A DNA stretch of 64,000 bases from Lachnospiraceae bacterium G41 (GTDB lineage: Bacteria > Bacillota > Clostridia > Lachnospirales > Lachnospiraceae), in assembly GCA_900100245.1 (NCBI GenBank), contig FNEU01000007.1, positions 62,001-126,000 on the forward strand, written 5' to 3'. Each line of letters begins with the position of its first letter. Position 1 is the first letter of the stretch. Position numbers and translations under genes: made by a program. A model generated the notes under the pieces. The model did not search any database, was not told the origin of the DNA, and worked only from the letters and a program-made list of their open reading frames with translations. Below are positions 1 through 64,000 of the stretch, piece by piece.

Positions 1-1238
1 AGAAAAACATCGAAAACAAATTCCAGTTTGACAAGCTTCCCCTTGTAGACAAGGTAATCGAGCTTGACGAGCAGAGAAGAAAAACACAGCAGGAAGCTGA
101 TAACTTAAAGGCAAGCAGAAATGCTATTTCTAAGCAGATTGGCGCACTGATGGCTCAGGGCAAAAAAGAAGAAGCCGAAGAAGTTAAAAAGCAGGTTGCA
201 GAAAATGCAAAGAGACTCGAAGAACTTGATGTAAAGCAGAAGGAACTCGAGGAAGAAACCACAAAGATTATGATGGTAATTCCCAACATCATCGATCCTT
301 CGGTTCCCATTGGTAAAGACGATACTGAAAATGTGGAAGTAACAAAGTACGGCGATCCCGTAGTTCCCGACTTTGAAATTCCCTATCATACAGAAATCAT
401 GGAAAGATTCAACGGAATCGACCTTGATGCAGCAAGAAGAGTAGCAGGAAACGGTTTCTACTATCTCCAGGGTGACATCGCAAGACTTCACTCGGCAGTT
501 ATTTCCTACGCAAGAGATTTTATGATCAACAGAGGATTTACCTACTGCGTACCTCCTTTTATGATCAGAAGCAACGTAGTTACAGGTGTTATGAGCTTTG
601 CCGAAATGGATGCCATGATGTACAAGATTGAAGGCGAAGACCTTTACTTAATCGGTACATCGGAGCATTCGATGATTGGTAAGTTTATCGATACAATTAT
701 TCCCGAGGAAGAACTTCCCAAGACCTTAACCAGTTACTCGCCCTGCTTCAGAAAAGAAAAAGGCGCACACGGTATCGAGGAAAGAGGCGTTTACAGAATT
801 CATCAGTTCGAAAAACAGGAAATGATTGTTGTCTGCCATCCCAACGATTCCAAGATGTGGTTCGACAAATTGTGGCAGAACACTGTTGATCTTTTCAGAT
901 CGATGGATATTCCCGTCAGAACACTTGAGTGCTGCTCGGGAGACTTGGCAGACCTTAAGGTTAAATCGTTCGACGTAGAAGCATGGTCGCCCAGACAGCA
1001 GAAGTACTTTGAAGTAGGAAGCTGCTCGAACTTAGGCGATGCTCAGGCAAGAAGACTTAAAATCAGAGTAAACGGCAAAGACGGTAGCAAGTACTTTGCT
1101 CATACATTAAACAACACGGTTGTTGCTCCTCCCAGAATGCTTATCGCATTCCTTGAAAACAACCTTCAGGCAGACGGTTCGGTGAGAATTCCCGAAGTAC
1201 TTCGTCCTTACATGGGAGGAATGACGGAGATTAGATAA
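1..1238 (+). CDS. serS: Seryl-tRNA synthetase, 5'-truncated by window edge
   Basis: Class II aminoacyl-tRNA synthetase that charges tRNA-Ser in the cytoplasm. The frame is open from base 3, so the start codon lies upstream of the window; the ATG at 150 is internal. The first ~80 visible codons are the charged, coiled N-terminal tRNA-binding arm typical of SerRS. The catalytic core follows, with motif 2 around FRKEKGAHGIEERG and HQFEKQE, and motif 3 around NNTVVAPPRMLIAFLENN. The C-terminus ends in the family hallmark RIPEVLRPYMGG. Only the first few tens of residues are missing. Identification is secure from these motifs. Next gene starts 22 bp downstream, probably co-transcribed. Confidence 0.97.
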   Translation, partial: KNIENKFQFDKLPLVDKVIELDEQRRKTQQEADNLKASRNAISKQIGALMAQGKKEEAEEVKKQVAENAKRLEELDVKQKELEEETTKIMMVIPNIIDPSVPIGKDDTENVEVTKYGDPVVPDFEIPYHTEIMERFNGIDLDAARRVAGNGFYYLQGDIARLHSAVISYARDFMINRGFTYCVPPFMIRSNVVTGVMSFAEMDAMMYKIEGEDLYLIGTSEHSMIGKFIDTIIPEEELPKTLTSYSPCFRKEKGAHGIEERGVYRIHQFEKQEMIVVCHPNDSKMWFDKLWQNTVDLFRSMDIPVRTLECCSGDLADLKVKSFDVEAWSPRQQKYFEVGSCSNLGDAQARRLKIRVNGKDGSKYFAHTLNNTVVAPPRMLIAFLENNLQADGSVRIPEVLRPYMGGMTEIR

Positions 1239-1259
1239 CTCATCGGAAGCGGTGGTAAT

Positions 1260-2138
1260 ATGAACAGATATTTCAGAGCCGTTGGCTTTTTGAATAATTT
1301 CTCAATACAGGAATATGAAAAAATAGTCGAAGACATCATTTTTCGTCCGGAAGGCTCTATAATTGCGGATAATATCAACGCAAAATATCTGATTTTGGAC
1401 AAAAATCTTGATTGCGGCGAGAATATCGGAATCTGTGCCAGGATCATAAAAGATTCCAAAGGCAATATTCACAGAGATACGGTTTTTCCGTATTTCAGAA
1501 GCGATGAATTTGTTGAGCACGAGTATTGTTCGTTCGAAAAAAAGATTAGCGGCGAAGAATTTTTGGGTGTTTACGAAGATTTAAACCTCGGCGAGAACAT
1601 TTTCTTTTATGTTCAGAACGTTGATGAGCTCTTCAAGAAGAAAAATCTCAAAACCGTAAAATGTTCGGTTGCTATTTCCGGACTTTCGATTGCCGGAAAT
1701 GTGATTCTGCCCATAAAAAAGAACGACGCGCAGAGAGAAGACGCCAAAGAGTTCAACAAAAAGAGAGTTAATCTTTTAAACAAGGCAAACGACGGCGATC
1801 ACAATGCTTTCGCAACGGTAAGATATGACGATATTCTTACAAATGTTACTGTTTCCGAGCAGGTATTTGTCGAATCGATGGATATTTATACCGTTGTTGA
1901 TTCGTCATTTATTCCATGCGGTGCCGAATGCGATTTATATTCGGTCCTCGGAGAAATAGTTGATTTTAAAACCGTCAAAAATGTGGTCAGCGACGAAAAT
2001 GTCTACATTTTGAAGGTATCCGTCAAAGGTGTGGTTTTAACAATCTGTATTAATGAAAAAGATTTATTCGGCGAGCCCCAGATTGGTTTCCGTTTTAAGG
2101 GAACAGTCTGGCTGCAGGGCCGTGTAAATATTTTATAA
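1260..2138 (+). CDS. DUF3881-like protein of unknown function
   Basis: 292-residue soluble protein with no signal peptide or membrane segment. It begins MNRYFRAVGF and contains no catalytic motif I can recognise. The N-terminus and position directly after serS resemble DUF3881 family proteins of Lachnospiraceae; this assignment is from memory of the family, not from an alignment. A GCGGTGG ribosome site sits about 6 bp before the ATG. The gene is 22 bp from serS with no terminator between them, suggesting read-through from serS. Function unknown. Confidence 0.7.
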   Translation: MNRYFRAVGFLNNFSIQEYEKIVEDIIFRPEGSIIADNINAKYLILDKNLDCGENIGICARIIKDSKGNIHRDTVFPYFRSDEFVEHEYCSFEKKISGEEFLGVYEDLNLGENIFFYVQNVDELFKKKNLKTVKCSVAISGLSIAGNVILPIKKNDAQREDAKEFNKKRVNLLNKANDGDHNAFATVRYDDILTNVTVSEQVFVESMDIYTVVDSSFIPCGAECDLYSVLGEIVDFKTVKNVVSDENVYILKVSVKGVVLTICINEKDLFGEPQIGFRFKGTVWLQGRVNIL

Positions 2139-2149
2139 TTTTTTTATTA

Positions 2150-2223
2150 GTCCACGTAGCTCAGCTGGATAGAGCACTCGCCTCCTAAGCGAGGGGTCGG
2201 AGGTTCGAATCCTCTCGCGGACG
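2150..2223 (+). tRNA. tRNA-Arg(CCU)
   Basis: A full cloverleaf can be drawn. Acceptor stem 2150-2156 pairs with 2216-2222 (one A-C mismatch at the fifth pair) and the discriminator is G2223. D arm GCTC/GAGC; anticodon stem CTCGC/GCGAG (2177-2181, 2189-2193) with loop CTCCTAA and anticodon CCT at 2184-2186, reading AGG. The T arm has TTCGAAT. No CCA is encoded. AGA/AGG are heavily used for Arg in this window, consistent with need for this tRNA. Confidence 0.95.
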
Positions 2224-2230
2224 TAAATTA

Positions 2231-2265
2231 ATAAACACCCAAAGAAAAGGGTGTTTATATTTTTT
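2231..2265 (+). terminator. Rho-independent terminator after tRNA-Arg
   Basis: Perfect 10-bp stem ATAAACACCC/GGGTGTTTAT (2231-2240, 2249-2258), 8-nt A-rich loop, then a run of T. It starts 8 bp after the tRNA and ends that transcript before the next gene. Confidence 0.9.
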
Positions 2266-2297
2266 AATTCACAGGACATATGTGTCCGGTTAGAAAA

Positions 2298-2330
2298 ACA
2301 CGGCATTTCTCGCTTTGTGTCGTGTATAAA
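2298..2330 (+). promoter_or_regulatory. Possible promoter/operator of the XRE membrane regulator
   Basis: A near-perfect inverted repeat ACACGGCA-N12-TGTCGTGT (2298-2305, 2318-2325; one mismatch) abuts a -10-like TATAAA at 2325-2330. No clear -35 is seen. Position 47 bp before the start of an HTH protein suggests autoregulation; this is inference. Confidence 0.35.
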
Positions 2331-2376
2331 ATTGGCACAAAAAAATACAATTACGTCAGGAAAGGAGGAAAAATCC

Positions 2377-3504
2377 TTGGATCAGAAAAAAACAGGAGAG
2401 TTCCTAAAAGAATTAAGAACCCAAAAACAAATGACACAGGAACAGGTGGCAGAGAGATTTAATGTCAGCTCAAGAACCGTTTCCAGATGGGAGACCGGCA
2501 GAAATATGCCTGATATTTCTTTGCTTACCGAAATAGCTGATTTTTATGAAGCTGACGTTAGAGAAATAATAGAAGGAGAAAGAAAAAGCGAGATGATGGA
2601 TAAGGAAATAAAAGACGTAGCCGACAAAATGGCGGATTACGCACACGAAGAAAGAGGAAAACTTTTAAAGGTTATACAGGTTATATCGATTATCGGAGTG
2701 ATTATTTCATTCATATCGATAATACTTCAGACGATAGGGTATCATAATCCTGAGAATTTATCAGTTGAAAGAACTCTGGCTTTACTGGCATCGTTAGCAG
2801 TACTTGTAATCATGTCCGTGACTACTTTATATGTAACGGGTCTTTTAAGAAAAATTACCAACAACAAAGTTCTGATGACGGTAATTATTGTGCTGACAGG
2901 CGTAATTTTGACTGTTAGTATAATGTGGATACTGGCGGCATACCTTGTTGTAGGAATGTTTGCGTTAATCTTTTATTCGGCGAAAATTAAGGTATACGAA
3001 GATGTCGCAGAATACAACGAATACATACACAATCCCAAGAATGGCGGAGAGTATCAGACCTGCAACGGAGAGATGTTTGAGATATTCCCTGAGTCGATAG
3101 AGGATCCTTCAAAGGTTGAGGAGTTTAAGTTCGTATATTACAATCCCTGGGATGCACAGTATATTACCTATCTCACGATAAATTATGATGAAGATGAATA
3201 TAATAAAGAAATAGCTCGTCTTCAGAACCTGGGAATTGAAGAATATAAAGATTTCTACAGTGTTTCGGATGAGCCGTCGGGATATGACCTCGTTGCAATG
3301 AATTCGGATCCTTATTACGGCTTTGTTTATGCGTTGATTCCTGAAAACGAAGAAGAATCGGGCAAAATCACATATGTCGGAATATGGTTCTGCAATTACT
3401 TCCTGGATTTGGACATAAAAGATTATGTTCCAAACGAATACCTCCTAAAAGGATTTGACGCAACAGAAGGCAATCCGTACAGACAATCAAATATATATGA
3501 TTAA
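2377..3504 (+). CDS. XRE-family HTH regulator with membrane anchor
   Basis: DNA-binding regulator tethered to the membrane. I choose the TTG at 2377 because AAAGGAGG (2361-2368) lies 8 bp upstream and the protein then begins directly with the HTH; an upstream GTG at 2251 lies inside the preceding terminator. Residues ~5-60 are a Cro/CI-type HTH (RTQKQMTQEQVAERFNVSSR, then RWETGRNMPDISLL). Three to four hydrophobic segments follow at about residues 95-215, then a ~150-residue soluble C-terminal region rich in Asp, Glu and Tyr with no domain I recognise. HTH-plus-membrane proteins of this layout are common one-component sensors in Clostridia. Ligand unknown. Confidence 0.85.
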   Translation: MDQKKTGEFLKELRTQKQMTQEQVAERFNVSSRTVSRWETGRNMPDISLLTEIADFYEADVREIIEGERKSEMMDKEIKDVADKMADYAHEERGKLLKVIQVISIIGVIISFISIILQTIGYHNPENLSVERTLALLASLAVLVIMSVTTLYVTGLLRKITNNKVLMTVIIVLTGVILTVSIMWILAAYLVVGMFALIFYSAKIKVYEDVAEYNEYIHNPKNGGEYQTCNGEMFEIFPESIEDPSKVEEFKFVYYNPWDAQYITYLTINYDEDEYNKEIARLQNLGIEEYKDFYSVSDEPSGYDLVAMNSDPYYGFVYALIPENEEESGKITYVGIWFCNYFLDLDIKDYVPNEYLLKGFDATEGNPYRQSNIYD

Positions 3505-3510
3505 AAAAAT

Positions 3511-3540
3511 GAGCCGAAGGAAATTTCCTTTCGGCTCTTT
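3511..3540. terminator. Bidirectional terminator between convergent genes
   Basis: Hairpin GAGCCGAA/TTCGGCTC with an extended GG/CC inner pairing, followed by TTTT on the + strand and preceded by AAAAAAA, so it can act in both directions. It separates the XRE membrane regulator from the converging gene that ends at 3540. Confidence 0.8.
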
Positions 3541-4082
3541 TATATTGTTTTACCATAAATCAGTTTTTGGAATTTTACCAGCTCTTCGGGTGAAAAAGCT
3601 CTTTTGTCGACAACCTGACCGTGAGTGATGATTCCCTGTCCCGATACGGTAAGAATTGTCATTTCCTCAAGTTCGATGATATCCGTTATCTGAGTATAGA
3701 GAAAATCGTAATTGGCTTTACTTCCGACGACTCTGAAGAATTTCGGATAAAAGATTACATGCATTTCCACCGGAGTACCGCAGTAGAGTTTCATCTGACT
3801 GTAGTTGACCGCCGCCTGATATAGATATCCGAACCAGGACATAAAGAAAACGTAAAGTCCAAGCAGGATGAAAATAACGAACGGAATTAATAGATGTAAA
3901 AATACAAAAGCGAAACCGACTGCAAAAAGAAGAATCGCAATAATGAAAGTGATTGCCTGCCACTTAAGATGATATCTTCCGTAAGTGACTCTCGCATATC
4001 TTCGGTTCATCGCTTTTGTTAATATGAATTTGTTTTCGAGTACCGGAATCATGTCCGGATTGACGGAATCTGTGTGAGCCAT
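3540..4082 (-). CDS. YcxB-like membrane protein
   Basis: 180 residues: a ~40-residue N-terminal part, two adjacent hydrophobic segments (about 42-85), then a ~95-residue cytosolic domain. The arrangement of two TM helices before a compact beta-rich domain, with YCGTPVEMHVIFYPKFF and a following YTQITDIIELE stretch, matches the YcxB-like/bacterial PH-like C-terminal domain family. Its role in the cell is unknown. The gene is monocistronic and convergent with the XRE regulator. Confidence 0.7.
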   Translation of the reverse strand: MAHTDSVNPDMIPVLENKFILTKAMNRRYARVTYGRYHLKWQAITFIIAILLFAVGFAFVFLHLLIPFVIFILLGLYVFFMSWFGYLYQAAVNYSQMKLYCGTPVEMHVIFYPKFFRVVGSKANYDFLYTQITDIIELEEMTILTVSGQGIITHGQVVDKRAFSPEELVKFQKLIYGKTI

Positions 4083-4198
4083 AATTTCTTATTATCTAAA
4101 AGTTTTCGTTTTTTTTAATCATCGTAATAATATCATTGATGAAAGTCTTTCGCAACTGAGTAGTATTAAGAAAAAGGGAAGAAAAAATTAAAATGAAA

Positions 4199-4239
4199 TT
4201 CAACCTGCTGGTTGACAAATTCAACCAAATGGATATAAT
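4199..4239 (+). promoter_or_regulatory. Promoter with overlapping operator for the XRE/ImmA pair
   Basis: TTGACA (4212-4217), 16-bp spacer, TATAAT (4234-4239). Three alternating copies of one half-site overlap the -35: TTCAACC (4199-4205), GGTTGA (4210-4215) and TCAACC (4221-4226). They form two back-to-back inverted repeats. This fits repression by the XRE protein encoded just downstream; that regulator identity is inference. Confidence 0.75.
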
Positions 4240-4336
4240 GATTTATAGAAAGTAAATATGAATAAAGAGAAAGGAGGGATAGCACAACAAATAGGGGTAA
4301 ACGTGGGAGAACAAATAGCACAGGGAGAAGAGAAGC

Positions 4337-4702
4337 ATGATAACAGAAATAGGTCGTTTTTTACGTAAATTAAGAATAGATGAAGGCGAAATTTTATTAA
4401 ATATGGCTGAAAAACTTGAAGTAACAGTATCTTTTTTATCAGCGGTTGAAAATGGAAAAAAGAGAATGCCTTCCTCGTGGAATACTAAAATTTGTAATTT
4501 GTATAATTTATCAAACGAGCAAATGGAGGAATTTACAAAAGCGATAGCTCATACGGAAGAAACGATAGAAATGAATTTGTCAAATTCCGGATTAAAGAAT
4601 AAGGAACTTGCAGTCTCTTTCGCAAGAAAATTTCCTGATTTGAATGATGAGCAGACAGAACAGATAAAAAAGATATTACAGGGAGGAAAAATGAAAAAAT
4701 GA
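4337..4702 (+). CDS. XRE-family repressor (ImmR/HigA-like)
   Basis: 121-residue soluble regulator. Residues ~5-60 form a Cro/CI HTH with ITEIGRFLRKLRIDEGEILL, then VSFLSAVENGKKRMP as the recognition region. The C-terminal half is helical and probably dimerises. Its stop overlaps the start of the ImmA-type protease by 4 bp (ATGA), the classic arrangement of an XRE repressor inactivated by a partner ImmA/IrrE protease, as in ICEBs1 and many prophages. The upstream promoter carries a triple half-site consistent with autoregulation. The ~250-bp region before it holds no other gene I can support. Confidence 0.85.
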   Translation: MITEIGRFLRKLRIDEGEILLNMAEKLEVTVSFLSAVENGKKRMPSSWNTKICNLYNLSNEQMEEFTKAIAHTEETIEMNLSNSGLKNKELAVSFARKFPDLNDEQTEQIKKILQGGKMKK

Positions 4703-5229
4703 ATTGTAATAAAGCGGCACCGATGTCAAGAAAGCAGATAAGAAGATTAATTCGTTATATAAAAAAACAAGCAGGGCTTGAAAATGAATTATATTTTCCC
4801 ATAATTCCGTTTGTGGAAAACGTGCTTCCACTAATGTTTGAAGACTATCAATTTGAAGTTGTTCCGATTGAAGAAATGGGAAAAAAACACGGAGAGACAT
4901 TTCCAAATTCAAATACTATAAAAATACGAGAGGACATTTATTTAAGAGCAGTAAAAGGAGAGGGAAGAGACAGAATGACAATCGCACATGAAGTTGGACA
5001 TTTCTTCCTTCATGAAAAGGATTCTATATCATTATGCAGATTAGCTCCAGGAGAAAAACTAAAACCATTCGAAGATCCTGAATGGCAGGCAAATGCATTT
5101 GGAGGAGAATTACTGGCATCATCCTACTTAATTAGAAATCTAAGCAAAAACGAAGTAATGAATAAATGTGGGGTTACTTTTGAAGCTGCTTCGATTCAAG
5201 TAGATCATTGCATGGATGAAATCTTTTAA
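4699..5229 (+). CDS. ImmA/IrrE family metallopeptidase
   Basis: 176-residue zinc protease of the ImmA/IrrE type. The HEVGH motif (His97, Glu98, His101) supplies two zinc ligands and the catalytic Glu; the surrounding MTIAHEVGHFFLHEK is typical. The downstream WQANAFGGELLAS segment carries the usual family EFAAELLMP-like helix. Family members cleave or antagonise the XRE repressor encoded beside them, derepressing mobile-element genes or responding to DNA damage. Start overlaps the repressor stop. Its probable targets are the repressor and the downstream cassette promoter. Confidence 0.88.
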   Translation: MNCNKAAPMSRKQIRRLIRYIKKQAGLENELYFPIIPFVENVLPLMFEDYQFEVVPIEEMGKKHGETFPNSNTIKIREDIYLRAVKGEGRDRMTIAHEVGHFFLHEKDSISLCRLAPGEKLKPFEDPEWQANAFGGELLASSYLIRNLSKNEVMNKCGVTFEAASIQVDHCMDEIF

Positions 5230-5251
5230 TTATGAAAGGAGGCGGATTCCA

Positions 5252-5312
5252 TTGAACAGACTATGTGACATTTGATACTACCGATTTCAAATGTCTTTCA
5301 AAATGTAACTAA
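5252..5312 (+). pseudogene. Possible frameshifted remnant of a very short ORF
   Basis: AAAGGAGG (5235-5242) is ideally spaced before a TTG at 5252 that reads only seven codons, (M)NRLCDI, then stops. A one-base shift continues as FDTTDFKCLSKCN to a TAA at 5310-5312. A strong ribosome site before a broken small frame suggests a decayed small gene between immA and the repeat-flanked cassette. It may equally be chance. Confidence 0.3.
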
Positions 5313-5318
5313 ATAAAT

Positions 5319-5351
5319 AATGGGGATATGAAAGCCCTCTAAATAAGCAAA
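5319..5351 (+). repeat. 33-bp direct repeat, copy 1
   Basis: Matches 6741-6773 at 30 of 33 positions, sharing the exact core CCCTCTAAATAAGCAAA. In this copy the flanks also fold: GGATATGAAAG-CC (from 5324) pairs with GGCCTTCGTATCC (ending 5364), leaving the shared core in the loop. It lies just upstream of the DUF4417 gene. Confidence 0.8.
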
Positions 5352-5392
5352 GGCCTTCGTATCCTACAAGAAAAAGAACGGAGGTATAATTG

Positions 5393-6025
5393 ATGAAATC
5401 AATTGATTTTAGAAATGACCCGCTATTTTTGCGCAATGAATTTGAAACGGCGGGAAAATGGCAAATGCCATTGGTGCGCAAACAAGATTATGACTTATCA
5501 AGTATTGAATTGATTGCTTTTTCTGATACTAAGTATAATGAGAATGAACTAAATCGGAAAAAGGGAGTTCATTATTTTATTGATGATTATAAGTTCGATG
5601 TAACTTATAAAAATCCAGAGAAAACAATCGAAAAAGTATCGCAATATGCTTTCACATTCACGCCGGATTTTTCAACTTATTCTAATATGAATTATTGGCG
5701 ACAACTTGAAAGTGTGGCTCACAGCAGATGGTGTGGCGCATTTTGGCAAAATCAGGGGATGACAGTATTTCCGACTATAAGTTGGAGTACACCTGAATCA
5801 TATGATTTTTGTTTTGATGCGGTTGAAGAATCATCAATAGTGGCTATAGGAATGATTGGATGTAAACGAGCGAAGGAAGACTTCCTTAAAGGCTATAATG
5901 AGATGCTTAGAAGAATTAATCCTAGCGCCATTATATGTTTTGGATCACCGTTTGAAGAAATGAAAGGAAACGTCATCCCAGTTGACTATCTTTCTTCAAG
6001 AAAGGTGGTGCGAGATGGGAGGTAG
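5393..6025 (+). CDS. DUF4417 domain protein
   Basis: 210-residue soluble protein. Start set at ATG 5393, 9 bp after ACGGAGG; a TTG three bases earlier is also possible. The pattern, a ~60-residue N-terminal part, then HYFIDDYKFDVTYKNPE, a Trp-rich middle, TVFPTISWSTPESYDFCFD and GMIGCKRAKEDFLKGYNEM, and a closing IICFGSPFEEM, matches DUF4417, a family of phage and mobile-element proteins of unknown activity. It overlaps the next gene by 11 bp, so the two are translationally coupled. Composition is AT-richer than the flanking housekeeping genes, in line with horizontal origin. Confidence 0.8.
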   Translation: MKSIDFRNDPLFLRNEFETAGKWQMPLVRKQDYDLSSIELIAFSDTKYNENELNRKKGVHYFIDDYKFDVTYKNPEKTIEKVSQYAFTFTPDFSTYSNMNYWRQLESVAHSRWCGAFWQNQGMTVFPTISWSTPESYDFCFDAVEESSIVAIGMIGCKRAKEDFLKGYNEMLRRINPSAIICFGSPFEEMKGNVIPVDYLSSRKVVRDGR

Positions 6026-6434
6026 AGGAAGCAGTTCTGGAATCAGTTTATCCGGGAAAAGGTATGGAACTGAATATAAATCACTTGTCACATATGGGAA
6101 TATCAAATTTGTTGTTTCTTTAGATTCTAATACAACATCTCCTATGGAAACGATGACAAAAAATCGAGTATATGTAACCTTAGATCAAGATGGAAATCCT
6201 AAATTTATTTCATATTATGACAAAGATAATAAAAGAAGGAAACAAATTGATCTGGATAAGCCACATAAAGGAATATTGCCACATACCCATCATGGTTATT
6301 TTCATAATGAAAATGACTCAAAAAAAGGTGCAGCAAATCCAACAACAAAAGAAAGAAACCTTGTCGACTTAGTCAATAAAGTATGGAAGGAGAGAGGAAG
6401 CAATGCATGGTCCAAATGGAAAACACGTAACTAA
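6015..6434 (+). CDS. GGRGSSS-motif phage-like protein, possible toxin
   Basis: 139 residues. Start set at ATG 6015, just after AGGTGG and giving the N-terminus MGGRGSSSG; the longer reading frame begins without a ribosome site. The N-terminal Gly/Ser motif is familiar from proteins that accompany DUF4417 and from C-terminal domains of phage minor head proteins. A His-rich segment PHTHHGYFHNENDS (~residues 95-108) and a basic C-terminus could be a nuclease-like active site. The gene overlaps the downstream small gene by 32 bp, the arrangement of toxin and antitoxin or immunity partners. The toxin role is inference and I have no family match. Confidence 0.6.
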   Translation: MGGRGSSSGISLSGKRYGTEYKSLVTYGNIKFVVSLDSNTTSPMETMTKNRVYVTLDQDGNPKFISYYDKDNKRRKQIDLDKPHKGILPHTHHGYFHNENDSKKGAANPTTKERNLVDLVNKVWKERGSNAWSKWKTRN

Positions 6435-6702
6435 AATTACATGGGACGAGTTTGTTAAATGGCAAAGATGGGATGAATGGCCCGAACGATTAGACAATCC
6501 GCCACTTACGGTCGAAACTACCTTTTGGTATAAAGAAAAAGAATATATGGTTACAAGCTTACGAGGGGAGTATGTAATCGTTACTCAGCCGGACTTTACT
6601 GAAATAATTTGTAACAAGAATTTTCTGACTTTATTAAATATGCCATTTGATAACCAAAAATCCTTTAAAGAGTTGATAGGAGAATTTCAATTTGAAAACT
6701 AA
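6403..6702 (+). CDS. Small acidic protein, candidate immunity/antitoxin partner
   Basis: 99 residues, acidic and Trp-rich at the N-terminus (TWDEFVKWQRWDEWPERL), no signal or membrane segment. A GGAGAGAGGA ribosome site lies before the ATG. It overlaps the upstream gene by 32 bp in another frame and is followed at once by a strong terminator, so it is the last gene of the cassette. Small size, acidity and overlap are what immunity proteins look like, but I recognise no family. Confidence 0.6.
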   Translation: MHGPNGKHVTKITWDEFVKWQRWDEWPERLDNPPLTVETTFWYKEKEYMVTSLRGEYVIVTQPDFTEIICNKNFLTLLNMPFDNQKSFKELIGEFQFEN

Positions 6703-6739
6703 AAAATCCCTTGGGTGCTACCGACACTCAAGGGATTTT
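6703..6739 (+). terminator. Terminator of the repeat-flanked cassette
   Basis: 15-bp stem (6703-6717 with 6725-6739) with one G-T pair and a 7-nt loop; the 3' arm ends in TTTT. Starts at the base after the stop codon of the small acidic gene. Confidence 0.85.
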
Positions 6740-6740
6740 A

Positions 6741-6773
6741 AATGAGGATAAGAAAACCCTCTAAATAAGCAAA
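6741..6773 (+). repeat. 33-bp direct repeat, copy 2
   Basis: Second copy of the element at 5319-5351 (30/33 identical). Together the two copies bracket the three-gene cassette and its terminator exactly. This copy lacks the flanking complementary arm seen at copy 1. The following ~75 bp to the hicB stop are very AT-rich with no gene. Confidence 0.8.
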
Positions 6774-6852
6774 TTAATTATATATCTTAAAAAAAAATAA
6801 GTCTATAGTTAATATTTTTTCAATAGTATTCGCATTTAACTACAAATAATAA

Positions 6853-7188
6853 TTATATGTTGTCGGTTTTTTTTATTTCATTCTCAACGGCATTTTCTAT
6901 AAAACGATTAAGAGAAATTCCCATTTTATTTGCTTTAAGTGCTGCCTCCTGATGCATTTGCGGTGTTAATCGAAGATTAAGTTTCCCTGAATATGGTTTT
7001 TCCGGCGAAATACCGTCTTCCTTGCACCATTCCAGATAATCTTCAACAGAATTCTTAAATTCCGATTCCAATTCTTTTACCGAAGTACCTGAAAAAGTTA
7101 TTACCGTTCTGGTGTTAATAACCATTCCGGTGAAAATGCTATTATCTTCATCATATTCAATTTTGGCAACATAACCTTTGTATTTCAT
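6853..7188 (-). CDS. HicB-family antitoxin without HicA
   Basis: 111 residues. The N-terminal half is the HicB partial RNase H fold (MKYKGYVAKIEYDEDNSIFT, VITFSGTSVKELESEF), and the C-terminal half (LNLRLTPQMHQEAALKANKM, ISLNRFIENAVE) is a ribbon-helix-helix DNA-binding domain. HicB neutralises HicA mRNA interferase and represses the operon. No HicA (a ~60-residue dsRBD-like protein) can be found on either side within the non-coding gaps, so this is an orphan. It may be a solitary regulator or the residue of a broken pair. Ribosome site GAGGATGAG precedes the ATG. Confidence 0.85.
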   Translation of the reverse strand: MKYKGYVAKIEYDEDNSIFTGMVINTRTVITFSGTSVKELESEFKNSVEDYLEWCKEDGISPEKPYSGKLNLRLTPQMHQEAALKANKMGISLNRFIENAVENEIKKTDNI

Positions 7189-7215
7189 AGTAATCTCATC
7201 CTCTGTATTTCTAGG

Positions 7216-7244
7216 ATGGTACCACGATATAGTACTGTTGTCAA
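7216..7244 (-). promoter_or_regulatory. Promoter of the orphan hicB
   Basis: On the minus strand: TTGACA (7244-7239), 17-bp spacer, TACCAT (7221-7216), 28 bp before the hicB start. A GGTACC palindrome overlaps the -10. A strong -35 with weak -10. Confidence 0.55.
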
Positions 7245-7349
7245 TATCCCAAGTTTAAATTGACATTGTCCGTGACGTAACATCTGAAATTATATACTTT
7301 TTACTTATTTTTCTTTATAATAGAACTAGTTTAAAAACGAGGTCTTAAT

Positions 7350-8513
7350 ATGAATAGCACCAGTTTGATTTTTACCGGAGATATCGGATTTGATAAATAT
7401 ATGGATAAAAGATGGGAGGATGAAAATCTTCTCTCCGATGAAGTGCGGGGATTTTTATCCTCTGGCGACCATTTGATTGTAAATGTCGAAGGTCCGCTAT
7501 ACGAAAGAAATCAGATTGATGCTACGACCGGCGCTTTGTCGCTCGTTCACAGCATGGATCCGAAGGTCGGAGACTTCCTTCAAAGCATTGGTGCCGATAT
7601 CTGGAATATCTGCAACAACCATATAATGGATGCGAAAGAAGAAGGCATTAAGGCCACTTTGGAAAATGCTACTTCACATGGCGCACTTACACTTGGCGCA
7701 GGGATGAATGAAGAAGAGGCAAGAAAACCCGTTATCCTAAAAGAAGCCGGCGGAATCGGTATGATAGGCGTCGGTTATCAAAGAGCCTGCAGAAAAGCAG
7801 GTCCCGAAACTCCCGGATGTTTTTCCTGGAGCGACCTTGAAGAAATAGAAAAAATCATAAAAGAAATAAAAAGGACTTGCAGATGGTGCATCGTTGTGGC
7901 ACATGCAGGTGAAGAATTCACTGCACTTCCCACACCTTATACAAGAGACAGATATCTTAAATTCCTGGAAATGGGTGCGGATATCATTGTGGCACATCAT
8001 CCTCATGTTCCGATGAACTATGAAACTGTCGGGGATAAAATAATCTTTTACTCGCTCGGCAATTTCATCTTTGATACACCTTATCAGAGATCGCAGTTTA
8101 ATACCGAGTTCGGATTGTTTGTAAAATTGAATTTATCCGATGAGTCCTTTGATTTTGAACCATTCGGAATTAAGGTTGACCGCGAGAACGAACGAGTTGT
8201 CAAAGGTAACTTGCCTGCTATTTTCACAGATGTTCAAAAGGACGAATACGAAAAGCTCGCACCTCTCTCAGCAAAAATGTTTATTGAAAATACCAAAAGA
8301 CAGCTTCGTTTCTTAAAACCCGAGCAGTTTGAAAACGCAACCGAAGAAGATTTCTACAATAACTTTTATGAGCCTCTTAGAAGCGGACGTGTTCCGGGAG
8401 AAACGCTTGATTTTCAGATAATTTACCCGTTATCGCTTAAGGCGGACGAGGGAGCGTGGAAAGAAAGCAGCCTTGAAGGCGTGAAAGAATTTATCCTTAA
8501 ACAATTGCCTTAA
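7350..8513 (+). CDS. CapA family metallophosphatase-like protein
   Basis: 387 residues, family of poly-gamma-glutamate synthesis protein CapA with a calcineurin-like metal site. Visible motifs in order: IFTGDIGFD at the N-terminus, LIVNVEGPL (~44-52), ICNNHIMDAKEEG (~89-101), VVAHAGEEF (~183-191), VAHHPHVP (~215-222) and FYSLGNFIFD (~233-242). These Asp, Asn and His residues are the family metal ligands. There is no signal peptide and no capsule gene nearby, so this is probably a cytosolic stand-alone member of unknown substrate. A -10-like TATAAT at 7316-7321 lies upstream. The next small gene follows 37 bp downstream. Confidence 0.9.
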   Translation: MNSTSLIFTGDIGFDKYMDKRWEDENLLSDEVRGFLSSGDHLIVNVEGPLYERNQIDATTGALSLVHSMDPKVGDFLQSIGADIWNICNNHIMDAKEEGIKATLENATSHGALTLGAGMNEEEARKPVILKEAGGIGMIGVGYQRACRKAGPETPGCFSWSDLEEIEKIIKEIKRTCRWCIVVAHAGEEFTALPTPYTRDRYLKFLEMGADIIVAHHPHVPMNYETVGDKIIFYSLGNFIFDTPYQRSQFNTEFGLFVKLNLSDESFDFEPFGIKVDRENERVVKGNLPAIFTDVQKDEYEKLAPLSAKMFIENTKRQLRFLKPEQFENATEEDFYNNFYEPLRSGRVPGETLDFQIIYPLSLKADEGAWKESSLEGVKEFILKQLP

Positions 8514-8550
8514 AACGACAATTTCTTTTAGAATATTTATCAGGTTTAAA

Positions 8551-8832
8551 ATGAACGACAGAAACGATTGGATAAATGCAAAAAATGAATTAATGGAAGC
8601 TCTGACCGAACTTGGTTTTCCCGAAAGACTGGGTGAAGAAATCATCAAAAATCTCGGCAGTCCAAAGGCCATCAGACGAATGACTTCCTATTTAACTTAC
8701 GTAAAACCCAAAACTGCAGAGCTTGTAGTCGATGAAATGCTTGCAATCTGCAGTGATATCAGTGCGTGGAAAGACAAAAAAGCAAGCGAAGAAGCCAATG
8801 CGGCTTACAACGACTGGCTTAATAACAAGTAA
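8551..8832 (+). CDS. Small hypothetical protein
   Basis: 93 residues, helical and charged, no membrane segment or metal motif. It contains WINAKNELMEALTELGFPER and a repeated pattern of helix-loop-helix segments. I recognise no family. It follows the CapA-like gene by 37 bp with only a weak ribosome site (CAGGT), and is closed by a strong terminator, so it is probably co-transcribed with it. Confidence 0.65.
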   Translation: MNDRNDWINAKNELMEALTELGFPERLGEEIIKNLGSPKAIRRMTSYLTYVKPKTAELVVDEMLAICSDISAWKDKKASEEANAAYNDWLNNK

Positions 8833-8860
8833 AAAAGCCCGATTGCTCGGGCTTTTTTTA
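8831..8860. terminator. Bidirectional terminator
   Basis: 12-bp stem AAAAAAGCCCGA/TCGGGCTTTTTT (8831-8842, 8847-8858) with a 4-nt loop and T-rich ends on both strands. It overlaps the last base pairs of both converging genes. Confidence 0.92.
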
Positions 8861-10258
8861 GTTTAATTTTTCGTATAGTGATTCGGTTTCTTCCGCCGTA
8901 TTTTCGCTTATGTAGTAAACTTTATCCGAAGTCACGATTTTGATGTATTTTCCGGCCTGGGGATTTAGGAAGAGTTTGCAGCCGGCTTCGCCGTTTACAG
9001 TCCAGGTACCTTTTGCGACATTTTCCATTCCGGTACCGGCGGTTCTTGAAGCTCTAAGATCTTTGAAGTTGCCGTACTCAACCGAAGTGATGTCTGATTT
9101 GGCGATTTTGTATTCATCCGTCAGTTGATGGCATATTACGTAATCGTTGTTTTCGATGATTCTTATGGGGGTGACGGACATAAGTCCGATCCAGATTAAA
9201 GCAACAATCGAACCCACAATTGTCAGAACGCCAAAGCCTGTGATGATTTTTCCGACAGGATGAGCCATATTTATCGTCATTCCGACACCCACTCTTTTAT
9301 CGACATTAAGCTTTCTGTCGTTGGGGTTGTAATAAAACATGCCTAAAATCCAGTGGTCATCGTCATCTTCGACAAAGTTTGTTTCTTCTTTATAATATCT
9401 TTTATCAATAGCCAGTTTCTTAAATGCGTAAATAAACGTAACCGTAATCATAACCAGTATATATACTCCCAAAAGCAGAACAAGCAAAATCTCCGCATTT
9501 AAGAAAAGCGCACAAGCCAGAACTATAAGTGCAAAAATATTATTTAACCAGGAAAAGAAAATCATATAATCTGAAAAAATCTTTTTTCTTGAGCGGTTGT
9601 AGTTTGCATTAATATCGCTGTTTTCGCTGATAACTTCATTTCTGGAATTATCGATCATAAAAGCAATAGGCAGGATAATAAAGTTTGTGGCAATAATCGA
9701 TGCAACTAATGCTGTGCAGACAAACGCACCCTCAAAAACCTTAAGAGGTAAAAGTAATCCTAAGTCAATAAGCACTGCCAAAACTATAATCAGTAAACCA
9801 ACAATGTTTGCTCCAAAAAGGAGAGGTTTGTTCAAAGCGTGAATATTGGAGGCGTTTTTAAGATCTGCATAAAGAACACCTTCGTTAACTATCCCCAGGC
9901 ATTTTTTGTATTTTTTCAGTTCTGAATTGCCGAGTGCATAAGGAATACAAATGACAACCAAAGCAATGTAAACAAATACAGTCCAGACAATCATTTTAAT
10001 TGTCAGGCCCGGCACAAAGAGAAGCAGCGTTGAAATCACAAGGATTCCGATTAAAATAGCAGTGCCCTGTTTTTTATGAGTACCAACAAGAATATCAATA
10101 AATTTTGCACTTTTATCCACCTTAAATTCAGGTCTGTTGTTAACTCCGAAGATTCGCTGCTTTTTCTGCCAGTTCTTCGGATACATCATTACATAAAGCA
10201 AAACCACCGAAGGAACAAGGCATATAAACATTATTAATCCAAGTAAAAAATCATTCAT
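8858..10258 (-). CDS. DUF5808/DUF1648-like polytopic membrane protein with PH-like tail
   Basis: 466 residues. I place the start at ATG 10258, one base after the gntR stop and preceded by TGGGG; the longer frame overlaps gntR. About nine hydrophobic segments span residues 1-370. A conserved YPKNWQKKQRIFGVNNRPEF loop and WILGMFYYNPNDRKL are typical of DUF5808 regions found beside YtrA-type GntR regulators. The last ~90 residues form a soluble beta-rich domain, probably PH-like. Function unknown; family context suggests membrane stress or sensing. Third gene of a CPBP-GntR-membrane operon. Confidence 0.75.
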   Translation of the reverse strand: MNDFLLGLIMFICLVPSVVLLYVMMYPKNWQKKQRIFGVNNRPEFKVDKSAKFIDILVGTHKKQGTAILIGILVISTLLLFVPGLTIKMIVWTVFVYIALVVICIPYALGNSELKKYKKCLGIVNEGVLYADLKNASNIHALNKPLLFGANIVGLLIIVLAVLIDLGLLLPLKVFEGAFVCTALVASIIATNFIILPIAFMIDNSRNEVISENSDINANYNRSRKKIFSDYMIFFSWLNNIFALIVLACALFLNAEILLVLLLGVYILVMITVTFIYAFKKLAIDKRYYKEETNFVEDDDDHWILGMFYYNPNDRKLNVDKRVGVGMTINMAHPVGKIITGFGVLTIVGSIVALIWIGLMSVTPIRIIENNDYVICHQLTDEYKIAKSDITSVEYGNFKDLRASRTAGTGMENVAKGTWTVNGEAGCKLFLNPQAGKYIKIVTSDKVYYISENTAEETESLYEKLN

Positions 10259-10259
10259 A

Positions 10260-10625
10260 TCATTTACCCCACATTTCATCAATCAGTTTGTTAAAATCTT
10301 CTTTTGCAATACCGGAAATCTTCGCTTCCGAAATTATTCGCCTTAATTCGTCAGCATTTTCATTGCTTAAGGACTTTGACTGGTTTATTTCCATACGGAC
10401 TCTGGCACCGTTTTTTCTGTCGGTTAAAATGTAGCCTTCGGATTTTAATATCTGATAGGCTTTGCTGACGGTCATCGTATTGATGCCGATTTCCATGGAC
10501 AGCGCCCTGACCGTAGGAAGCTGCTCCCCGGCCGATAATTCGCCCGAGGAGATTCCCATTACTATTTGATTTCTGATCTGCATATATATCGGAATGTCCG
10601 AATATTCGTTAATTCTAATAATCAT
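10260..10625 (-). CDS. GntR-family regulator, YtrA subfamily
   Basis: 121 residues: an N-terminal winged HTH (IPIYMQIRNQIVMGISSGEL, LPTVRALSMEIGINTMTVS, then YILTDRKNGARV) and a short ~45-residue helical tail, the YtrA layout rather than the larger FadR/HutC types. YtrA proteins repress ABC-transporter or membrane-protein operons with palindromic operators. Its probable operator is the perfect inverted repeat at 11630-11652 in the promoter of this operon. Gene order is CPBP protease, this regulator, membrane protein, with a 1-bp gap to the last. Confidence 0.92.
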   Translation of the reverse strand: MIIRINEYSDIPIYMQIRNQIVMGISSGELSAGEQLPTVRALSMEIGINTMTVSKAYQILKSEGYILTDRKNGARVRMEINQSKSLSNENADELRRIISEAKISGIAKEDFNKLIDEMWGK

Positions 10626-10659
10626 TTCGAATTCTCGTTTCTTTTATGATTAATATTAT

Positions 10660-11592
10660 TTATGCCTCTGTTACTTCTTCGCTCTTTGTACCTTTTTTCG
10701 TAAGGACGATGACAGCGATGATTATGGAAAGGATAAGTAAAGGTATTCCGCCGATGGCTCCGTTATAGAACGGTCCGAGTATCTGAAGTTTTCCGAAACG
10801 CTCAGCATTGTTGACATTTGTGAATAAACATACAAATGATCCGGCGTTTACGGCACCGTGTAAAAGAGACGGATACCAGATACATTTTGATTTATCATAA
10901 ACAACTTCTTCAATCAAACCGAGTGCAATGGTAAAGACTGAAAATACGATAAGTCCGATATAGGGATGTCCGAAGTATTCGGTACCGTATTCGTAGCCAA
11001 CAAGGATAATTACCGGGAAATGGAAAGCGCCCCAGATTAATCCGCCGACTATCCATGTCGGAACCTTGCCCATGCTCTTGTTAAGTTCGGGATAAAGGAA
11101 TCCTCTCCAGCCGACCTCTTCGCCGAGTGCCAAGACCATATTAATTAAAGGGGCATAAGTTATGGCTTGAATTATTTGAATAAAGGTTAAAAGATTTAAT
11201 GATATGCCCACACTCTTAAGCTGTTGTTCAAGATCCAGTCCCTCGGGAAGTGTACTCGCAATATAGGAGCCTGTCAAATCAAACATATCGGGGAAGATAA
11301 GGAAAAAGAGTGCTCCGCCAAGGGATGCGATAATTGCGGGTCCGAACCAGCAGAGCGGAATCAGCCATGCAACCTTTTTAAATCTGGGAATGAAATTGAT
11401 GCCTTTAAAATTTCCTTTTGCAAAAAGAGCTCCGAAAAACGGCGTATACATTAATATCATGAGTAATATTGTAAAAAGAATCTGTCCCATACCGCCGGGA
11501 TTCTTAATTGCTAAGATTGAAGCAACGATTTGAATTGCGTATGCGCTGACAAATACAAATATTAAGAATTTTATAACCTGTTTTTTATTCAT
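10660..11592 (-). CDS. CPBP family intramembrane metalloprotease
   Basis: 310 residues, about eight TM segments. The CPBP/Abi signature is present: ALGEEVGWRGFLYPEL (Glu-Glu-x3-Arg) and later GGLIWGAFHFPVIIL with His, followed by a third motif around SLLHGAVNAGSF. Family members are membrane endopeptidases related to Rce1 and often confer bacteriocin self-immunity or process prenyl-like substrates. It is the first gene of the GntR-controlled operon and has a good ribosome site (AGGAGG). The operon partner regulator and membrane protein follow. Confidence 0.9.
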   Translation of the reverse strand: MNKKQVIKFLIFVFVSAYAIQIVASILAIKNPGGMGQILFTILLMILMYTPFFGALFAKGNFKGINFIPRFKKVAWLIPLCWFGPAIIASLGGALFFLIFPDMFDLTGSYIASTLPEGLDLEQQLKSVGISLNLLTFIQIIQAITYAPLINMVLALGEEVGWRGFLYPELNKSMGKVPTWIVGGLIWGAFHFPVIILVGYEYGTEYFGHPYIGLIVFSVFTIALGLIEEVVYDKSKCIWYPSLLHGAVNAGSFVCLFTNVNNAERFGKLQILGPFYNGAIGGIPLLILSIIIAVIVLTKKGTKSEEVTEA

Positions 11593-11629
11593 ACATTTCC
11601 TCCTGTGGTGAAAACACCTACTGAATGTT

Positions 11630-11681
11630 TTGTATTAGTTGTTGTAATACAAACTATACAACGACTCTTTTATGATGTCAA
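11630..11681 (-). promoter_or_regulatory. Promoter plus GntR operator of the CPBP operon
   Basis: Minus strand: TTGACA (11681-11676), 17-bp spacer, TATAGT (11658-11653). Directly downstream of the -10 is a perfect 8-bp inverted repeat, TTGTATTA-N7-TAATACAA (11630-11652), which covers the start of transcription. Position and symmetry fit repression by the operon's own YtrA-type regulator. Confidence 0.85.
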
Positions 11682-11724
11682 CATCTTTTAAAAAAATTTT
11701 TTAAATTGACGGAGGTGTATTATA

Positions 11725-11793
11725 ATGGAACAAGAGCTCATAAAAGAAGCGTTTATAAAAGAAAGGAAATACCATGTACTATCTCATCAATGA
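11725..11793 (+). CDS. Possible 22-codon leader ORF overlapping corA start
   Basis: GGAGG at 11711-11715 precedes an ATG at 11725 by 9 bp, opening a frame of 22 codons (MEQELIKEAFIKERKYHVLS plus two) that ends at 11793, inside corA. The corA start at 11774 has its own weaker ribosome site within this frame. Leader peptides control Mg2+ transporters elsewhere (corL, mgtL in enterobacteria), but no homology is implied. Could be fortuitous. Confidence 0.35.
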   Translation: MEQELIKEAFIKERKYHVLSHQ

Positions 11794-12688
11794 AAAACTC
11801 GAAAAATCCACGAAAAATGAATTCAGAAAAGGAAAGAGCCAGTTTGTAGCCGTAATGACGCTCGAGGAGTGGAAAAATACAAAGGAAGATTTCGAAATGG
11901 GCATCGACCTTGATATCGACCCCAATGAAATATATTCCACCAAGGCAATTGTCAACTACGATTCGCTGACAGGTTGTTTCAGCATTCCGGACCGCGACGA
12001 TTTCGAGAAATATTATGATTTTCTTTTTGCCCTCGACGAAAAGGGTATTGTTTTCATTGATGATCACGAGTATGTAAACGGTATTATAGACAGAATTCAG
12101 AAAACCAAAAAATGGAGATTTCCGAGCCTCGAGAGATTTATATACGATTTTCTTGAAGAGATAGTCAGACATGACAGAGAGCTCATCGAAAAATACGAAA
12201 AAGAACTTACCGAAATGGAAGATCTTATCGCAAAAGACAGCGGCGAAAAATTGTCCGACAGAGCCAATGACATTCGAAGCGACATAAGAGATTTAAGAGT
12301 TCATTACGAACAGCTTCTCGATTTTTCGCAGGAACTCGAAGAAAATGAAAACAATTTCTTTACACATGAAAACTTAAGATATTTCAAACTTTTTACGAGC
12401 CGTATTGAAAGAATGCGTGACGAAACCATGGCCGTTTCAGATCATGCCCTTCAAATCAGAGATATCTACAAGGCACATCTTGATATTAAGCAGAACCGAA
12501 TTATGACACTGCTTACCATCGTTACCACCATTTTTACACCGCTTACGGTTATCGCCGGCTGGTACGGAATGAACTTTAAATATATGCCCGAGTTAAATTC
12601 AAAACTCGGCTATCCCATCGTCATCATCGTCAGTCTTTTCATTGTTGTCGGAAGCCTGATTATATTTAAATTAAAAAAATGGCTGTAA
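11774..12688 (+). CDS. corA: CorA family Mg2+/divalent cation transporter
   Basis: 304-residue inner-membrane channel for Mg2+ (family also takes Co2+/Ni2+). The N-terminal ~240 residues are the cytosolic funnel, with a long charged helix around residues 130-235. Two C-terminal TM helices follow, with the signature YGMN at the end of TM1 (GWYGMNFKYMPELNS), the selectivity loop. Lys-rich C-terminus KLKKWL. Length is normal. A -10-like TATAAT lies at 11721-11726, and a possible leader ORF overlaps the start. Confidence 0.93.
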   Translation: MYYLINEKLEKSTKNEFRKGKSQFVAVMTLEEWKNTKEDFEMGIDLDIDPNEIYSTKAIVNYDSLTGCFSIPDRDDFEKYYDFLFALDEKGIVFIDDHEYVNGIIDRIQKTKKWRFPSLERFIYDFLEEIVRHDRELIEKYEKELTEMEDLIAKDSGEKLSDRANDIRSDIRDLRVHYEQLLDFSQELEENENNFFTHENLRYFKLFTSRIERMRDETMAVSDHALQIRDIYKAHLDIKQNRIMTLLTIVTTIFTPLTVIAGWYGMNFKYMPELNSKLGYPIVIIVSLFIVVGSLIIFKLKKWL

Positions 12689-12700
12689 AAAAATATTTTT

Positions 12701-12725
12701 TGTAACCTTTCGTCTCTTTCGTTTG
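12701..12725 (+). promoter_or_regulatory. Possible ECF-type autoregulatory promoter
   Basis: TGTAACCTTT (12701-12710) resembles the TGWAACxTTT -35 of ECF sigma factors; a CGTTTG at 12720-12725 could be the -10 (CGT-type). It lies 46 bp before the ECF sigma gene, which usually transcribes itself. Confidence 0.5.
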
Positions 12726-12770
12726 TATTATGTGTGAAAGGCCTTAAAAAATTACTAAACAGGAGAACTC

Positions 12771-13253
12771 ATGAGACCTGCATTAAACGAACTGGTCGGC
12801 AAGTACAAAAACAATCTCTACGCCGTGGCGTTTAACATTTGCAAGAACCCCGACGATGCAGAGGATGCAGTTCAGGACACATTCGTGCAGTACTTTTCGA
12901 ACAAAAAAGAATTTGAGACGGAAGAACACGTAAAAGCATGGCTTATACGGGTGGCAATCAATAAAGCAAAAAATATAAACAATTCATTCTGGAGAAAAAA
13001 CAAAGTCACTCTGGATGAAACAATGGAAACACTGGCTTTCGAAACGGAAGATTCAAAAGAACTGTTTGAAACGGTAATGAAGCTTCCGGAAAAATATCGC
13101 ATCGCCATTCACCTATTCTATTTCGAGGATTACACCGTTAAGGAGATTTCGGAGATTCTAAAAACTTCCGAAAGCAATGTGAAAGTAAGATTATCGCGTG
13201 GAAGAAACCTTCTCAAGGAAACATTAAAGGAGGGATGGGAAAATGACGAATAA
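12771..13253 (+). CDS. ECF-type RNA polymerase sigma factor
   Basis: 160-residue sigma-70 family member with only regions 2 and 4. Region 2: NICKNPDDAEDAVQDTFVQY with the -10 recognition helix. Region 4: YTVKEISEILKTSESNVKVR then LSRGRNLLKE, the HTH for the -35. Ribosome site CAGGAGA. It overlaps the next gene by 11 bp, where the anti-sigma factor is normally found. An ECF-like TGTAACCTTT element lies just upstream. Stimulus unknown. Confidence 0.92.
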   Translation: MRPALNELVGKYKNNLYAVAFNICKNPDDAEDAVQDTFVQYFSNKKEFETEEHVKAWLIRVAINKAKNINNSFWRKNKVTLDETMETLAFETEDSKELFETVMKLPEKYRIAIHLFYFEDYTVKEISEILKTSESNVKVRLSRGRNLLKETLKEGWENDE

Positions 13254-13842
13254 AGAAAAATACAAACAGGCTTTTTCGGTACTTCATACCTCCGAAAATT
13301 TTTCACCGGAGGTAGAAATAATGGCAAAAATAAATAAAAAGAATAAAATCAGAGCAATTATAGCAGCATGTATCGGCATATTTACAGTCGGAGGTTTGAG
13401 CACCACAGCTTATGCGGCTAATGTCGGAAACATTCAGAGACAGATTCAACTCTGGGTACAGGGCGACCAGACAACCGCAACTCTCGATATCGATGAAACA
13501 CAGGGCGAGTACAAGATTTCTTATACCGGCACCGACGGAGCCCCTGTAGAGATTAGCGGCGGCGGCATCACGATTGATATAAACGGAAATGAAAAACCTG
13601 TAAACGAACAGGAAATCATGGAACACATAATGATGCCTTCCGTAGAGTATCTGGATGATGGCACAATCTGGGTTTACTACAAAGACAGACAGATGGAAAT
13701 CACCGACAAATTTGATGAAGAAGGCTTCTGCTACACACAGATAGCCGACGGCGGACAGACATATTACATGACCATCAAAAAGAACGGCGGATACGGTATT
13801 GATACAATTAAGTATCCTTCCAAGAAAAACTTTAATTACTAA
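13243..13842 (+). CDS. Probable membrane-anchored anti-sigma factor
   Basis: 199 residues: ~35 cytosolic residues (NKEKYKQAFSVLHTSENFSP), one TM helix (~38-58, IRAIIAACIGIFTVGGLS), and an extracytoplasmic beta-rich domain of ~140 residues with YKDRQMEITDKFDEEGF. This is the topology of anti-sigma factors that hold an ECF sigma at the membrane. The short N-terminal domain matches a family seen with small ECF factors in Clostridia. Overlap of 11 bp with the sigma gene supports the pairing. No ZAS zinc motif is present. Confidence 0.75.
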   Translation: MTNKEKYKQAFSVLHTSENFSPEVEIMAKINKKNKIRAIIAACIGIFTVGGLSTTAYAANVGNIQRQIQLWVQGDQTTATLDIDETQGEYKISYTGTDGAPVEISGGGITIDINGNEKPVNEQEIMEHIMMPSVEYLDDGTIWVYYKDRQMEITDKFDEEGFCYTQIADGGQTYYMTIKKNGGYGIDTIKYPSKKNFNY

Positions 13843-13899
13843 AACAACCCTAAACCTGAAACTTACTTAATATATACTGCTAAAATTCATCAGGTTTTG

Positions 13900-13941
13900 A
13901 AAATGCACTCGTAAAAAAATCAAACGGGTGCATTTTTATTT
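13900..13941 (+). terminator. Terminator after the sigma/anti-sigma operon
   Basis: 13-bp stem AAAATGCACTCGT/ACGGGTGCATTTT (13900-13912, 13924-13936) with one wobble, 11-nt loop, then T-rich sequence. Confidence 0.85.
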
Positions 13942-13947
13942 TTGGTG

Positions 13948-13987
13948 TTGACATTTAAAATCAAAATGTATATATTGGATATATACA
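13948..13987 (+). promoter_or_regulatory. Promoter plus GntR operator of the ABC/CPBP operon
   Basis: TTGACA (13948-13953), 17-bp spacer, TATATT (13971-13976). A perfect 8-bp inverted repeat TGTATATA-N5-TATATACA (13967-13987) covers the -10 and start point. It lies 63 bp upstream of the gntR start and is the likely autoregulatory site. Confidence 0.85.
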
Positions 13988-14050
13988 ATAATTATTGTGG
14001 AGAGAAAAGTGCGCATTTTCTCTTCTTTGCGCAAAGAAAAGGAAAACCAT

Positions 14051-14434
14051 ATGGACATCATTATCAGTAACGCTTCGGGAGTTCCTATTTACGAGCAAAT
14101 CGAAGAACAAATTAAAGGCCTAATCATGACAGGAGATTTGAAGGCGGGGGACGCTCTTCCTTCAATGAGATTTCTGGCAAAAGAATTAAAAATCAGTGTA
14201 ATTACAACAAAACGTGCTTATGAAGAGCTCGAACGCGACGGATATATTGAATCCGTTGTCGGAAAGGGCAGCTTCGTAAAAGGTGTAAGCAGCGACCTTA
14301 TGAAAGAGTCAATGCGCTTTGCCATTGAAGAATATATGGAAAAGGCCGTTGATAAGGCACTCCTTGGCAAAGTGTCTCTTGAAGAAATGAAGGAAATGCT
14401 TGATATCATTTACGAAGAGAAACAGAAAGGATGA
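14051..14434 (+). CDS. GntR-family regulator, YtrA subfamily
   Basis: 127 residues. Start set at ATG 14051 (AAAGGA 7 bp upstream; MDIIISNASGVPIYEQIEEQ is the normal family N-terminus). Winged HTH covers residues ~10-75 (MRFLAKELKISVITTKRAYE, ERDGYIESVVGKGSFV), followed by a ~45-residue helical dimerisation tail. YtrA regulators control the ABC transporter downstream. The operator is the 21-bp inverted repeat over the promoter at 13967-13987. The stop is 4 bp from the ABC ATPase start. Confidence 0.93.
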   Translation: MDIIISNASGVPIYEQIEEQIKGLIMTGDLKAGDALPSMRFLAKELKISVITTKRAYEELERDGYIESVVGKGSFVKGVSSDLMKESMRFAIEEYMEKAVDKALLGKVSLEEMKEMLDIIYEEKQKG

Positions 14435-14438
14435 CATT

Positions 14439-15305
14439 ATGGATGAAGTTATAAATGTAATAGAACTAAAAGATGTTGTCAAAGATTACGGTGATTTTAA
14501 ACTTGATAAGATAAGCTTCGCCGTACCGGAAGGCTCTGTCTGCGGATTCATCGGTCAGAACGGAGCAGGCAAGACAACAACCATAAATCTGATACTTGAT
14601 GTAATTAAAAAAGATGCGGGCGAGGTTCTTTTATTCGGACAGCCGGTCGACGGCAAATCCGCTTCCTTAAGAGAAGATGTAGGTGTTGTATTCGATGAAA
14701 TGGGCTTTCATGATTTTATGACGGGCAAAGACATCAACATCATGATGAAGAATATTTACAAGAACTGGGATGAGGAAGTTTTCTTCGATTATCTTAAAAG
14801 ATTCTCGCTTCCCTCAAAAAAGCCCTGCGGCAAATTCTCAAGAGGTATGAGAATGAAGCTTCAGATTGCCGTGGCTTTGTCCCATCATGCAAAGATGCTT
14901 ATTATGGATGAACCGACCAGCGGCCTCGATCCGATAGTAAGAAACGAAATGATTAATATTTTCCGTGAGTTTGTAGTCGAAGAAGACCATACGATTCTTT
15001 TATCATCTCATATCACGGGCGATCTTGAAAAAATAGCGGATGAAGTCGTATTTATTGACGGCGGACGAATTGTTTTGTCGGGCAACAAAGACGAAATACT
15101 CGAAAAGCACGGAATACTTAAATGTAAAAAAGACGAGCTCTCCAAAATCAGCGAGTCTCTTATTGTAAGCTTCGAAGAAAGCAGCTTCGGTGCGGAAGTA
15201 CTTGTTAATGACAGACACGCCGCAGCAAAACTTTATCCCGATATGCTAATTGAACCCGCGCTTTTGGAGCAGATAATGATTTTCTACGTTAACAAGAAGA
15301 GGTAG
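14439..15305 (+). CDS. ABC transporter ATP-binding protein
   Basis: 288 residues. ATG 14439 chosen after AGAAAGGA; the longer frame overlaps gntR. Walker A GQNGAGKTT (~residues 40-48), signature region FSRGMRMKL in place of canonical LSGGQ, Walker B LIMDEPTSGLD, H-loop SSHITGDLEK. The relaxed signature is normal for ABC-2 exporters of the YtrB/EcsA type. It energises the two permeases encoded next. Likely substrate is a peptide or lipid-like molecule; not determinable. Confidence 0.93.
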   Translation: MDEVINVIELKDVVKDYGDFKLDKISFAVPEGSVCGFIGQNGAGKTTTINLILDVIKKDAGEVLLFGQPVDGKSASLREDVGVVFDEMGFHDFMTGKDINIMMKNIYKNWDEEVFFDYLKRFSLPSKKPCGKFSRGMRMKLQIAVALSHHAKMLIMDEPTSGLDPIVRNEMINIFREFVVEEDHTILLSSHITGDLEKIADEVVFIDGGRIVLSGNKDEILEKHGILKCKKDELSKISESLIVSFEESSFGAEVLVNDRHAAAKLYPDMLIEPALLEQIMIFYVNKKR

Positions 15306-15309
15306 ATTT

Positions 15310-16080
15310 ATGAAGGGTTTGATTATAAAAGACATAATGTGTCTAAAAAAACAACTAAGAACCTTCTCTTTCGTCCTGCTTGGCGTATTTGTTCTGGCAT
15401 TAATGTATGTTTTAAGCGCACGCTTCGGTAATATTGCAAAAGCCGGCGCGGATATGCTGTTGGATAATGATATTACGGCAGTTGATGTGAAAAACATAGG
15501 TTCCTTTGTGCTTTTGATTTTTATGATTATTCCGCTGTCGGCCGTTTTAGATATGACCGTTATTTTCAATGCGGACGGAGAGGCAGGATTTAACAGGATT
15601 TCGAGTTCGATTCCTCTATCCATTCCCAAGAGACTTCTTGCAAGATTCCTGACCATTTATGCGCTTTTTGGTATCGGAATAGTTGTTGATACGGTTTTGG
15701 CGATTATGATTTCTTCGCTTACCGATATGATGACTTTTGGCGAATTAATGGGAACAGTTGTATTCTTTGCATCGATTCTTAGCATTTACGGAGCACTTGT
15801 TGTCTTTTTCAATATACTGTTAGGATATGGTAAGGATCAGTATTGCCAGGTATTTGCCATACTTGTGACGGTTTTGGCGGTGGTCCTTCTTAATTTAAAG
15901 AAACTGATAGTAGTCTGGAAAGTTGCAGTCCTTGAAAAAGAAATAGAGTTAAACGTTTGGGGATGGCTTGATTATATTAAGACCAAAGCATGGGTTGTTT
16001 TAATCGCGGCTGTTTTGGTAAGCGCAGTCTCATACGGCCTCTCGTTATACATAGCAGAAAGAAAGAGAGGTGTTATCTGA
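15310..16080 (+). CDS. ABC-2 type permease subunit
   Basis: 256 residues with six hydrophobic segments and an N-terminal MKGLIIKDIMCLKKQ amphipathic helix, the pattern of ABC2_membrane_5-type permeases. No catalytic residues expected. It lies 4 bp after the ATPase and its stop overlaps the next start (TGATG), so subunits are made in a coupled way. Forms a heteromeric exporter with the following permease. Confidence 0.82.
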   Translation: MKGLIIKDIMCLKKQLRTFSFVLLGVFVLALMYVLSARFGNIAKAGADMLLDNDITAVDVKNIGSFVLLIFMIIPLSAVLDMTVIFNADGEAGFNRISSSIPLSIPKRLLARFLTIYALFGIGIVVDTVLAIMISSLTDMMTFGELMGTVVFFASILSIYGALVVFFNILLGYGKDQYCQVFAILVTVLAVVLLNLKKLIVVWKVAVLEKEIELNVWGWLDYIKTKAWVVLIAAVLVSAVSYGLSLYIAERKRGVI

Positions 16081-16859
16081 TGGGTGGACTTTTATATAAA
16101 GATTTTGTCTCGATTAAGGGCAAACAAGTATCAATTACGATGGCAGGCCTCGTTATTCTGTTTTTAATATTCCGTGTGATCTTTTCGGGGAATTATATTA
16201 ACGAAAATTTTATGGCTGTCACCGAGGCAGGAGAAATGGTTAATATGCTGGATGTAATATTTTTAACAATTCTTCCGTCTGTCTTATATGTTTTTATAAT
16301 GCTTGTCAGTTTTTGCTTTAACAAAACAGTTGTTTATGATGAGAAAAACAAGGTTCGTTCATACATGCTGGCACTGCCGCTTGATAAGAAAAAATATGTG
16401 GCATCAAAGTATATTTTTGTAGGAATTCTGACATATGTATTCTTATCGCTGTATTACATTCTTTTAGTTATTAACAATGCTTTTATGAGCGATGTGGAAA
16501 GGCTGGTTAATTCGGCGAATCTGTGTATGGCAATCGCAGTTCCGAGTATGTGTCTGGTATTAATAATGCATATGGTGGACATACCGGTTAATCTTCTTTT
16601 TGGAAATGTAAAAGCCAGGACTTTTCAGACAATATTCTGGTTAATGGTAGGATTTGCAGTTGTGGCGTTTTTCCTTTTTGGAGACCTGGATATACTGGAT
16701 AAATGGGATTTCTTGAAGCTGATTGAATGGGCCGACAAGCATGCGTTTGAATTAACCGTAGTCTCGATTTTATCACCTGTAATATCGCTTTTCTTTTTCT
16801 GGCTTTCATATAAGATCACGGTTTTCTTTTACGAAAGAAAGGAGGGTATGGATGAATAA
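16080..16859 (+). CDS. ABC-2 type permease subunit
   Basis: 259 residues. Start at ATG 16080, overlapping the previous stop by one base; a longer frame from 15990 is spurious. N-terminus MGGLLYKDFVSIKGKQVSI parallels the other permease, and six TM segments follow. Paralogous to the preceding subunit in plan but divergent in sequence. Overlaps the CPBP gene by 8 bp. Confidence 0.82.
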   Translation: MGGLLYKDFVSIKGKQVSITMAGLVILFLIFRVIFSGNYINENFMAVTEAGEMVNMLDVIFLTILPSVLYVFIMLVSFCFNKTVVYDEKNKVRSYMLALPLDKKKYVASKYIFVGILTYVFLSLYYILLVINNAFMSDVERLVNSANLCMAIAVPSMCLVLIMHMVDIPVNLLFGNVKARTFQTIFWLMVGFAVVAFFLFGDLDILDKWDFLKLIEWADKHAFELTVVSILSPVISLFFFWLSYKITVFFYERKEGMDE

Positions 16860-17769
16860 AAAACTTGAATTAAAAAGACTTCTTATATACCTTGCCTTTT
16901 CATTCGGCTTAGCATATGCGTGGTTTTTTATAACCAATATGAAATTTGAAACCTGGGGGGAGATGTCTAGTGCGAAGGAAAGTTTCATCGCACTCGGAAT
17001 GCTGGCACCGCTTTCGGCGCATATTTTAACAAGACTTGTTACCAAAGAAGGTTTTAAATTATACGGAAAAGATTCCATGATGTTTGGGATTTCCCTAAAA
17101 GATAAAAAGTGGATCTTCTTTGTACTGGCAATCATACTTCCCTGGATTTATATAGAACTCGGTAATGTTTTGACGATTCTTTTCTTCAGGGAACTGTATG
17201 ATCCCGAGTATTATCTGAAACTGGAAATTGATAAAAGAATTCTCTATATATATCCGCTCGCAGCGATAATCTCCGGAGTGTTCGCTTCTTTCGCGGCATT
17301 CGGAGAGGAAGCCGGCTGGAGAGGTTATATGATGCCAAAGCTTTTAAAACTTTTTGGTGCGGAAGGTGAAGGCAAAGGCGCTTTTCGCGGCAGAATCTTA
17401 GCCGTAATAATCGGCGGAATTATCTGGGGATTATGGCATGCGCCCTTAACCTGCACAGGTCATAATTTCGGAACGGACTATCCCGGATTTCCTTATGTCG
17501 GAATTGCAAGAATGTGTCTCTTCTGTACATTAATTGGAATAATGCTGACATTTATTACCGTAAAAAGCGGTTCCGTCTGGCCTGCGGCAATAATGCATGC
17601 GGTTTTAAATTCGGGACCGAGCATCCTTAACGGATACATCAATACCGATCTGGCAACAACCTGGGTTACGAAATATTACAGCGGTGTCTGGCAATTGCTT
17701 GTGTTGATTGTTTTAGCAGCGATTTGCTTAAAGCTTTTATCAGGTAAAAGGGTTCCCACGAAGGCTTAA
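16852..17769 (+). CDS. CPBP family intramembrane metalloprotease
   Basis: 305 residues, about eight TM helices. Motif 1 FGEEAGWRGYMMPKL (Glu-Glu-x3-Arg), motif 2 IIWGLWHAPLTCTGHNFGTD with the catalytic His, and motif 3 AIMHAVLNSGP. It ends the GntR-ABC-permease operon, the second CPBP-GntR association in this 7-kb stretch. The pairing suggests immunity or membrane-stress response against a peptide handled by the exporter; inference. A terminator follows. Confidence 0.9.
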   Translation: MNKKLELKRLLIYLAFSFGLAYAWFFITNMKFETWGEMSSAKESFIALGMLAPLSAHILTRLVTKEGFKLYGKDSMMFGISLKDKKWIFFVLAIILPWIYIELGNVLTILFFRELYDPEYYLKLEIDKRILYIYPLAAIISGVFASFAAFGEEAGWRGYMMPKLLKLFGAEGEGKGAFRGRILAVIIGGIIWGLWHAPLTCTGHNFGTDYPGFPYVGIARMCLFCTLIGIMLTFITVKSGSVWPAAIMHAVLNSGPSILNGYINTDLATTWVTKYYSGVWQLLVLIVLAAICLKLLSGKRVPTKA

Positions 17770-17773
17770 ATAT

Positions 17774-17808
17774 AAGTGCAGTCAGACATGGCTGCACTTT
17801 TTAATTTA
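17774..17808 (+). terminator. Terminator of the GntR/ABC/CPBP operon
   Basis: Stem AAGTGCAG/CTGCACTT extended by two pairs (17774-17783, 17790-17799), 6-nt loop, then TTTTTAATTT. Confidence 0.88.
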
Positions 17809-17896
17809 TTGATTTTCGCCCCTTATTAAGGTAAAATATTTATCGGATATACTAATTATTTTTTGGCTTGAATATGGAAAAAGGGGTTACAAAAAA

Positions 17897-18652
17897 ATGA
17901 AAAAAATAGTCGAGATGTTAAAATGTCCGAACTGCAACGGAAAGCTTGAAAATACGGACAATCCTGACATTATGCGTTGTCCTTACTGCGGAACCGAGTT
18001 TGAGGTTGAAGGCAGTGAAGAGGAAGTCAAACAGGTCGAAGAAGAACCTTTAACGAAGAAAAAAGCAGACGACGAAGACGGATTCAAAAAGAAAGAATGG
18101 TTTGATTACAGAGTCGAATACAAAAAGCTTCTAAAAGGCAAAGATTCCAAAGAAGCCATGAAAGCATTTGCTTACTGCACAAATGAGCTCGGCACTTCGG
18201 AAGCAATCATAAAATACATCAAAAGGGAGCTGGTTGAAGCAGGCGTATATTATAAAGGCAAAAAAGAAGAGAAAATGGAAGCCTTTATAAAAGTCTTGAA
18301 AGGCCAGATTACTGCTGAGGATAATGTAATCTTTTATGTGAATACCGGTATTTTTTCATCGGGAAAGCACGGATTTATAGTTACAGACAAAAAGATTGTT
18401 TTCTCCGGCAGAAAACCTCACGTGATTGATTATCCGAACCTTCACAAGCTGGCTTTCGATATGGATTCGGATTTTGTAAATGTTAGACTCAACAGTTCTT
18501 ATGATACTTCGTTCAGCACTATTGACGGAGGCTCGAAAAAGATCTACGGAGCCATGGCGGCATTAGTCAGTGCGCTGGCGTTTGAGTTTGAACCGGACAG
18601 AGACAAAATTATCGTTACTAACTTTAATGATGACGACGAGGACGATGACTAA
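17897..18652 (+). CDS. Zinc-ribbon protein with PH-like domain
   Basis: 251 residues. N-terminal zinc ribbon CPNCNG (10-15) and CPYCGT (28-33); an acidic, Lys-rich linker (~40-75); a helical region; then from ~140 a beta-rich domain (VIFYVNTGIFSSGKHGFIVT, DKKIVFSGRKP, VIDYPNLHKLAFDMDSDFVN) typical of short bacterial PH domains. The C-terminus is a poly-acidic tail NFNDDDEDDD. Such zinc-ribbon/PH proteins are common in Firmicutes but uncharacterised. Monocistronic and closed by a terminator. Confidence 0.72.
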   Translation: MKKIVEMLKCPNCNGKLENTDNPDIMRCPYCGTEFEVEGSEEEVKQVEEEPLTKKKADDEDGFKKKEWFDYRVEYKKLLKGKDSKEAMKAFAYCTNELGTSEAIIKYIKRELVEAGVYYKGKKEEKMEAFIKVLKGQITAEDNVIFYVNTGIFSSGKHGFIVTDKKIVFSGRKPHVIDYPNLHKLAFDMDSDFVNVRLNSSYDTSFSTIDGGSKKIYGAMAALVSALAFEFEPDRDKIIVTNFNDDDEDDD

Positions 18653-18659
18653 AAGAGCA

Positions 18660-18688
18660 GCCTCTCCTAATTCAGGAGAGGCGTTTTT
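18660..18688 (+). terminator. Terminator
   Basis: Perfect 9-bp stem GCCTCTCCT/AGGAGAGGC (18660-18668, 18674-18682), 5-nt loop, then GTTTTTA. The 3' arm carries AGGAGAGG, the only ribosome-site-like sequence before the ATG at 18694 (12-bp spacing), so folding could also hide that site. Confidence 0.8.
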
Positions 18689-18693
18689 ATAAT

Positions 18694-19263
18694 ATGGTGA
18701 TAATACAGTTCATAAAAGATAATATAGTATGTGATATTTTTCTTATCCTCGCGATCCTTTCATGGGGCATTACCATAGGCGCTGCCGTTTCAAGCAAAAG
18801 AACCGGACATTACGTCTCGGGCATTCCCGCAGTGGGAGGCATCTGTGTAATCATCGGATTTCTGACTTCTTCGGTTAAGTGGCTTGCGGTTTTAGGTCTT
18901 CTTGATCCGGCACTTCTCTATTTAATCTTCGCGGTGATTCCGGGAATCATAAAGACTGAAAATTCTGTCAAAAAATGGAAGCCCGCAGAAGAATTCGACG
19001 GCTGTCCGGTGGCAGATTTTACCAAATACAATAAAAGCTATGAGGATATTCATATATCTTTGGAAAATAACGCCCATAGGATAAGTCATGTTAACCGGTA
19101 CATTATTGTTTCAAAAGACGGTAAATATGAACTTTTAAAAGTTGAACTGACCGACCGCATAATTGAGTGCATTGAGTCGGACAGTGTGGAAGAATGCAGG
19201 AAAAAAGCATCCGCGAAAGCAAAGTGGTGTAAGGAAAATAAAGAGGCAAAAAATGCGAACTGA
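18694..19263 (+). CDS. Hypothetical membrane protein
   Basis: 189 residues: three hydrophobic segments in the first ~90 residues (IFLILAILSWGITIGAAVSS, VGGICVIIGFLTSSVKWLAV and LLYLIFAVIPGII) then a ~100-residue cytosolic part. I recognise no family. It overlaps the serine-hydrolase gene by 11 bp and starts a four-gene run to 22770. Its ribosome site lies inside the upstream terminator hairpin. Confidence 0.65.
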   Translation: MVIIQFIKDNIVCDIFLILAILSWGITIGAAVSSKRTGHYVSGIPAVGGICVIIGFLTSSVKWLAVLGLLDPALLYLIFAVIPGIIKTENSVKKWKPAEEFDGCPVADFTKYNKSYEDIHISLENNAHRISHVNRYIIVSKDGKYELLKVELTDRIIECIESDSVEECRKKASAKAKWCKENKEAKNAN

Positions 19264-20464
19264 CAAAGATAAAAAAAGACCCCAGGATCCGATCGACCGG
19301 ATTGAATATATGGAAGAACTTTTTGATAAGGGACTAAAGCTCATAAAAGAAGCAGAAGAAAACCCCATTCCTTTTTTGAATTTCCAGTCCGAAATAGAAA
19401 AACTTGACGAATATTATTCCGACGAAAGATGGAAGAATGATTTTGCGCTCGATGAAGAGGGAAAACTTCCCGCGGGATTAAAGCGCGGAGTTTTATCAGA
19501 AGACGGGCTTTACAATCTTTTAGGAGAAAATAAAGAAGTCCTTGAAACAATCAGGGAAAAATATAAAGACGATTCCGAGGTTTCGGCGAAAATCAGATTT
19601 CTTAATTACGAAGCTTTTAAAAAAGACATATTACTTAACAACTGGAAGGTTTTTGGAGTGGAAATCTACGAAAACGGAAAACTTGCATATTCGTTTGGCG
19701 ATACAAACACAAACGTTCATCCGATTTACTCCGTTTCCAAGAGCATATTAGCGATTGCGGTAGGAATTGCGCTCGACAGAAATCTCATTGATTTGGAAAA
19801 GAATATCCTTTATTATGTTCCGCCCAAATACACATCAGGTCTTTCAAAAGAACTGAGAGAAAAATGGGAGAAGGTGACCCTTTCAAAGCTGATGACAATG
19901 TCCGTTCCCGGATTTCCGTTCAGAGCGCCCGATGACAATTACATGGACTTCTCTTTTAGTATCAAAGATTTCAGACCCGACGAAAACAAGTTTGAGTATA
20001 GCAACATTCCGGCGTACCTGGTCGGAGTGGCATTAAACGAGGCTCTCGGAGAGGATGTGGGCGAATTCATAGAAAAAAATATTCTTGAACCGCTTGAAAT
20101 CACGGACGCCACATACAGCCGCTGCTCAAAAGGCTACTTTTACGGTGCTTCGGGTATGTTTATGTCGGTGAATGATTTAAGCAAAATCGGACTGCTTCTT
20201 TATAATGGAGGAGTATATAACGGTAAGAGAATTGTCTCGGAAGAATTCGTAAAAAAAGCCACCTCCGTTTTGCAGATGAATCATGAAGGCGGATACGGTT
20301 ATTTTATCTGGAAATTCCACGAGGGCTTCTGCATGAGCGGTAAATTCAAACAGGAATGTTTTATTTTACCTGAGAGGGGTCTCATAGTCACATATCTGGC
20401 AGATATTGAGGACGGTTCCTCGTATCTTCTTAAAAGTATGGAAAAAAATATCTTAAGATTATAA
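19253..20464 (+). CDS. Serine hydrolase, class C beta-lactamase family
   Basis: 403 residues. Start placed at ATG 19253; the longer frame runs through the upstream gene without a ribosome site. After a ~130-residue charged N-terminal extension, the penicillin-binding fold appears: IYSVSKSILAIAVG (Ser-x-x-Lys), then YSNIPAYLVG (Tyr-x-Asn) and GGYGYFIWKF near the C-terminus in the place of the KTG-like strand. No signal peptide, so probably cytosolic. Family members are esterases, peptidases or beta-lactamases; the charged extension is unusual. 21 bp to the next gene. Confidence 0.85.
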   Translation: MRTDKDKKRPQDPIDRIEYMEELFDKGLKLIKEAEENPIPFLNFQSEIEKLDEYYSDERWKNDFALDEEGKLPAGLKRGVLSEDGLYNLLGENKEVLETIREKYKDDSEVSAKIRFLNYEAFKKDILLNNWKVFGVEIYENGKLAYSFGDTNTNVHPIYSVSKSILAIAVGIALDRNLIDLEKNILYYVPPKYTSGLSKELREKWEKVTLSKLMTMSVPGFPFRAPDDNYMDFSFSIKDFRPDENKFEYSNIPAYLVGVALNEALGEDVGEFIEKNILEPLEITDATYSRCSKGYFYGASGMFMSVNDLSKIGLLLYNGGVYNGKRIVSEEFVKKATSVLQMNHEGGYGYFIWKFHEGFCMSGKFKQECFILPERGLIVTYLADIEDGSSYLLKSMEKNILRL

Positions 20465-20484
20465 ATAAAAAAGGGGGAAAAAGA

Positions 20485-21564
20485 ATGAGTTACGAAAAAG
20501 AGAAAGATGAGGTAATTAACTGGTTAAAGCATCCTAACGAGCTTGGAAAGGCACCGTTTAAGATTGAATTTACAAAGGAATTTACGGATCCCGAAGGTAT
20601 CCACTGCCTGATATTTAAATTCAAGACCGGCGCACTTTCACCCTGGCTTTTGGCCATTCACAGTGATTCGGGAATTTTCAGCGAAGAAGAAAAGTACGAT
20701 GAAAAGAGAGATATCGAGCAGGCTCAGGCATTGATTAATTATCTCAAGCAGTACTGGAAGAATGTGGCATTAAATGCGGAAGAAAGCAAAAAGCGTGCCG
20801 AGAAAGCAAAGTCTTTCTGCGCATTTGTTTTAAAAGCCGAGCCCAAATTCGAGCCCGAAGAATTTTTAAAACTGTATGAGGAAGAATGGGGCGAGAAGTT
20901 AAAAGGTGTTGATGACGATTCCGATGAAGATAAGGAAGGTACTGCTGCCAGAATTTATTCAAACGAAGCAGGTCTTAATCTTGTATTCGGATATATGGAT
21001 TTCAGAATTCCGAACGAAGAGGCAGAAGAATGTGCACAGTATAACTTCTTCTGGAAAGAAGCCGTTGAAACGACCAAAACACACAAGGCTCACGAAGTTG
21101 TAACCGTAATGGGCATCGGCGAAATCAGAGATAAGGCGATGTTTTTCGCAAAAGCCCTGGTATCACTCTGCAAAATGGATAACAATATCGGAGTATATAT
21201 GAACGGTGTTGTTTTCGAACCCAAGATGGTTGTTGCCATGACAGACATCATAAAAGAAAACAAACTTCCTCTGCTTGTTCTGGTATGGTGCGGAATAGGA
21301 AGGGAAGAAACCGGAGTTTCCTGCTGGAGTGACGGAATGAAGTGCTTCGGGTTTGATGAGCTTGAAATGGTAAATGTTCAGGGCAGACAGCCTTCGGAAA
21401 TTCATTCCATGATGCTTTATATCATAGATTACTGCATCAATCAGAACGTATCGTTCCACGATGGTGAAGAGGTCGGACTTTCCGCCGGCTTAAAAGCTAA
21501 GATTGTAAAATCCAAAGGCTTCAACGTGGATATGGAAGGTGAAACTTTAAAGATTTCATTCTAA
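20485..21564 (+). CDS. DUF4261 domain protein
   Basis: 359 residues, soluble and acidic. The N-terminal ~130 residues are an alpha/beta domain with IEFTKEFTDPEGIHCLIFKF and GALSPWLLAIHSDSGIF; residues ~150-175 are a poly-acidic linker. The C-terminal part (MKCFGFDELEMVNVQGRQPS, then MMLYIIDYCI and HDGEEVGLS) looks like DUF4261, seen in proteins beside secretion or immunity genes. No catalytic motif is evident. Strong ribosome site AAGGGGG. It lies in the operon with the serine hydrolase and esterase. Confidence 0.72.
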   Translation: MSYEKEKDEVINWLKHPNELGKAPFKIEFTKEFTDPEGIHCLIFKFKTGALSPWLLAIHSDSGIFSEEEKYDEKRDIEQAQALINYLKQYWKNVALNAEESKKRAEKAKSFCAFVLKAEPKFEPEEFLKLYEEEWGEKLKGVDDDSDEDKEGTAARIYSNEAGLNLVFGYMDFRIPNEEAEECAQYNFFWKEAVETTKTHKAHEVVTVMGIGEIRDKAMFFAKALVSLCKMDNNIGVYMNGVVFEPKMVVAMTDIIKENKLPLLVLVWCGIGREETGVSCWSDGMKCFGFDELEMVNVQGRQPSEIHSMMLYIIDYCINQNVSFHDGEEVGLSAGLKAKIVKSKGFNVDMEGETLKISF

Positions 21565-21588
21565 AAGATGTAAGTTGGGGGAATGATT

Positions 21589-22770
21589 ATGGAATACGAA
21601 GGAAAACTCGTAGTCGAAGGCTTTGACTGGGGACCGGCCGTAACAAAGGTAGTTGTTTTACTTAATTATTTTGACAAAACCCGAAATTTTGATAAGACAG
21701 AGTTCGCAGTAAGAGAATATATAACGACCGAAAAGGGAAAAGAATTTAAAGACAGAGTCATAACCGATGTTTATTATTCGGACGAATTTGGAAATCGCAT
21801 CGATTATAAAGGCGACTACATTTCAATGGAACTTAAGTACGACCCCAACGAAGGCTCTCCGATGTATTATGATTTTTCGACCGGCTTTAACAAATGGCAT
21901 GATTACCTCGTAGTAGCAAAACTCCTGGGCGGACAGGAAACCCATTTAACAAACGGAAAGTTTTATTTTCCCGAGGTACAGGGAGTAGATCTGAGAGGAG
22001 AATTCGTAGGTGCTGAAGGCCACAGTTTAACATACGCTTCCTACAAACCCGCAAATGCGTCCGAAGAAAACAGGCGCCCGCTCGTAGTATGGCTGCACGG
22101 TATGGGAGAAGGCGGAATCGATCCGCTTATAACTCTATACGGAAACAAAGTCACATCTCTTTTTGGCGAAGTGTTTCAGAATATAATGGGAGGCGCATAC
22201 GTACTCACTCCGCAGACTCCGACCCTCTGGCTTCAGTACGAAGATAATGTGGCAAGCTGGCAGAAAAACAAGGGGCAGGATTCTATATTCCTAAAAGATT
22301 TAAAAGAACTTATCGACGAATTCGCGGATAAAAACTATGTGGATAAAAAAAGAATCATCGTCGGCGGCTGCTCAAACGGCGGATTTATGACGATGGACCT
22401 TATCCTAAATTATCCCGACTACTTTGCTGCGGCATTTCCTGTTTGCGAAGCTTTTTATCCGAAGAAACTGAAAAAAGACAGGCTTCTTCCCCTAAAAGAC
22501 ATGCCAATCTGGTTTGTGTACGCGAAGAACGATTTTACGGTTCCTCCTTTTAAATATGAAAGACCTCTTTTAAAAATGTTTAATAAGATCGGCGCAAGCA
22601 ATATTATTGTCAGCGAATTCGATGATGTTCACGATACTTCGGGAAAGTATGAAAAGGACGGAAAACCGTATCAGTATTTCGGACATTTTTCATGGATTTA
22701 TTTCTTTAACAACGAATGCGTAAACAACGGCGTTTCAATCTGGAAATGGATGTCTGAAAAAACGAAGTAA
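21589..22770 (+). CDS. Alpha/beta hydrolase (esterase/peptidase) with Ig-like N-terminal domain
   Basis: 393 residues. The GGGGG ribosome site favours ATG 21589 over the one six bases earlier. Residues ~1-135 are a beta-rich, Ig-like domain found in EstA-type esterases. The hydrolase fold starts at RRPLVVWLHGMGEGG (oxyanion loop), the nucleophile elbow is IIVGGCSNGGFMTM (Gly-Cys-Ser-Asn-Gly), an acid is probably in WFVYAKNDFTVPP, and the His in FDDVHDTSG. No signal peptide is seen. The serine-hydrolase, DUF4261 and esterase genes probably form one operon. Substrate unknown. Confidence 0.85.
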   Translation: MEYEGKLVVEGFDWGPAVTKVVVLLNYFDKTRNFDKTEFAVREYITTEKGKEFKDRVITDVYYSDEFGNRIDYKGDYISMELKYDPNEGSPMYYDFSTGFNKWHDYLVVAKLLGGQETHLTNGKFYFPEVQGVDLRGEFVGAEGHSLTYASYKPANASEENRRPLVVWLHGMGEGGIDPLITLYGNKVTSLFGEVFQNIMGGAYVLTPQTPTLWLQYEDNVASWQKNKGQDSIFLKDLKELIDEFADKNYVDKKRIIVGGCSNGGFMTMDLILNYPDYFAAAFPVCEAFYPKKLKKDRLLPLKDMPIWFVYAKNDFTVPPFKYERPLLKMFNKIGASNIIVSEFDDVHDTSGKYEKDGKPYQYFGHFSWIYFFNNECVNNGVSIWKWMSEKTK

Positions 22771-22799
22771 ATCTAATTTACATAATTACAAAAAAATTC

Positions 22800-22828
22800 T
22801 TGACATTGCCCGAAAAAATAATTATTAT
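22800..22828 (+). promoter_or_regulatory. Promoter of the leucine T-box operon
   Basis: TTGACA (22800-22805), 17-bp spacer, TATTAT (22823-22828). It places transcription start near 22835, just before Stem I of the T-box leader. Confidence 0.9.
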
Positions 22829-22835
22829 GATTTCA

Positions 22836-23105
22836 CATACGAAAAAATGCGATGAAGGAATTATGCGTCGTTTGGAAGTTTCAGAGAGCCGGTGGTTGCT
22901 GTGAACCGGTACGAAAGAACGAAGTGCAGTCTCACTCCCGAGCAGAGCTCTCGAAAGTAACAGTAAAGAGTTCCGGCAAGCACCGTTATCAAAGCTAAAG
23001 ATATGATAGTATCTTACTGAGTGACTTATTTAAGTAAAATGGGTGGTACCGCGGAAGAAATTTCGTCCCAGAGATTAGAAAGCTAATCTTTGGGACTTTT
23101 TTATT
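22836..23105 (+). promoter_or_regulatory. T-box riboswitch, predicted leucine specificity
   Basis: Standard T-box leader. Stem I starts around GATGAAGG (22851) and includes AGAGAG and GGTGGTTGCTGTGAACC. The specifier position, just 3' of GAAGTGCAGT, reads CTC at 22931-22933 followed by A, i.e. a Leu codon. The T-box proper is GGGTGGTACCGCGG (23041-23054), whose TGGT pairs with the ACCA end of an uncharged tRNA having discriminator A, as tRNA-Leu does. The terminator follows: GTCCCA/TGGGAC outer stem (23065-23096) then TTTTTT. Uncharged tRNA-Leu would allow read-through. Confidence 0.95.
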
Positions 23106-23133
23106 TCAGTTTATAAAGAGAAAGGGAAAAGAA

Positions 23134-24558
23134 ATGAACAAGATTTTCATTGCCGACTCAACAATCGCACAGAGTTGCATAAACAATGCATTTTCCATGA
23201 GCTTCAAGGAAAAGATGGAAGTTGCGAAAAGACTCGAAAAAATCAAAGTTAATGTCATCGAGATTCCCAAGGCTGTCGAAAAGACCGATGCACTGCTTGT
23301 AAAGTCATTGGCAACAATGATAAAAGAAAGCACAATTTCGGTGGCAGCAGCACCCGACAAAGCAGAGATCGATGCCGCAGCTGATGCAATTAAGAATTCA
23401 AAGAATGCGAGAATAAGAATTCTTGTTCCGACTTCTCCCGTTCAGATGGAATATATTTTAAAAGCAAAACCCAAGGCAGTTCTTGAGAAAGTTCCCGAAA
23501 TGGTTGCTTACGCAAAGACTCTTGTAAACGAAATCGAAGTATCCTTTATCGATACTTCCAGAAGCGAAAAAGAATTTGTCGCAAAATTATCTCAGGGCGT
23601 AGTTGCATCGGGCGCAACCATTCTTGATTTCTGTGATACGGCAGGAACATGGCTTCCAGAAGAAACAACCGAATTTATTAAGTACATAAAAGAAAATGTT
23701 CGCGGAATCGAAAACGTAACAATTTCTGTTAACTGCTCCGACGAAATCAGACTCGGAAACGCAAATTCCGTAGCAGCAATCAAGGCAGGCGCAACACAGG
23801 TTAAAACAACACTGGTTGGCAAAGCATCTCCCAAGATCGGACATTTCGTAAATCTTATCTCCGAAAAGGGCGAGGCAATAGAGGTTTCAATCGATATTCC
23901 GAGAGCAGAATTTAACAAGACCCTTCGTCAGATGACATGGATTGAAGGCGAGAATCAGGGTATCAAGATTACCTTTGAAGAAGAGGAAAAAGAAAAGAGC
24001 GAAGAATTAAACCTTGACGAGACCGCAGATATTTCAAAGGTTATCAAAGCAGTCAAGAAACTCGGGTATGATTTAACCGATGACGACAATGCAAAAGTTT
24101 ACAAGGAATTCAGAAGAGTTTCCGAGAAAAAGAAAATCGGAACCAAGGAAATGGAAGCAATCATTGCAACCGCAGCTCTTCAGGTTCCCGCAACCTATCA
24201 GCTTGTAGACTTTGTAATAAATTCCGGAAACATCATTACACCTACCGCCTGCATTACTCTTGAAAAAGAAGGCAATGAGCTGAAGGGTTTAAGTTCGGGA
24301 GACGGTCCAATCGCTGCTGCATTCCTTGCAGTTGAAATGATAATAGGACATCATTACGAACTCGATGATTTCCAGATTCAGTCGGTAACCGAAGGCAGCG
24401 AGGCAGTCGGAAACGCACTCGTAAAACTTCGTTCCAACGGAAAGCTTTACTCAGGCAACGGTATTTCTACAGACATTATCGGCGCCAGCATCAGAGCTTA
24501 TCTTAACGCAATTAACAAGATTGTATATGAAGAAAAGCAGGAGAGAAAACCTGACTAA
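23134..24558 (+). CDS. 2-isopropylmalate-synthase-like protein with degenerate active site
   Basis: 474 residues. Residues ~1-230 align by eye with the HMGL/LeuA TIM barrel (IADSTIAQSC, VIEIPKA, CDTAGTWLPEETTEF, NANSVAAIKAGATQV). A linker (~285-350) and a C-terminal LeuA leucine-binding regulatory domain follow (~355-470: LVDFVINSGN, YELDDFQIQSVTEGSEA). The catalytic signature DTTLRDGEQ is DSTIAQSCI here, losing the essential Arg and second Asp, and the metal-binding HCHND is NCSDE (200-204), losing both His. It is therefore probably not a working synthase but keeps the leucine sensor. The leucine T-box upstream and the ligase fusion downstream share its transcript. Confidence 0.8.
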   Translation: MNKIFIADSTIAQSCINNAFSMSFKEKMEVAKRLEKIKVNVIEIPKAVEKTDALLVKSLATMIKESTISVAAAPDKAEIDAAADAIKNSKNARIRILVPTSPVQMEYILKAKPKAVLEKVPEMVAYAKTLVNEIEVSFIDTSRSEKEFVAKLSQGVVASGATILDFCDTAGTWLPEETTEFIKYIKENVRGIENVTISVNCSDEIRLGNANSVAAIKAGATQVKTTLVGKASPKIGHFVNLISEKGEAIEVSIDIPRAEFNKTLRQMTWIEGENQGIKITFEEEEKEKSEELNLDETADISKVIKAVKKLGYDLTDDDNAKVYKEFRRVSEKKKIGTKEMEAIIATAALQVPATYQLVDFVINSGNIITPTACITLEKEGNELKGLSSGDGPIAAAFLAVEMIIGHHYELDDFQIQSVTEGSEAVGNALVKLRSNGKLYSGNGISTDIIGASIRAYLNAINKIVYEEKQERKPD

Positions 24559-24595
24559 TATATTTTAGGATTGATTAACAGAGAGGATTTTACAA

Positions 24596-27127
24596 ATGAG
24601 ATTAGCGTTTTCTACTAACGGATGGGATGATTTTGACTGGTCGGATTTTTATGTAACAGCCAAGGATCTCCAGTTCTCGGGTATCGAAATTCACGATATT
24701 AAAAGAGAAGTTTTTTCAGGCAAAAACAGACCTTTTAATAATGAGAACATTGTTGAGACGGCCAGAAAAATAGCTCAGATGGGTCTTGAGATTCCCGTAA
24801 TCGATGCTGTCTGCAACATAGCAGACCCTGACAAAGTACAGGAAAACATCGAAGACATCAGGGAATATATCAGAGTTGCAAAGATTTTAAAATGCCCTGC
24901 AATCAGACTTCGCGCAGGAAAGAGCAACGACGATACCAATACATCTGACGATCCCGTTATCGAATGTATCAAAGCTACCTACAGAGAAGCAGACAATAAC
25001 GGCGTTTCTCTTTTAATAGAAACCGTAGGACCTTACGCAAATACTGAGAGACTTCGTAATGTATTAAACGTTTTCGCAAGAGATAATGTCGCAGCATGCT
25101 GGGATATTCATCATACGGTAAGATACGGCAACGAAACCGCCGAGCAGTCTATTCAGAACCTCGGTGCATACGTACTTCACGTACATATCAAGGATTCCGA
25201 TGTCGTTGACGGCAAGATTGAGTACAGACTCATGGGTGAAGGTTCACTTCCCATTGATGATTTGATGGGTGCGCTTCGTTCAATCAATTACGATCACTAT
25301 GTTTCATTTGAATGGATTCCCGCCTGGCTTGAAGAATTATCAGACCCCGGAATCGTGTTCCCTCACTTTATAAACTTCATGTCTCAGTACGAGCAGGAAG
25401 CAAAAGTGGTTGGTCAGACACTTTATTCCAACAAGGCCGGCACAGGTAAGTTTATCTGGAAAAAAGAAGAGATTATCGACAAGACCTTCCCTCAGGTACT
25501 CGATAAAATGGTTGAAGAATTCCCCGATCAGTACGCTTTCAGATATACAACACTTGATTACACAAGAACATATGCCGAATTCAGAGATGATGTGGATGAG
25601 TTTGCAAAGTCCTTAATCGCACTCGGCGTAAAGCAGGGTACACATGTTGCAATCTGGGCAACCAATATTCCTCAGTGGTACTTATCCTTCTGGGCTTGCT
25701 GCCGTATAGGTGCAGTTTTGGTTACCATGAATACAGCTTACAAGATTCATGAGGCTGAGTATCTTTTACGAAACTCCGATACCCATACCCTTGTTATGAT
25801 TGACGGTTTCAGAGATTCAAATTATGCAGAGATTATCCAGGAACTTTGTCCCGAATTAAAAGACAATGTTCCCGGCAAAGCACTTCACTGCAAACGCCTT
25901 CCTTTCCTTCGTCACGTAATCAACGTAACGAGCAGACAGCCCGGCTGTCTTACATGGGAAGAAGCATTAGAGCTCGGAAAGAATGTTCCCATCGAGGAAG
26001 TTTACAGACGTTCATCTTTGGTTGACAAGCATGATGTCTGCAACATGCAGTATACATCGGGTACAACAGGCTTCCCCAAGGGAGTTATGCTTACTCACTA
26101 CAATGTAGTTAATAACGGAAAATGCATCGGCGACAGAATGGACTTATCAACTGCCGATCGAATGATGATTCAGGTTCCCATGTTCCACTGCTTCGGAATG
26201 GTACTCGCCATGACGGCATCCATGACACATGGTGTAACTTTGTCACCGATTCCTTACTTCTCGACCAAGCCTGCGCTTGCATGTATCAATCAGGAAAAGA
26301 TTACATGTTTTCACGGCGTACCTACAATGTTTATCGCAATGCTCGAGCATGAAGACTTCCCTAAGACCGACTTCTCACATATGAGAACAGGTATCATGGC
26401 CGGAAGCCCTTGCCCTATCGCAGTTATGAGAGACGTTGTTGAAAAGATGCATATGACGGAAATCACCATCGTTTACGGTCAGACCGAAGCATCACCCGGA
26501 TGTACGATGTCCACAACCGACGATCCTCTGGAAGTCAGAGTTACCACAGTCGGCGGACCTTTGCCCGGCGTAGAATGTAAGATCATTGATCCTGAAACCG
26601 GTGAAGAATGTCCCGACGGTGTAAACGGCGAGTTCGTAGCACGTGGTTACAACATCATGAAAGGTTACTATAAGATGCCTCTTGCAACAGCACAGGCAAT
26701 TGATGCAGACGGATGGCTTCATACCGGAGACCTTGCGTGCAGAACACCCGAAGGCAACTTTAAGATTACAGGCCGTTTGAAAGACATGATCATCCGTGGC
26801 GGTGAAAATATTTATCCTAAGGAAATCGAAGAATTCATATACACCTATGACAAGGTTAAAGACGTACAGGTAATCGGTGTTCCCGACGAAGCACTCGGCG
26901 AGGAAATCCTTGCAGCGGTAGTTCCCAAGGAAGGCGAGACAATTACCGAAGAAGAAATCAAAAAATACGTATACGACCACATGGCTAAACATAAAGTTCC
27001 CAAGTACGTCGATATCGTAGACGGCTTCCCGATGAACGCCGCAGGAAAGATCTTAAAATACAAGATGAGAGAGGCAGCAGTTGAGAAATACAACTTAAAG
27101 AAAGCCGACAGCATCGAAACAGCATAA
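24596..27127 (+). CDS. Fusion: sugar-isomerase-like TIM barrel + acyl-CoA synthetase
   Basis: 843 residues, one continuous frame. Residues ~1-275 are an AP-endonuclease-2/xylose-isomerase-type TIM barrel (LAFSTNGWDDFDWSDFY, LLIETVGPYANTERL, CWDIHHTVRYG, VLHVHIKDSD, YVSFEWIPAW) with the family metal-ligand Glu/Asp/His residues in place. From ~284 it is an AMP-forming acyl-CoA synthetase: P-loop YTSGTTGFPKG (486), YGQTEASPG, HTGDLA, GRLKDMIIRGGENIYPKE, and the C-terminal catalytic Lys in NAAGKILKYK (Lys818). The ligase makes acyl-CoA from a carboxylic acid, ATP and CoA; the barrel may process the same or a related compound. It lies 37 bp after the pseudo-synthase and shares its leucine T-box. 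Confidence 0.9.
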   Translation: MRLAFSTNGWDDFDWSDFYVTAKDLQFSGIEIHDIKREVFSGKNRPFNNENIVETARKIAQMGLEIPVIDAVCNIADPDKVQENIEDIREYIRVAKILKCPAIRLRAGKSNDDTNTSDDPVIECIKATYREADNNGVSLLIETVGPYANTERLRNVLNVFARDNVAACWDIHHTVRYGNETAEQSIQNLGAYVLHVHIKDSDVVDGKIEYRLMGEGSLPIDDLMGALRSINYDHYVSFEWIPAWLEELSDPGIVFPHFINFMSQYEQEAKVVGQTLYSNKAGTGKFIWKKEEIIDKTFPQVLDKMVEEFPDQYAFRYTTLDYTRTYAEFRDDVDEFAKSLIALGVKQGTHVAIWATNIPQWYLSFWACCRIGAVLVTMNTAYKIHEAEYLLRNSDTHTLVMIDGFRDSNYAEIIQELCPELKDNVPGKALHCKRLPFLRHVINVTSRQPGCLTWEEALELGKNVPIEEVYRRSSLVDKHDVCNMQYTSGTTGFPKGVMLTHYNVVNNGKCIGDRMDLSTADRMMIQVPMFHCFGMVLAMTASMTHGVTLSPIPYFSTKPALACINQEKITCFHGVPTMFIAMLEHEDFPKTDFSHMRTGIMAGSPCPIAVMRDVVEKMHMTEITIVYGQTEASPGCTMSTTDDPLEVRVTTVGGPLPGVECKIIDPETGEECPDGVNGEFVARGYNIMKGYYKMPLATAQAIDADGWLHTGDLACRTPEGNFKITGRLKDMIIRGGENIYPKEIEEFIYTYDKVKDVQVIGVPDEALGEEILAAVVPKEGETITEEEIKKYVYDHMAKHKVPKYVDIVDGFPMNAAGKILKYKMREAAVEKYNLKKADSIETA

Positions 27128-27136
27128 AAGAAATAA

Positions 27137-27170
27137 AAAAGGACTTTGGAAAATCCAAAGTCCTTTTCTT
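27137..27170. terminator. Bidirectional terminator
   Basis: 14-bp perfect stem AAAAGGACTTTGGA/TCCAAAGTCCTTTT (27137-27150, 27154-27167) with AAA loop, T-rich on both strands. Ends the T-box operon and may serve the converging ald gene. Confidence 0.92.
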
Positions 27171-27180
27171 TTAGGATTAA

Positions 27181-28293
27181 TTAAATTAACGATTCGAGAT
27201 TTGTATATTCATATCCCAAAGCCTTGGCAACATTTGCGTTTGTAACTTTGCCGTCGTAGCAGTTTACACCGGATTCGATTACTGCGCTCTTCTTGCAAGC
27301 TTCTTCGAGACCTGCGGCTGCAATCTGAAGGCCGTAGCGAAGGGTTGCATTGGTGAGTGCGATGGTACTTGTTCTGGGAACTGCGCCCGGCATGTTTCCT
27401 ACACAGTAGTGAACTACACCTTCTTCGATGTATACGGGATCGTCATGTGTGGTAACATGTGAGGATTCGCCGCAGCCGCCCTGGTCGATGGCAACGTCTA
27501 CGAATACTGCACCGTCTTTCATTTCGGGAAGATATTTCTTCTTGAAGAGCTTGGGTGTTGAACCGCCGGGGATAAGAACGGATCCGATTACAAGGTCTGC
27601 ATCTTTTACGACGCGTTCAACATTAGAGTCGTTGGAAACGAGGGTCTGGATATGTGCACCGAACATGTTGTCGAGCTCTTCGAGTCTTTTAAGGTTTACA
27701 TCGAGGATGGTTACGTTAGCGCCCATACCTACTGCGATTTTGCATGCGTTCATACCAACGGTACCGCCGCCGAGGATAACTACGTTAGCCTTGGGAGTTC
27801 CGGGAACACCTGCAAGGAGAATTCCTTCGCCACCGAATCTCTTTTCAAGATATTTGGCACCTTCCTGGATGGAAAGACGTCCTGCAATCTGTGACATGGG
27901 AGCAAGGCAGGGAAGTGATCTGTCGGTTTCCTGGATGGTTTCGTAAGCAACTGCTTTTACTTTGCCGGCAAGAAGCGCATCAGCCTGTTCCTTGTCAGCT
28001 GCCAAGTGAAGATATGTATAAAGGATAAGGCCTTCGCGGAATAAAGGATATTCCTCGGGAAGAGGCTCTTTTACTTTAATCATCATGTCTACGAGGTTCC
28101 AGACGTCAGCGGCATTGTCAATTAGAGATGCACCCGCGTCAACGTACTCGTTGTCGGAAAAGCCCGAACCGATTCCGGCTCCCTTTTCCATGTAAACATG
28201 ATGTCCGGCAGCAATGTATGCTTTAACATTGTCCGGCGTTAACCCCACTCTGAACTCATTGTTTTTGATTTCTTTCACGCAACCAATTTTCAT
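27181..28293 (-). CDS. ald: Alanine dehydrogenase
   Basis: 370 residues, normal length. Catalyses reversible NAD-dependent oxidative deamination of L-alanine to pyruvate and ammonia in the cytosol. N-terminal motif KEIKNNEFRVGLTPDNV is the AlaDH/PNT hallmark; YTYLHLAADK carries the catalytic His; Rossmann motif ILGGGTVGMNACKIA binds NAD; the C-terminal VGNMPGAVPRTST segment contains the conserved Pro/Arg. Ribosome site AAAGGAAG. No partner in an operon; convergent with the T-box operon across a shared terminator. Confidence 0.95.
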   Translation of the reverse strand: MKIGCVKEIKNNEFRVGLTPDNVKAYIAAGHHVYMEKGAGIGSGFSDNEYVDAGASLIDNAADVWNLVDMMIKVKEPLPEEYPLFREGLILYTYLHLAADKEQADALLAGKVKAVAYETIQETDRSLPCLAPMSQIAGRLSIQEGAKYLEKRFGGEGILLAGVPGTPKANVVILGGGTVGMNACKIAVGMGANVTILDVNLKRLEELDNMFGAHIQTLVSNDSNVERVVKDADLVIGSVLIPGGSTPKLFKKKYLPEMKDGAVFVDVAIDQGGCGESSHVTTHDDPVYIEEGVVHYCVGNMPGAVPRTSTIALTNATLRYGLQIAAAGLEEACKKSAVIESGVNCYDGKVTNANVAKALGYEYTNLESLI

Positions 28294-28313
28294 AAAAATC
28301 TTCCTTTCTAAAA

Positions 28314-29603
28314 TTATTTATTTTTAAAATATTTTAGTTTAATGTTGGTTCTGTAAAAATCCTTGGCCGTACATCCTGCTCTTCCGCCGCCGGCGCAGGC
28401 ACATGCACAAGCACAGGCGCAGGCACATGCACACGAGGAAGAATGACTGTGATTTCGTCCGCCGCCTCTGGAGCCTGAATTGGACATATAATATGACGAG
28501 AACGATGTACGGTGCGGTACGGTTTCGCTTGTTACATATATATAGGTGTTGGGCGAAGAAGAAAGAGGATATGCTCCCGCTCTTTTTCGTTTTATAATCT
28601 CGTCTTTATAATCTTTATATTTTTTCGGAATACGTGTTTCTTCTACTTTGGTTTTCTTTTTGATTAAATTCGTTGAGCAGTACTGACAGGTTTTCTTGCC
28701 TTCAGCACATAAAGCCCCGCAGTTGGGACATTTTTCAAAATACTCGACGATGGTGCGGGTGATTTTCTTTCTGGTTCCGTTAAAGCCCGAACTTTTTCTC
28801 CAGCCGATATAGTTTTTAAGATAATCGATACCTATCAGGATTATGAAGACAGAGGCTATAGCACCAAAAACAAATAAGGGACCTATCCATTCGCGATATT
28901 TACTCTGCTTAATCTCTTTGCTTGTATCAAATCCGAAAGCATCATTGGGATAGACGACATCGATAGTGACCTTATCTTTCTTTTTAAGAGGAGCTCTCCA
29001 GATAAAGTAACCTATATCTGTATCATTATCATATCCTGAAGTAGCACGAATAGCTTTATTGCTTTTCCAGTAAATACTCAGCATGTCGACATCGATTTCA
29101 TCAAACCATCCGGGAGTAAAGCGATATACCGTTTCCCCTTCGGTTTCCATGTTCATCTGATACATATAATCCTGGGTAAAAGAAAAACTTAAGTCGACAG
29201 TTTCTCCGGCCTTGTATTCTCTGTCCAGATCGATACGTATATATGAACCGCCGACACCCGAGTATGCTATTTTTTTAATGCAGTCGGAATGAGCTTCAAT
29301 ATTACTGCAATGCTGATTGGGGATTCCGATTTTTACCCATGTAAGAGGACCGTCGGTTGTGGAATCGAGCACCTTCCATACGATATGATAATGCATATTC
29401 AGAGTGGCATCATCGTTGACATTCACCCAGATGGTATAAGAAAGAATTTCGTCTAAGTCTTTGGCGTGAATATGCATCGGCAAAAAAACTGCTATTGCCA
29501 GCATTAAGATGAGTGAAAGAACCGTTTTTGAAATAAAAGATGTGATAGTAAAGTGTTTTTCAGTCATTTGCCATTCCCAAAATTTTGTCCCCATGATTTT
29601 CAT
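28314..29603 (-). CDS. DUF2207-like membrane protein with (Cys-Ala)7 tail
   Basis: 429 residues. AAGAGGTGA precedes ATG 29603. Order: charged N-terminus, hydrophobic signal/TM (~20-45), extracytoplasmic DUF2207-like domain (~46-245; KDLDEILSYTIWVNVNDDAT), TM (~246-270), then a cytosolic part with a zinc ribbon (CPNCGA, CQYCST, ~295-320). The tail holds SRGGGRNHSHSSS, then seven Cys-Ala dipeptides (391-404), GGGRAGC and the conserved TAKDFYRTNIKLKYF end. Codons in the repeat vary synonymously (TGT/TGC, GCA/GCC/GCT). Divergent from the radical SAM gene next door, which may modify the cysteines; inference. Paralogue of the protein at 31138. Confidence 0.85.
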   Translation of the reverse strand: MKIMGTKFWEWQMTEKHFTITSFISKTVLSLILMLAIAVFLPMHIHAKDLDEILSYTIWVNVNDDATLNMHYHIVWKVLDSTTDGPLTWVKIGIPNQHCSNIEAHSDCIKKIAYSGVGGSYIRIDLDREYKAGETVDLSFSFTQDYMYQMNMETEGETVYRFTPGWFDEIDVDMLSIYWKSNKAIRATSGYDNDTDIGYFIWRAPLKKKDKVTIDVVYPNDAFGFDTSKEIKQSKYREWIGPLFVFGAIASVFIILIGIDYLKNYIGWRKSSGFNGTRKKITRTIVEYFEKCPNCGALCAEGKKTCQYCSTNLIKKKTKVEETRIPKKYKDYKDEIIKRKRAGAYPLSSSPNTYIYVTSETVPHRTSFSSYYMSNSGSRGGGRNHSHSSSCACACACACACACAGGGRAGCTAKDFYRTNIKLKYFKNK

Positions 29604-29720
29604 AAAAAAATCACCTCTTCAATATTATCATAAAAATCACAAATAGGGTGCTTTTTGATACTAAAATATGGTAAAATCATTTTGTTTGGAATTGTTAATA
29701 AAGTATTTTAAGGGGACAGC

Positions 29721-31145
29721 ATGAAAAGTAAAAAAAGAGAACTTGAATATGCGCGCAATCATTTTAATGAAGTACATCATACAACGCTAAATCCCGAAGG
29801 ACCGGGCGTTGTTCGTATTCACTTGATTCCGCCGGCAATAGAGGATGATTATATCGGCCCGAGTATTGCGATTATAAACGGACAGGATATCATTCCCGTT
29901 AACACAGCATGGAGCATTCTTTTAACAGAGTTTATCGAAGAAACCAATCAGTATGACGGCCGTGAAATAAACGAGGAAGATTTCAAAACAATCATTGAAA
30001 ATACATGCAAGAAAACAGGCAAAGTATATCCGATGATTCCGAAGTCCGTATTCAAAAAAGACCTTTACAGAATAATGAACACCTTCAAGCAGGTGGCTTA
30101 TCGCGAACCGGTTGATGAAGAAATCGGATATATGAGCATCGGCGATTATGCGCCTTTTATGAAGGCTCCGCATCGTATGGACCTCATGGTTTCCGCCATG
30201 GAAAAAGACGGTAAATGGAACTGCAATCAGCGCTGCATTCACTGCTACGCAGCAGGCCAGAAAAATGCGAACGAAAAAGAACTTTCAACCGATGACTGGA
30301 AAAAGATAATCAACAAATGCCATGAAATCGGTATTCCACAGCTGACATTTACAGGTGGCGAACCCACCATGAGAGACGATCTCTTAGATCTCATCGACAG
30401 TGCGAAATGGTTTGTTACAAGACTTAATACCAACGGAGTTCTTTTAACCGAAGAGTACTGCAACAAACTAAAAGAAGTGTCTCTCGACAGCATGCAGATA
30501 ACCTTTTATTCGTCTGACGAAAAGATTCACAACGAACTTGTCGGAGCAGAAAACTATGAAAAAACCGTTGCGGGAATTAAGAATGCCCTTAAAGCAGGCA
30601 TTAGTGTAAGCATCAATACTCCGCTTTGCACCACAAACCGCGATTATAAAAAGACACTTGAATTCTTACATGAACTCGGAGTTTTGTATGTAACATGTTC
30701 GGGTCTTATAACGACCGGAAATGCCGAAAAAGAAAGATCCGAAAAACTTCAGCTTGAAACTGACGAGATAAAAGACATATTAAAGCAGGCAGTTGAATAC
30801 TGTGCTGAGAACGGAATGGAAATAAGCTTCACATCACCCGGCTGGGTTGAGAATTCCTTCTGCGACGAACTTGGAATCAATCCTCCTACCTGTGGCGCAT
30901 GTCTTTCAAATATGGCAATCACGCCTTCAGGAAAAGCAGTTCCGTGTCAGAGCTGGCTCTCCGATGATGCTTTAGGCGATTTCTTAAGCGATGAGTGGGA
31001 GAAAATCTGGAACAGCGAAAAGTGCGTGGAAAGAAGAGACTACAGCGCACTGATGGAAGGAAAATGTCCGCTTAGAAAAGGCTGTGGCAACTGCTCGGAA
31101 AAAGGCAGTATAGAAAAGGATAAGGAGGAGAATGCAAATGAATAA
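29721..31145 (+). CDS. Radical SAM/SPASM maturase-like enzyme
   Basis: 474 residues. Residues ~1-110 may be a PqqD-like winged-helix recognition element (IAIINGQDIIPVNTAWSILL, an idea from pattern only). The radical SAM core begins at CNQRCIHC (Cys168, 172, 175), which binds the [4Fe-4S] cluster that cleaves SAM, with LTFTGGEPTMRDD following. The C-terminal SPASM domain supplies cysteines for auxiliary clusters: PPTCGACLSNMAITPSG, PCQSW, and KCPLRKGCGNCSE. This is the architecture of enzymes that modify peptides or proteins (thioether or other crosslinks). Flanked on both sides by paralogous Cys-Ala-tail proteins; overlaps the downstream one by 8 bp. Those tails are the likely substrate; inference. 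Confidence 0.92.
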   Translation: MKSKKRELEYARNHFNEVHHTTLNPEGPGVVRIHLIPPAIEDDYIGPSIAIINGQDIIPVNTAWSILLTEFIEETNQYDGREINEEDFKTIIENTCKKTGKVYPMIPKSVFKKDLYRIMNTFKQVAYREPVDEEIGYMSIGDYAPFMKAPHRMDLMVSAMEKDGKWNCNQRCIHCYAAGQKNANEKELSTDDWKKIINKCHEIGIPQLTFTGGEPTMRDDLLDLIDSAKWFVTRLNTNGVLLTEEYCNKLKEVSLDSMQITFYSSDEKIHNELVGAENYEKTVAGIKNALKAGISVSINTPLCTTNRDYKKTLEFLHELGVLYVTCSGLITTGNAEKERSEKLQLETDEIKDILKQAVEYCAENGMEISFTSPGWVENSFCDELGINPPTCGACLSNMAITPSGKAVPCQSWLSDDALGDFLSDEWEKIWNSEKCVERRDYSALMEGKCPLRKGCGNCSEKGSIEKDKEENANE

Positions 31146-32394
31146 GAAATATTCTCTTTTATCCTCTATTGTTACAAAAATTGTTTTTGCGCTTCTTTTA
31201 GTTTTAACGATAGGTTTGTTTTTACCCATCCATTCCCAAGCTAAGGATTTGGATGAAATCGTAAACTACCAAATAAGGGTTGATGTCAACGAAGATGCAA
31301 CTCTTCATATGATTTATCATATTGACTGGAAGGTACTTGATTCCACAAGCGAAGGTCCTCTTTCGTGGGTGCTTATCGGAATTCCGAATAACAAATACAA
31401 GAGCTACAAGGCTCTTTCAAAATGCATTAAAACAATGTCCTATTCGAGCACTGAAGGAGCGCTTAAGATTACTCTTGACAGAAATTATAAGGCCGGCGAA
31501 ATAGTTCCCATCGAATTCGAACTCGTTCAGGACTATATGTATCAGATGGATATGCTGACCGAGGGCGAAACGGTTTATGAATTTACGCCCGGCTGGTTTG
31601 ATGATATCAAAGTCGACAACCTTGAGATTTACTGGAATTCGGACAAAGCAATATCCCACACTCCCGCAAGCGATAATTATAACAATTATTTTGCGTGGAA
31701 AACCTCTTTGGGCAAGGGCCAGAAATACAAAGTAAGCGTAACTTACCCAAACGATGCCTTTAAATTCGACACTTCAAAAAAGATAAAGAAGAACAATGCA
31801 AAATTTCATAAATTCCTTTCTAACCTGTGTCCGATAATGATGGTAGTAATGTTTTTCTTTGGAACATTTGCACTTTATTATTTCTTCAGTTTCTTAGGAT
31901 GGGTTTCAAGCTCGGGCTTTAAAGGAACCTCTACCAAAGTCGTTCGTACCGTTGTCGAGTATATGACCAACTGTCCCAACTGCGGGGCTCCCCGTCAGGA
32001 AGGGAAAGAAGTCTGCTCATACTGCGGCACCAATATGATCAAGTCAAAGACCAAGGTTGAAGAAGAAAAAGTACCTGAAAAGTTATCCAAATTCAAGGAT
32101 GAAATCTTGGGTAACAAAGAAAACGGTACATATAAACTTAAATCTTCACCCAATACATACGTTCATGTATCGACCATCGTGGTTCCTCACAGAACTTCAT
32201 TCTCTTCTTATATGAAGAGCCAGTCCTCGTCACGTGGAGGAGGAAGAAGCGGTGGCGGATGCGCACATTCTTCATGTGCCTGCGCCTGTGCGTGTGCATG
32301 TGCCTGCGCCGGCGGCGGAAGAGCCGGATGTACGGCAAAGGATTTCTACAAGACAAATGTCAAACTGAAATATTTTAAAAAGAAAAACAAATAA
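31138..32394 (+). CDS. DUF2207-like membrane protein with (Cys-Ala)6 tail
   Basis: 418 residues. ATG 31138 is 9 bp from AAGGAGG and overlaps the radical SAM stop by 8 bp; ATG 31132 is too close. Domain plan mirrors the protein at 28314-29603: signal/TM (~10-32), DUF2207-like ectodomain, TM (~225-255), zinc ribbon CPNCGA/CSYCGT (~280-301), a SSRGGGRSGGGCAHSS lead-in, six Cys-Ala dipeptides (380-391), then GGGRAGC and TAKDFYKTNVKLKYF. Counting the lead-in Cys375 and Cys398, both paralogues have eight cysteines in the tail. The tail is predicted cytosolic, where the radical SAM enzyme could reach it. Function unknown. Confidence 0.87.
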   Translation: MNKKYSLLSSIVTKIVFALLLVLTIGLFLPIHSQAKDLDEIVNYQIRVDVNEDATLHMIYHIDWKVLDSTSEGPLSWVLIGIPNNKYKSYKALSKCIKTMSYSSTEGALKITLDRNYKAGEIVPIEFELVQDYMYQMDMLTEGETVYEFTPGWFDDIKVDNLEIYWNSDKAISHTPASDNYNNYFAWKTSLGKGQKYKVSVTYPNDAFKFDTSKKIKKNNAKFHKFLSNLCPIMMVVMFFFGTFALYYFFSFLGWVSSSGFKGTSTKVVRTVVEYMTNCPNCGAPRQEGKEVCSYCGTNMIKSKTKVEEEKVPEKLSKFKDEILGNKENGTYKLKSSPNTYVHVSTIVVPHRTSFSSYMKSQSSSRGGGRSGGGCAHSSCACACACACACAGGGRAGCTAKDFYKTNVKLKYFKKKNK

Positions 32395-32399
32395 AAGAG

Positions 32400-32434
32400 A
32401 ATCCTCACGAAAATAAATCGTGAGGATTTTTTTG
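32400..32434 (+). terminator. Terminator of the radical SAM operon
   Basis: Perfect 11-bp stem AATCCTCACGA/TCGTGAGGATT (32400-32410, 32418-32428), 7-nt loop, then TTTTTT. Confidence 0.93.
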
Positions 32435-32463
32435 TACCTGACTCCCGCAGGGTGTCTAGCTCA
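32434..32463 (+). repeat. Dispersed hairpin element, copy A
   Basis: GTACCTGACTCCCGCAGGGTGTCTAG contains GAC-T-CCC-GCA-GGG-T-GTC, a small hairpin with a symmetric T-T mismatch. Its reverse complement, GACACCCTGCGGGAGTCAGG, closely matches the hairpin at 45139-45170 (GACACC-TAGC-GGAGTCAGG), so the two are one dispersed family in inverted orientation. It follows a terminator. Confidence 0.6.
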
Positions 32464-32550
32464 GATAGAGGCAAAAGAAATAAATAATCGTAAAACTCTG
32501 CCATTAAAATGGTTATATTTCACAAACTTAAAAATATTTTTTGGTTAGAG

Positions 32551-32777
32551 TTGACAAACTGAATCCACAAGATTATTATATTAAACGATTAAACAACCGT
32601 TTAATTGTTGCCGATATATTTTATGAGCAAAGAGAAATAATATTCTCCCTGTGGGAAAAATAAATGGTTTTAATTTTCTCTATTAGAAAAATAAAAACCT
32701 TTAACCTACGGCATTTTGAATTGAGAGCGTCCCTCGTGACGGCTTATGATTAAAACACAATTAAGCGATCGATTAAT
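32551..32777 (+). promoter_or_regulatory. Promoter and ~220-nt leader with two candidate operators
   Basis: This gene-free stretch of about 340 bp (32464-32806) is regulatory. TTGACA (32551-32556), 17-bp spacer, TATTAT (32574-32579). An inverted repeat ATTAAAC-AACC-GTTTAAT (32588-32605) covers the start point, with an extra ATTAAAC at 32580-32586. An imperfect 14-bp hairpin lies at 32666-32699, and a near-palindrome ATTAAGCGATCGATTAAT (16/18) lies at 32760-32777, 30 bp before the ABC start. TetR-like operators look like this, but no tetR gene is nearby. I see no ORF. Confidence 0.7.
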
Positions 32778-32806
32778 GAAACAAAGCATCTTTTAAGGAG
32801 GACGAT

Positions 32807-33523
32807 ATGTCTGAACAGGAAAGAAAATTTTTGGAAATAGTTGATTTAAAGAAAGGTTTCGGCAGTGGAGATACGAGGCAGGAAGTATTAAAAGGCATGA
32901 ACTTTACGGTATCAAAAGGCGAGTTCTGTGTACTGCTCGGACCCTCGGGAAGCGGAAAGTCCACACTGCTTAACATCATCGGCGGAATCGATAATCCGGA
33001 CTCGGGCTACATCTCGATAAACGGAGACAAACTTCGCGATATGGGCGAAAAAGGCCTTACAAAATACAGAAGAAAACATCTCGGATATGTATTCCAGATG
33101 TACAACCTCATTCCAAATCTTAATGTCAAAGAAAACATTGAAGTCGGTGCATATCTTTCCGACAACCCCCTCGAAATAGACGATTTACTTGAGACCCTCG
33201 GTCTTTATAAACACAGATACAAACTTCCGAATCAGTTATCCGGAGGTCAGCAGCAGCGTGTTTCAATCGGTCGTGCCATCGTCAAAAACCCCGATATCTT
33301 ACTTTGCGACGAGCCTACGGGCGCGCTTGATTACAATACATCCAAAGAAATCTTAAAACTCATTGAAGACGTAAACAAAAAATACGGCAACACAATCATC
33401 ATGGTTACGCACAATGAGGAAATAAAAAAGATGGCAGATCACGTCATCAAATTAAGAGACGGAATGGTTCGTCACAACGATATGAACGAAAACAAGATTT
33501 CGGCTACCGAACTTGACTGGTAG
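32807..33523 (+). CDS. ABC transporter ATP-binding protein (MacB/LolD type)
   Basis: 238 residues. Walker A GPSGSGKST (~44-52), Q-loop FQMYNLIPNL, signature LSGGQQQRVSIGRAI, Walker B LLCDEPTGALD, H-loop VTHNEE. The sequence type (EVLKGMNFTVSKGEFCVLLG) is the MacB/LolD/BceA group that pairs with FtsX-like permeases, here the next gene. AAGGAGG is 5 bp before the ATG. A long regulated leader lies upstream. Confidence 0.95.
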   Translation: MSEQERKFLEIVDLKKGFGSGDTRQEVLKGMNFTVSKGEFCVLLGPSGSGKSTLLNIIGGIDNPDSGYISINGDKLRDMGEKGLTKYRRKHLGYVFQMYNLIPNLNVKENIEVGAYLSDNPLEIDDLLETLGLYKHRYKLPNQLSGGQQQRVSIGRAIVKNPDILLCDEPTGALDYNTSKEILKLIEDVNKKYGNTIIMVTHNEEIKKMADHVIKLRDGMVRHNDMNENKISATELDW

Positions 33524-33574
33524 CAAATAAACCGTCGCCCTGAAAAGATGCATGGTGGCGGAAAGGATGAAAAT

Positions 33575-36358
33575 ATGAGAAACGAAAACAAAAAGAAAAA
33601 AAGAATAATAAATCCCCTAATAAAAAGAGTTCCCAAAGAACTGATCGGCGAGTGGAGAAAATATCTGGTAATCTTCCTTCTCCTCTCGATGACCATCGGA
33701 TTTGTATCGGGAATGTATGTGGCCAACCACAGCATGTTAATCTCGATAGACCGCCTTAACCATGAGAACAAACTCGAGGACGGACATTTCGAACTCGAAG
33801 AAAAGGCGAGCGACGAGTTCATAAAAGTAATCGAGTCCGGCGAGAAGGTCGATTTAAGAGCATACTTCATCAATGAAGCTCACAAGGAAATCGATGAAAA
33901 AATCGAAGAAGAGGCTCCAAAGACCCTAAAAGAAGAAGTCGAAAAAGAAGTAAGAAAAACCGTAAAAGAAGAAATCGTAAAGAACGTGACGGATGCGGTA
34001 AAAGAAGCCTTAGCGCCTTACGCTGATTTTATGAGCGAAGAGGAAAAACAGGCTCAGATCGATGAAGCCGTGGAAAAAGCACTTGAAGAAAACTACGAAA
34101 AGACGGTTGAAGAAGTGCTTCCCGACGCAATAGACGAAGCATTAAAATCCAAAGAATATCTGGATGAAAAAGAAAAGGCAAGAAAAGAAGCATACGAAGA
34201 AGCCGAAGATGAAATAAACGAAGAATTCGACAAGCAGGATGCGAAGAAATCCAAAGCCACACTCGAGGCTGAGAAAAATTTCAAAGCAACACCGGTTGTT
34301 TTATACGAGAACTTTTATAAAGATGTAACCGAAGACAACGACCTCGACGGCAATTCGGACGGCAAAGTCAGAATTTACGCATACGAAGATTACATCAATA
34401 TGGCGAGCTTCAACGAAGGAAGAATGCCCGAGAACGAAAATGAAATCGCCATCGACAGAATGCACGCAAACAACAGCGGACTAAAGGTCGGCGATAAGAT
34501 AAATGTCGGCGGCAAAGAGTTTACGATTACAGGTCTTTTAGCATACGTAAATTACGCGACGCTTCATGAGAAGAACACGGATTTTATGTTTGATGCGATA
34601 AGCTTCGACGTTGCAATGCTTACCCCCGAAGGGTGGGACAGTGTAAACGGCAGAGTTCATTACAACTACGCATTCAAATATGTTGATTCGTTTTCAAATG
34701 AGTCCGAGCAGAAAAAGCTTTCGGATGATTTTATGAGCGCTCTCATAACACAGACCATAAAAGAAGAAAACGACCTTCAGGACTACGTTCCGGAATATCT
34801 TAATCAGGCGGTACATTTTGCCCCCGACGATATGGGTTCGGATAAGGAAATTGGAGGGGTATTGCTTTATATCCTGGTTCTTGTGCTTGGCTTTGTATTT
34901 GCACTGACCATCATGTCGACGATTACCAAAGAATCAATGACCATCGGAACACTTCGTGCATCGGGTTATACCAAGGGCGAAATGATAAGACATTACATGG
35001 CGACACCTGTATTTGTAACGCTTTTTGCGGCAATCGTCGGAAATGTTTTAGGATATACGCTCTTTAAAAACATCGTTGTAGATATGTATTTTAACAGTTA
35101 CAGCCTTCCCAAATACGAGACAATCTGGTATTACGAGGCATTTGTGAAGACAACCATCGTTCCGGTTATACTGATGATACTTATCAATTTCGTAACCGTT
35201 GCATATATGCTTCGTCTCTCACCCCTTAGATTTATAAGAAAAGATCTTAAAACAAGCAAACGTAAAAAGGCAATGAGACTTCCTAGATTTAAATTTCTCG
35301 CAAGATTCAGATTAAGAGTCTTTTTGCAGAACATACCAAGCTATCTCGTTCTTTTCGTCGGTATTTATTTTGTGGTATTCCTTATGTCTTTTGCATTCGG
35401 ACTTCCCACCACGCTTGATAATTATCAGGCTCATGCAACCGATGATATGTTTGCAAAATATCAGTATGTGCTGAAAACCACGGAAGATGATGACGGAAAC
35501 GATATAACGACAAAGGCAGAAAGTGCCGAGAAATTCAGCATGGAAACTCTCTATACAATCGATGGCAGTAGAGTAAACGAACCAATCAGTATTTACGGTC
35601 TGGATGAGGAGAGCAAACTTATCCCGTTAAACGGAAAAGTTTCGGGTAACGAAGCCCTGATTTCAAGTTCGTATGCCGATAAATTCGGTTTAAAGGCAGG
35701 CGATACAGTAACGCTTAAAGCAAGATATACGGACGATGAGTACACTTTTAGGATAGTCGGTAATTATGATTATATCAGCGGTCTCGGACTCTTCATGTCA
35801 CTCGACGGATTCAATGAGATATTCGGCAATCCCGAGGGTTCGTTTAACGGATTTCTTTCGGATGAAGAGATAAAAGACATCGACGCCAAGTACATCGCAA
35901 TGACGATAACTGAAGACGATATATTGAAAGTATCGAATCAGCTTAATCATTCGATGGGCAATTATATGAGTTACTTTAAAGTAATCTGCCTGGCATTCGC
36001 ATTTATTCTTATATACCTTTTGACCAAGGTAATAATCGAAAAGAACGAAAACGCAATTTCGATGGTAAAAATACTCGGTTACTATAACGGCGAAATAGCT
36101 TCGCTCTACATTTTAACAACAACCATTGTTGTAATAATATCATCAATTCTTTCGACATTTCTGGCTACTAAGTCACTCATACTTGTCTGGAACATCATCC
36201 TTTACAGGATGGACGGTTGGCTTCCGGCATACGTTCCTTTTATGACATATGTGTACATGGTACTGATGGTCATCGCCGCATACCTTGTTGTAATGGCAAT
36301 TGACTACCGCAGAATCAAAAAAGTGCCCATGGATCAGGCACTTAAGAATGTAGAATAA
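33575..36358 (+). CDS. FtsX/MacB-like permease with a large coiled-coil insert
   Basis: 927 residues. GAAAGGA puts the start at ATG 33575. TM1 is at ~27-47, then a long extracytoplasmic region containing about 140 residues of Glu/Lys heptad repeats (~residues 85-225, EEVEKEVRKTVKEEI and similar), then the MacB-like periplasmic-core-type domain. Three TM helices (FtsX domain) at ~420-560, a second extracytoplasmic domain, and a second FtsX domain near the C-terminus (YLVVMAIDYRRIKKVPMDQA). Typical of Gram-positive mechanotransmission exporters; cargo unknown. The coiled coil probably reaches through the wall or contacts a partner. Confidence 0.9.
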   Translation: MRNENKKKKRIINPLIKRVPKELIGEWRKYLVIFLLLSMTIGFVSGMYVANHSMLISIDRLNHENKLEDGHFELEEKASDEFIKVIESGEKVDLRAYFINEAHKEIDEKIEEEAPKTLKEEVEKEVRKTVKEEIVKNVTDAVKEALAPYADFMSEEEKQAQIDEAVEKALEENYEKTVEEVLPDAIDEALKSKEYLDEKEKARKEAYEEAEDEINEEFDKQDAKKSKATLEAEKNFKATPVVLYENFYKDVTEDNDLDGNSDGKVRIYAYEDYINMASFNEGRMPENENEIAIDRMHANNSGLKVGDKINVGGKEFTITGLLAYVNYATLHEKNTDFMFDAISFDVAMLTPEGWDSVNGRVHYNYAFKYVDSFSNESEQKKLSDDFMSALITQTIKEENDLQDYVPEYLNQAVHFAPDDMGSDKEIGGVLLYILVLVLGFVFALTIMSTITKESMTIGTLRASGYTKGEMIRHYMATPVFVTLFAAIVGNVLGYTLFKNIVVDMYFNSYSLPKYETIWYYEAFVKTTIVPVILMILINFVTVAYMLRLSPLRFIRKDLKTSKRKKAMRLPRFKFLARFRLRVFLQNIPSYLVLFVGIYFVVFLMSFAFGLPTTLDNYQAHATDDMFAKYQYVLKTTEDDDGNDITTKAESAEKFSMETLYTIDGSRVNEPISIYGLDEESKLIPLNGKVSGNEALISSSYADKFGLKAGDTVTLKARYTDDEYTFRIVGNYDYISGLGLFMSLDGFNEIFGNPEGSFNGFLSDEEIKDIDAKYIAMTITEDDILKVSNQLNHSMGNYMSYFKVICLAFAFILIYLLTKVIIEKNENAISMVKILGYYNGEIASLYILTTTIVVIISSILSTFLATKSLILVWNIILYRMDGWLPAYVPFMTYVYMVLMVIAAYLVVMAIDYRRIKKVPMDQALKNVE

Positions 36359-36360
36359 TA

Positions 36361-37383
36361 TTAACACAGGCGGTTGTAAATTTTGACCAGTTCTTTTTCG
36401 ATATTCGAAAAATTCCTGCTTTCGGCAGTAAGCCGCCCCTTCTTTAAAACCGAGGAGTTATCACGTGAAAGAACATTTGAAAGCAGTTCGTCGAGCTGCT
36501 TTTTTTCTTTGAATTTGTATACATTTTCATTGTTTGAAAGCCATCCTTCATAAACCGGAATATCTCTGACAATTGTGGGAATCTCACATGATAATGCTTC
36601 CAGAACAACGATTCCTTCGGTTTCTTCATGGCTTAAGAACAAAAACAGATCGGAACATTCATATGCTTTTTTTAAACTTTCGGAATCAACATATCCTGCG
36701 AAAATAAGATTTGAAGGAGCGTTTTTGATTTTTTTCTTGATTTCGGAAGGAACAAGTACCGCATCGGTGTGCCCAAACCATATAAATGTTTTGTCCGGAT
36801 TGTTTTTGGCAAGCAGAATAAATTCTTCAATGCCTTTTCTGCGCATAAAATGGCCGACGCTCATGATGATTTTTCTGCCTTCCGGAATATTGTATTTTTT
36901 TATGAATTCTTCTTTAGATGCTTCAAGATGATTAGAATCTTTTTTCCAGAAATCGGTATCAATTCCGTTAGAGAGAGCATAAATTTCTTTTTTTAATCCG
37001 TATCCCTCGAGAATCTTTTTTGAATATTCGGACGGAGTAATAATGATGTCTCCGAGGTTATAGCAGAATTTAATCCATCTTTTGAAAAAAGGTGCAAAAA
37101 AATTAGATCCTGCGAAAGAATCTTTAAAATCCTCCATTGTGGAATGACCGTAAAAAAGAACTTTTACACCGAGTTTTCTTGCGTGCAGCGCTTTAAATAC
37201 GCTGTCAGGTAAAATAAAATTGATGTGAACAATATCGCAGTTTCGAAGGGGAACTTCGTTAACGGAAAATCCGGCATTCTTCAAAACCGCAATCTGGTGT
37301 TCGATTGCTTTTCCGACACCGCTTTTTTTTATTAATTTAAAACTGCCCATGTAAACACAGACTTTGATTTTTTTATCATTCAT
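36361..37383 (-). CDS. Glycosyltransferase family 4, second of a pair
   Basis: 340 residues, GT-B fold without signal peptide. GTB features: N-terminal SGVGKAIEHQIAVL donor-loop region, IIMSVGHFMRRKGIEEFI, and the C-terminal nucleotide-sugar site SHEETEGIVVLEALSCEIPT (E-x7-E). Start ATG 37383 follows the upstream stop by 2 bp; a TTG six bases upstream is possible. Together with the neighbouring GT and the LTA-synthase-like gene 4 kb away, it probably adds sugars to diacylglycerol. It converges on the MacB-like permease with only 2 bp between stops and no terminator. Confidence 0.85.
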   Translation of the reverse strand: MNDKKIKVCVYMGSFKLIKKSGVGKAIEHQIAVLKNAGFSVNEVPLRNCDIVHINFILPDSVFKALHARKLGVKVLFYGHSTMEDFKDSFAGSNFFAPFFKRWIKFCYNLGDIIITPSEYSKKILEGYGLKKEIYALSNGIDTDFWKKDSNHLEASKEEFIKKYNIPEGRKIIMSVGHFMRRKGIEEFILLAKNNPDKTFIWFGHTDAVLVPSEIKKKIKNAPSNLIFAGYVDSESLKKAYECSDLFLFLSHEETEGIVVLEALSCEIPTIVRDIPVYEGWLSNNENVYKFKEKKQLDELLSNVLSRDNSSVLKKGRLTAESRNFSNIEKELVKIYNRLC

Positions 37384-37385
37384 AA

Positions 37386-38531
37386 TCAATTTTTTTGTAA
37401 TGCAAGATACACTTTTTCACAGGCCTCTACATAGGCTTTCGGAGTGTATTTGTCAAAAACTGTTTTTTTAGCGTTTGCGCCGACAGATTTTCTTAAATCG
37501 ACATTGTCACAAAGAAGTTTTATGTAATGAATAAATTCTTCTTTGGTATTGTAAACGAACCCGTTTTCTTCACTTTTTATCACACCGTCAAGACACGAAT
37601 CGTAACGGCATAGAATGGGCAGGGAACATGCCATGGCTTCCATGTAAGTCAAGCCCTGTGTTTCGCTTGTGGAAGCATTTATGAAAACGTCTCCCGCCAT
37701 ATAGTATTTTGGCACGTCTTCGGGATTTATCATTCCCGTAAAAATGACTCTGTCAAAGATACCAAGCTTTTTACAGTAATTTTCGATTTTCTTTATGTAA
37801 GGACCATCGCCCGCAAGCATTATTCTGAAATCTTTCAACTCATCGTCCGCAAGATAATCAAGCAGTTCTTCAATATTTTTTTCTTTTGCGATTCTTCCTA
37901 AAAAAAGAAGCAGACATTCATCTTTTCGGATTCCGTATTTTTCACGTGTTTCGTCCCTAAAAGATGAATAATCGTTATTAAAGAAAAATTCATCGATTGC
38001 ACTGGGTATGACGTATATTTTATTTTTTATTCTGTAACGGGTAAGTATGCGATGTATTTTTTGTGTGGGAGCAATAAAACAATCGGCTCTCCTCGAAACA
38101 CTTCTCATGATATTCGGGATAGTCTTTTTGATAAAAAAACCGGCAAAAGAAAGATATCCTACATATGCTTCGTAAACCGTGTGATAGGTGTGAACCATCG
38201 GCGCTTTGGTTCTTTTTGAAATATGGCAGGATGCTGCAAAAGTGGAAAATTCGCAATTAGTGTGAATAACGTCCGGATTCCAATCAATCAATTCCTGCAT
38301 CAGAGTATTTTTTTTAGGAAGTCCGATTCGCGCTTTAGGATAAATTTTGGATGCGCTTGTTGAAGCTATAAGATATGCATTACCGATTCTTTTTTCTTCA
38401 CCGGTATCTGAAAGGGATAGAATCTTGACGTCATGGCCGTTATCTTTTAAGCCTTTCGCAAGTATTTTTACGGAGGTGACAATTCCGCTTATGCTTGGAT
38501 CGAATAAATCAGAAGCAATAAGGATTTTCAC
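37386..38531 (-). CDS. Glycosyltransferase family 4 (glycolipid-type)
   Basis: 381 residues. GTG at 38531 is chosen because AAAGGGA lies 8 bp upstream and the protein then starts (M)KILIASDLFDPSISGIV, the correct GT4 N-terminus; the longer frame adds 37 implausible residues. Other features: HTNCEFSTFAASCH, HTYHTVYEAYVGY, LLFLGRIAKEKNIEELLDYL, and ASTSETQGLTYMEAMACSLP with E-x7-E. This matches diacylglycerol glucosyltransferases of Gram-positives, which make the glycolipid anchor for lipoteichoic acid. It is followed directly by the second GT. Confidence 0.87.
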   Translation of the reverse strand: MKILIASDLFDPSISGIVTSVKILAKGLKDNGHDVKILSLSDTGEEKRIGNAYLIASTSASKIYPKARIGLPKKNTLMQELIDWNPDVIHTNCEFSTFAASCHISKRTKAPMVHTYHTVYEAYVGYLSFAGFFIKKTIPNIMRSVSRRADCFIAPTQKIHRILTRYRIKNKIYVIPSAIDEFFFNNDYSSFRDETREKYGIRKDECLLLFLGRIAKEKNIEELLDYLADDELKDFRIMLAGDGPYIKKIENYCKKLGIFDRVIFTGMINPEDVPKYYMAGDVFINASTSETQGLTYMEAMACSLPILCRYDSCLDGVIKSEENGFVYNTKEEFIHYIKLLCDNVDLRKSVGANAKKTVFDKYTPKAYVEACEKVYLALQKN

Positions 38532-38685
38532 GAATAATTCCCTTTCTTCGAAATAATAAAGATATTCTACTACTTTTTTCCTTTGGGTGCAAAGAATTAC
38601 CATGTTTATGATATAATAAAAAAGTAAGTAAATTGCTTCCATTAATGGATAGACAACTTAAATTGGACGGGGGTCATTTTATCGG

Positions 38686-39897
38686 ATGAAACCTTTTTCG
38701 TTCATTTTGTTTGATATAAAAAGATTGTTCGGTCACGGGAAAACGGCGATACTTGCAATGTTATCGCCGATTCCTGTTTTATTGCTTTTTGCAACTTTTC
38801 TTGTACCGTTTTTAACCACAGATTCCGGTTCTAAAATATCAATCGCATTATATAATGCCGATACAAGTGAAAGACTTACGGATTTGGTAAATATGATCAT
38901 CGCGCCTGAAGTCGCTGACGGCAGAGCGGTTATTTATCCCGTAAAAGATACGGAAACCGGAATAAAAATGGTGAACGAAGGAAAGGTTGCAGCCTTTTTA
39001 TATATTCCGCCAAATACTTATACGGATCCAATGAACGGAAAAAGGGCGGTAATGGAGTTTTATTATTCGAAAGAACATGCATTTGAATCCTTAATGTTTT
39101 TTGTATCCGCACACAGTACTCTTTCAGTATTCGGACAGGGGATAAGGATTGTTTATCTTGCTGCTGACTTAGCGTTAGACAAAGGAGTTACGGAAGAAGA
39201 AATATTAACTTTCTGGGAAGAAGGCAGCAACGAACTGATAGATGTTCATTTGAACCGCGGCAAATTAATCGGTAAAAGCGGTGTTTTTTCTCCGGGCAAC
39301 GACTATTATCTCAGATTTCTGATGGCAGGTCTTTTCGCAGTCTGCGCATATTTTGTTTCATTCCCGATAATATATCTTACAAGTCTTGATATTTCCGAGA
39401 TATTCTGCAAAAGAAATACCTCCAAGAGCAATCTTGCCGGGTTTTATTTTGCCAGACTTTTTTCGGGAACGCTTCTCATTATGTGTGCGTTTCTGCTCAT
39501 GTATCCGATAGCGCGCGCCATCAGACGTTTTCCGGTGAGTCTTGCCTTATCGGTTATCCCCGCAATGATTATAACAGCTCTTGCATTCAGCGCTCTGGCG
39601 ATTCTTTTAGGAGCGATATTCAAAAATGGCCATACATCTCTTTGGGTTGGACTTTATTTCGGATTTGTTTCAATTTTGGGAGTGATATTCCTTATGTCAA
39701 ATTCCTCCCTTCCGAAACCCGTTTCATTTTTGATGGAAATATCTCCGCTTCGTGCGAGTGTAAGTATTTTTTCTAATGCTTTGTTCACAATGGTACCTGA
39801 GAGATACTTTACGGATATGTTTATTTTGCTTGCCTCATTCATCGTTTTCACGATATGCGGCTTTGTCGTTTATATGAAGAGGGGGAGCAAAGTATGA
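38686..39897 (+). CDS. ABC-2 type permease, no ATPase nearby
   Basis: 403 residues. One TM at the N-terminus (~22-42), a ~150-residue extracytoplasmic domain, then five TM helices from ~205. This is the ABC2_membrane_3 plan (DrrB/YhgE-like): MKPFSFILFDIKRLFGHGKT, then SIALYNADTSERLTDLVN. Overlaps the next permease by 4 bp (ATGA). No ATP-binding gene is adjacent on either side, so the ATPase must be elsewhere or these act with one of the ATPases in this window. Ribosome site is weak (GGACGGGGG, about 12 bp away). Confidence 0.82.
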   Translation: MKPFSFILFDIKRLFGHGKTAILAMLSPIPVLLLFATFLVPFLTTDSGSKISIALYNADTSERLTDLVNMIIAPEVADGRAVIYPVKDTETGIKMVNEGKVAAFLYIPPNTYTDPMNGKRAVMEFYYSKEHAFESLMFFVSAHSTLSVFGQGIRIVYLAADLALDKGVTEEEILTFWEEGSNELIDVHLNRGKLIGKSGVFSPGNDYYLRFLMAGLFAVCAYFVSFPIIYLTSLDISEIFCKRNTSKSNLAGFYFARLFSGTLLIMCAFLLMYPIARAIRRFPVSLALSVIPAMIITALAFSALAILLGAIFKNGHTSLWVGLYFGFVSILGVIFLMSNSSLPKPVSFLMEISPLRASVSIFSNALFTMVPERYFTDMFILLASFIVFTICGFVVYMKRGSKV

Positions 39898-41027
39898 ATT
39901 ATTCAGCGATTTTCAAAGGAAGAATGAGAGCTCTTTTTACGGATGTTTCTTCTCTCGTCATACTTATAATCATTTCCGTTGTATCGGTTTATATTTCAAT
40001 AGTCAGTCAACGTGCCGATTCGGTTATCGAAACGCCCATAGCTGTAGTAAATTACGATAAGGGAATATGGGGAGAGAAACTTATCAAAGTACTTTCGTAC
40101 GAAGAAGATTTTGATTTTTACGTTACCGATGAAACACAGGCACGAAAGGCCATAGCCCGTAATAAAGCGCATGGACTGATCATTATAAAACCGGATTTTT
40201 CCGAAAAAATTTCTCAAGGAAAATACAAATCTCTCTTTTCGGTTACGGTTATGTCCGACAGTTATGAACTGAATGCTTTCACAGAGGTATTGATCAACGA
40301 TACCATTAAGATATGGATGGAGGCCCTGACTGAAGGCAAACTTGAAGAAATTGCAAACGCAAGAGAAGACGAAATAGAAACGTTTCGTGAGGATGCAATG
40401 GAAATTTGGGGCGGAGAATCTCTTTTGGATATCGAAGCTATTATGATTAATAACATGAGCGGTGAAGAAAAAGAGGAAGGAAACACGTATTCCGGAATTA
40501 GATGGTACGCCGCGCTGTCGCTGTTTTATCTGATTATCGGCGGTACATGGATGTGCGATTACGGAAGCAGAGGACTCTTAAAAAGAGTAATCGGAGAAGG
40601 CGGAAATATTGCGCTTATGTATATTTCTCAGGCTTTACCCGGACTGATAGTTACAACGGTTATGCTGATTCCGGTTTTAATAGCGGAGAAATCTTCCGGA
40701 AATCCGTTCTTCATTTTGTTTGCGTATGTACTGTATATGATTGGCGCAAGCGGAATGGCTTTGGTAGTATGTTCTTTCTCCGGACATTTATCCAACTTGG
40801 TTTTGACTGCGCCTGTAGTGACAATGGCGGCATCTCTTATATCAGGGCTTTTGTTTAAACTTCCGAACTGGGCTAAATTCTGGGAGATTGTTTCGGTCGT
40901 TTTCCCGGGACATTGGTTCGTTCTGGCGGTACAGGGAAATCATTTCTTTTTAGGAGCGGTTATTACCGGTGTGGTATGGTTTTTGGTTGGAATGATTACT
41001 GCATGGCTGCTCGGATTAAGACGATAA
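39894..41027 (+). CDS. ABC-2 type permease, partner of the preceding gene
   Basis: 377 residues; ATG 39894 overlaps the upstream stop. Same plan as its partner: N-terminal TM, ectodomain of ~150 residues (TPIAVVNYDKGIWGEKLIKV, charged Glu/Asp-rich region ~130-200), then five to six TM segments. The two are divergent paralogues and should form a heterodimeric exporter channel. It converges with the LTA-synthase-like gene with 3 bp between stops. Confidence 0.82.
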   Translation: MNYSAIFKGRMRALFTDVSSLVILIIISVVSVYISIVSQRADSVIETPIAVVNYDKGIWGEKLIKVLSYEEDFDFYVTDETQARKAIARNKAHGLIIIKPDFSEKISQGKYKSLFSVTVMSDSYELNAFTEVLINDTIKIWMEALTEGKLEEIANAREDEIETFREDAMEIWGGESLLDIEAIMINNMSGEEKEEGNTYSGIRWYAALSLFYLIIGGTWMCDYGSRGLLKRVIGEGGNIALMYISQALPGLIVTTVMLIPVLIAEKSSGNPFFILFAYVLYMIGASGMALVVCSFSGHLSNLVLTAPVVTMAASLISGLLFKLPNWAKFWEIVSVVFPGHWFVLAVQGNHFFLGAVITGVVWFLVGMITAWLLGLRR

Positions 41028-41030
41028 TCG

Positions 41031-43304
41031 TTATTGATTTTCGTCAACATTATTAGGCTCTGATTGTTGAAATAATTCAAATTGATTTTTGATTTCTTCC
41101 AATCCGGCATTAATGGATTCTTCCCAATAATTCTTTTCTACATTGAGAGTCGATAATTCTTCTTTTACTCTAGCTTCTCTTTCAATTTCCAAGGAAGCTT
41201 CCTCGGCAGTGATTAAGGCAGAATCTTTCCATAAATGATAATAGAAATTGTTTTCTATTATTTTTATGCTGGCGGAGTATTCCGATTCAATCAGCTCACT
41301 CATTGAATTTAAGTATAATTCCAAATCTTTTTTCTTATATTGTTTGGTGTCGATTTTCCATTCTGCCGTTCCGGTCTTGGAATTGTATATTACCTTGTCG
41401 GTAATAAAACTTTTATCATAAAGAACGGCTTTGTGGATTCCGGAAGAAAAAATATCCGTACCCATAAAGAGTCTTGAGTCATAATCAATTCCAAGCAAAT
41501 TTAAAACCGTCGGAACAATATCGATATTGCAACAATATGTATCGCACTTTATATTTTCCGACAATCCGGTTGTATACATTATGCAAGTTGAATGATACAA
41601 ATCCATATCGGAAATATTCTTTCCTGCGAGTTCATTTCGTCCGTTCGCACCAAGATAATAAGGATAGTGGTCACCTGTAATTACGATTAAGGTGTGATCC
41701 ATGATTCCTTCTTCTTCAAGTCTGTCAACCAGATATTCAATTCCTTTTTCGAGTTCGAGATTGCAGGCAAGATATCCCAAGGCTTCGTCACTGTAATTAT
41801 TCGACGCCTCTCCGAGGCGGGATTTTACTTCATCTATATTTTTTTCGTATATACAATTACTTGTACTGTAAGGGCCATGGCCGCTGAAGGTCATATAATA
41901 TGCAAAAAAACGATCCTCAAAGATATACTTATCGACAGACTGCTGCATCATCTCATAATCCGAGGCAGGCCACTTGGTAGAAAAAGTCATTCCCTCATCC
42001 ATAAAAAACCGGTTTTCATAGCCAAGGTTTGACCAGGATTGTTTTCTACGGTAATAATCCCCGTAATAGTTGTGGAAAGCATAAGTAGGGACGCCCTCTT
42101 TCTCAAAGAGATTTCCGAGGCCTAAAGGCATGTAGCGCATGGATGATTGCGGCATACTGCCGACATCAACGCCGTTTGAAGCATTACGTGATACATCGGG
42201 CCATAAAGAAGTTGAAAGAGCATACTCTCCGTTGACGGTGGTATTGCGGAAACTGTTGTAATAATTTGACAGTATTATTCCGTTGTTTGCCATCTTATAA
42301 AGGGTGGGAGTTACTTTTTCGTTTATTCCGTATGTCCAGAGTCCCTCTGCGCAGATATAAATAACGTTATAGCCTTCCATAATTCCCGTATATTCATTGT
42401 TATACGAAGGCATTCTGTTTCCGATATAATCATACAACTCAAGAACAGATTCCTCGTTGTCGCTTTGGGATAATGCATTAAAATCAAAGGATGCGTTTAT
42501 TTTAGGAGCTTCATTATTTTCAGAGGCGATTTCATCTTTTATGAGCGGATCATAAAAGAAAGCAGTATTGCTATTAATTGAATTGTTCTGGCCGGGACCC
42601 AAATAAAAAGAGCCAAGTTCAACGGTAAATGTAGTCAGGGTACCGACTCTGGAGGCAGTGGTATCTGTGTCACTTGCAGCGGAAACAAAGATATTGTAGG
42701 CGCTTTGTTTTGAAGTGCCGTCTATTTTAAGACATTGAATTCCCGCTATCCACAAAATGATAACCATGGGAATAAGAATAAGATGAAGAATCGGATGGTA
42801 AGGATTACACTTTATCCGTTTGGTCACAAGGAGCACGATTACAACAACTATGGGAACAAGGATAAGAACTATGAAACCAAGCGATTTTAACAAAACTTCT
42901 CCCATCGCCCAGCCGAAATTGGTCACGGCGTCTTTGCCCATCTTCATCATGGATACGCTAAAAAATGAACCAAAGATCCTAAAATATACTAATTGAATGA
43001 CATAGTATAAAGATATAATAAAAAGACTTATCGGGAAAATGATACGACTGATTTTTTGAGGAAACAATCCGTTGATAATTGTCAGGGCAAGAGCTTGAGC
43101 CGGAATGAAGAATAAAAAGAAAAGGTTATCTTTTGATAATCCGTGCCCCATCTGGAGGCGAAGAATCAGCTCCCAAAAGATGAAGGATACGGCAAAAACA
43201 CAAAAATAAGGCAAGAGATTTTTAATCCCCTGTTTAACTTTTTGTAAAAAAACCTCGGCTTTTTTATTTGATTTTTCATTATCAAAATTTTCGCTGTCAG
43301 CCAT
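41031..43304 (-). CDS. LTA synthase family membrane sulfatase-like protein
   Basis: 757 residues (start ATG 43304 after AAAGGA; the longer frame lacks a ribosome site). Five TM helices in the first ~200 residues, then an extracytoplasmic alkaline-phosphatase-fold domain. Visible catalytic region: NVIYICAEGLWTYG, the nucleophile-bearing RNTTVNGEYALSTSLWP, YMTFSGHGPYS, and VITGDHYPYYLG with the metal-binding Asp/His. LtaS-type enzymes transfer glycerol-phosphate from phosphatidylglycerol to the glycolipid anchor; here RNTTVNGEYA replaces the usual G-K-T-A/S-D-x-E, so the chain product may differ. The C-terminus is an acidic, coiled tail of ~100 residues. Confidence 0.87.
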   Translation of the reverse strand: MADSENFDNEKSNKKAEVFLQKVKQGIKNLLPYFCVFAVSFIFWELILRLQMGHGLSKDNLFFLFFIPAQALALTIINGLFPQKISRIIFPISLFIISLYYVIQLVYFRIFGSFFSVSMMKMGKDAVTNFGWAMGEVLLKSLGFIVLILVPIVVVIVLLVTKRIKCNPYHPILHLILIPMVIILWIAGIQCLKIDGTSKQSAYNIFVSAASDTDTTASRVGTLTTFTVELGSFYLGPGQNNSINSNTAFFYDPLIKDEIASENNEAPKINASFDFNALSQSDNEESVLELYDYIGNRMPSYNNEYTGIMEGYNVIYICAEGLWTYGINEKVTPTLYKMANNGIILSNYYNSFRNTTVNGEYALSTSLWPDVSRNASNGVDVGSMPQSSMRYMPLGLGNLFEKEGVPTYAFHNYYGDYYRRKQSWSNLGYENRFFMDEGMTFSTKWPASDYEMMQQSVDKYIFEDRFFAYYMTFSGHGPYSTSNCIYEKNIDEVKSRLGEASNNYSDEALGYLACNLELEKGIEYLVDRLEEEGIMDHTLIVITGDHYPYYLGANGRNELAGKNISDMDLYHSTCIMYTTGLSENIKCDTYCCNIDIVPTVLNLLGIDYDSRLFMGTDIFSSGIHKAVLYDKSFITDKVIYNSKTGTAEWKIDTKQYKKKDLELYLNSMSELIESEYSASIKIIENNFYYHLWKDSALITAEEASLEIEREARVKEELSTLNVEKNYWEESINAGLEEIKNQFELFQQSEPNNVDENQ

Positions 43305-43411
43305 AACGAAATCCTTTTCTTGGTGAAGAAATAATACCATTAAGAAATACCAATTTCAATCCTTTTATTTTATCTGTATTTTTGATGGATTTAATCGGTG
43401 TCTTAAACATT

Positions 43412-43433
43412 GTAATTATGTTAAAATAATTAC
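43412..43433 (+). promoter_or_regulatory. Palindromic operator before the GH43 gene
   Basis: Perfect 8-bp inverted repeat GTAATTAT-N6-ATAATTAC, 30 bp before the start codon. A -10-like TAAAAT (43422-43427) lies inside it, so binding there would block or recruit polymerase. No regulator gene is adjacent. Confidence 0.55.
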
Positions 43434-43462
43434 GATTGTTAGTTTAAATTGGAGGAAATATA

Positions 43463-45031
43463 ATGACAAAAGCAATAAACCCGATTATGCCGGGATTTTA
43501 TCCGGACCCTTCCATCTGTGCGGTGGGAGAAGATTACTATCTTTGCAATTCAACATTTTCATATGTTCCGGGACTTTCCCTGATGCACAGCAAAGACCTG
43601 GCACACTGGGAGCAGATAGGAAATGTACTTACAAGACATTCACAGATTCCTTTGGAAGGTGCTGACCATTCACAGGGTCTTTTCGCACCGACCATCAGAT
43701 ACAACAACGGAATCTTTTATGTTATATGCACCAATGTTACTCATGGCGGAAACTTCATCGTGACCGCAGAGAATCCCGAAGGTCCGTGGTCAGAGCCTCA
43801 TTATCTTGAGGATGCTGACGGTATCGATCCTTCACTCTTCTTCGATGAGGATGGAAAGTGCTATTACATCGGCACACATCCCAATCCCGACGGAGTGAAA
43901 TACAACGGAGACTGGTTCATTTATATCGCTGAAGTTGATCTTGAAAAATGGAAAATCGGCGAGAAAAAGAATGTATGGAACGGAGCGCTCAAAGGCTGTA
44001 TCTGGCCCGAAGGTCCGCATATCTATAAAGAAAACGGTTATTACTACATCATGCACGCCGAAGGCGGCACAGGTCCCGAGCACTCTGTAATGATTTGTCG
44101 AAGCAAGGATATCTGGGGTCCCTATGTGGGCAATCCCAAGAACCCTATTCTTACACACAGACATCTCGGCAAAGACTATCCGATTAAGTACGTCGGACAC
44201 GGCGATATCATAAAAACACCTAACGGCGAGTGGTTTATGACAGTGCTTGCGGTAAGACCTCTTGAAAGATTTACGACGATGGGCAGAGAAACCTTCCTTT
44301 GCAAATTCATCTGGGAAGACGACTGGCCCGTAGTAAATCCCGGCGTCGGTATGCTCACAGACACCGTTGAAATCAACCTTCCCGAATGGTTCCCCGAAAA
44401 GGACGCTACATCTTATACAAGCAGAACCAACGGCAAGACAACTCTTCCCGGAACAGACAAGGACTATGTATTTGCAAACATGAAGGAACTCGGAGACGAA
44501 TTCTTATTCCTTCGTAATTACCCTGCGGATATGTATCAGCTTGACGGCGAAGGCCTCAAACTTAAGATTCAGGCTGACGATATCAAGGCGGTTGCATCAC
44601 CATCTTTCGTTGCAATCAGACAGCAGCATCATTATTTTGAAAGCACAGCAGAGCTTGATGTATCGGCACTTAAAGTAAATGAGAGCGCGGGACTCGTGCT
44701 TCTTCAGAATAATCTTTACAATCTTCGTGTTGAAGTTGACGGTGCAAAATGCAATATGATTATCTGCAAAAACGGTGAGGACAAGGTGGTTGGAAGCGCA
44801 TCTCTTTCAAACATCATAAAAGACGGAATCGTTAAATTGACCATAAAAGTAGAAGGTCTTAACACCAAAGGCTACGCAGGAGACGAATATCTTGGCGAAG
44901 CAGAAGTATCAAATCTCTCGACAGAAGTTGCGGGCGGATTCGTAGGCTGCTGCATCGGTCTTTATGCTTCGGGTAACGGAACCGACGGTGAATATGTAAC
45001 ATTCAAGGAATTTACTTACAATAAGAATTAA
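43463..45031 (+). CDS. Glycoside hydrolase family 43 (beta-xylosidase-like)
   Basis: 522 residues, no signal peptide, so intracellular. GH43 five-bladed propeller: the general base Asp in FYPDPSICAVGEDYYLCNST, the pKa-modulating Asp in DADGIDPSLFFDEDG, and the general acid Glu in WPEGPHIYKENGYYYI. A C-terminal beta-sandwich (~320-522; SFVAIRQQHHYFESTAEL, GLYASG) is the domain found in GH43 xylosidases. It should release xylose or arabinose from imported oligosaccharides. Ribosome site GGAGG. It stands alone, with no transporter nearby. Confidence 0.93.
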   Translation: MTKAINPIMPGFYPDPSICAVGEDYYLCNSTFSYVPGLSLMHSKDLAHWEQIGNVLTRHSQIPLEGADHSQGLFAPTIRYNNGIFYVICTNVTHGGNFIVTAENPEGPWSEPHYLEDADGIDPSLFFDEDGKCYYIGTHPNPDGVKYNGDWFIYIAEVDLEKWKIGEKKNVWNGALKGCIWPEGPHIYKENGYYYIMHAEGGTGPEHSVMICRSKDIWGPYVGNPKNPILTHRHLGKDYPIKYVGHGDIIKTPNGEWFMTVLAVRPLERFTTMGRETFLCKFIWEDDWPVVNPGVGMLTDTVEINLPEWFPEKDATSYTSRTNGKTTLPGTDKDYVFANMKELGDEFLFLRNYPADMYQLDGEGLKLKIQADDIKAVASPSFVAIRQQHHYFESTAELDVSALKVNESAGLVLLQNNLYNLRVEVDGAKCNMIICKNGEDKVVGSASLSNIIKDGIVKLTIKVEGLNTKGYAGDEYLGEAEVSNLSTEVAGGFVGCCIGLYASGNGTDGEYVTFKEFTYNKN

Positions 45032-45078
45032 TCAGGAGTACTACGCAAGACATCCTGAATTAAGATACAGATAAAAAT

Positions 45079-45122
45079 GGTGCCTGGCTCACACTAGGGA
45101 ACTTCGTTCCCGTCGGTGCACC
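45079..45122 (+). repeat. Dispersed hairpin element, divergent copy
   Basis: GGTGC/GCACC outer arms (45079-45083, 45118-45122) enclose GGGAAC/GTTCCC (45097-45102, 45106-45111). It contains GTGCCTGGCTC, related to the hairpin family at 45139 and 32434. Confidence 0.5.
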
Positions 45123-45138
45123 TGGCTCCAAGCAAAAA

Positions 45139-45174
45139 AAGTGCCAGACACCTAGCGGAGTCAGGCACTTATTT
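45139..45174 (+). terminator. Hairpin element acting as terminator (dispersed family copy B)
   Basis: A 32-bp near-palindrome AAGTGCC-A-GAC-A-CC-TAGC-GG-A-GTC-A-GGCACTT (45139-45170) with two symmetric A-A mismatches, preceded by AAAAAAA and followed by ATTTTA. It lies between the GH43 gene and the converging patatin gene and can terminate both. The same core recurs in inverted orientation at 32434. Confidence 0.75.
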
Positions 45175-46022
45175 TAATCACCAAGATATTCTTTTAATGC
45201 ATCAAGTCTTTTAAGGGCTTCGCTTCTACCCATCTGATAAACTCTCTCAAGCTCATCGGGATTGTTTTCCGTACGCTTGATGCCGAGCGCTTCGGGCGGC
45301 CTTATGACGAAAAGCTTTCCTTCTTTTTCCCTTTCTTTTATGGCAGCAGTCATATCGTTGTAGAGATTGTGCCGCTCGCCCATTATTTTTGCGATATTGG
45401 GATATTCTTTTAATGCGCGGTTATAAATAAACATTCCGCGTGTTTTTTTCTTGACGTAATCGGCGGGCTGGGTGAGAACAGCTACGTTTTTATCGTATCC
45501 CAGACTCTCGACAAATTCGTAAGGGATGGGACAGACGATTCCTCCGTCTAAAAGAGTATAACCGTCAACTTTCACGAATCTTGAAACCGCAGGCATTGAA
45601 GCCGAGGCCTGAAGCCAGCGTGTGTCGTTTTCGCCACAGTCGGTGCATTTATGAAAGATTTCCTCACCATTTTCAAGATTGGTGGCGCCGACATAAAATA
45701 CAAAAGGATCATTTTTAAATGTCTCGCGGTCAAAAGGATCTAGAACGTCGGGAATTTCCCTGTAACAAAAATCCTCTCCGTATAAGTCACCTGTTTTAAT
45801 AAGCGATTTAAAACTGCAGAAACGCCAGTCCCTGCAATATTTTTTGGTATATCTTATCGGTCTTCCGATCTGTTTTGATTTGTAATTAATTCCGAATAGA
45901 GCACCTGCAGATATTCCCGCACCGCCGTCAAAACGGATGTTTTCTTCCATAAAAACATCCAGTACGCCGCAGGTAAACATTCCGCGCATTGCTCCGCCTT
46001 CAAGTATCAGTCCTCTGGTCAT
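45174..46022 (-). CDS. Patatin-like phospholipase
   Basis: 282 residues, soluble. Ser-Asp dyad hydrolase: oxyanion loop LEGGAMRGMF, nucleophile elbow GISAGALFG (Gly-x-Ser-x-Gly), and LLDGGIVCPIP with the catalytic Asp of DGG. The middle carries CTDCGENDTRW, typical of the bacterial YlxY/YjjU-type patatins. It hydrolyses membrane or lipid acyl esters; physiological substrate unknown. Ribosome site CGGAGA. No operon partner; the AraC gene upstream ends 73 bp away in the same direction. Confidence 0.92.
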   Translation of the reverse strand: MTRGLILEGGAMRGMFTCGVLDVFMEENIRFDGGAGISAGALFGINYKSKQIGRPIRYTKKYCRDWRFCSFKSLIKTGDLYGEDFCYREIPDVLDPFDRETFKNDPFVFYVGATNLENGEEIFHKCTDCGENDTRWLQASASMPAVSRFVKVDGYTLLDGGIVCPIPYEFVESLGYDKNVAVLTQPADYVKKKTRGMFIYNRALKEYPNIAKIMGERHNLYNDMTAAIKEREKEGKLFVIRPPEALGIKRTENNPDELERVYQMGRSEALKRLDALKEYLGD

Positions 46023-46095
46023 AATTTTCTCCGTAATTAATCCTAAAAATCCCCTTAATATTTTAAATTAGATTCATCCTTTTGTATAGGCAAAT

Positions 46096-47007
46096 TTATC
46101 TGTTAAAAAAATCCGTCGGCGTTGTGTGAACGCTGTTGTTCTTAAAGCTTCTCGGCGATTCGCCGTAATATTTCTTAAAGGCCTCGCCCATGTAGCTTGC
46201 ACTCGAAAAGCCCGTAATATCTGCGATTTCCGACATCGACAGACTGGTGGAGTTTAAAATTTCCGCCACTTTGCTTACTCTGAAACGCGTCAGATTTTCT
46301 ATCGGAGTCTGGTCGGTATATTTGTGGAAAAGATTGTTGCAGAAAGTCCTGCTCACAGACCCCGCCTGCGCGATATCATCGAGGCTTATGTTGGATGAGT
46401 AATTTTCCTGTATAAAAGAAAGCATGGCCTTAAGAGAATCAACCTGCGAATCCGAGTAATTGCTGTTGTATTCGAGACTGCCGCAGGCCGCAATTACCTG
46501 TTCCCAGATATCGTAATAGTATTTGGTCAGCATAAACTCGTTTCCGATATAGTTTGGAGCATCCATCATGATGTCGTAGATTCGCTTGCCGGTTTCTTCC
46601 GTGCTTTTAAATCTGATATAAGGGATGTTGGGGTTGTCCGTTACGGCTTTGATGTATTTGTTTTCCACCACATTCGAAGCACAAAGTATCCTCGGGTGAA
46701 AAATTGCTATGACATAATCCGTTCTCTCAGGGCGTTTGGGCTTGTTAAAATGAATCTGCCTTGAATTGACGAATATTGTATCGCCCTCTTCCACGGGAAT
46801 TTCCTTACTGTTGATGCTGTAGGAAAGATATCCGTTCGTGACGGTTAAAAGCTCCACATCATCGTGATAATGCGGATCGTTCGCCCAGGTCGACGACGGG
46901 TAAACATATCCTCTGAAAACATATGACGGGAAATTCGGGTCATCATAATTGACTCTCTCCGAGCCGTTGGTTCTTTTCTGTATAAAGCCTTGCCATTCTT
47001 CAATCAT
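46096..47007 (-). CDS. AraC-family transcriptional regulator
   Basis: 303 residues. Start placed at ATG 47007 after GGAGG; 30 further codons are possible but would begin inside the upstream control region. N-terminal cupin (~30-110; DPHYHDDVELLTVTNGYLSY, EEGDTIFVNSRQIHF) likely binds a small ligand. The C-terminal ~100 residues have two HTH motifs: ISLDDIAQAGSVSRTFCNNL and MSEIADITGFSSASYMGEAF with KYYGESPRSFK. Its gene has its own probable binding site upstream, and near-identical sites precede the lipoprotein and ABC exporter. Ligand unknown. Confidence 0.92.
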   Translation of the reverse strand: MIEEWQGFIQKRTNGSERVNYDDPNFPSYVFRGYVYPSSTWANDPHYHDDVELLTVTNGYLSYSINSKEIPVEEGDTIFVNSRQIHFNKPKRPERTDYVIAIFHPRILCASNVVENKYIKAVTDNPNIPYIRFKSTEETGKRIYDIMMDAPNYIGNEFMLTKYYYDIWEQVIAACGSLEYNSNYSDSQVDSLKAMLSFIQENYSSNISLDDIAQAGSVSRTFCNNLFHKYTDQTPIENLTRFRVSKVAEILNSTSLSMSEIADITGFSSASYMGEAFKKYYGESPRSFKNNSVHTTPTDFFNR

Positions 47008-47037
47008 AAAAGAAATTATCCTCCAAGTGTAAAATAA

Positions 47038-47077
47038 CGGGTATTTTTTGAACTGCGATTTTATAACATTTTTACAC
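47038..47077 (-). promoter_or_regulatory. AraC-type site upstream of the araC gene
   Basis: Minus strand, 47077 to 47038: GTGTAAAAATGTTATAAAA then TCGC and, after a short insert, AAAAAATACCCG. It matches the conserved box at 47163 and 48722 over most of its length and sits 31-70 bp before the start, consistent with autoregulation. Confidence 0.65.
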
Positions 47078-47162
47078 GCATCTCGAAAGCGCTGCAAATA
47101 AAGCGTTTCAAAAAATTTTTCACATCGTCATTATACACCAATTATAACAATATTTTTCCGAG

Positions 47163-47242
47163 GTGTAAAATTGTTATAAAAATGCGAAAAATACAGGGTA
47201 TTATTTCGAATTTCTCAGGATTATACTTTCGAACCGTAAAGA
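47163..47242 (+). promoter_or_regulatory. AraC-regulated promoter block 1
   Basis: A 43-bp box beginning GTGTAAAATTGTTATAAAA and ending CAGGGTATTATT differs from the box at 48722 at one base. A 16-bp unrelated spacer and a second conserved segment, TATACTTTCGAACCGTAAAGA (47222-47242), follow at identical spacing; TATACT is the likely -10, with a poor -35. Inside the box, TTG-N8 repeats spaced 11 bp suggest two tandem half-sites. Confidence 0.75.
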
Positions 47243-47308
47243 ATTGACAGACGAAAGCATTCATTTGCGACGTGAAAAATGAGGAGAGATATAAACGGAG
47301 GTTTTATC

Positions 47309-48631
47309 ATGCGAAAAATATTTTATGTATGTTCATTTTTAATCACTGTAAGTTTGTTCCTGTCAGGCTGTGATTTAAACAGTACAGAAATCGAAACTGT
47401 TGAAGCGGAAGCTGAAAGCACCGTAAAAGAAGAAAGCGACAGTCTTTTATCGGCTAACGGCATAAACGCAGAAGAATTAACCGTAGAGGAAGAGCCGGTA
47501 ATAATCGAGACAGACAATTCATATATTTTCGAGGATCTTTGCAAGGTCAGTGAAAATTACGATGAATCCGAAGGTGCTCCGATTGAACTGATTGTAGGCG
47601 AATTAAGAAAAGAGTATTACGAGGGAATGATTCTTTTATCACATACTGTTGAAGAAGGCGATACTAAACTTGACAATGTAAAATATAAAATAGTTCCCCA
47701 AAATATTTCGGGAAAAGGACCTCAGTATATCGTATGCAATGCTTGTTTCGAAGAGGATGGCGACACATGGAAACTTATCTCTAACGAATGGACAGAGTGG
47801 GATGTTGAAAAAAGCGAACTAAACGGAAGTTCCTGGGAATGCGATGAGGCCGAAGCAGAAAAACTCTCAAAGCTTTTTGCTGATAAATTGCCAAACGGCG
47901 GAAAAATGTATGTCGCATTCAGAAAAAATCTTAACATCATAACTCCTTTAATGAATGATGATGCAAGTATCCTTGAAACCAAAATCGGAACCAACTTTAA
48001 AGGAACCCTTGAATATATAGCCTTAGATGAAAAGGCAGAAGTTGAATTCTCCTGCATGGAAGGTATTGTAAACGACGAAGGTAAAATATCTTTTAAGATA
48101 GTTACCGATGCGGGCGAAGAATATTTTACTCCGGGCGAGGGAAGCACATATATTACAAGTTCATACTTTGATTACGCAACAGGTGGCGATCCCGAGGCTT
48201 CGTATATTGATACATTTGAAGTAACCAGCGAGAGTATCTTTTATGGCGGATGGAAAAAAGAAATTGCTTCCACAAAGGGAAATGTAAGTCCCGAGCTTTC
48301 ATGGGAAAAGGTCGAAGGTGCCACAGAGTACGCTGTTTTGCTCGTTGATCTTGACGAAGGAAATTACCATCTGCAGGGATACGGCATCGTAAAAGATAAC
48401 CACATAGATGCGGGCGCACTTAACAAGGCTCAGTATGTCGGCCCCTACCTTGAAGGTTACCATTATTACAAGGCATATGTGTTTGCATTAAGAGAAGATG
48501 TAAGCGACGTTAATCTTCTTGTAGACAATCAGAACGTGGATGAGGCGAGTCTTATCAAACAATTTACCAAGAAAAATTCCGATAATGTTATTTCCTTCGG
48601 AAACGTTACAAGCATATACGATTTCTTCTAA
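47309..48631 (+). CDS. Lipoprotein with C-terminal PEBP-like domain
   Basis: 440 residues; ACGGAGG 9 bp before ATG 47309. Signal peptide with lipobox FLSGC (Cys ~23), so anchored outside the cell. Residues ~25-55 are an acidic linker, then a central domain of no known family. From ~330 the sequence reads like a PEBP/YbhB fold: GNVSPELSWEKVEGATEYAV, LLVDLDEGNYHLQGYG and YVGPYLEGYHYYKAYVFAL, including the Pro/His ligand-pocket motifs. PEBPs bind phospholipid head groups or inhibit proteases. Transcribed from the AraC-type promoter and ended by a terminator. Confidence 0.78.
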   Translation: MRKIFYVCSFLITVSLFLSGCDLNSTEIETVEAEAESTVKEESDSLLSANGINAEELTVEEEPVIIETDNSYIFEDLCKVSENYDESEGAPIELIVGELRKEYYEGMILLSHTVEEGDTKLDNVKYKIVPQNISGKGPQYIVCNACFEEDGDTWKLISNEWTEWDVEKSELNGSSWECDEAEAEKLSKLFADKLPNGGKMYVAFRKNLNIITPLMNDDASILETKIGTNFKGTLEYIALDEKAEVEFSCMEGIVNDEGKISFKIVTDAGEEYFTPGEGSTYITSSYFDYATGGDPEASYIDTFEVTSESIFYGGWKKEIASTKGNVSPELSWEKVEGATEYAVLLVDLDEGNYHLQGYGIVKDNHIDAGALNKAQYVGPYLEGYHYYKAYVFALREDVSDVNLLVDNQNVDEASLIKQFTKKNSDNVISFGNVTSIYDFF

Positions 48632-48658
48632 AATATAGGTAAAATAACGTAAAAAAGG

Positions 48659-48692
48659 CATCCGAAAAGAACACTCTTTTCGGATGTTTTTT
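48659..48692 (+). terminator. Terminator of the PEBP lipoprotein gene
   Basis: Perfect 12-bp stem CATCCGAAAAGA/TCTTTTCGGATG (48659-48670, 48675-48686), ACAC loop, then TTTTTT. Confidence 0.95.
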
Positions 48693-48721
48693 TATGGTAA
48701 AAAAATCTTTTGTTTACTTTT

Positions 48722-48801
48722 GTGTAAAATTGTTATAAAATTGCGAAAAATACAGGGTATTATTATTTTTCCGTGTGTAATATACTTTCAAACCATAAAG
48801 A
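48722..48801 (+). promoter_or_regulatory. AraC-regulated promoter block 2
   Basis: Second copy of the promoter block at 47163: 42/43 identical in the box, and TATACTTTCAAACCATAAAGA (48781-48801) at the same 59-bp distance, 19/21 identical. The 16 bp between them are unrelated, which argues for functional conservation, not recent duplication. It drives the ABC exporter at 48837. Confidence 0.78.
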
Positions 48802-48836
48802 GTCAAAAGCGAGGAATTTAAGGAAGGAGGAAAGAA

Positions 48837-50567
48837 ATGAGAAGAAATTTATTAAAGATGATTAGCTACTATAAGCCATATATCGGAACTTTTATGCTTG
48901 ATATGTTCTTTGCATTTCTTGCTTCCGCTATAAGTCTGATTATTCCTCTTGCAGTCAGATACATTACCGTCAACGTCCATACCATGGATTCTGAAACCGC
49001 GCTCAAACAGGTAATTACAATAGGAATTATCCTGATTGTTTTAGTTGCAGTTCAGCTTGCGGCAAATTATTACATTTCTTATGTTGGCCATGTTATGGGT
49101 GCGAAGATGGAATACAATATGCGATCGGAAATATTTGCGCATTACCAAAAACTATCGTTTTCGTTTTATGATGAGCAAAAAGTTGGGTCGCTTATGAGTA
49201 GAATCACAAGCGACCTTTTTGATATAACGGAACTTTTGCATCACGGACCGGAAAATATAGCAATTTCCTTTATCAAGATAGTCGGTGCATTCATTATTTT
49301 ATTCTGCATCAGCAAATATCTGACACTCGCTGCATTCATACTTCTTCCTTTTATGTTCGCGTTTGCATTTTTCCTAAACAAGCGCATGAAAAGAGCGTTT
49401 AAGGAAAACAGAGTTAAGATTGCGGATATCAATACACAGATTGAAGATAACTTATCGGGTATCAGAGTCGTAAAATCCTTTGCGAACGAAGATATCGAAA
49501 AAGGCAAATTTAAGCAGGGTAACGATGCGTTCCTTAAAGCCAAGAAACACAGCTATTTCTACATGGGCTTTTTCCATTCGGGAATGACGGCATTTACGCT
49601 CCTTATAAACATAGTGGTTATTATGGCGGGCGGCGTGCTGATGGCTAAGAAGATAGTTGAAGTATCGGATTTTGTGACATTTCTTTTATACATTAATATT
49701 TTCACCGATCCGATAAGAACGCTCATCGATTTTACGGAGCAGTTCCAAAACGGCTATTCGGGCTTCGAGAGATTCATGGAAATCCTTGATATTGAGCCTG
49801 ATATCGTAGACAGACCTGACGCAGTCGAACTAAAAGATGTAAAAGGCGACATCAGATTTGAAGACGTTTCGTTTAAGTATAAAGACAGCGCACACAGAGT
49901 TTTAAGACATATCAATCTTGATGTCAAAGCAGGCTCATATGTGGCTTTGGTCGGATCTTCGGGCGGCGGCAAAACAACACTTTGCAGTCTGATTCCAAGA
50001 TTTTATGAGGTTACAAATGGCAGCATCAGCATCGACGGCAAGGACATCCGCGATGTAACGCTTAAGAGTCTTAGAAACAACATTGGTATAGTGCAGCAGG
50101 ATGTATATCTTTTTGCAGGAACCGTTTATGAAAATATCCTTTACGGAAAGCCCGACGCAACGAGAGAAGAAGTCGTTGAAGCCGCAAAACTTGCGAATGC
50201 GCATGAGTTTATAGAAAGCCTTCCGAACGGATACGATACTGATATAGGTCAGAGAGGTGTCAAACTTTCCGGCGGTCAGAAGCAGAGACTTTCGATTGCC
50301 AGAGTGTTCTTAAAGAACCCGCCGATTCTTATTTTCGATGAGGCGACAAGTGCACTCGATAATGAAAGTGAAAACATCGTAAAAGAATCGCTCGAAAAGC
50401 TCGCACACAACAGAACCACTTTCGTTATCGCTCACAGATTATCAACGATAAAGAACGCCGAGAGAATCTTGGTTCTCACGGAGAACGGTATCGAAGAGAC
50501 AGGTACGCATGATGAGCTGATGGCGAAGAACGGTATCTACGCACAGCTTTACAAGTGGGCGAGATAA
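48837..50567 (+). CDS. ABC exporter, fused permease/ATPase half-transporter
   Basis: 576 residues. Six TM helices (~20-310) of the type I exporter fold, then the nucleotide-binding domain: Walker A GSSGGGKTTL (~375), signature LSGGQKQRLSIARVFL, Walker B LIFDEATSALD, H-loop IAHRLS. A half-transporter of the MsbA/BmrA type that works as a homodimer or with another copy. Strong ribosome site AAGGAAGGAGG. The AraC-type block lies upstream. Substrate unknown; multidrug or lipid-like is common for the family. Confidence 0.95.
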   Translation: MRRNLLKMISYYKPYIGTFMLDMFFAFLASAISLIIPLAVRYITVNVHTMDSETALKQVITIGIILIVLVAVQLAANYYISYVGHVMGAKMEYNMRSEIFAHYQKLSFSFYDEQKVGSLMSRITSDLFDITELLHHGPENIAISFIKIVGAFIILFCISKYLTLAAFILLPFMFAFAFFLNKRMKRAFKENRVKIADINTQIEDNLSGIRVVKSFANEDIEKGKFKQGNDAFLKAKKHSYFYMGFFHSGMTAFTLLINIVVIMAGGVLMAKKIVEVSDFVTFLLYINIFTDPIRTLIDFTEQFQNGYSGFERFMEILDIEPDIVDRPDAVELKDVKGDIRFEDVSFKYKDSAHRVLRHINLDVKAGSYVALVGSSGGGKTTLCSLIPRFYEVTNGSISIDGKDIRDVTLKSLRNNIGIVQQDVYLFAGTVYENILYGKPDATREEVVEAAKLANAHEFIESLPNGYDTDIGQRGVKLSGGQKQRLSIARVFLKNPPILIFDEATSALDNESENIVKESLEKLAHNRTTFVIAHRLSTIKNAERILVLTENGIEETGTHDELMAKNGIYAQLYKWAR

Positions 50568-50569
50568 AA

Positions 50570-50604
50570 GCTTTCCCGCTTAAGAGAACGGTTAGGCGGG
50601 AAGC
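50570..50604 (+). other. Intergenic hairpin within the ABC/GNAT run
   Basis: GCTTTCCCGC (50570-50579) pairs with GCGGGAAGC (50596-50604) over a 16-nt loop, with no T run. It lies 27 bp before the next start, so it may stabilise or process mRNA and does not look like a terminator. Confidence 0.5.
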
Positions 50605-50630
50605 ATATTTAGGAAAGATAAGGTGAAAAC

Positions 50631-51413
50631 ATGAAGATAGATGAAATAAGGACTTTGGAAAAGAAAGCCGCTAACGGATGGATGGCTTTTGAAACACATG
50701 AATATGACGGCTGGGAGATGCGTTTCGGTAACGGCTATACAGGACGTGCCAACTCGGTCAGTGTATACGAAGATTCGACCAAGCGACTGGAAGATAAGGT
50801 TGTTTATTGTGAGAATCTTTACAAAGCGCAGGGTCTGCCATGCAATTTTAAGGTGACAGATGCTGACAAGGAATTATCCGAATACCTTTTAAACAGAGGC
50901 TACAAGGTGGTAACACCGTCCGATGTTATGATTCTTGATACCGACAGTGAAGAGTTTGCAAAGGTTTTATCCGACGAGGGAATTGCGGACAATGCAGAAG
51001 CTTTCAAGGATGTAATCTTCAGCGACGAGCCGGCAGACTGGTTTGATCCGTACTTCGAATTCGAAGGTTTTACGGATGAAAAAAAGATAGAAACCTACAA
51101 GCAGTTTCATGCGAATACAAAGGTTACAAAATTGTATGTCACATTAATGTATGAAGGTAATGTGGCAGCAGTCGCATCCTGTGCAATCGAGGGCGAATAC
51201 AGTCTTTTGCATAATGTAATCGTGGATAAGAAATACCGCGGTTTAGGCCTCGGCAAGAAGCTTTGCCTGGCGGCAATTTTAAAGTCAAAGGAACTTGGCG
51301 CAAAGTATTCGTATTTACAGGTCATAAAAGATAACGACGTGGCAGTAAATCTTTATAACAAATTAGGTTATAAGAAGGTCTACGAATACTGCTATTTAAA
51401 GCAGAATAAATAA
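50631..51413 (+). CDS. GNAT family N-acetyltransferase
   Basis: 260 residues. The C-terminal ~120 residues are the GNAT fold: acetyl-CoA loop KKYRGLGLGKKLCLAA (Arg/Gln-x-x-Gly-x-Gly/Ala type), LQVIKDNDVAVNLYNKLGYK. The N-terminal half (WEMRFGNGYTGRANSVSVYE) is the GNAT-related domain common to two-domain acetyltransferases of Clostridia. Ribosome site AAGGTGA. It is in the 48837-54762 run, no terminator before it. Confidence 0.88.
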   Translation: MKIDEIRTLEKKAANGWMAFETHEYDGWEMRFGNGYTGRANSVSVYEDSTKRLEDKVVYCENLYKAQGLPCNFKVTDADKELSEYLLNRGYKVVTPSDVMILDTDSEEFAKVLSDEGIADNAEAFKDVIFSDEPADWFDPYFEFEGFTDEKKIETYKQFHANTKVTKLYVTLMYEGNVAAVASCAIEGEYSLLHNVIVDKKYRGLGLGKKLCLAAILKSKELGAKYSYLQVIKDNDVAVNLYNKLGYKKVYEYCYLKQNK

Positions 51414-51451
51414 AGGTTTAATTCTTTTATGAGAGATAAGGAGATAAGAAA

Positions 51452-52000
51452 ATGATATTTGAAGAAAGAACATTTGATATAAACGGAAAAGAACTGGTAA
51501 TGAGAGCACCGAGAGAAGAAGACGCGGAGATGCTTCGTCAGTACATAAAGAAGGCCTGCGGCGAGACAAGATTTTTGATGGCCGAGGGCGATGAAATGGA
51601 TTTATCTCTTGAGGACGAGCTCGCATTTATCAACAGCCACAGAGATTCCGACAGCGGAATGTTGATACTCGGATTTTTGGACGGAGAACATGTCGGAAAC
51701 TGCTCATTTGAGAAGGTTTCAGGCAGCAGAAGATATGCACATCGTGTAAGCGTAGGCATCGCTCTTTTACAAAAGTTCACAGGACAGGGTGTCGGCAAAG
51801 TAATGTTTGGCGCAATGCTTGAAGAGATTGAAAAGCTTGGAATAGAGCAGGCAGAGTTAATCGTAATCGAGCATAACGACAGAGCAAAGCATATGTATGA
51901 AACTTTCGGCTTCGTAGAGACCGGAAGGCGTCCCGATGCGAACAAGTATGATGACGGAACATATGCGGACGATATTTTGATGACCAAGTTTTTTGAGTAA
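51452..52000 (+). CDS. GNAT family N-acetyltransferase (RimJ/RimL-like)
   Basis: 182 residues, one GNAT domain: VSVGIALLQKFTGQGVGKVM is the acetyl-CoA site and ELIVIEHNDRAKHMYETFGF the conserved C-terminal motif. Resembles acetyltransferases of small molecules or protein N-termini. 38 bp after the previous GNAT gene and the same orientation, probably one transcript. Substrate unknown. Confidence 0.9.
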   Translation: MIFEERTFDINGKELVMRAPREEDAEMLRQYIKKACGETRFLMAEGDEMDLSLEDELAFINSHRDSDSGMLILGFLDGEHVGNCSFEKVSGSRRYAHRVSVGIALLQKFTGQGVGKVMFGAMLEEIEKLGIEQAELIVIEHNDRAKHMYETFGFVETGRRPDANKYDDGTYADDILMTKFFE

Positions 52001-52081
52001 AAAGTGCAATAATGCAAAGCGCCAAAAGAGTAAAGTTTAGGCAAACAAAACAGTTTCGGCGCTAAAAGAAAGAAGGACAAC

Positions 52082-53143
52082 ATGGAATACGTAATTGAAC
52101 TTAAAAATGTAGATAAAGAATTTAAAGTTTTAAACAGACACGAAGGCTTAAAGGGCAGTTTTCAGGATCTCTTTTCAAGGGATTACAAAATCATAAAAGC
52201 CGTAAACAACGTGTCGATGAATATAAAACCCGGCGAAATCGTCGGATACTTAGGCCCCAACGGTGCGGGCAAATCGACCACAATCAAGATGATGACAGGT
52301 GTTTTGCAGCCTACACGCGGAGAAATTCTCGTAAATGGAAAAGTTCCTTACAAGAACAGAACCGCCAATGCACAGAACATCGGCGTTGTATTCGGACAGC
52401 GTTCCCAGCTTTGGTGGTCACTTCCCTTAATCGAATCTTTTAAGCTTTTGAAGGATATTTACAACATTTCCGACAAGGATTACAAGGATATGCTCGCTTT
52501 ATACGAGTCACTGGTCGATATTAAGGATCTTTACTCAAAGCCCGTTCGTCAGATGTCTTTGGGACAAAGAACATTAAGCGATATTCTGGCGGCGTTTTTA
52601 CACAATCCGCCCATCGTTTTCCTTGACGAGCCGACAATCGGTCTCGACGTTTCGATGAAGGCAAAAATCAGAAACCTTATCAAGGCACTCAACAAGGAAA
52701 AGAATACAACCGTTATTCTTACTACTCACGATATGGGCGACGTTGATGCTTTATGCGAGAGAATAGTAATCATCGATAAGGGAACCATGCTTTATGACAA
52801 CGACATCGAGCATTTAAGAAGCTTCTTCGGTGCTTACAGAACTTTGCTGATAAAGACCAAGAAACATCCCGAGGAACTCACAGATGATGAGAAAAAGGCC
52901 GAACTTGATAATGTTGAGGCAATCGTAAAAGAAGCATATGCCGACAAAGATTTCACTTTCTCATCAACCGATGAAGGCTGGTGCAGCATTCTTATCGATG
53001 AATCACAGGTTCGTCTGATGAAGGTTCTTAACCATATTCAGGAGAAAATCAAGGTTTACGATGTTCGTCTTGAAGAAATTTCGACAGAAAGCGTTATCCG
53101 CAAGATCTACGAAGATGCGGAAAACATGAAGAAAGCTAACTAA
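52082..53143 (+). CDS. ABC transporter ATP-binding protein (ABC-2 type)
   Basis: 353 residues. N-terminal VIELKNVDKEFKVLNRHEGL is characteristic of the subfamily that pairs with ABC-2 permeases of COG4587/COG3694. Walker A GPNGAGKST (~57-65), Q-loop FGQRSQLWWSLPL, signature MSLGQRTLSDI, Walker B VFLDEPTIGLD, H-loop TTHDMG. A C-terminal ~100-residue extension (TKKHPEELTDDEKKAELDNV) is not part of the NBD core. Together with the next two genes it makes one exporter. Confidence 0.93.
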   Translation: MEYVIELKNVDKEFKVLNRHEGLKGSFQDLFSRDYKIIKAVNNVSMNIKPGEIVGYLGPNGAGKSTTIKMMTGVLQPTRGEILVNGKVPYKNRTANAQNIGVVFGQRSQLWWSLPLIESFKLLKDIYNISDKDYKDMLALYESLVDIKDLYSKPVRQMSLGQRTLSDILAAFLHNPPIVFLDEPTIGLDVSMKAKIRNLIKALNKEKNTTVILTTHDMGDVDALCERIVIIDKGTMLYDNDIEHLRSFFGAYRTLLIKTKKHPEELTDDEKKAELDNVEAIVKEAYADKDFTFSSTDEGWCSILIDESQVRLMKVLNHIQEKIKVYDVRLEEISTESVIRKIYEDAENMKKAN

Positions 53144-53156
53144 AGAGGACAAAAAA

Positions 53157-53963
53157 ATGAGAATTAAATCATGGATTGCGCTTACGAGAGTGTCTATTAT
53201 GGATTTTATGCAATTCAGGTTAAGCGCGTTCGTAATGTTGATAGGCAACATTATATATTTGATAGTTATTTATAATTTGTGGAAAGCGATTTACGCTTCC
53301 GTTGACAATGCAACCATTAACGGTATGAGTTTCAACGATACCATGATTTATCTGGTACTTGCATCGGCTCAGTTTACTTTTATGGAAGCATATCTTGTCT
53401 GGATGATGAGCAGATCGATACAAAGCGGAAAAATAGTGCTTGATTTATTAAAGCCCGTTCCGTATTCACAGTATCTTCTGTTCGGATTGGAAGGCGGTAA
53501 TATCTGTGCTTTCGTAGTGACATTTATACCGACATTTATAATTGTTGAGATTATTACCGGGGGATACATACACATAGGAATAAACATTCTGTTTTACCTT
53601 GTGGCAGCTACTCTCGGTATGTTAATCAACTTTGCTATAGACTTTTTTGTTGGAACAATATGTCTTTATACACAGTCTACATGGGGCATTAATATCATGA
53701 AGGAAGTAGTGGTTTTGTTCCTCTCCGGAGCAACCGTTCCTCTGGCATTTTTCCCTGAGACTTTAAGGAAAATCGTGATGTTTTTCCCGTTCCATGCAAT
53801 TTACAATACTCCGCTTACATTCCTTACCAAAGGACCGGAATTAAGTCTGGCCGAATCTTTTATAATGGTCGGCGAACAGGCTGCATGGGCAATCGTTCTT
53901 ATAATTCTCGGAAAGATTTTCTGGAAACTTTCTGAGAGAGTTATTACGGTAAACGGAGGCTGA
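53157..53963 (+). CDS. ABC-2 permease subunit
   Basis: 268 residues with six TM helices; N-terminus IKSWIALTRVSIMDFMQFRL and the GKIVLDLLKPVPYSQYLL loop match the ABC-2 permeases of COG4587. 13 bp after the ATPase and 1 bp before the next gene. Works as a heterodimer with the following subunit. Ribosome site AGAGGA. Confidence 0.9.
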   Translation: MRIKSWIALTRVSIMDFMQFRLSAFVMLIGNIIYLIVIYNLWKAIYASVDNATINGMSFNDTMIYLVLASAQFTFMEAYLVWMMSRSIQSGKIVLDLLKPVPYSQYLLFGLEGGNICAFVVTFIPTFIIVEIITGGYIHIGINILFYLVAATLGMLINFAIDFFVGTICLYTQSTWGINIMKEVVVLFLSGATVPLAFFPETLRKIVMFFPFHAIYNTPLTFLTKGPELSLAESFIMVGEQAAWAIVLIILGKIFWKLSERVITVNGG

Positions 53964-53964
53964 A

Positions 53965-54762
53965 ATGAAAAGACTTGGATTTTATATATCAATTTACAGA
54001 AAAATAATAATTCAGGACATTAAGAGCAAGATGAGTTACCGATCCGATTTTATCATTTCCATGATCGGAATGATTTTGACAGATATATCGGAACTTGCGG
54101 CATTCTACATCATGTTCCTTAATTTCCCGAGTGTCTGCGGATGGTCTTATCACGAGATGCTTTTCCTCTACGGATTTTCGCTCGTGGCTTTAACTCCGCT
54201 CCAGTGCCTGTTTGATAACAACTGGCAGTTAAGACACTATGTTTATGAAGGCGATTTTATCAAATACTGTTTCAGACCGATAAATGTATTCTTTTATTAC
54301 ATATCGGAAGACTTTGATACCAAGGGAATGGGACAGTTTTTCGTGGGAATGGGCACCATCATTTATGCATGGTACAAGCTTAAACTCCCCGTAACATTCG
54401 TAAACATCGCAGCTTTGATCGTAGCACTTGTTGCTGCATCACTTTTCATGGTTGCGATAATGAACATTGCTGCGGCGAGCTGCTTTTTCCTTACCAACTC
54501 GGGATATATAATGGTTACAATGAACAAGTTCAGGGATTATGCAAAATATCCCGTAACCATTTTCCCGATATTCTTCAGAATAATATTTACATTTATTATT
54601 CCGATAGCGTTTATCGCATATTTCCCGAGCCTGGTTATTTTAAGGCCTCAGGAAATTCCCTTCCTTACTTGGTTTTCACCGGTATACGGAATCATATTCT
54701 TTTATATATCATATAAGATATGGATGTTCGGTGCCTCGAAATATTCGGGAACCGGATCGTGA
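53965..54762 (+). CDS. ABC-2 permease subunit
   Basis: 265 residues, six TM helices; IIIQDIKSKMSYRSDFIISM and the GDFIKYCFRPINVFFYYI loop match COG3694-type permeases. The DFIKYCFRPINVFF loop mirrors KIVLDLLKPVPYSQY of its partner, as expected for diverged paralogues. GGAGGC is the ribosome site, inside the preceding gene. Last gene before a strong terminator. Confidence 0.9.
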   Translation: MKRLGFYISIYRKIIIQDIKSKMSYRSDFIISMIGMILTDISELAAFYIMFLNFPSVCGWSYHEMLFLYGFSLVALTPLQCLFDNNWQLRHYVYEGDFIKYCFRPINVFFYYISEDFDTKGMGQFFVGMGTIIYAWYKLKLPVTFVNIAALIVALVAASLFMVAIMNIAAASCFFLTNSGYIMVTMNKFRDYAKYPVTIFPIFFRIIFTFIIPIAFIAYFPSLVILRPQEIPFLTWFSPVYGIIFFYISYKIWMFGASKYSGTGS

Positions 54763-54775
54763 TTAAGAACCTTTT

Positions 54776-54834
54776 GACATCCCCGAGAGTTAATAATTGC
54801 AGTACATGCAAGGCTCTTGGGGGTGTCTTTTTTT
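54776..54834 (+). terminator. Terminator of the ABC/GNAT/ABC run
   Basis: 14-bp imperfect stem GACATCCCCGAGAG/CTCTTGGGGGTGTC (54776-54789, 54814-54827), a smaller hairpin TTGCA/TGCAA in the loop (54797-54811), then TTTTTTT. The following ~170 bp to the vapB promoter contain no gene I can support. Confidence 0.9.
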
Positions 54835-55004
54835 ATGCGTTTTCGTGAATTTATACAAAAATATTTTTCTACATTCAAACCCATTGATTTCACAAAAACC
54901 AGATGCTATTATTCAACAACAAAAGGAAAGCATATTCACAAAAACCATGGAATATCATATTCAGGGGCCCATCGATACTGCTGTACTATAGACATGAAAT
55001 GGAA

Positions 55005-55033
55005 TTGACTTGATATATATCATGATATATACT
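55005..55033 (+). promoter_or_regulatory. vapBC promoter and palindromic operator
   Basis: TTGACT (55005-55010), 17-bp spacer, TATACT (55028-55033). The spacer begins with a perfect 12-bp palindrome TGATATATATCA (55011-55022) and is followed by another TGATATAT half-site, a good site for VapB autorepression. Confidence 0.8.
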
Positions 55034-55053
55034 AATAGTAAGGGAGGTGGGTG

Positions 55054-55290
55054 ATGATTATGATGACAGCTAAAGTATTCGAAAATGGAAGAAGCCAGGC
55101 CGTAAGATTGCCCAAAGAATGTCGTTTTTCGTCCGAAGAAGTTCTTGTGAACAGGATTGGAGATATTGTAATTTTATTACCTAAAACAGGGAAGTGGGAC
55201 GAATTTATGATGGCGGTTGATATGTTTTCTCCTGATTTTATGAACAATGGTCGAAGTGAACAGGATATTCAGGAGCGAGAAGATTTATGA
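55054..55290 (+). CDS. vapB: VapB-type antitoxin
   Basis: 78 residues when begun at ATG 55054 (AGGGAGG 6 bp before; a GTG and other ATGs nearby are alternatives). AbrB-like swapped-hairpin DNA-binding domain: TAKVFENGRSQAVRLPKE (~5-22). C-terminal ~35 residues bind and block VapC. Antitoxin and repressor of the operon; the palindrome in the promoter spacer is the probable target. Overlaps vapC by 4 bp. Confidence 0.92.
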   Translation: MIMMTAKVFENGRSQAVRLPKECRFSSEEVLVNRIGDIVILLPKTGKWDEFMMAVDMFSPDFMNNGRSEQDIQEREDL

Positions 55291-55688
55291 AATATATGCT
55301 GGATACTAATATATGCATATATGCAATTAAACATAAACCGCAAAAAGTATTTGAGCAACTTCAAAGAACCGATCCCGAAGATGTTTGTATATCTTCGGTA
55401 ACATACGCGGAACTGGTTCATGGTGTGGAGAAGAGTAACGCTGTGGAAAAAAACCGTTTTGCGTTAGCGTTGCTTCTTTCCAAAATCGAAATATTAAATT
55501 TTGATGTAAATGCAGCAAATGAATATGGAAAGATCAGGGCTGATTTGGAGAGAAAGGGAACTCCGATCGGGACACTGGATATGATGATTGCCGGTCATGC
55601 GAAATCGGTTGATTGTATCGTGGTTACCAACAATGTTAAAGAGTTTTGCAGAATAGAAAATTTGGAGATTATGAATTGGGCTGAATAA
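55287..55688 (+). CDS. vapC: VapC toxin, PIN-domain RNase
   Basis: 133 residues. PIN domain with acidic quartet Asp6 (MLDTN), Glu42 (TYAELVHG), Asp98 (LDMMIAGHA) and the TNN segment around 115. VapC enzymes cleave tRNA (often initiator tRNA-fMet) to stop growth; VapB prevents this. Start overlaps vapB stop by 4 bp. All catalytic residues are present, so the toxin looks active. Confidence 0.94.
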   Translation: MKYMLDTNICIYAIKHKPQKVFEQLQRTDPEDVCISSVTYAELVHGVEKSNAVEKNRFALALLLSKIEILNFDVNAANEYGKIRADLERKGTPIGTLDMMIAGHAKSVDCIVVTNNVKEFCRIENLEIMNWAE

Positions 55689-55706
55689 TAAGAGAGGAGA
55701 ATGATT

Positions 55707-55934
55707 ATGCCGTATATTCAGATTAAAGCTTATCCCAAGGATGAGAAAATCAAAGCAAAAGTAGCTGAAAGAATCAATGAAGTTTTTTTGGAGGAATGGG
55801 GATGCGCTCCGGATGCGATTTCATTATCTTTTGAAGAGGTGGATCCTTCCGACTGGGAAGATCAGGTTGTAAAAAAGGAACTCGAGCCTCAGAAAGACAA
55901 ATTACATATTTTCAACGGTAAAAAGCAGTATTAG
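55707..55934 (+). CDS. 4-oxalocrotonate tautomerase-like protein
   Basis: 75 residues. Start at ATG 55707 gives MPYIQIKAYPKDEK; after Met removal Pro1 is the catalytic base of this family, so the upstream ATG at 55701 is rejected. AGAGGAGA is the ribosome site. The rest shows the beta-alpha-beta pattern of the tautomerase subunit and RINEVFLEEWGCAPDAI. Substrate unknown. It lies 18 bp after vapC and 54 bp before the response regulator; probably independent of both in role. Confidence 0.85.
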   Translation: MPYIQIKAYPKDEKIKAKVAERINEVFLEEWGCAPDAISLSFEEVDPSDWEDQVVKKELEPQKDKLHIFNGKKQY

Positions 55935-55988
55935 GATTAAGATTATACCTGATGAAAGGCATATCCGGAAAAAAATTAGGAAAAAGGC

Positions 55989-56684
55989 ATGAAAATATTA
56001 CTGATTGAAGACGATTACAACTTGGCATTGGGACTTAAGTACTCTTTGAAAGACGAAGGGTTTGAAGTGGTGTATGCAAATACCCTTTCATCCGGCAAAG
56101 AAAACTATCTTAGAGAAAATCCCGATTTGATTTTACTGGATATTACGCTTCCTGACGGAAACGGCTATGATTTTTGCGAATTTGTACGTGAAAAAGACAA
56201 GAATATTCCCATCATCTTTTTAACCGCAATGGAACAGGAAGAAAGCGTGGTAAAAGGCTTCGGGCTTGGGGCTGATGATTATGTTACAAAACCGTTCAGA
56301 GTATCGGAACTCACTGCCAGAATAAGAGCGCATTACAAAAGGTATGAGAGCCTGAAAAAGAGTAATCCTCAAATGTCTCAAATCGAAGCAAATCCGGATT
56401 TTAAAATCGATCAGACAAGACTCTGCATTTGGAAAAAAGGAGAGAGAATTGATTTAACCCCGACCGAATACAAAATCGTAAGAAAGCTGACGGAAAATCC
56501 CGGCGAAATCGTTTCCAGAGATGCTCTTTTGGAGTGCTGTTGGGATACAACGGGAGAATATCTGGACGTAAACACTTTGTCTGTTCATATAAAAAGAATC
56601 CGAGAAAAACTCGGAGAAAATGACAAAGAGGGGCATATCCGTACCGTGCGCGGCGAAGGATATGTGTTTGCATCGAGTAAGTAA
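55989..56684 (+). CDS. Response regulator, OmpR/PhoB type (BceR-like)
   Basis: 231 residues. Receiver domain 1-118 with acidic pocket EDD (7-9), phospho-acceptor Asp51 in LLDITLPDGNG, and conserved Thr/Lys (FLTAM, DYVTKPF). The C-terminal winged HTH includes LTPTEYKIVRKL and VNTLSVHIKRIREKL with HIRTVRGEGYVF. Paired kinase follows by 18 bp, then an ABC exporter of the Bce type, so it probably activates that exporter in response to peptide antibiotics. Confidence 0.95.
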   Translation: MKILLIEDDYNLALGLKYSLKDEGFEVVYANTLSSGKENYLRENPDLILLDITLPDGNGYDFCEFVREKDKNIPIIFLTAMEQEESVVKGFGLGADDYVTKPFRVSELTARIRAHYKRYESLKKSNPQMSQIEANPDFKIDQTRLCIWKKGERIDLTPTEYKIVRKLTENPGEIVSRDALLECCWDTTGEYLDVNTLSVHIKRIREKLGENDKEGHIRTVRGEGYVFASSK

Positions 56685-56702
56685 AAATGTATCGGAGGCA
56701 AC

Positions 56703-57734
56703 ATGATTTACCTGGAAGAAAAGAAGTATTTTTCGGTGATTTTGATTATTGTCGCATGTGTTACTCTTGCGACAATTTTTCTTATGAACAAACCGCAGAT
56801 TCTGCTGTTTGTTTTTGTAGCGGGTTTTATAATTACCGGATTTTTCGGAGCGTTTTTTATAAGAAAAGTATATAAAAAAGCAATAAAAACAGAGCAGTAT
56901 CTGGATCAGGTGATTTCAAACGAAGGGGAGTTAAGCATTCCTTCCAAGACCGAAAAAGACAGTATTTTCGCTAATATAATCGAGGAATTGAAAGAACTCG
57001 AAAAAATCAGACTAAGCCAGGAGAGCGAGAAAAACAGGGAACTTTTGTGGCAGAAAAATCTGATGAGCGATATTTCCCATCAGATAAAAACACCCCTGGC
57101 AACGCTGGAAATATATACCGATATTTTTAACAAGGAATTCGGTGAAAACGAAGAAAAGAAAGAATTGTCCGAGCATGCCCTGGAGGCGATTGAAAGAATC
57201 CGCTGGCTTGTGACGGGAATGCTTCAGATAGCCAAACTTGAATCGGGAACATACAAAATGGAGAAAAAAGAATCGCCTGTAAAAGAAACAATCGACAGGG
57301 CTTTGTATTCTTTAAACTCTTTAATTTCCGAGAAAAAAATAAAGGTGCATATCGAAGAAAGAAAAGAGGAAAATCGCGACATTATTATTTCTCAGGACAG
57401 CAAATGGCTTGAGGAAGCATTTATAAATATTCTTAAAAATGCCATAGAATTTTCGTCCGACGAAGGAAGCGTGGATATTTTTATCACCGATACTCCGATG
57501 GCGGTAAGTGTTGAAGTAAAGGATTACGGCGAAGGAATATCCGAAGAAGAAATTCCAAAGATTTTCAATCGTTTTTATAAAGTGGCCGGACAGAGAGAAA
57601 AGCATAAGGACAGTGTAGGCATAGGCCTTAATCTGTCAAAGGAAATAGTCAAGGCGCATAACGGAATAATAACTGCGGAAAGCAGGAGAGGAGAGAATTC
57701 GTATACGAGTATTTACACAACTTTTTTAAGGTAA
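56703..57734 (+). CDS. Sensor histidine kinase (BceS-like)
   Basis: 343 residues. Two TM helices near the N-terminus (~8-28, ~35-55) with almost no extracytoplasmic loop, the intramembrane-sensing kinase layout. H-box SDISHQIKTPLATLEIY gives the phospho-His; N-box ILKNAIEF, G boxes VKDYGEGISEEEIPKIFNRF and KDSVGIGLNLSKEIV. Such kinases sense through the BceAB transporter encoded next. CGGAGG ribosome site. Confidence 0.95.
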   Translation: MIYLEEKKYFSVILIIVACVTLATIFLMNKPQILLFVFVAGFIITGFFGAFFIRKVYKKAIKTEQYLDQVISNEGELSIPSKTEKDSIFANIIEELKELEKIRLSQESEKNRELLWQKNLMSDISHQIKTPLATLEIYTDIFNKEFGENEEKKELSEHALEAIERIRWLVTGMLQIAKLESGTYKMEKKESPVKETIDRALYSLNSLISEKKIKVHIEERKEENRDIIISQDSKWLEEAFINILKNAIEFSSDEGSVDIFITDTPMAVSVEVKDYGEGISEEEIPKIFNRFYKVAGQREKHKDSVGIGLNLSKEIVKAHNGIITAESRRGENSYTSIYTTFLR

Positions 57735-57751
57735 TCTTACAGTATCTTAAG

Positions 57752-57780
57752 ATGACTTTCCTAAAACCTTTATGTATGAT
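57752..57780 (+). promoter_or_regulatory. Possible bceAB promoter
   Basis: ATGACT (57752-57757), 17-bp spacer, TATGAT (57775-57780), 32 bp before the ABC start. The upstream CTTACAGTATCTTAAG (from ~57736) is inverted-repeat-like and is a reasonable BceR target. Confidence 0.4.
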
Positions 57781-57811
57781 GAAATCATAAAAGGTATCGG
57801 GAGGAAATCGT

Positions 57812-58516
57812 ATGAGTTTCATCGAAGTCAAAAATCTTAAGAAAATATACGGAAACGGTGAAAGCAGTGTGACGGCCCTTAAAGATATTTCATTATCTTT
57901 TGAAAAGGGCGAATTTGTTGCTGTTGTAGGCAGCAGCGGTTCGGGAAAGTCAACACTGCTTTCTTTGCTTGGCGGGATAGATTCACCGACTGAGGGTGAA
58001 GTGATTATCGATGGTGAAAATGTTCATAAAATGAAAGCTAAAGAAAAAGCCGAGTTCAGAAGAAGAAAAATCGGATTTGTATTTCAGGAATATAATCTGA
58101 TACCGGTTCTTTCAGTGGAAGAAAATATAGAAATGCCTCTTCGTCTCGACGGAATACGTATGAAGGATAAAAAAATGGACGAACTTCTGGATATGCTCGG
58201 CTTGAAAGAAAGAAGAGACCATCTTCCCGAACAACTCTCGGGCGGACAGAAACAAAGAGTTGCAATAGGAAGAGCATATGCGCATCATCCGGCATTAATT
58301 CTGGCTGATGAACCCACGGGAAACCTGGATAAAGCAACAGGACTTGAAATTATGGCCCTTTTGCAAAATTCCGCAAGGAAGTTTTCACAGACTATGATTC
58401 TTGTAACCCATGATGAGAAAATAGCAGCAATGGCGGACAGAATCATCACGCTTTCCGACGGATGCGTAATCGGAGATGTCGTGGTCAGAAATGCCGTTTC
58501 GGAGGAAGAAGTATGA
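57812..58516 (+). CDS. Bce-type ABC exporter ATP-binding protein
   Basis: 234 residues. Walker A GSSGSGKST, Q-loop FQEYNLIPVLSVEENIEMPL, signature LSGGQKQRVAIGRAYAHHPA, Walker B LILADEPTGNLD, H-loop VTHDEK. FtsX-type partner is the next gene (4-bp overlap). GGGAGG ribosome site. Part of the response-regulator/kinase/exporter module. Confidence 0.95.
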   Translation: MSFIEVKNLKKIYGNGESSVTALKDISLSFEKGEFVAVVGSSGSGKSTLLSLLGGIDSPTEGEVIIDGENVHKMKAKEKAEFRRRKIGFVFQEYNLIPVLSVEENIEMPLRLDGIRMKDKKMDELLDMLGLKERRDHLPEQLSGGQKQRVAIGRAYAHHPALILADEPTGNLDKATGLEIMALLQNSARKFSQTMILVTHDEKIAAMADRIITLSDGCVIGDVVVRNAVSEEEV

Positions 58517-61143
58517 GTTATTTTTTCTCGCTTTCGCTTAAGTATATGAAGAGGAATAAAACCAGAACGTTATACTCAATATTCGGTATAATTCTGACTT
58601 ATATTCTTTGCTACGTGACGATGAGTATCGGATATGCGGCGTGGGATTATTCCTTTTATGATGTTTATCTCTCCAAGCCATATGAATTGTACAGTAGGGG
58701 GTTTTACTGCGAAGAGGATAACAATGAATTTAATTCCGATCAGCTATATATAATCCCGGATTTAAAAGATACACTTACCAAACTTAAAAACGATAAAAGA
58801 GTTGAAGAACTGATTATAACAAAAGAAAACAAAAATGAAGAAGAAATCGAACCCTCCGATCTTCAGAAAACCGATGTTGTAACTGTCCGCATCAAACTTA
58901 AAAACACCAAGGCGCTTGAAAAAACGGCTGAAGAATTAAGCCGGGAATACGGGCTGGAGTTATCCGTGTATCATTATGTTTTAATGTATTACGGTCAGAG
59001 CGATTCGGAAACAATATTATTCTTAAACTGTGTTCTGATTTTAACAGCATCGATATTCGGAATGCTTTCAGCATTTATTTTAAGAAATACAATGACGATT
59101 GCCGTTACTGAAAGAGTCAGGGATTACGGAGTTTTCAGGTGTGTCGGGATGTCAGAGTGGCAGTTGAGGCTTCTTCTTTTTGCCGAAGGAATAACCATGT
59201 CGATAATAGCATCGGTCTTTGGAGTTGCATTGGGATTTGGCGGGTTAAAAGCGCTTGAACCCTGGATTAAGGATACTTTAAGTTTAAGCAATGCATTCAG
59301 TTTCCGTCTGTATCCGACAGCGGCGGTATTCACGGCACTTCTTTGTATAGCGGTTACTCTGTTTTCGCTGATTGAACCCTCAAGACTGGCAGGAAAAGTG
59401 GCTCCGGTTGAAGCTCTGAAGGGTATTTACACGGCGTTTGAAAAGAAGAGAGCAATTAAAAAACTCGATAAAAAAGGCGGAATTCTCGGAAGAGTGTTTA
59501 AAACCGCAGGTTTATATGCTCATAGAAACATACACAGAAAAAAAGGCGGTACGGCATCCGTTTTTTCAATAATGTTCTTTTGTATAGTTTTCATTCTTAC
59601 GGTATTCAGTTTTACAAAAACCTTCACAAATACCATGAACAGATTCATTAAAATCTGGGATATTGAATATTCCGAAGCCGTTTCAAGAGTTGATTACTTT
59701 ACATCGGAAATGAATTTTTATGATTCCGACGCCGACGGCAGGATAAAACGGGAACTGGAAAAGCTTGATAATGTTGAAGACGTGCTTCCGTTTATGGTTT
59801 CCGAGCAGGGGTTTGTTTATTCCCAGTATTCCAATGATGAAAAGATACAGAATACAGGAAATCTTAAGGCCCTTCTGGTAGAGATCGGTCTGACAGAGGA
59901 AGGCATGGAAAAAGAAAAGAAATACCTTGAAAGCGGCGAAATCGACTATGATAAAATGGTCGCCGAAAACGGTATTTTAGTCTGCAATACCTATAAAGAA
60001 ACAAAGCAAAAGACTGCGGGATTTGCCAGTTCATACAAACTGGAAACATATGAACTGACCGATTATAAGGTAGGAGATACGCTCACAGCATTAAGCACAC
60101 AAGGAAGTGCAAAAGTTAAAAAAGCGTTTCTGGATTCTCTTCTTGAAGTGGCTGAGAAATATCATATAAATGCTTACACGGATTCGGAAGGAAAAGGCGT
60201 TCCTTTCAGCGAACTGACCGATAATTACAGGACAGTACTTGCGCTTGCACAAAACGACGAGGATTACGAGGCGGTCAGACAGGACCTTTTGCAGGCAATA
60301 AAGGTGAGAGGCTATGATTTGACGGGATATGTTGATGAGGATGCCCCTTCAGTCAATTTGTATCAGGCAATGAAACAGATAGAATTTGAGAGGGGGTCTG
60401 TCGAAACATTTACCGTAATGGGTATTCTTTCCGATGAGGTGGCTACAGGAGACCGTTTTGTGGATTTGGCTGCAAATACCCGCTTTGTTTATCCGATGGA
60501 TACGCTGGTAAAAAGAGCGGAGGATATTATCTTTTATGAGAAAGAAAACGGCGGAATATTGTCCGAAGAAGGAAGACCGCTTGCCGATCTTTTATATTCA
60601 ATTGCCTATGGAGGAACGTATAATACCGAAATCGGCGTTAAAAGAAAACATCCGGAAAAAGCTGATACGCTCATAAAAGATTATGCTGATAAAAACGGGT
60701 TGACCTATTACAACAATTATTCAGTATGGAGAGGAATTGAAGATTATACGGAAGATTTGCAGTATATAAAAATGGCCAAGGTGGCGGCAGCCTTGTTCGG
60801 AGGTTTTGTAATCCTGGTTTGTTTGGTTCAGATTATCAATTCTCTTCAGGCCAACATGAGAGTTCGAAACAAAGAAATGTGGCTTTATGACGTGGTCGGA
60901 ATGGACTATTCGACGAAGTTTAAAATGGTATTTATCGAATACGGTCTGTCTGCAGTACTTGCGTTTGTTTTAGGTTGTATTGCGTCACTAATTATAAGCT
61001 TTTTGACCGTAAAGAAACTTTTAGACATTACTGACAGCTTCGCCTATGCATGGCCTGTCGGAATCGCGTGCTTCATCGGCATAGCGATATTTGCGGCACT
61101 TTTCGGCGTAATCGGAATAGAACTTAAGAAGAAAATAGCCTAA
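58513..61143 (+). CDS. Bce-type ABC exporter permease (FtsX-like)
   Basis: 876 residues. ATG 58513 overlaps the ATPase stop by 4 bp; a longer frame starts inside the ATPase. Ten TM helices: one near the N-terminus, three around 180-300, one at ~355, then a large extracytoplasmic domain of ~400 residues (to ~760), and three at the C-terminus. The single large loop between TM7 and TM8 is the BceB/YtsD hallmark and binds lantibiotic-type peptides. Resistance and sensing module with the upstream two-component system. Confidence 0.93.
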   Translation: MSYFFSLSLKYMKRNKTRTLYSIFGIILTYILCYVTMSIGYAAWDYSFYDVYLSKPYELYSRGFYCEEDNNEFNSDQLYIIPDLKDTLTKLKNDKRVEELIITKENKNEEEIEPSDLQKTDVVTVRIKLKNTKALEKTAEELSREYGLELSVYHYVLMYYGQSDSETILFLNCVLILTASIFGMLSAFILRNTMTIAVTERVRDYGVFRCVGMSEWQLRLLLFAEGITMSIIASVFGVALGFGGLKALEPWIKDTLSLSNAFSFRLYPTAAVFTALLCIAVTLFSLIEPSRLAGKVAPVEALKGIYTAFEKKRAIKKLDKKGGILGRVFKTAGLYAHRNIHRKKGGTASVFSIMFFCIVFILTVFSFTKTFTNTMNRFIKIWDIEYSEAVSRVDYFTSEMNFYDSDADGRIKRELEKLDNVEDVLPFMVSEQGFVYSQYSNDEKIQNTGNLKALLVEIGLTEEGMEKEKKYLESGEIDYDKMVAENGILVCNTYKETKQKTAGFASSYKLETYELTDYKVGDTLTALSTQGSAKVKKAFLDSLLEVAEKYHINAYTDSEGKGVPFSELTDNYRTVLALAQNDEDYEAVRQDLLQAIKVRGYDLTGYVDEDAPSVNLYQAMKQIEFERGSVETFTVMGILSDEVATGDRFVDLAANTRFVYPMDTLVKRAEDIIFYEKENGGILSEEGRPLADLLYSIAYGGTYNTEIGVKRKHPEKADTLIKDYADKNGLTYYNNYSVWRGIEDYTEDLQYIKMAKVAAALFGGFVILVCLVQIINSLQANMRVRNKEMWLYDVVGMDYSTKFKMVFIEYGLSAVLAFVLGCIASLIISFLTVKKLLDITDSFAYAWPVGIACFIGIAIFAALFGVIGIELKKKIA

Positions 61144-61177
61144 TTTTCCGAAAAAGTTAAAATACAAGACTTAACAG

Positions 61178-61208
61178 GGTCCAAAGAATATATTTCTTTG
61201 GGCCTTTT
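61178..61208 (+). terminator. Terminator of the Bce-type module
   Basis: 11-bp stem GGTCCAAAGAA/TTCTTTGGGCC (61178-61188, 61194-61204) with one wobble, then TTTT. Confidence 0.85.
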
Positions 61209-61260
61209 CATGTTAGAATAATAATGGTTTAAAAGTGTTTTATGAAAAGCAGGTTGTCAT

Positions 61261-61764
61261 ATGGATAAAAATCCTAAAAGAATCAGTCACCCGATCCCGC
61301 CCGTATATGACGATAATTCAGAGATTTTAATTCTCGGCAGTTTCCCATCGGTTAAGTCGAGGGAGCAGGGATTCTTTTACGGTCATCCACAGAACAGATT
61401 TTGGAAAGTTACGGCAGCGGTGTTTGAGGAAGAGGTGCCTGTAAGCATAGAAGAAAAGAGAGCGTTTCTTTTACGAAATCATATAGCACTCTGGGATGTG
61501 ATAGAGTCGTGCGAGATAGAAGGCTCTGCGGATTCGAGCATAAAAAACGTAAAAGTAAACGATTTATCCCAAATATTGAAAAACTCCCGCATTTCTCTAC
61601 TTTTTGTAAATGGAAAAACGGCGGAAAAACTGTATAATAAATATGTGTTTCCGGTTTTGGGAAAAGAGTGCATCTGTCTTCCTTCCACGAGCCCCGCGAA
61701 CGCGGCGTGGAGTTTGGAAAAACTTATCGGTGCGTGGAAGATAATCAGATCGGAAAATAAATGA
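61261..61764 (+). CDS. DNA-deoxyinosine glycosylase (UDG superfamily)
   Basis: 167 residues. Removes deaminated adenine (hypoxanthine) from DNA in base-excision repair. Family signature ILILGSFPSVKSREQGFFYGHPQNRFW at the N-terminus (motif A and the catalytic region) and LPSTSPANAA near the C-terminus, both UDG-like. Length matches family 6-type enzymes. Ribosome site is weak. The Nudix hydrolase follows 16 bp downstream, a plausible nucleic-acid-housekeeping pair. Confidence 0.9.
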   Translation: MDKNPKRISHPIPPVYDDNSEILILGSFPSVKSREQGFFYGHPQNRFWKVTAAVFEEEVPVSIEEKRAFLLRNHIALWDVIESCEIEGSADSSIKNVKVNDLSQILKNSRISLLFVNGKTAEKLYNKYVFPVLGKECICLPSTSPANAAWSLEKLIGAWKIIRSENK

Positions 61765-61780
61765 TAAAAAAGGCATAAAA

Positions 61781-62380
61781 ATGGGTGCAGACAAAGAGAA
61801 AGATCCCCTTGCGTGGGAAGAAATAAAAACAGAGCATATCGTAAAAGATGAGTGGATTGATTTCAGAAAAACCTCATACCGTTTCCCTGACGGCAGAGTA
61901 TTCGAGCCGTATTACAGCTACTCAAGAAGAGACTACGTGGTTGTAGTGGCAACGGATACAGAGGGCAAATACATCTGCGTCCGCCAGTTCAGACAGGGAA
62001 TAAGGGAAGTTACGACCGAATTTGTGGCAGGCGGAATCGAGAGAGAAGGCGGCAGAGAATATATAAGTGATGACACAACGCGTGCCGAGGATGAACTTGA
62101 GGCTGCCAAAAGAGAACTGAAAGAAGAGACCGGACATGAGTCCGATGACTGGAAGTTTCTTTTCAAAGTGCCTTCCAATGCAACAATGGCAGACAATTAC
62201 GCGTACATTTTTGAAGCAAAGAATTGTCGCAAGGTTTCGGGCCAATCACTCGATGAAACCGAATATCTTAATGTGGCCAAACACACGGCAAGCGAGATTG
62301 AGGAAATGATTGAAAGCGGCGAGTTCGCACAGGCGGTTCATGTGCTTGCATGGCTTTTATCAAAAAAGGAAGACCGATAA
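61781..62380 (+). CDS. Nudix hydrolase with an interrupted Nudix box
   Basis: 199 residues, ADP-ribose-pyrophosphatase-like. Core: VVVVATDTEGKYICVRQFRQG, TTEFVAGGIE, and AAKRELKEETGHES, which provides the R-E-x-x-E-E metal ligands. Between the GGIE glycines and AAKREL there are about 13 extra residues compared with the usual G-x5-E-x7-REUxEE box. Ligand residues are retained, so activity is likely. Ribosome site weak; 16 bp after the DNA glycosylase. Confidence 0.87.
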   Translation: MGADKEKDPLAWEEIKTEHIVKDEWIDFRKTSYRFPDGRVFEPYYSYSRRDYVVVVATDTEGKYICVRQFRQGIREVTTEFVAGGIEREGGREYISDDTTRAEDELEAAKRELKEETGHESDDWKFLFKVPSNATMADNYAYIFEAKNCRKVSGQSLDETEYLNVAKHTASEIEEMIESGEFAQAVHVLAWLLSKKEDR

Positions 62381-62402
62381 ATTAAGACAGGAGAAACGAG
62401 AC

Positions 62403-63665
62403 ATGAAAAGGAAGACGGGAATGAAAAGAAGTGTATGCAGGATTATATCTTTTATGATGATTTTTTCCTTACTTTCAGTATACGGATGTAAGGAGAAAAA
62501 GATTGAAGTGGTAGATTATCCCGAGCCGACGGTAACCGAGGTAACAGATAATACTCAGGACGCTGCAAATCAGGACGAGGATAAGAATTCTGCAATGCCT
62601 TCGGCACTGGATTTGGAGGCCTTAAAACCCGAGGTAAATACTTTAAAGGAAGAAGGCACATTCGTATATAATGCTGCGGTTATTCCCGACTGGATCTTGA
62701 AGGAGTTTGAAAACAATCCTAAAATAGTAAGAATTTCCAAGGAAATCCTCGTTGCGATAGACCACGCAGAGGAAGAATATGAGTTTTCTTCGGATTTGAA
62801 TTTAACAGAGGATGAACTGATACAAGTCACCCTGATAATTTCCTATTCATGCCCGTTTTACAGCCAGATTATATATGAAAAGGCTGAAAACGAAAATGTT
62901 TACACGCTTAAGTATTTCCCCAATATGGAAGCAAGCGACGCTGAAGTAAGTGATGCTGACATAATTGATACAAGTGCATACGGCAATAAAGGCTACAATA
63001 TGTCAGAATTCGCAAGTCAAGAGGAAGCTATCGAAATAATGGATTCTTATAAGGACTATGTGACAGCGCTTATTAATGACAATTTAAACAGCGAAATGAG
63101 CGAAAGAGAAATGGCGGCAGTAATCTACTCGGAGCTTGTAAGGACCGCAAGTTTCTCTCCCGAAAATCCGGATTATTATCTGGGTCAGGGCGAAGAAAGT
63201 ATTGACCCTGAGAGCTATTTTGGCAGAAAAGCCGTAGATAATATAATCGAACAGAAATATACCCGCGGAATAGAAATCTTAAGAACATATCAGTATATTA
63301 TGAACCAGCTTCATATTGAAAGCAGACTGGTTGTAGGAAACGGAATTTTCCAGGATGAGGTAAAAGAACAGTTTGGCGAAAAATATCCCACAACCCCTTA
63401 CTGGTCGTGGCTTTCGATGCAATTGGATGGCGAATATTTCAATTGCGATATTATCCTCGAAAAGCTGATACATGATTTTAAATTTGGTGACGATACCGAC
63501 GTCTATCCCGAGATGACATATTTTGGAATGAGCGATGATAAAAGAAAAGAATCCTACAAGTTTATGGATACATCCATTTACCTCATGGATATAACGGATT
63601 TAAATGCCGAACCTCCTCGTCCGCCAAAATGTCCGAGTAATTACGAATATCATTATTTTGATTAA
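62403..63665 (+). CDS. Lipoprotein with degenerate transglutaminase-like domain
   Basis: 420 residues, start at ATG 62403 (CAGGAGA upstream); the longer frame runs inside the Nudix gene. Signal peptide ending LLSVYGC, a slightly atypical lipobox. After an acidic linker, PDWILKEFENNPKIVRISKE begins a domain also present in the next gene. The later TRGIEILRTYQYIMNQLHIE and YWSWLSMQLDGEYFNCDI stretches parallel the Cys and His-Asp parts of transglutaminase-like folds (CxGYAxxFxYLLxxxGI, HAWNxVxIDGxWYxxD), but the Cys and His are replaced. Probably a surface non-enzymatic protein; my fold assignment is tentative. Confidence 0.65.
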   Translation: MKRKTGMKRSVCRIISFMMIFSLLSVYGCKEKKIEVVDYPEPTVTEVTDNTQDAANQDEDKNSAMPSALDLEALKPEVNTLKEEGTFVYNAAVIPDWILKEFENNPKIVRISKEILVAIDHAEEEYEFSSDLNLTEDELIQVTLIISYSCPFYSQIIYEKAENENVYTLKYFPNMEASDAEVSDADIIDTSAYGNKGYNMSEFASQEEAIEIMDSYKDYVTALINDNLNSEMSEREMAAVIYSELVRTASFSPENPDYYLGQGEESIDPESYFGRKAVDNIIEQKYTRGIEILRTYQYIMNQLHIESRLVVGNGIFQDEVKEQFGEKYPTTPYWSWLSMQLDGEYFNCDIILEKLIHDFKFGDDTDVYPEMTYFGMSDDKRKESYKFMDTSIYLMDITDLNAEPPRPPKCPSNYEYHYFD

Positions 63666-63686
63666 AAATACAGGAGAAAATGAGAC

Positions 63687-64000
63687 ATGAAAAAGGGAAT
63701 GAAAAGAAATATAAGCAGGATAATATCTTTTATGATGGTCTTTACCCTGCTTTCGGCATACGGCTGTAATAAGGGAAAGACGATTGATCCTGACTTTTAT
63801 CCCACGCAGAATGTAAGTGAAGAAGAGACCATAAAAGAAGAAGAAAAAACCGTTGAAAATATAACGAAAATTGCGCCTGACCAGGTGTCTGATGAGGATA
63901 TTTTAAAACCCGAAAAGAACACTTTCAGGGAAACCGGCAAATATGAATATAATCCCGTGGTTATTCCCGACTGGATTTTAAAAATGTTTGAAAACAATCC
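63687..64000 (+). CDS. Tandem paralogue of the preceding lipoprotein, cut by window end
   Basis: Frame is open from ATG 63687 to the end of the window, 104 codons. Ribosome site CAGGAGA. It begins MKKGMKRNISRIISFMMVF and continues with the lipobox LLSAYGC, an acidic Glu-rich linker, then NPVVIPDWILKMFENNP, which matches the equivalent region of the upstream gene closely (AAVIPDWILKEFENNP). A tandem duplicate with a better lipobox; the 3' part lies outside the window. Confidence 0.8.
   Translation, partial: MKKGMKRNISRIISFMMVFTLLSAYGCNKGKTIDPDFYPTQNVSEEETIKEEEKTVENITKIAPDQVSDEDILKPEKNTFRETGKYEYNPVVIPDWILKMFENN

Follow-up and report, generated by a model that had tools for sequence, protein, structure and literature searches.

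The window analysed here is a 64,000-nucleotide stretch of the Lachnospiraceae bacterium G41 genome (contig FNEU01000007.1), in which a radical SAM enzyme gene lies between the genes for two membrane proteins that carry Cys-Ala repeats near their C-termini. The features concerned, by position in the window and strand, are:

28314..29603, minus: P0001, tail membrane protein 1 (ORF reading); signal/TM segment, beta ectodomain, second TM segment, zinc-ribbon-like CxxC pairs, Gly-rich linker and (CA)7-GGGRAGC tail
28392..28433, minus: (Cys-Ala)7 repeat of P0001, residues 391-404
29721..31145, plus: P0002, RRE-radical SAM-SPASM enzyme
29775..30110 (approximate limits), plus: PqqD-like (RRE) N-terminal region of P0002, placed from relatives' Pfam matches and structural alignment
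30222..30245, plus: CNQRCIHC radical SAM cluster motif, C168/C172/C175 of P0002
30891..31067, plus: SPASM region of P0002, cysteines 391, 394, 409, 435 and 449
31138..32394, plus: P0003, tail membrane protein 2 (ORF reading)
32275..32310, plus: (Cys-Ala)6 repeat of P0003, residues 380-391
32311..32331, plus: GGGRAGC motif of P0003, 3' of the repeat

The stop of P0002 overlaps the ATG of P0003 (31138) by 8 nt, and a gap of 117 nt separates P0002 from the divergent P0001 gene; this is the arrangement that the initial annotation had described. Translations and alignment likewise bear out its description of the membrane proteins as paralogues with six or seven Cys-Ala pairs followed by GGGRAGC: they share 55% identity across 411 aligned positions, and in both the repeat continues as GGGRAGCTAKDFY. 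When P0003 was used as the query, P0001 and P0003 itself were the only two matches in the 2.59-Mb genome. At 24596-27127, a single long ORF looks by eye like a fusion of a sugar-epimerase-type TIM barrel with an AMP-forming acyl ligase.

The radical SAM core claimed for P0002 is present, PF04055 matching at 87 bits against a cut-off of 29.5, and C168, C172 and C175 are invariant across all 60 aligned enzymes. The SPASM assignment holds as far as the PF13186 match goes (3.9e-06; 27.5 versus 21.5 bits), but the full canonical cysteine set does not. The first two cysteines of the CX2CX5CX3C block are absent from all 21 aligned Clostridia enzymes, P0002 included, and the third from 20 of the 21; in the same alignment the cysteines of the block are present in every row from Chloroflexota (21), Actinomycetota (3) and the related ACHS enzymes described below (15). 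P0002 has two other cysteines nearby, further on in the SPASM region (KGCGNC). Because the set is reduced in this way, the number of auxiliary clusters in Clostridia enzymes may be smaller than in sactipeptide synthases.

A Pfam search of P0002 itself gave no match to PF05402 (PqqD-like), and all nine relatives examined matched that family, five of them above the gathering score. The structural model of P0002 aligned to SkfB from model residue 31 and to SuiB from residue 23, spanning the PqqD-like region. A peptide-recognition (RRE) domain fused to the N-terminus of the enzyme is thus predicted by the model and supported by the relatives' Pfam matches. SkfB was the top structural neighbour (PDB 6efn), at 18% identity. 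None of the NCBIfam radical SAM families was reached by P0002, all those shown lying far below cut-off (TIGR04340, 53.4 versus 400 bits; TIGR03977, 71.6 versus 267.9; rSAM_skfB, 55 versus 300).

The membrane proteins had been called DUF2207-like. We dropped this label, since Pfam searches returned no DUF2207 match for P0001 or P0003 at E<=1, or for five relatives at E<=0.1; membership of a curated family was not found for either protein. For the zinc ribbon, P0003 scored just below the Pfam cut-off (25.6 versus 27 bits), and P0001 gave no Pfam match to a zinc ribbon although CPNC and CQYC can be read in it by eye. The beta fold of the ectodomain is M1 aminopeptidase N-domain/ribophorin I-like. 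Around TM2 of P0003 there are six K/R residues before the segment and two after, an ambiguous distribution from which the charge rule gives no preference for a cytosolic tail; hydrophobic segment 1 and the enzyme, which is presumably cytosolic, speak for one, and we infer that the tail lies on the cytosolic side.

Co-occurrence of enzyme and tail, and conservation of the repeat

A profile of the tail matched 11 of 391 Clostridia genomes. The enzyme profile scored 483-910 bits in ten of these and 202 bits in the eleventh, G361, whose copy is cut by a contig end; 19 tail-less Clostridia genomes gave at most 115 bits. Run over all 391 genomes at 1e-35, the enzyme profile found 35, including all 11 with tails, the remainder being 16 genomes at 160-204 bits and eight at 123-136 bits. 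The G361 fragment (191 bits in this run) was assigned to the family by its position beside a tail gene, and with that assignment the full-family enzyme genomes and the tail genomes among the 391 are the same 11. The nearest named relatives at the window locus are Lachnospiraceae MAGs, several of them from rumen or abomasum.

The tail was also present in 21 of 350 Chloroflexota genomes, and all 21 have the enzyme (373-478 bits) on the same contig within 0.7 kb of the tail; 20 tested of the 329 tail-less Chloroflexota genomes scored no higher than 102.1 bits. Three of 198 Actinomycetota genomes have a real tail, which the enzyme adjoins in each; a fourth candidate (L110/G936) was rejected when reading of its 84-aa frame showed no tail. 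The enzyme is therefore found in 35 of 35 tail genomes (11 Clostridia, 21 Chloroflexota and 3 Actinomycetota), and tails commonly lacking an enzyme, the pattern that would speak against the association, did not appear. In the reverse direction, tail sequence was found at all 14 enzyme loci in named genomes, at two of them (L012 and L013) out of frame with the remainder of the gene. Judged from this distribution of sequences, enzyme and tail are a dedicated pair.

In three genomes one tail gene also lies on a contig other than that of the enzyme; part or a copy of the tail protein adjoins the enzyme in G196 and G235, as does one of the two tail genes in G379. In a few genomes decay or misassembly has affected the pair: L012, L013, G319 and apparently G626 have a tail gene that is disrupted or frame-displaced, and in G235 a stop interrupts the profile match of the enzyme. 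The out-of-frame stretches lie at about 12150-12280 in L012 and 3035-3150 in L013, with different offsets, and the tail stretch at about 9430-11090 of L124 (G626) seems similarly displaced; decay, recoding or assembly error seems to be responsible. In L142 (G319) and L026 the tail gene is split by further ORFs that include one resembling a transposase by eye, and the enzyme gene is open.

Tail-bearing frames that appear whole, among the tail-profile matches in the three phyla, encode 314-636 aa; the shorter ones in G379, G235, G319 and G626 are truncated at contig ends, interrupted by other ORFs or frame-shifted. Homology comparison indicates that the membrane domains have been kept together with the tail across phyla. 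Each of the 24 copies read from Chloroflexota and Actinomycetota stops exactly at CACACAGCACACAGGGR, and every tail read outside Clostridia shares the end GCACACAGGGR. Clostridia proteins run on past the tail into AGC(S/T)-x-KDFY or a close variant of it, or, in G235, G310 and G319, into VGCSERGYQVLHWL; the enzymes of these three form a separate clade in the enzyme tree (support 100/99). A few tails have the repeat interrupted by HSS, VS or SS.

The initial annotation had proposed that selection on the repeat acts at the protein level, and counting codons bore this out, with third positions varying freely around a fixed peptide. In Clostridia, 33 in-frame copies of the 15-residue core CACACACAGGGR(A/V)GC comprise 25 distinct DNA sequences, among which pairs differ at 1.6% of first and second codon positions and at 51% of third positions; for 22 Chloroflexota/Actinomycetota copies the values are 1.5% and 55%. 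L001, L002, L017, L028 and L029 were omitted from the count as duplicates, and other re-fetched copies were collapsed into the distinct set. Tandem Repeats Finder does report period-6 arrays at the window repeats, as might be cited for a functionless product of DNA-level slippage; the scrambling of synonymous positions around residues fixed across phyla contradicts such an origin, which we regard as negligibly probable. By this codon count it is the residues of the Cys-Ala tail, not the DNA, that are conserved.

Gene neighbourhood and a sister system

Neighbouring genes were assessed by how often they recur, with family-library searches for a few of them. The common unit in the Clostridia loci compared is the enzyme with one or two tail genes, and no gene was found to recur beside it throughout 25 Clostridia loci. 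In the window, genes named by eye as an ABC ATPase (32807-33523) and an FtsX-like permease (33548-36358) lie downstream of the pair, and both families are also near it in six near relatives (L003-L008). The permease is large and, by eye, has a long insert close to its N-terminus that is charged and coiled-coil-like.

These two genes could be used to argue for an exported product: the membrane protein would be a RiPP precursor with an oversized leader, and its tail, once modified, would be cleaved off at the Gly-rich linker to give a free peptide resembling sacti- or ranthipeptides. A Gly-rich stretch does lie 5' of the repeat in most tails printed, the fold neighbours of P0002 are RiPP maturases, and a signal peptidase I-like gene (family 9, by eye) occurs in 8 of 23 non-Clostridia loci. 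However, the tail gene has no ABC/FtsX pair beside it in Chloroflexota or in those Clostridia loci compared that are more distant, the 25 Clostridia loci have no constant neighbour, and the membrane domains travel with the tail between phyla, and we consider release of the tail unlikely. Because no exporter or protease is universally linked to the pair, the neighbourhoods point weakly to a tail that is retained on the membrane protein, as we infer below.

Recurrent genes in Chloroflexota are those for the tail protein and the enzyme, one for a zinc-ribbon-like membrane protein (family 6; 11 loci) and a further gene that is itself enzyme-like. This second enzyme-like gene is present in 20 of 21 loci (L111-L131) and lacks CxxxCxxC in all 20; its product may act as a partner in binding or regulation. 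Class I methyltransferases of one family occur in 16 of the 23 Chloroflexota and Actinomycetota loci.

A mobile-element origin was considered and rejected, a plasmid search giving no match at E<=1e-20. In viral contigs the exact tail pattern was unmatched and a radical SAM search gave three weak matches. A human faecal scaffold labelled Bacteriophage sp., unverified and unannotated (MT837216.1; L190), carries the enzyme-tail pair, with an enzyme 51% identical to P0002 and a tail protein containing CACACAGGGRAGCSVKDFY; it is probably mislabelled bacterial DNA.

Sixteen further Clostridia loci (L153-L168), those of the 160-204-bit group, have a related radical SAM/SPASM enzyme directly 3' of a frame of the (Ala-Cys-His-Ser)n-VSGGAR type, whose product ends, in all 16, in an ACHS/ACHD repeat followed by ACVSGGA(R/K). 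In eight of the nine such loci printed, a frame of its own follows downstream, encoding about 330-365 aa that include hydrophobic segments, and most of the nine show a PGFPPPEKQD-like start to this membrane-like protein; in L168 sequence similar to it forms part of a longer enzyme frame. The ACHS system thus resembles the Cys-Ala system in having a Cys-repeat C-terminus that ends in GGA(R/K), a related enzyme immediately downstream and, in the loci printed, a membrane-protein-like gene after that. It differs in that the tail protein has no TM segment by eye and the enzymes form a separate, distant clade. The 15 ACHS enzymes group together at 100/100 in a tree that is unrooted between the two sets and from which L168 and the cut G361 enzyme were left out. 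They match the enzyme profile only within residues 162-451, and one of two gave a weak PqqD match (14.2 bits). The ACHS tail protein, the membrane protein and two enzymes had no NCBIfam match above cut-off.

Comparison with known enzymes and a proposed role for the tail

SkfB and the sactipeptide maturases are among the closest known systems to P0002. Apart from the low identity and the rSAM_skfB score far below cut-off, SkfB acts on a short peptide, whereas the candidate substrate of P0002 is a large membrane protein, and the SPASM cysteines are reduced in the Clostridia enzymes. The anaerobic sulfatase maturases (anSME; PDB 4k36-4k39) are SPASM-type enzymes that modify a Cys in a full-size protein, a kind of substrate that P0002 may share; unlike P0002 they have no RRE, and they act on a single Cys in a short motif and not on a repeat tail. 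The ACGX (TIGR04340) and His-Xaa-Ser (HxsC, TIGR03977) radical SAM enzymes presumably pair with repeat-bearing substrates; their repeat units are other than Cys-Ala, and P0002 scores far below both cut-offs. In the part of PMC9062424 available, TVGG and Asp-Cys repeats are given as substrates of radical SAM enzymes, and TvgB acts many times on a repeating motif to yield a poly-cyclopropylglycine peptide. As presented there, that system differs from the Cys-Ala pair in its TVGG repeat in a peptide precursor, its putative transporters and its Val chemistry.

Radical SAM enzymes acting on repeat substrates are therefore a known kind, exemplified by ACGX, His-Xaa-Ser, TVGG and Asp-Cys. The view of the initial annotation that no classical RiPP precursor matches these tails stands in one respect, since sactipeptide and ranthipeptide precursors are short peptides with a leader and a core and the tail proteins are of 314-636 aa; in another it should be toned down, given the ACHS sister system, the ACGX and His-Xaa-Ser enzymes named in NCBIfam and the TVGG and Asp-Cys repeat substrates. 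The comparison suggests that what is new here is a Cys-Ala tail on a conserved membrane protein, found in three phyla with an enzyme family of its own, for which no curated model among those tested scored above cut-off. In the open-licence PMC literature no paper was found with either of the strings CACACACAGGGRAGC and HSACHSAC, and titles and abstract starts yielded no description of the enzyme-tail pair, a result that does not by itself show the pair to be unpublished.

From the strict pairing, the RRE and the invariance of the Cys-Ala-GGGR peptide we take the tail to be the enzyme's likely substrate; that the enzyme acts on the tails, as had been proposed, has strong though indirect support from the 35/35 pairing and the fused peptide-recognition domain. 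RRE domains are known as binders of precursor peptides, and SkfB is an example of a SPASM enzyme that forms Cys thioethers. We think it rather probable that the two genes form a two-component system in which the enzyme modifies the Cys-Ala tail of the membrane protein, most likely by forming thioethers, and the tail is retained. P0002 would grip the tail region with its PqqD-like N-terminal domain and use a 5'-deoxyadenosyl radical on the repeat, joining cysteine sulfurs to carbons of nearby residues, most likely as thioethers; with Ala as the acceptor these would be alpha-linked or lanthionine-like. The modified tail would remain attached to an integral membrane protein whose beta domain faces outward, so that this protein would have a cytosolic end that is rigid or metal/redox-active. 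Sulfur-to-carbon thioether links are the simplest guess given the alternation of Cys and Ala.

Other chemistry on the tail, such as epimerisation, C-C links or conversion of Cys as in sulfatase maturation, seems to us somewhat unlikely, given that Cys is the invariant alternating residue and that the top neighbour SkfB is a thioether synthase, itself weak evidence. CxC repeats are plausible thiolate ligands, and together with the zinc-ribbon-like part of the same protein they might point to an unmodified tail that binds metal or Fe-S clusters as a store, sensor or electron relay, with the enzyme a partner or mere operon-sharer. A fused peptide-recognition domain and 35/35 pairing in three phyla are hard to explain without processing of the tail, and we judge this distinctly unlikely.

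Searches for radical SAM peptide maturases usually look next to short precursors. RRE-Finder, in the part of its description available (PMC7470986), counted small genes of <150 aa as probable precursors, and because of this a full-size membrane-protein substrate would be overlooked. Crosslinking and retention of the tail, if they occur, would be a new way of building a membrane protein, and the two-gene form in Clostridia is small enough for direct testing. The ACHS system suggests that the design of a Cys-repeat tail with its enzyme recurs. More tentatively, the pair may represent a non-RiPP radical SAM modification in three phyla, by which the tail becomes a permanent crosslinked rod kept by the cell, and, with the ACHS system, may belong to a broader group of proteins with Cys-repeat tails that are served by RRE-radical SAM enzymes of their own.
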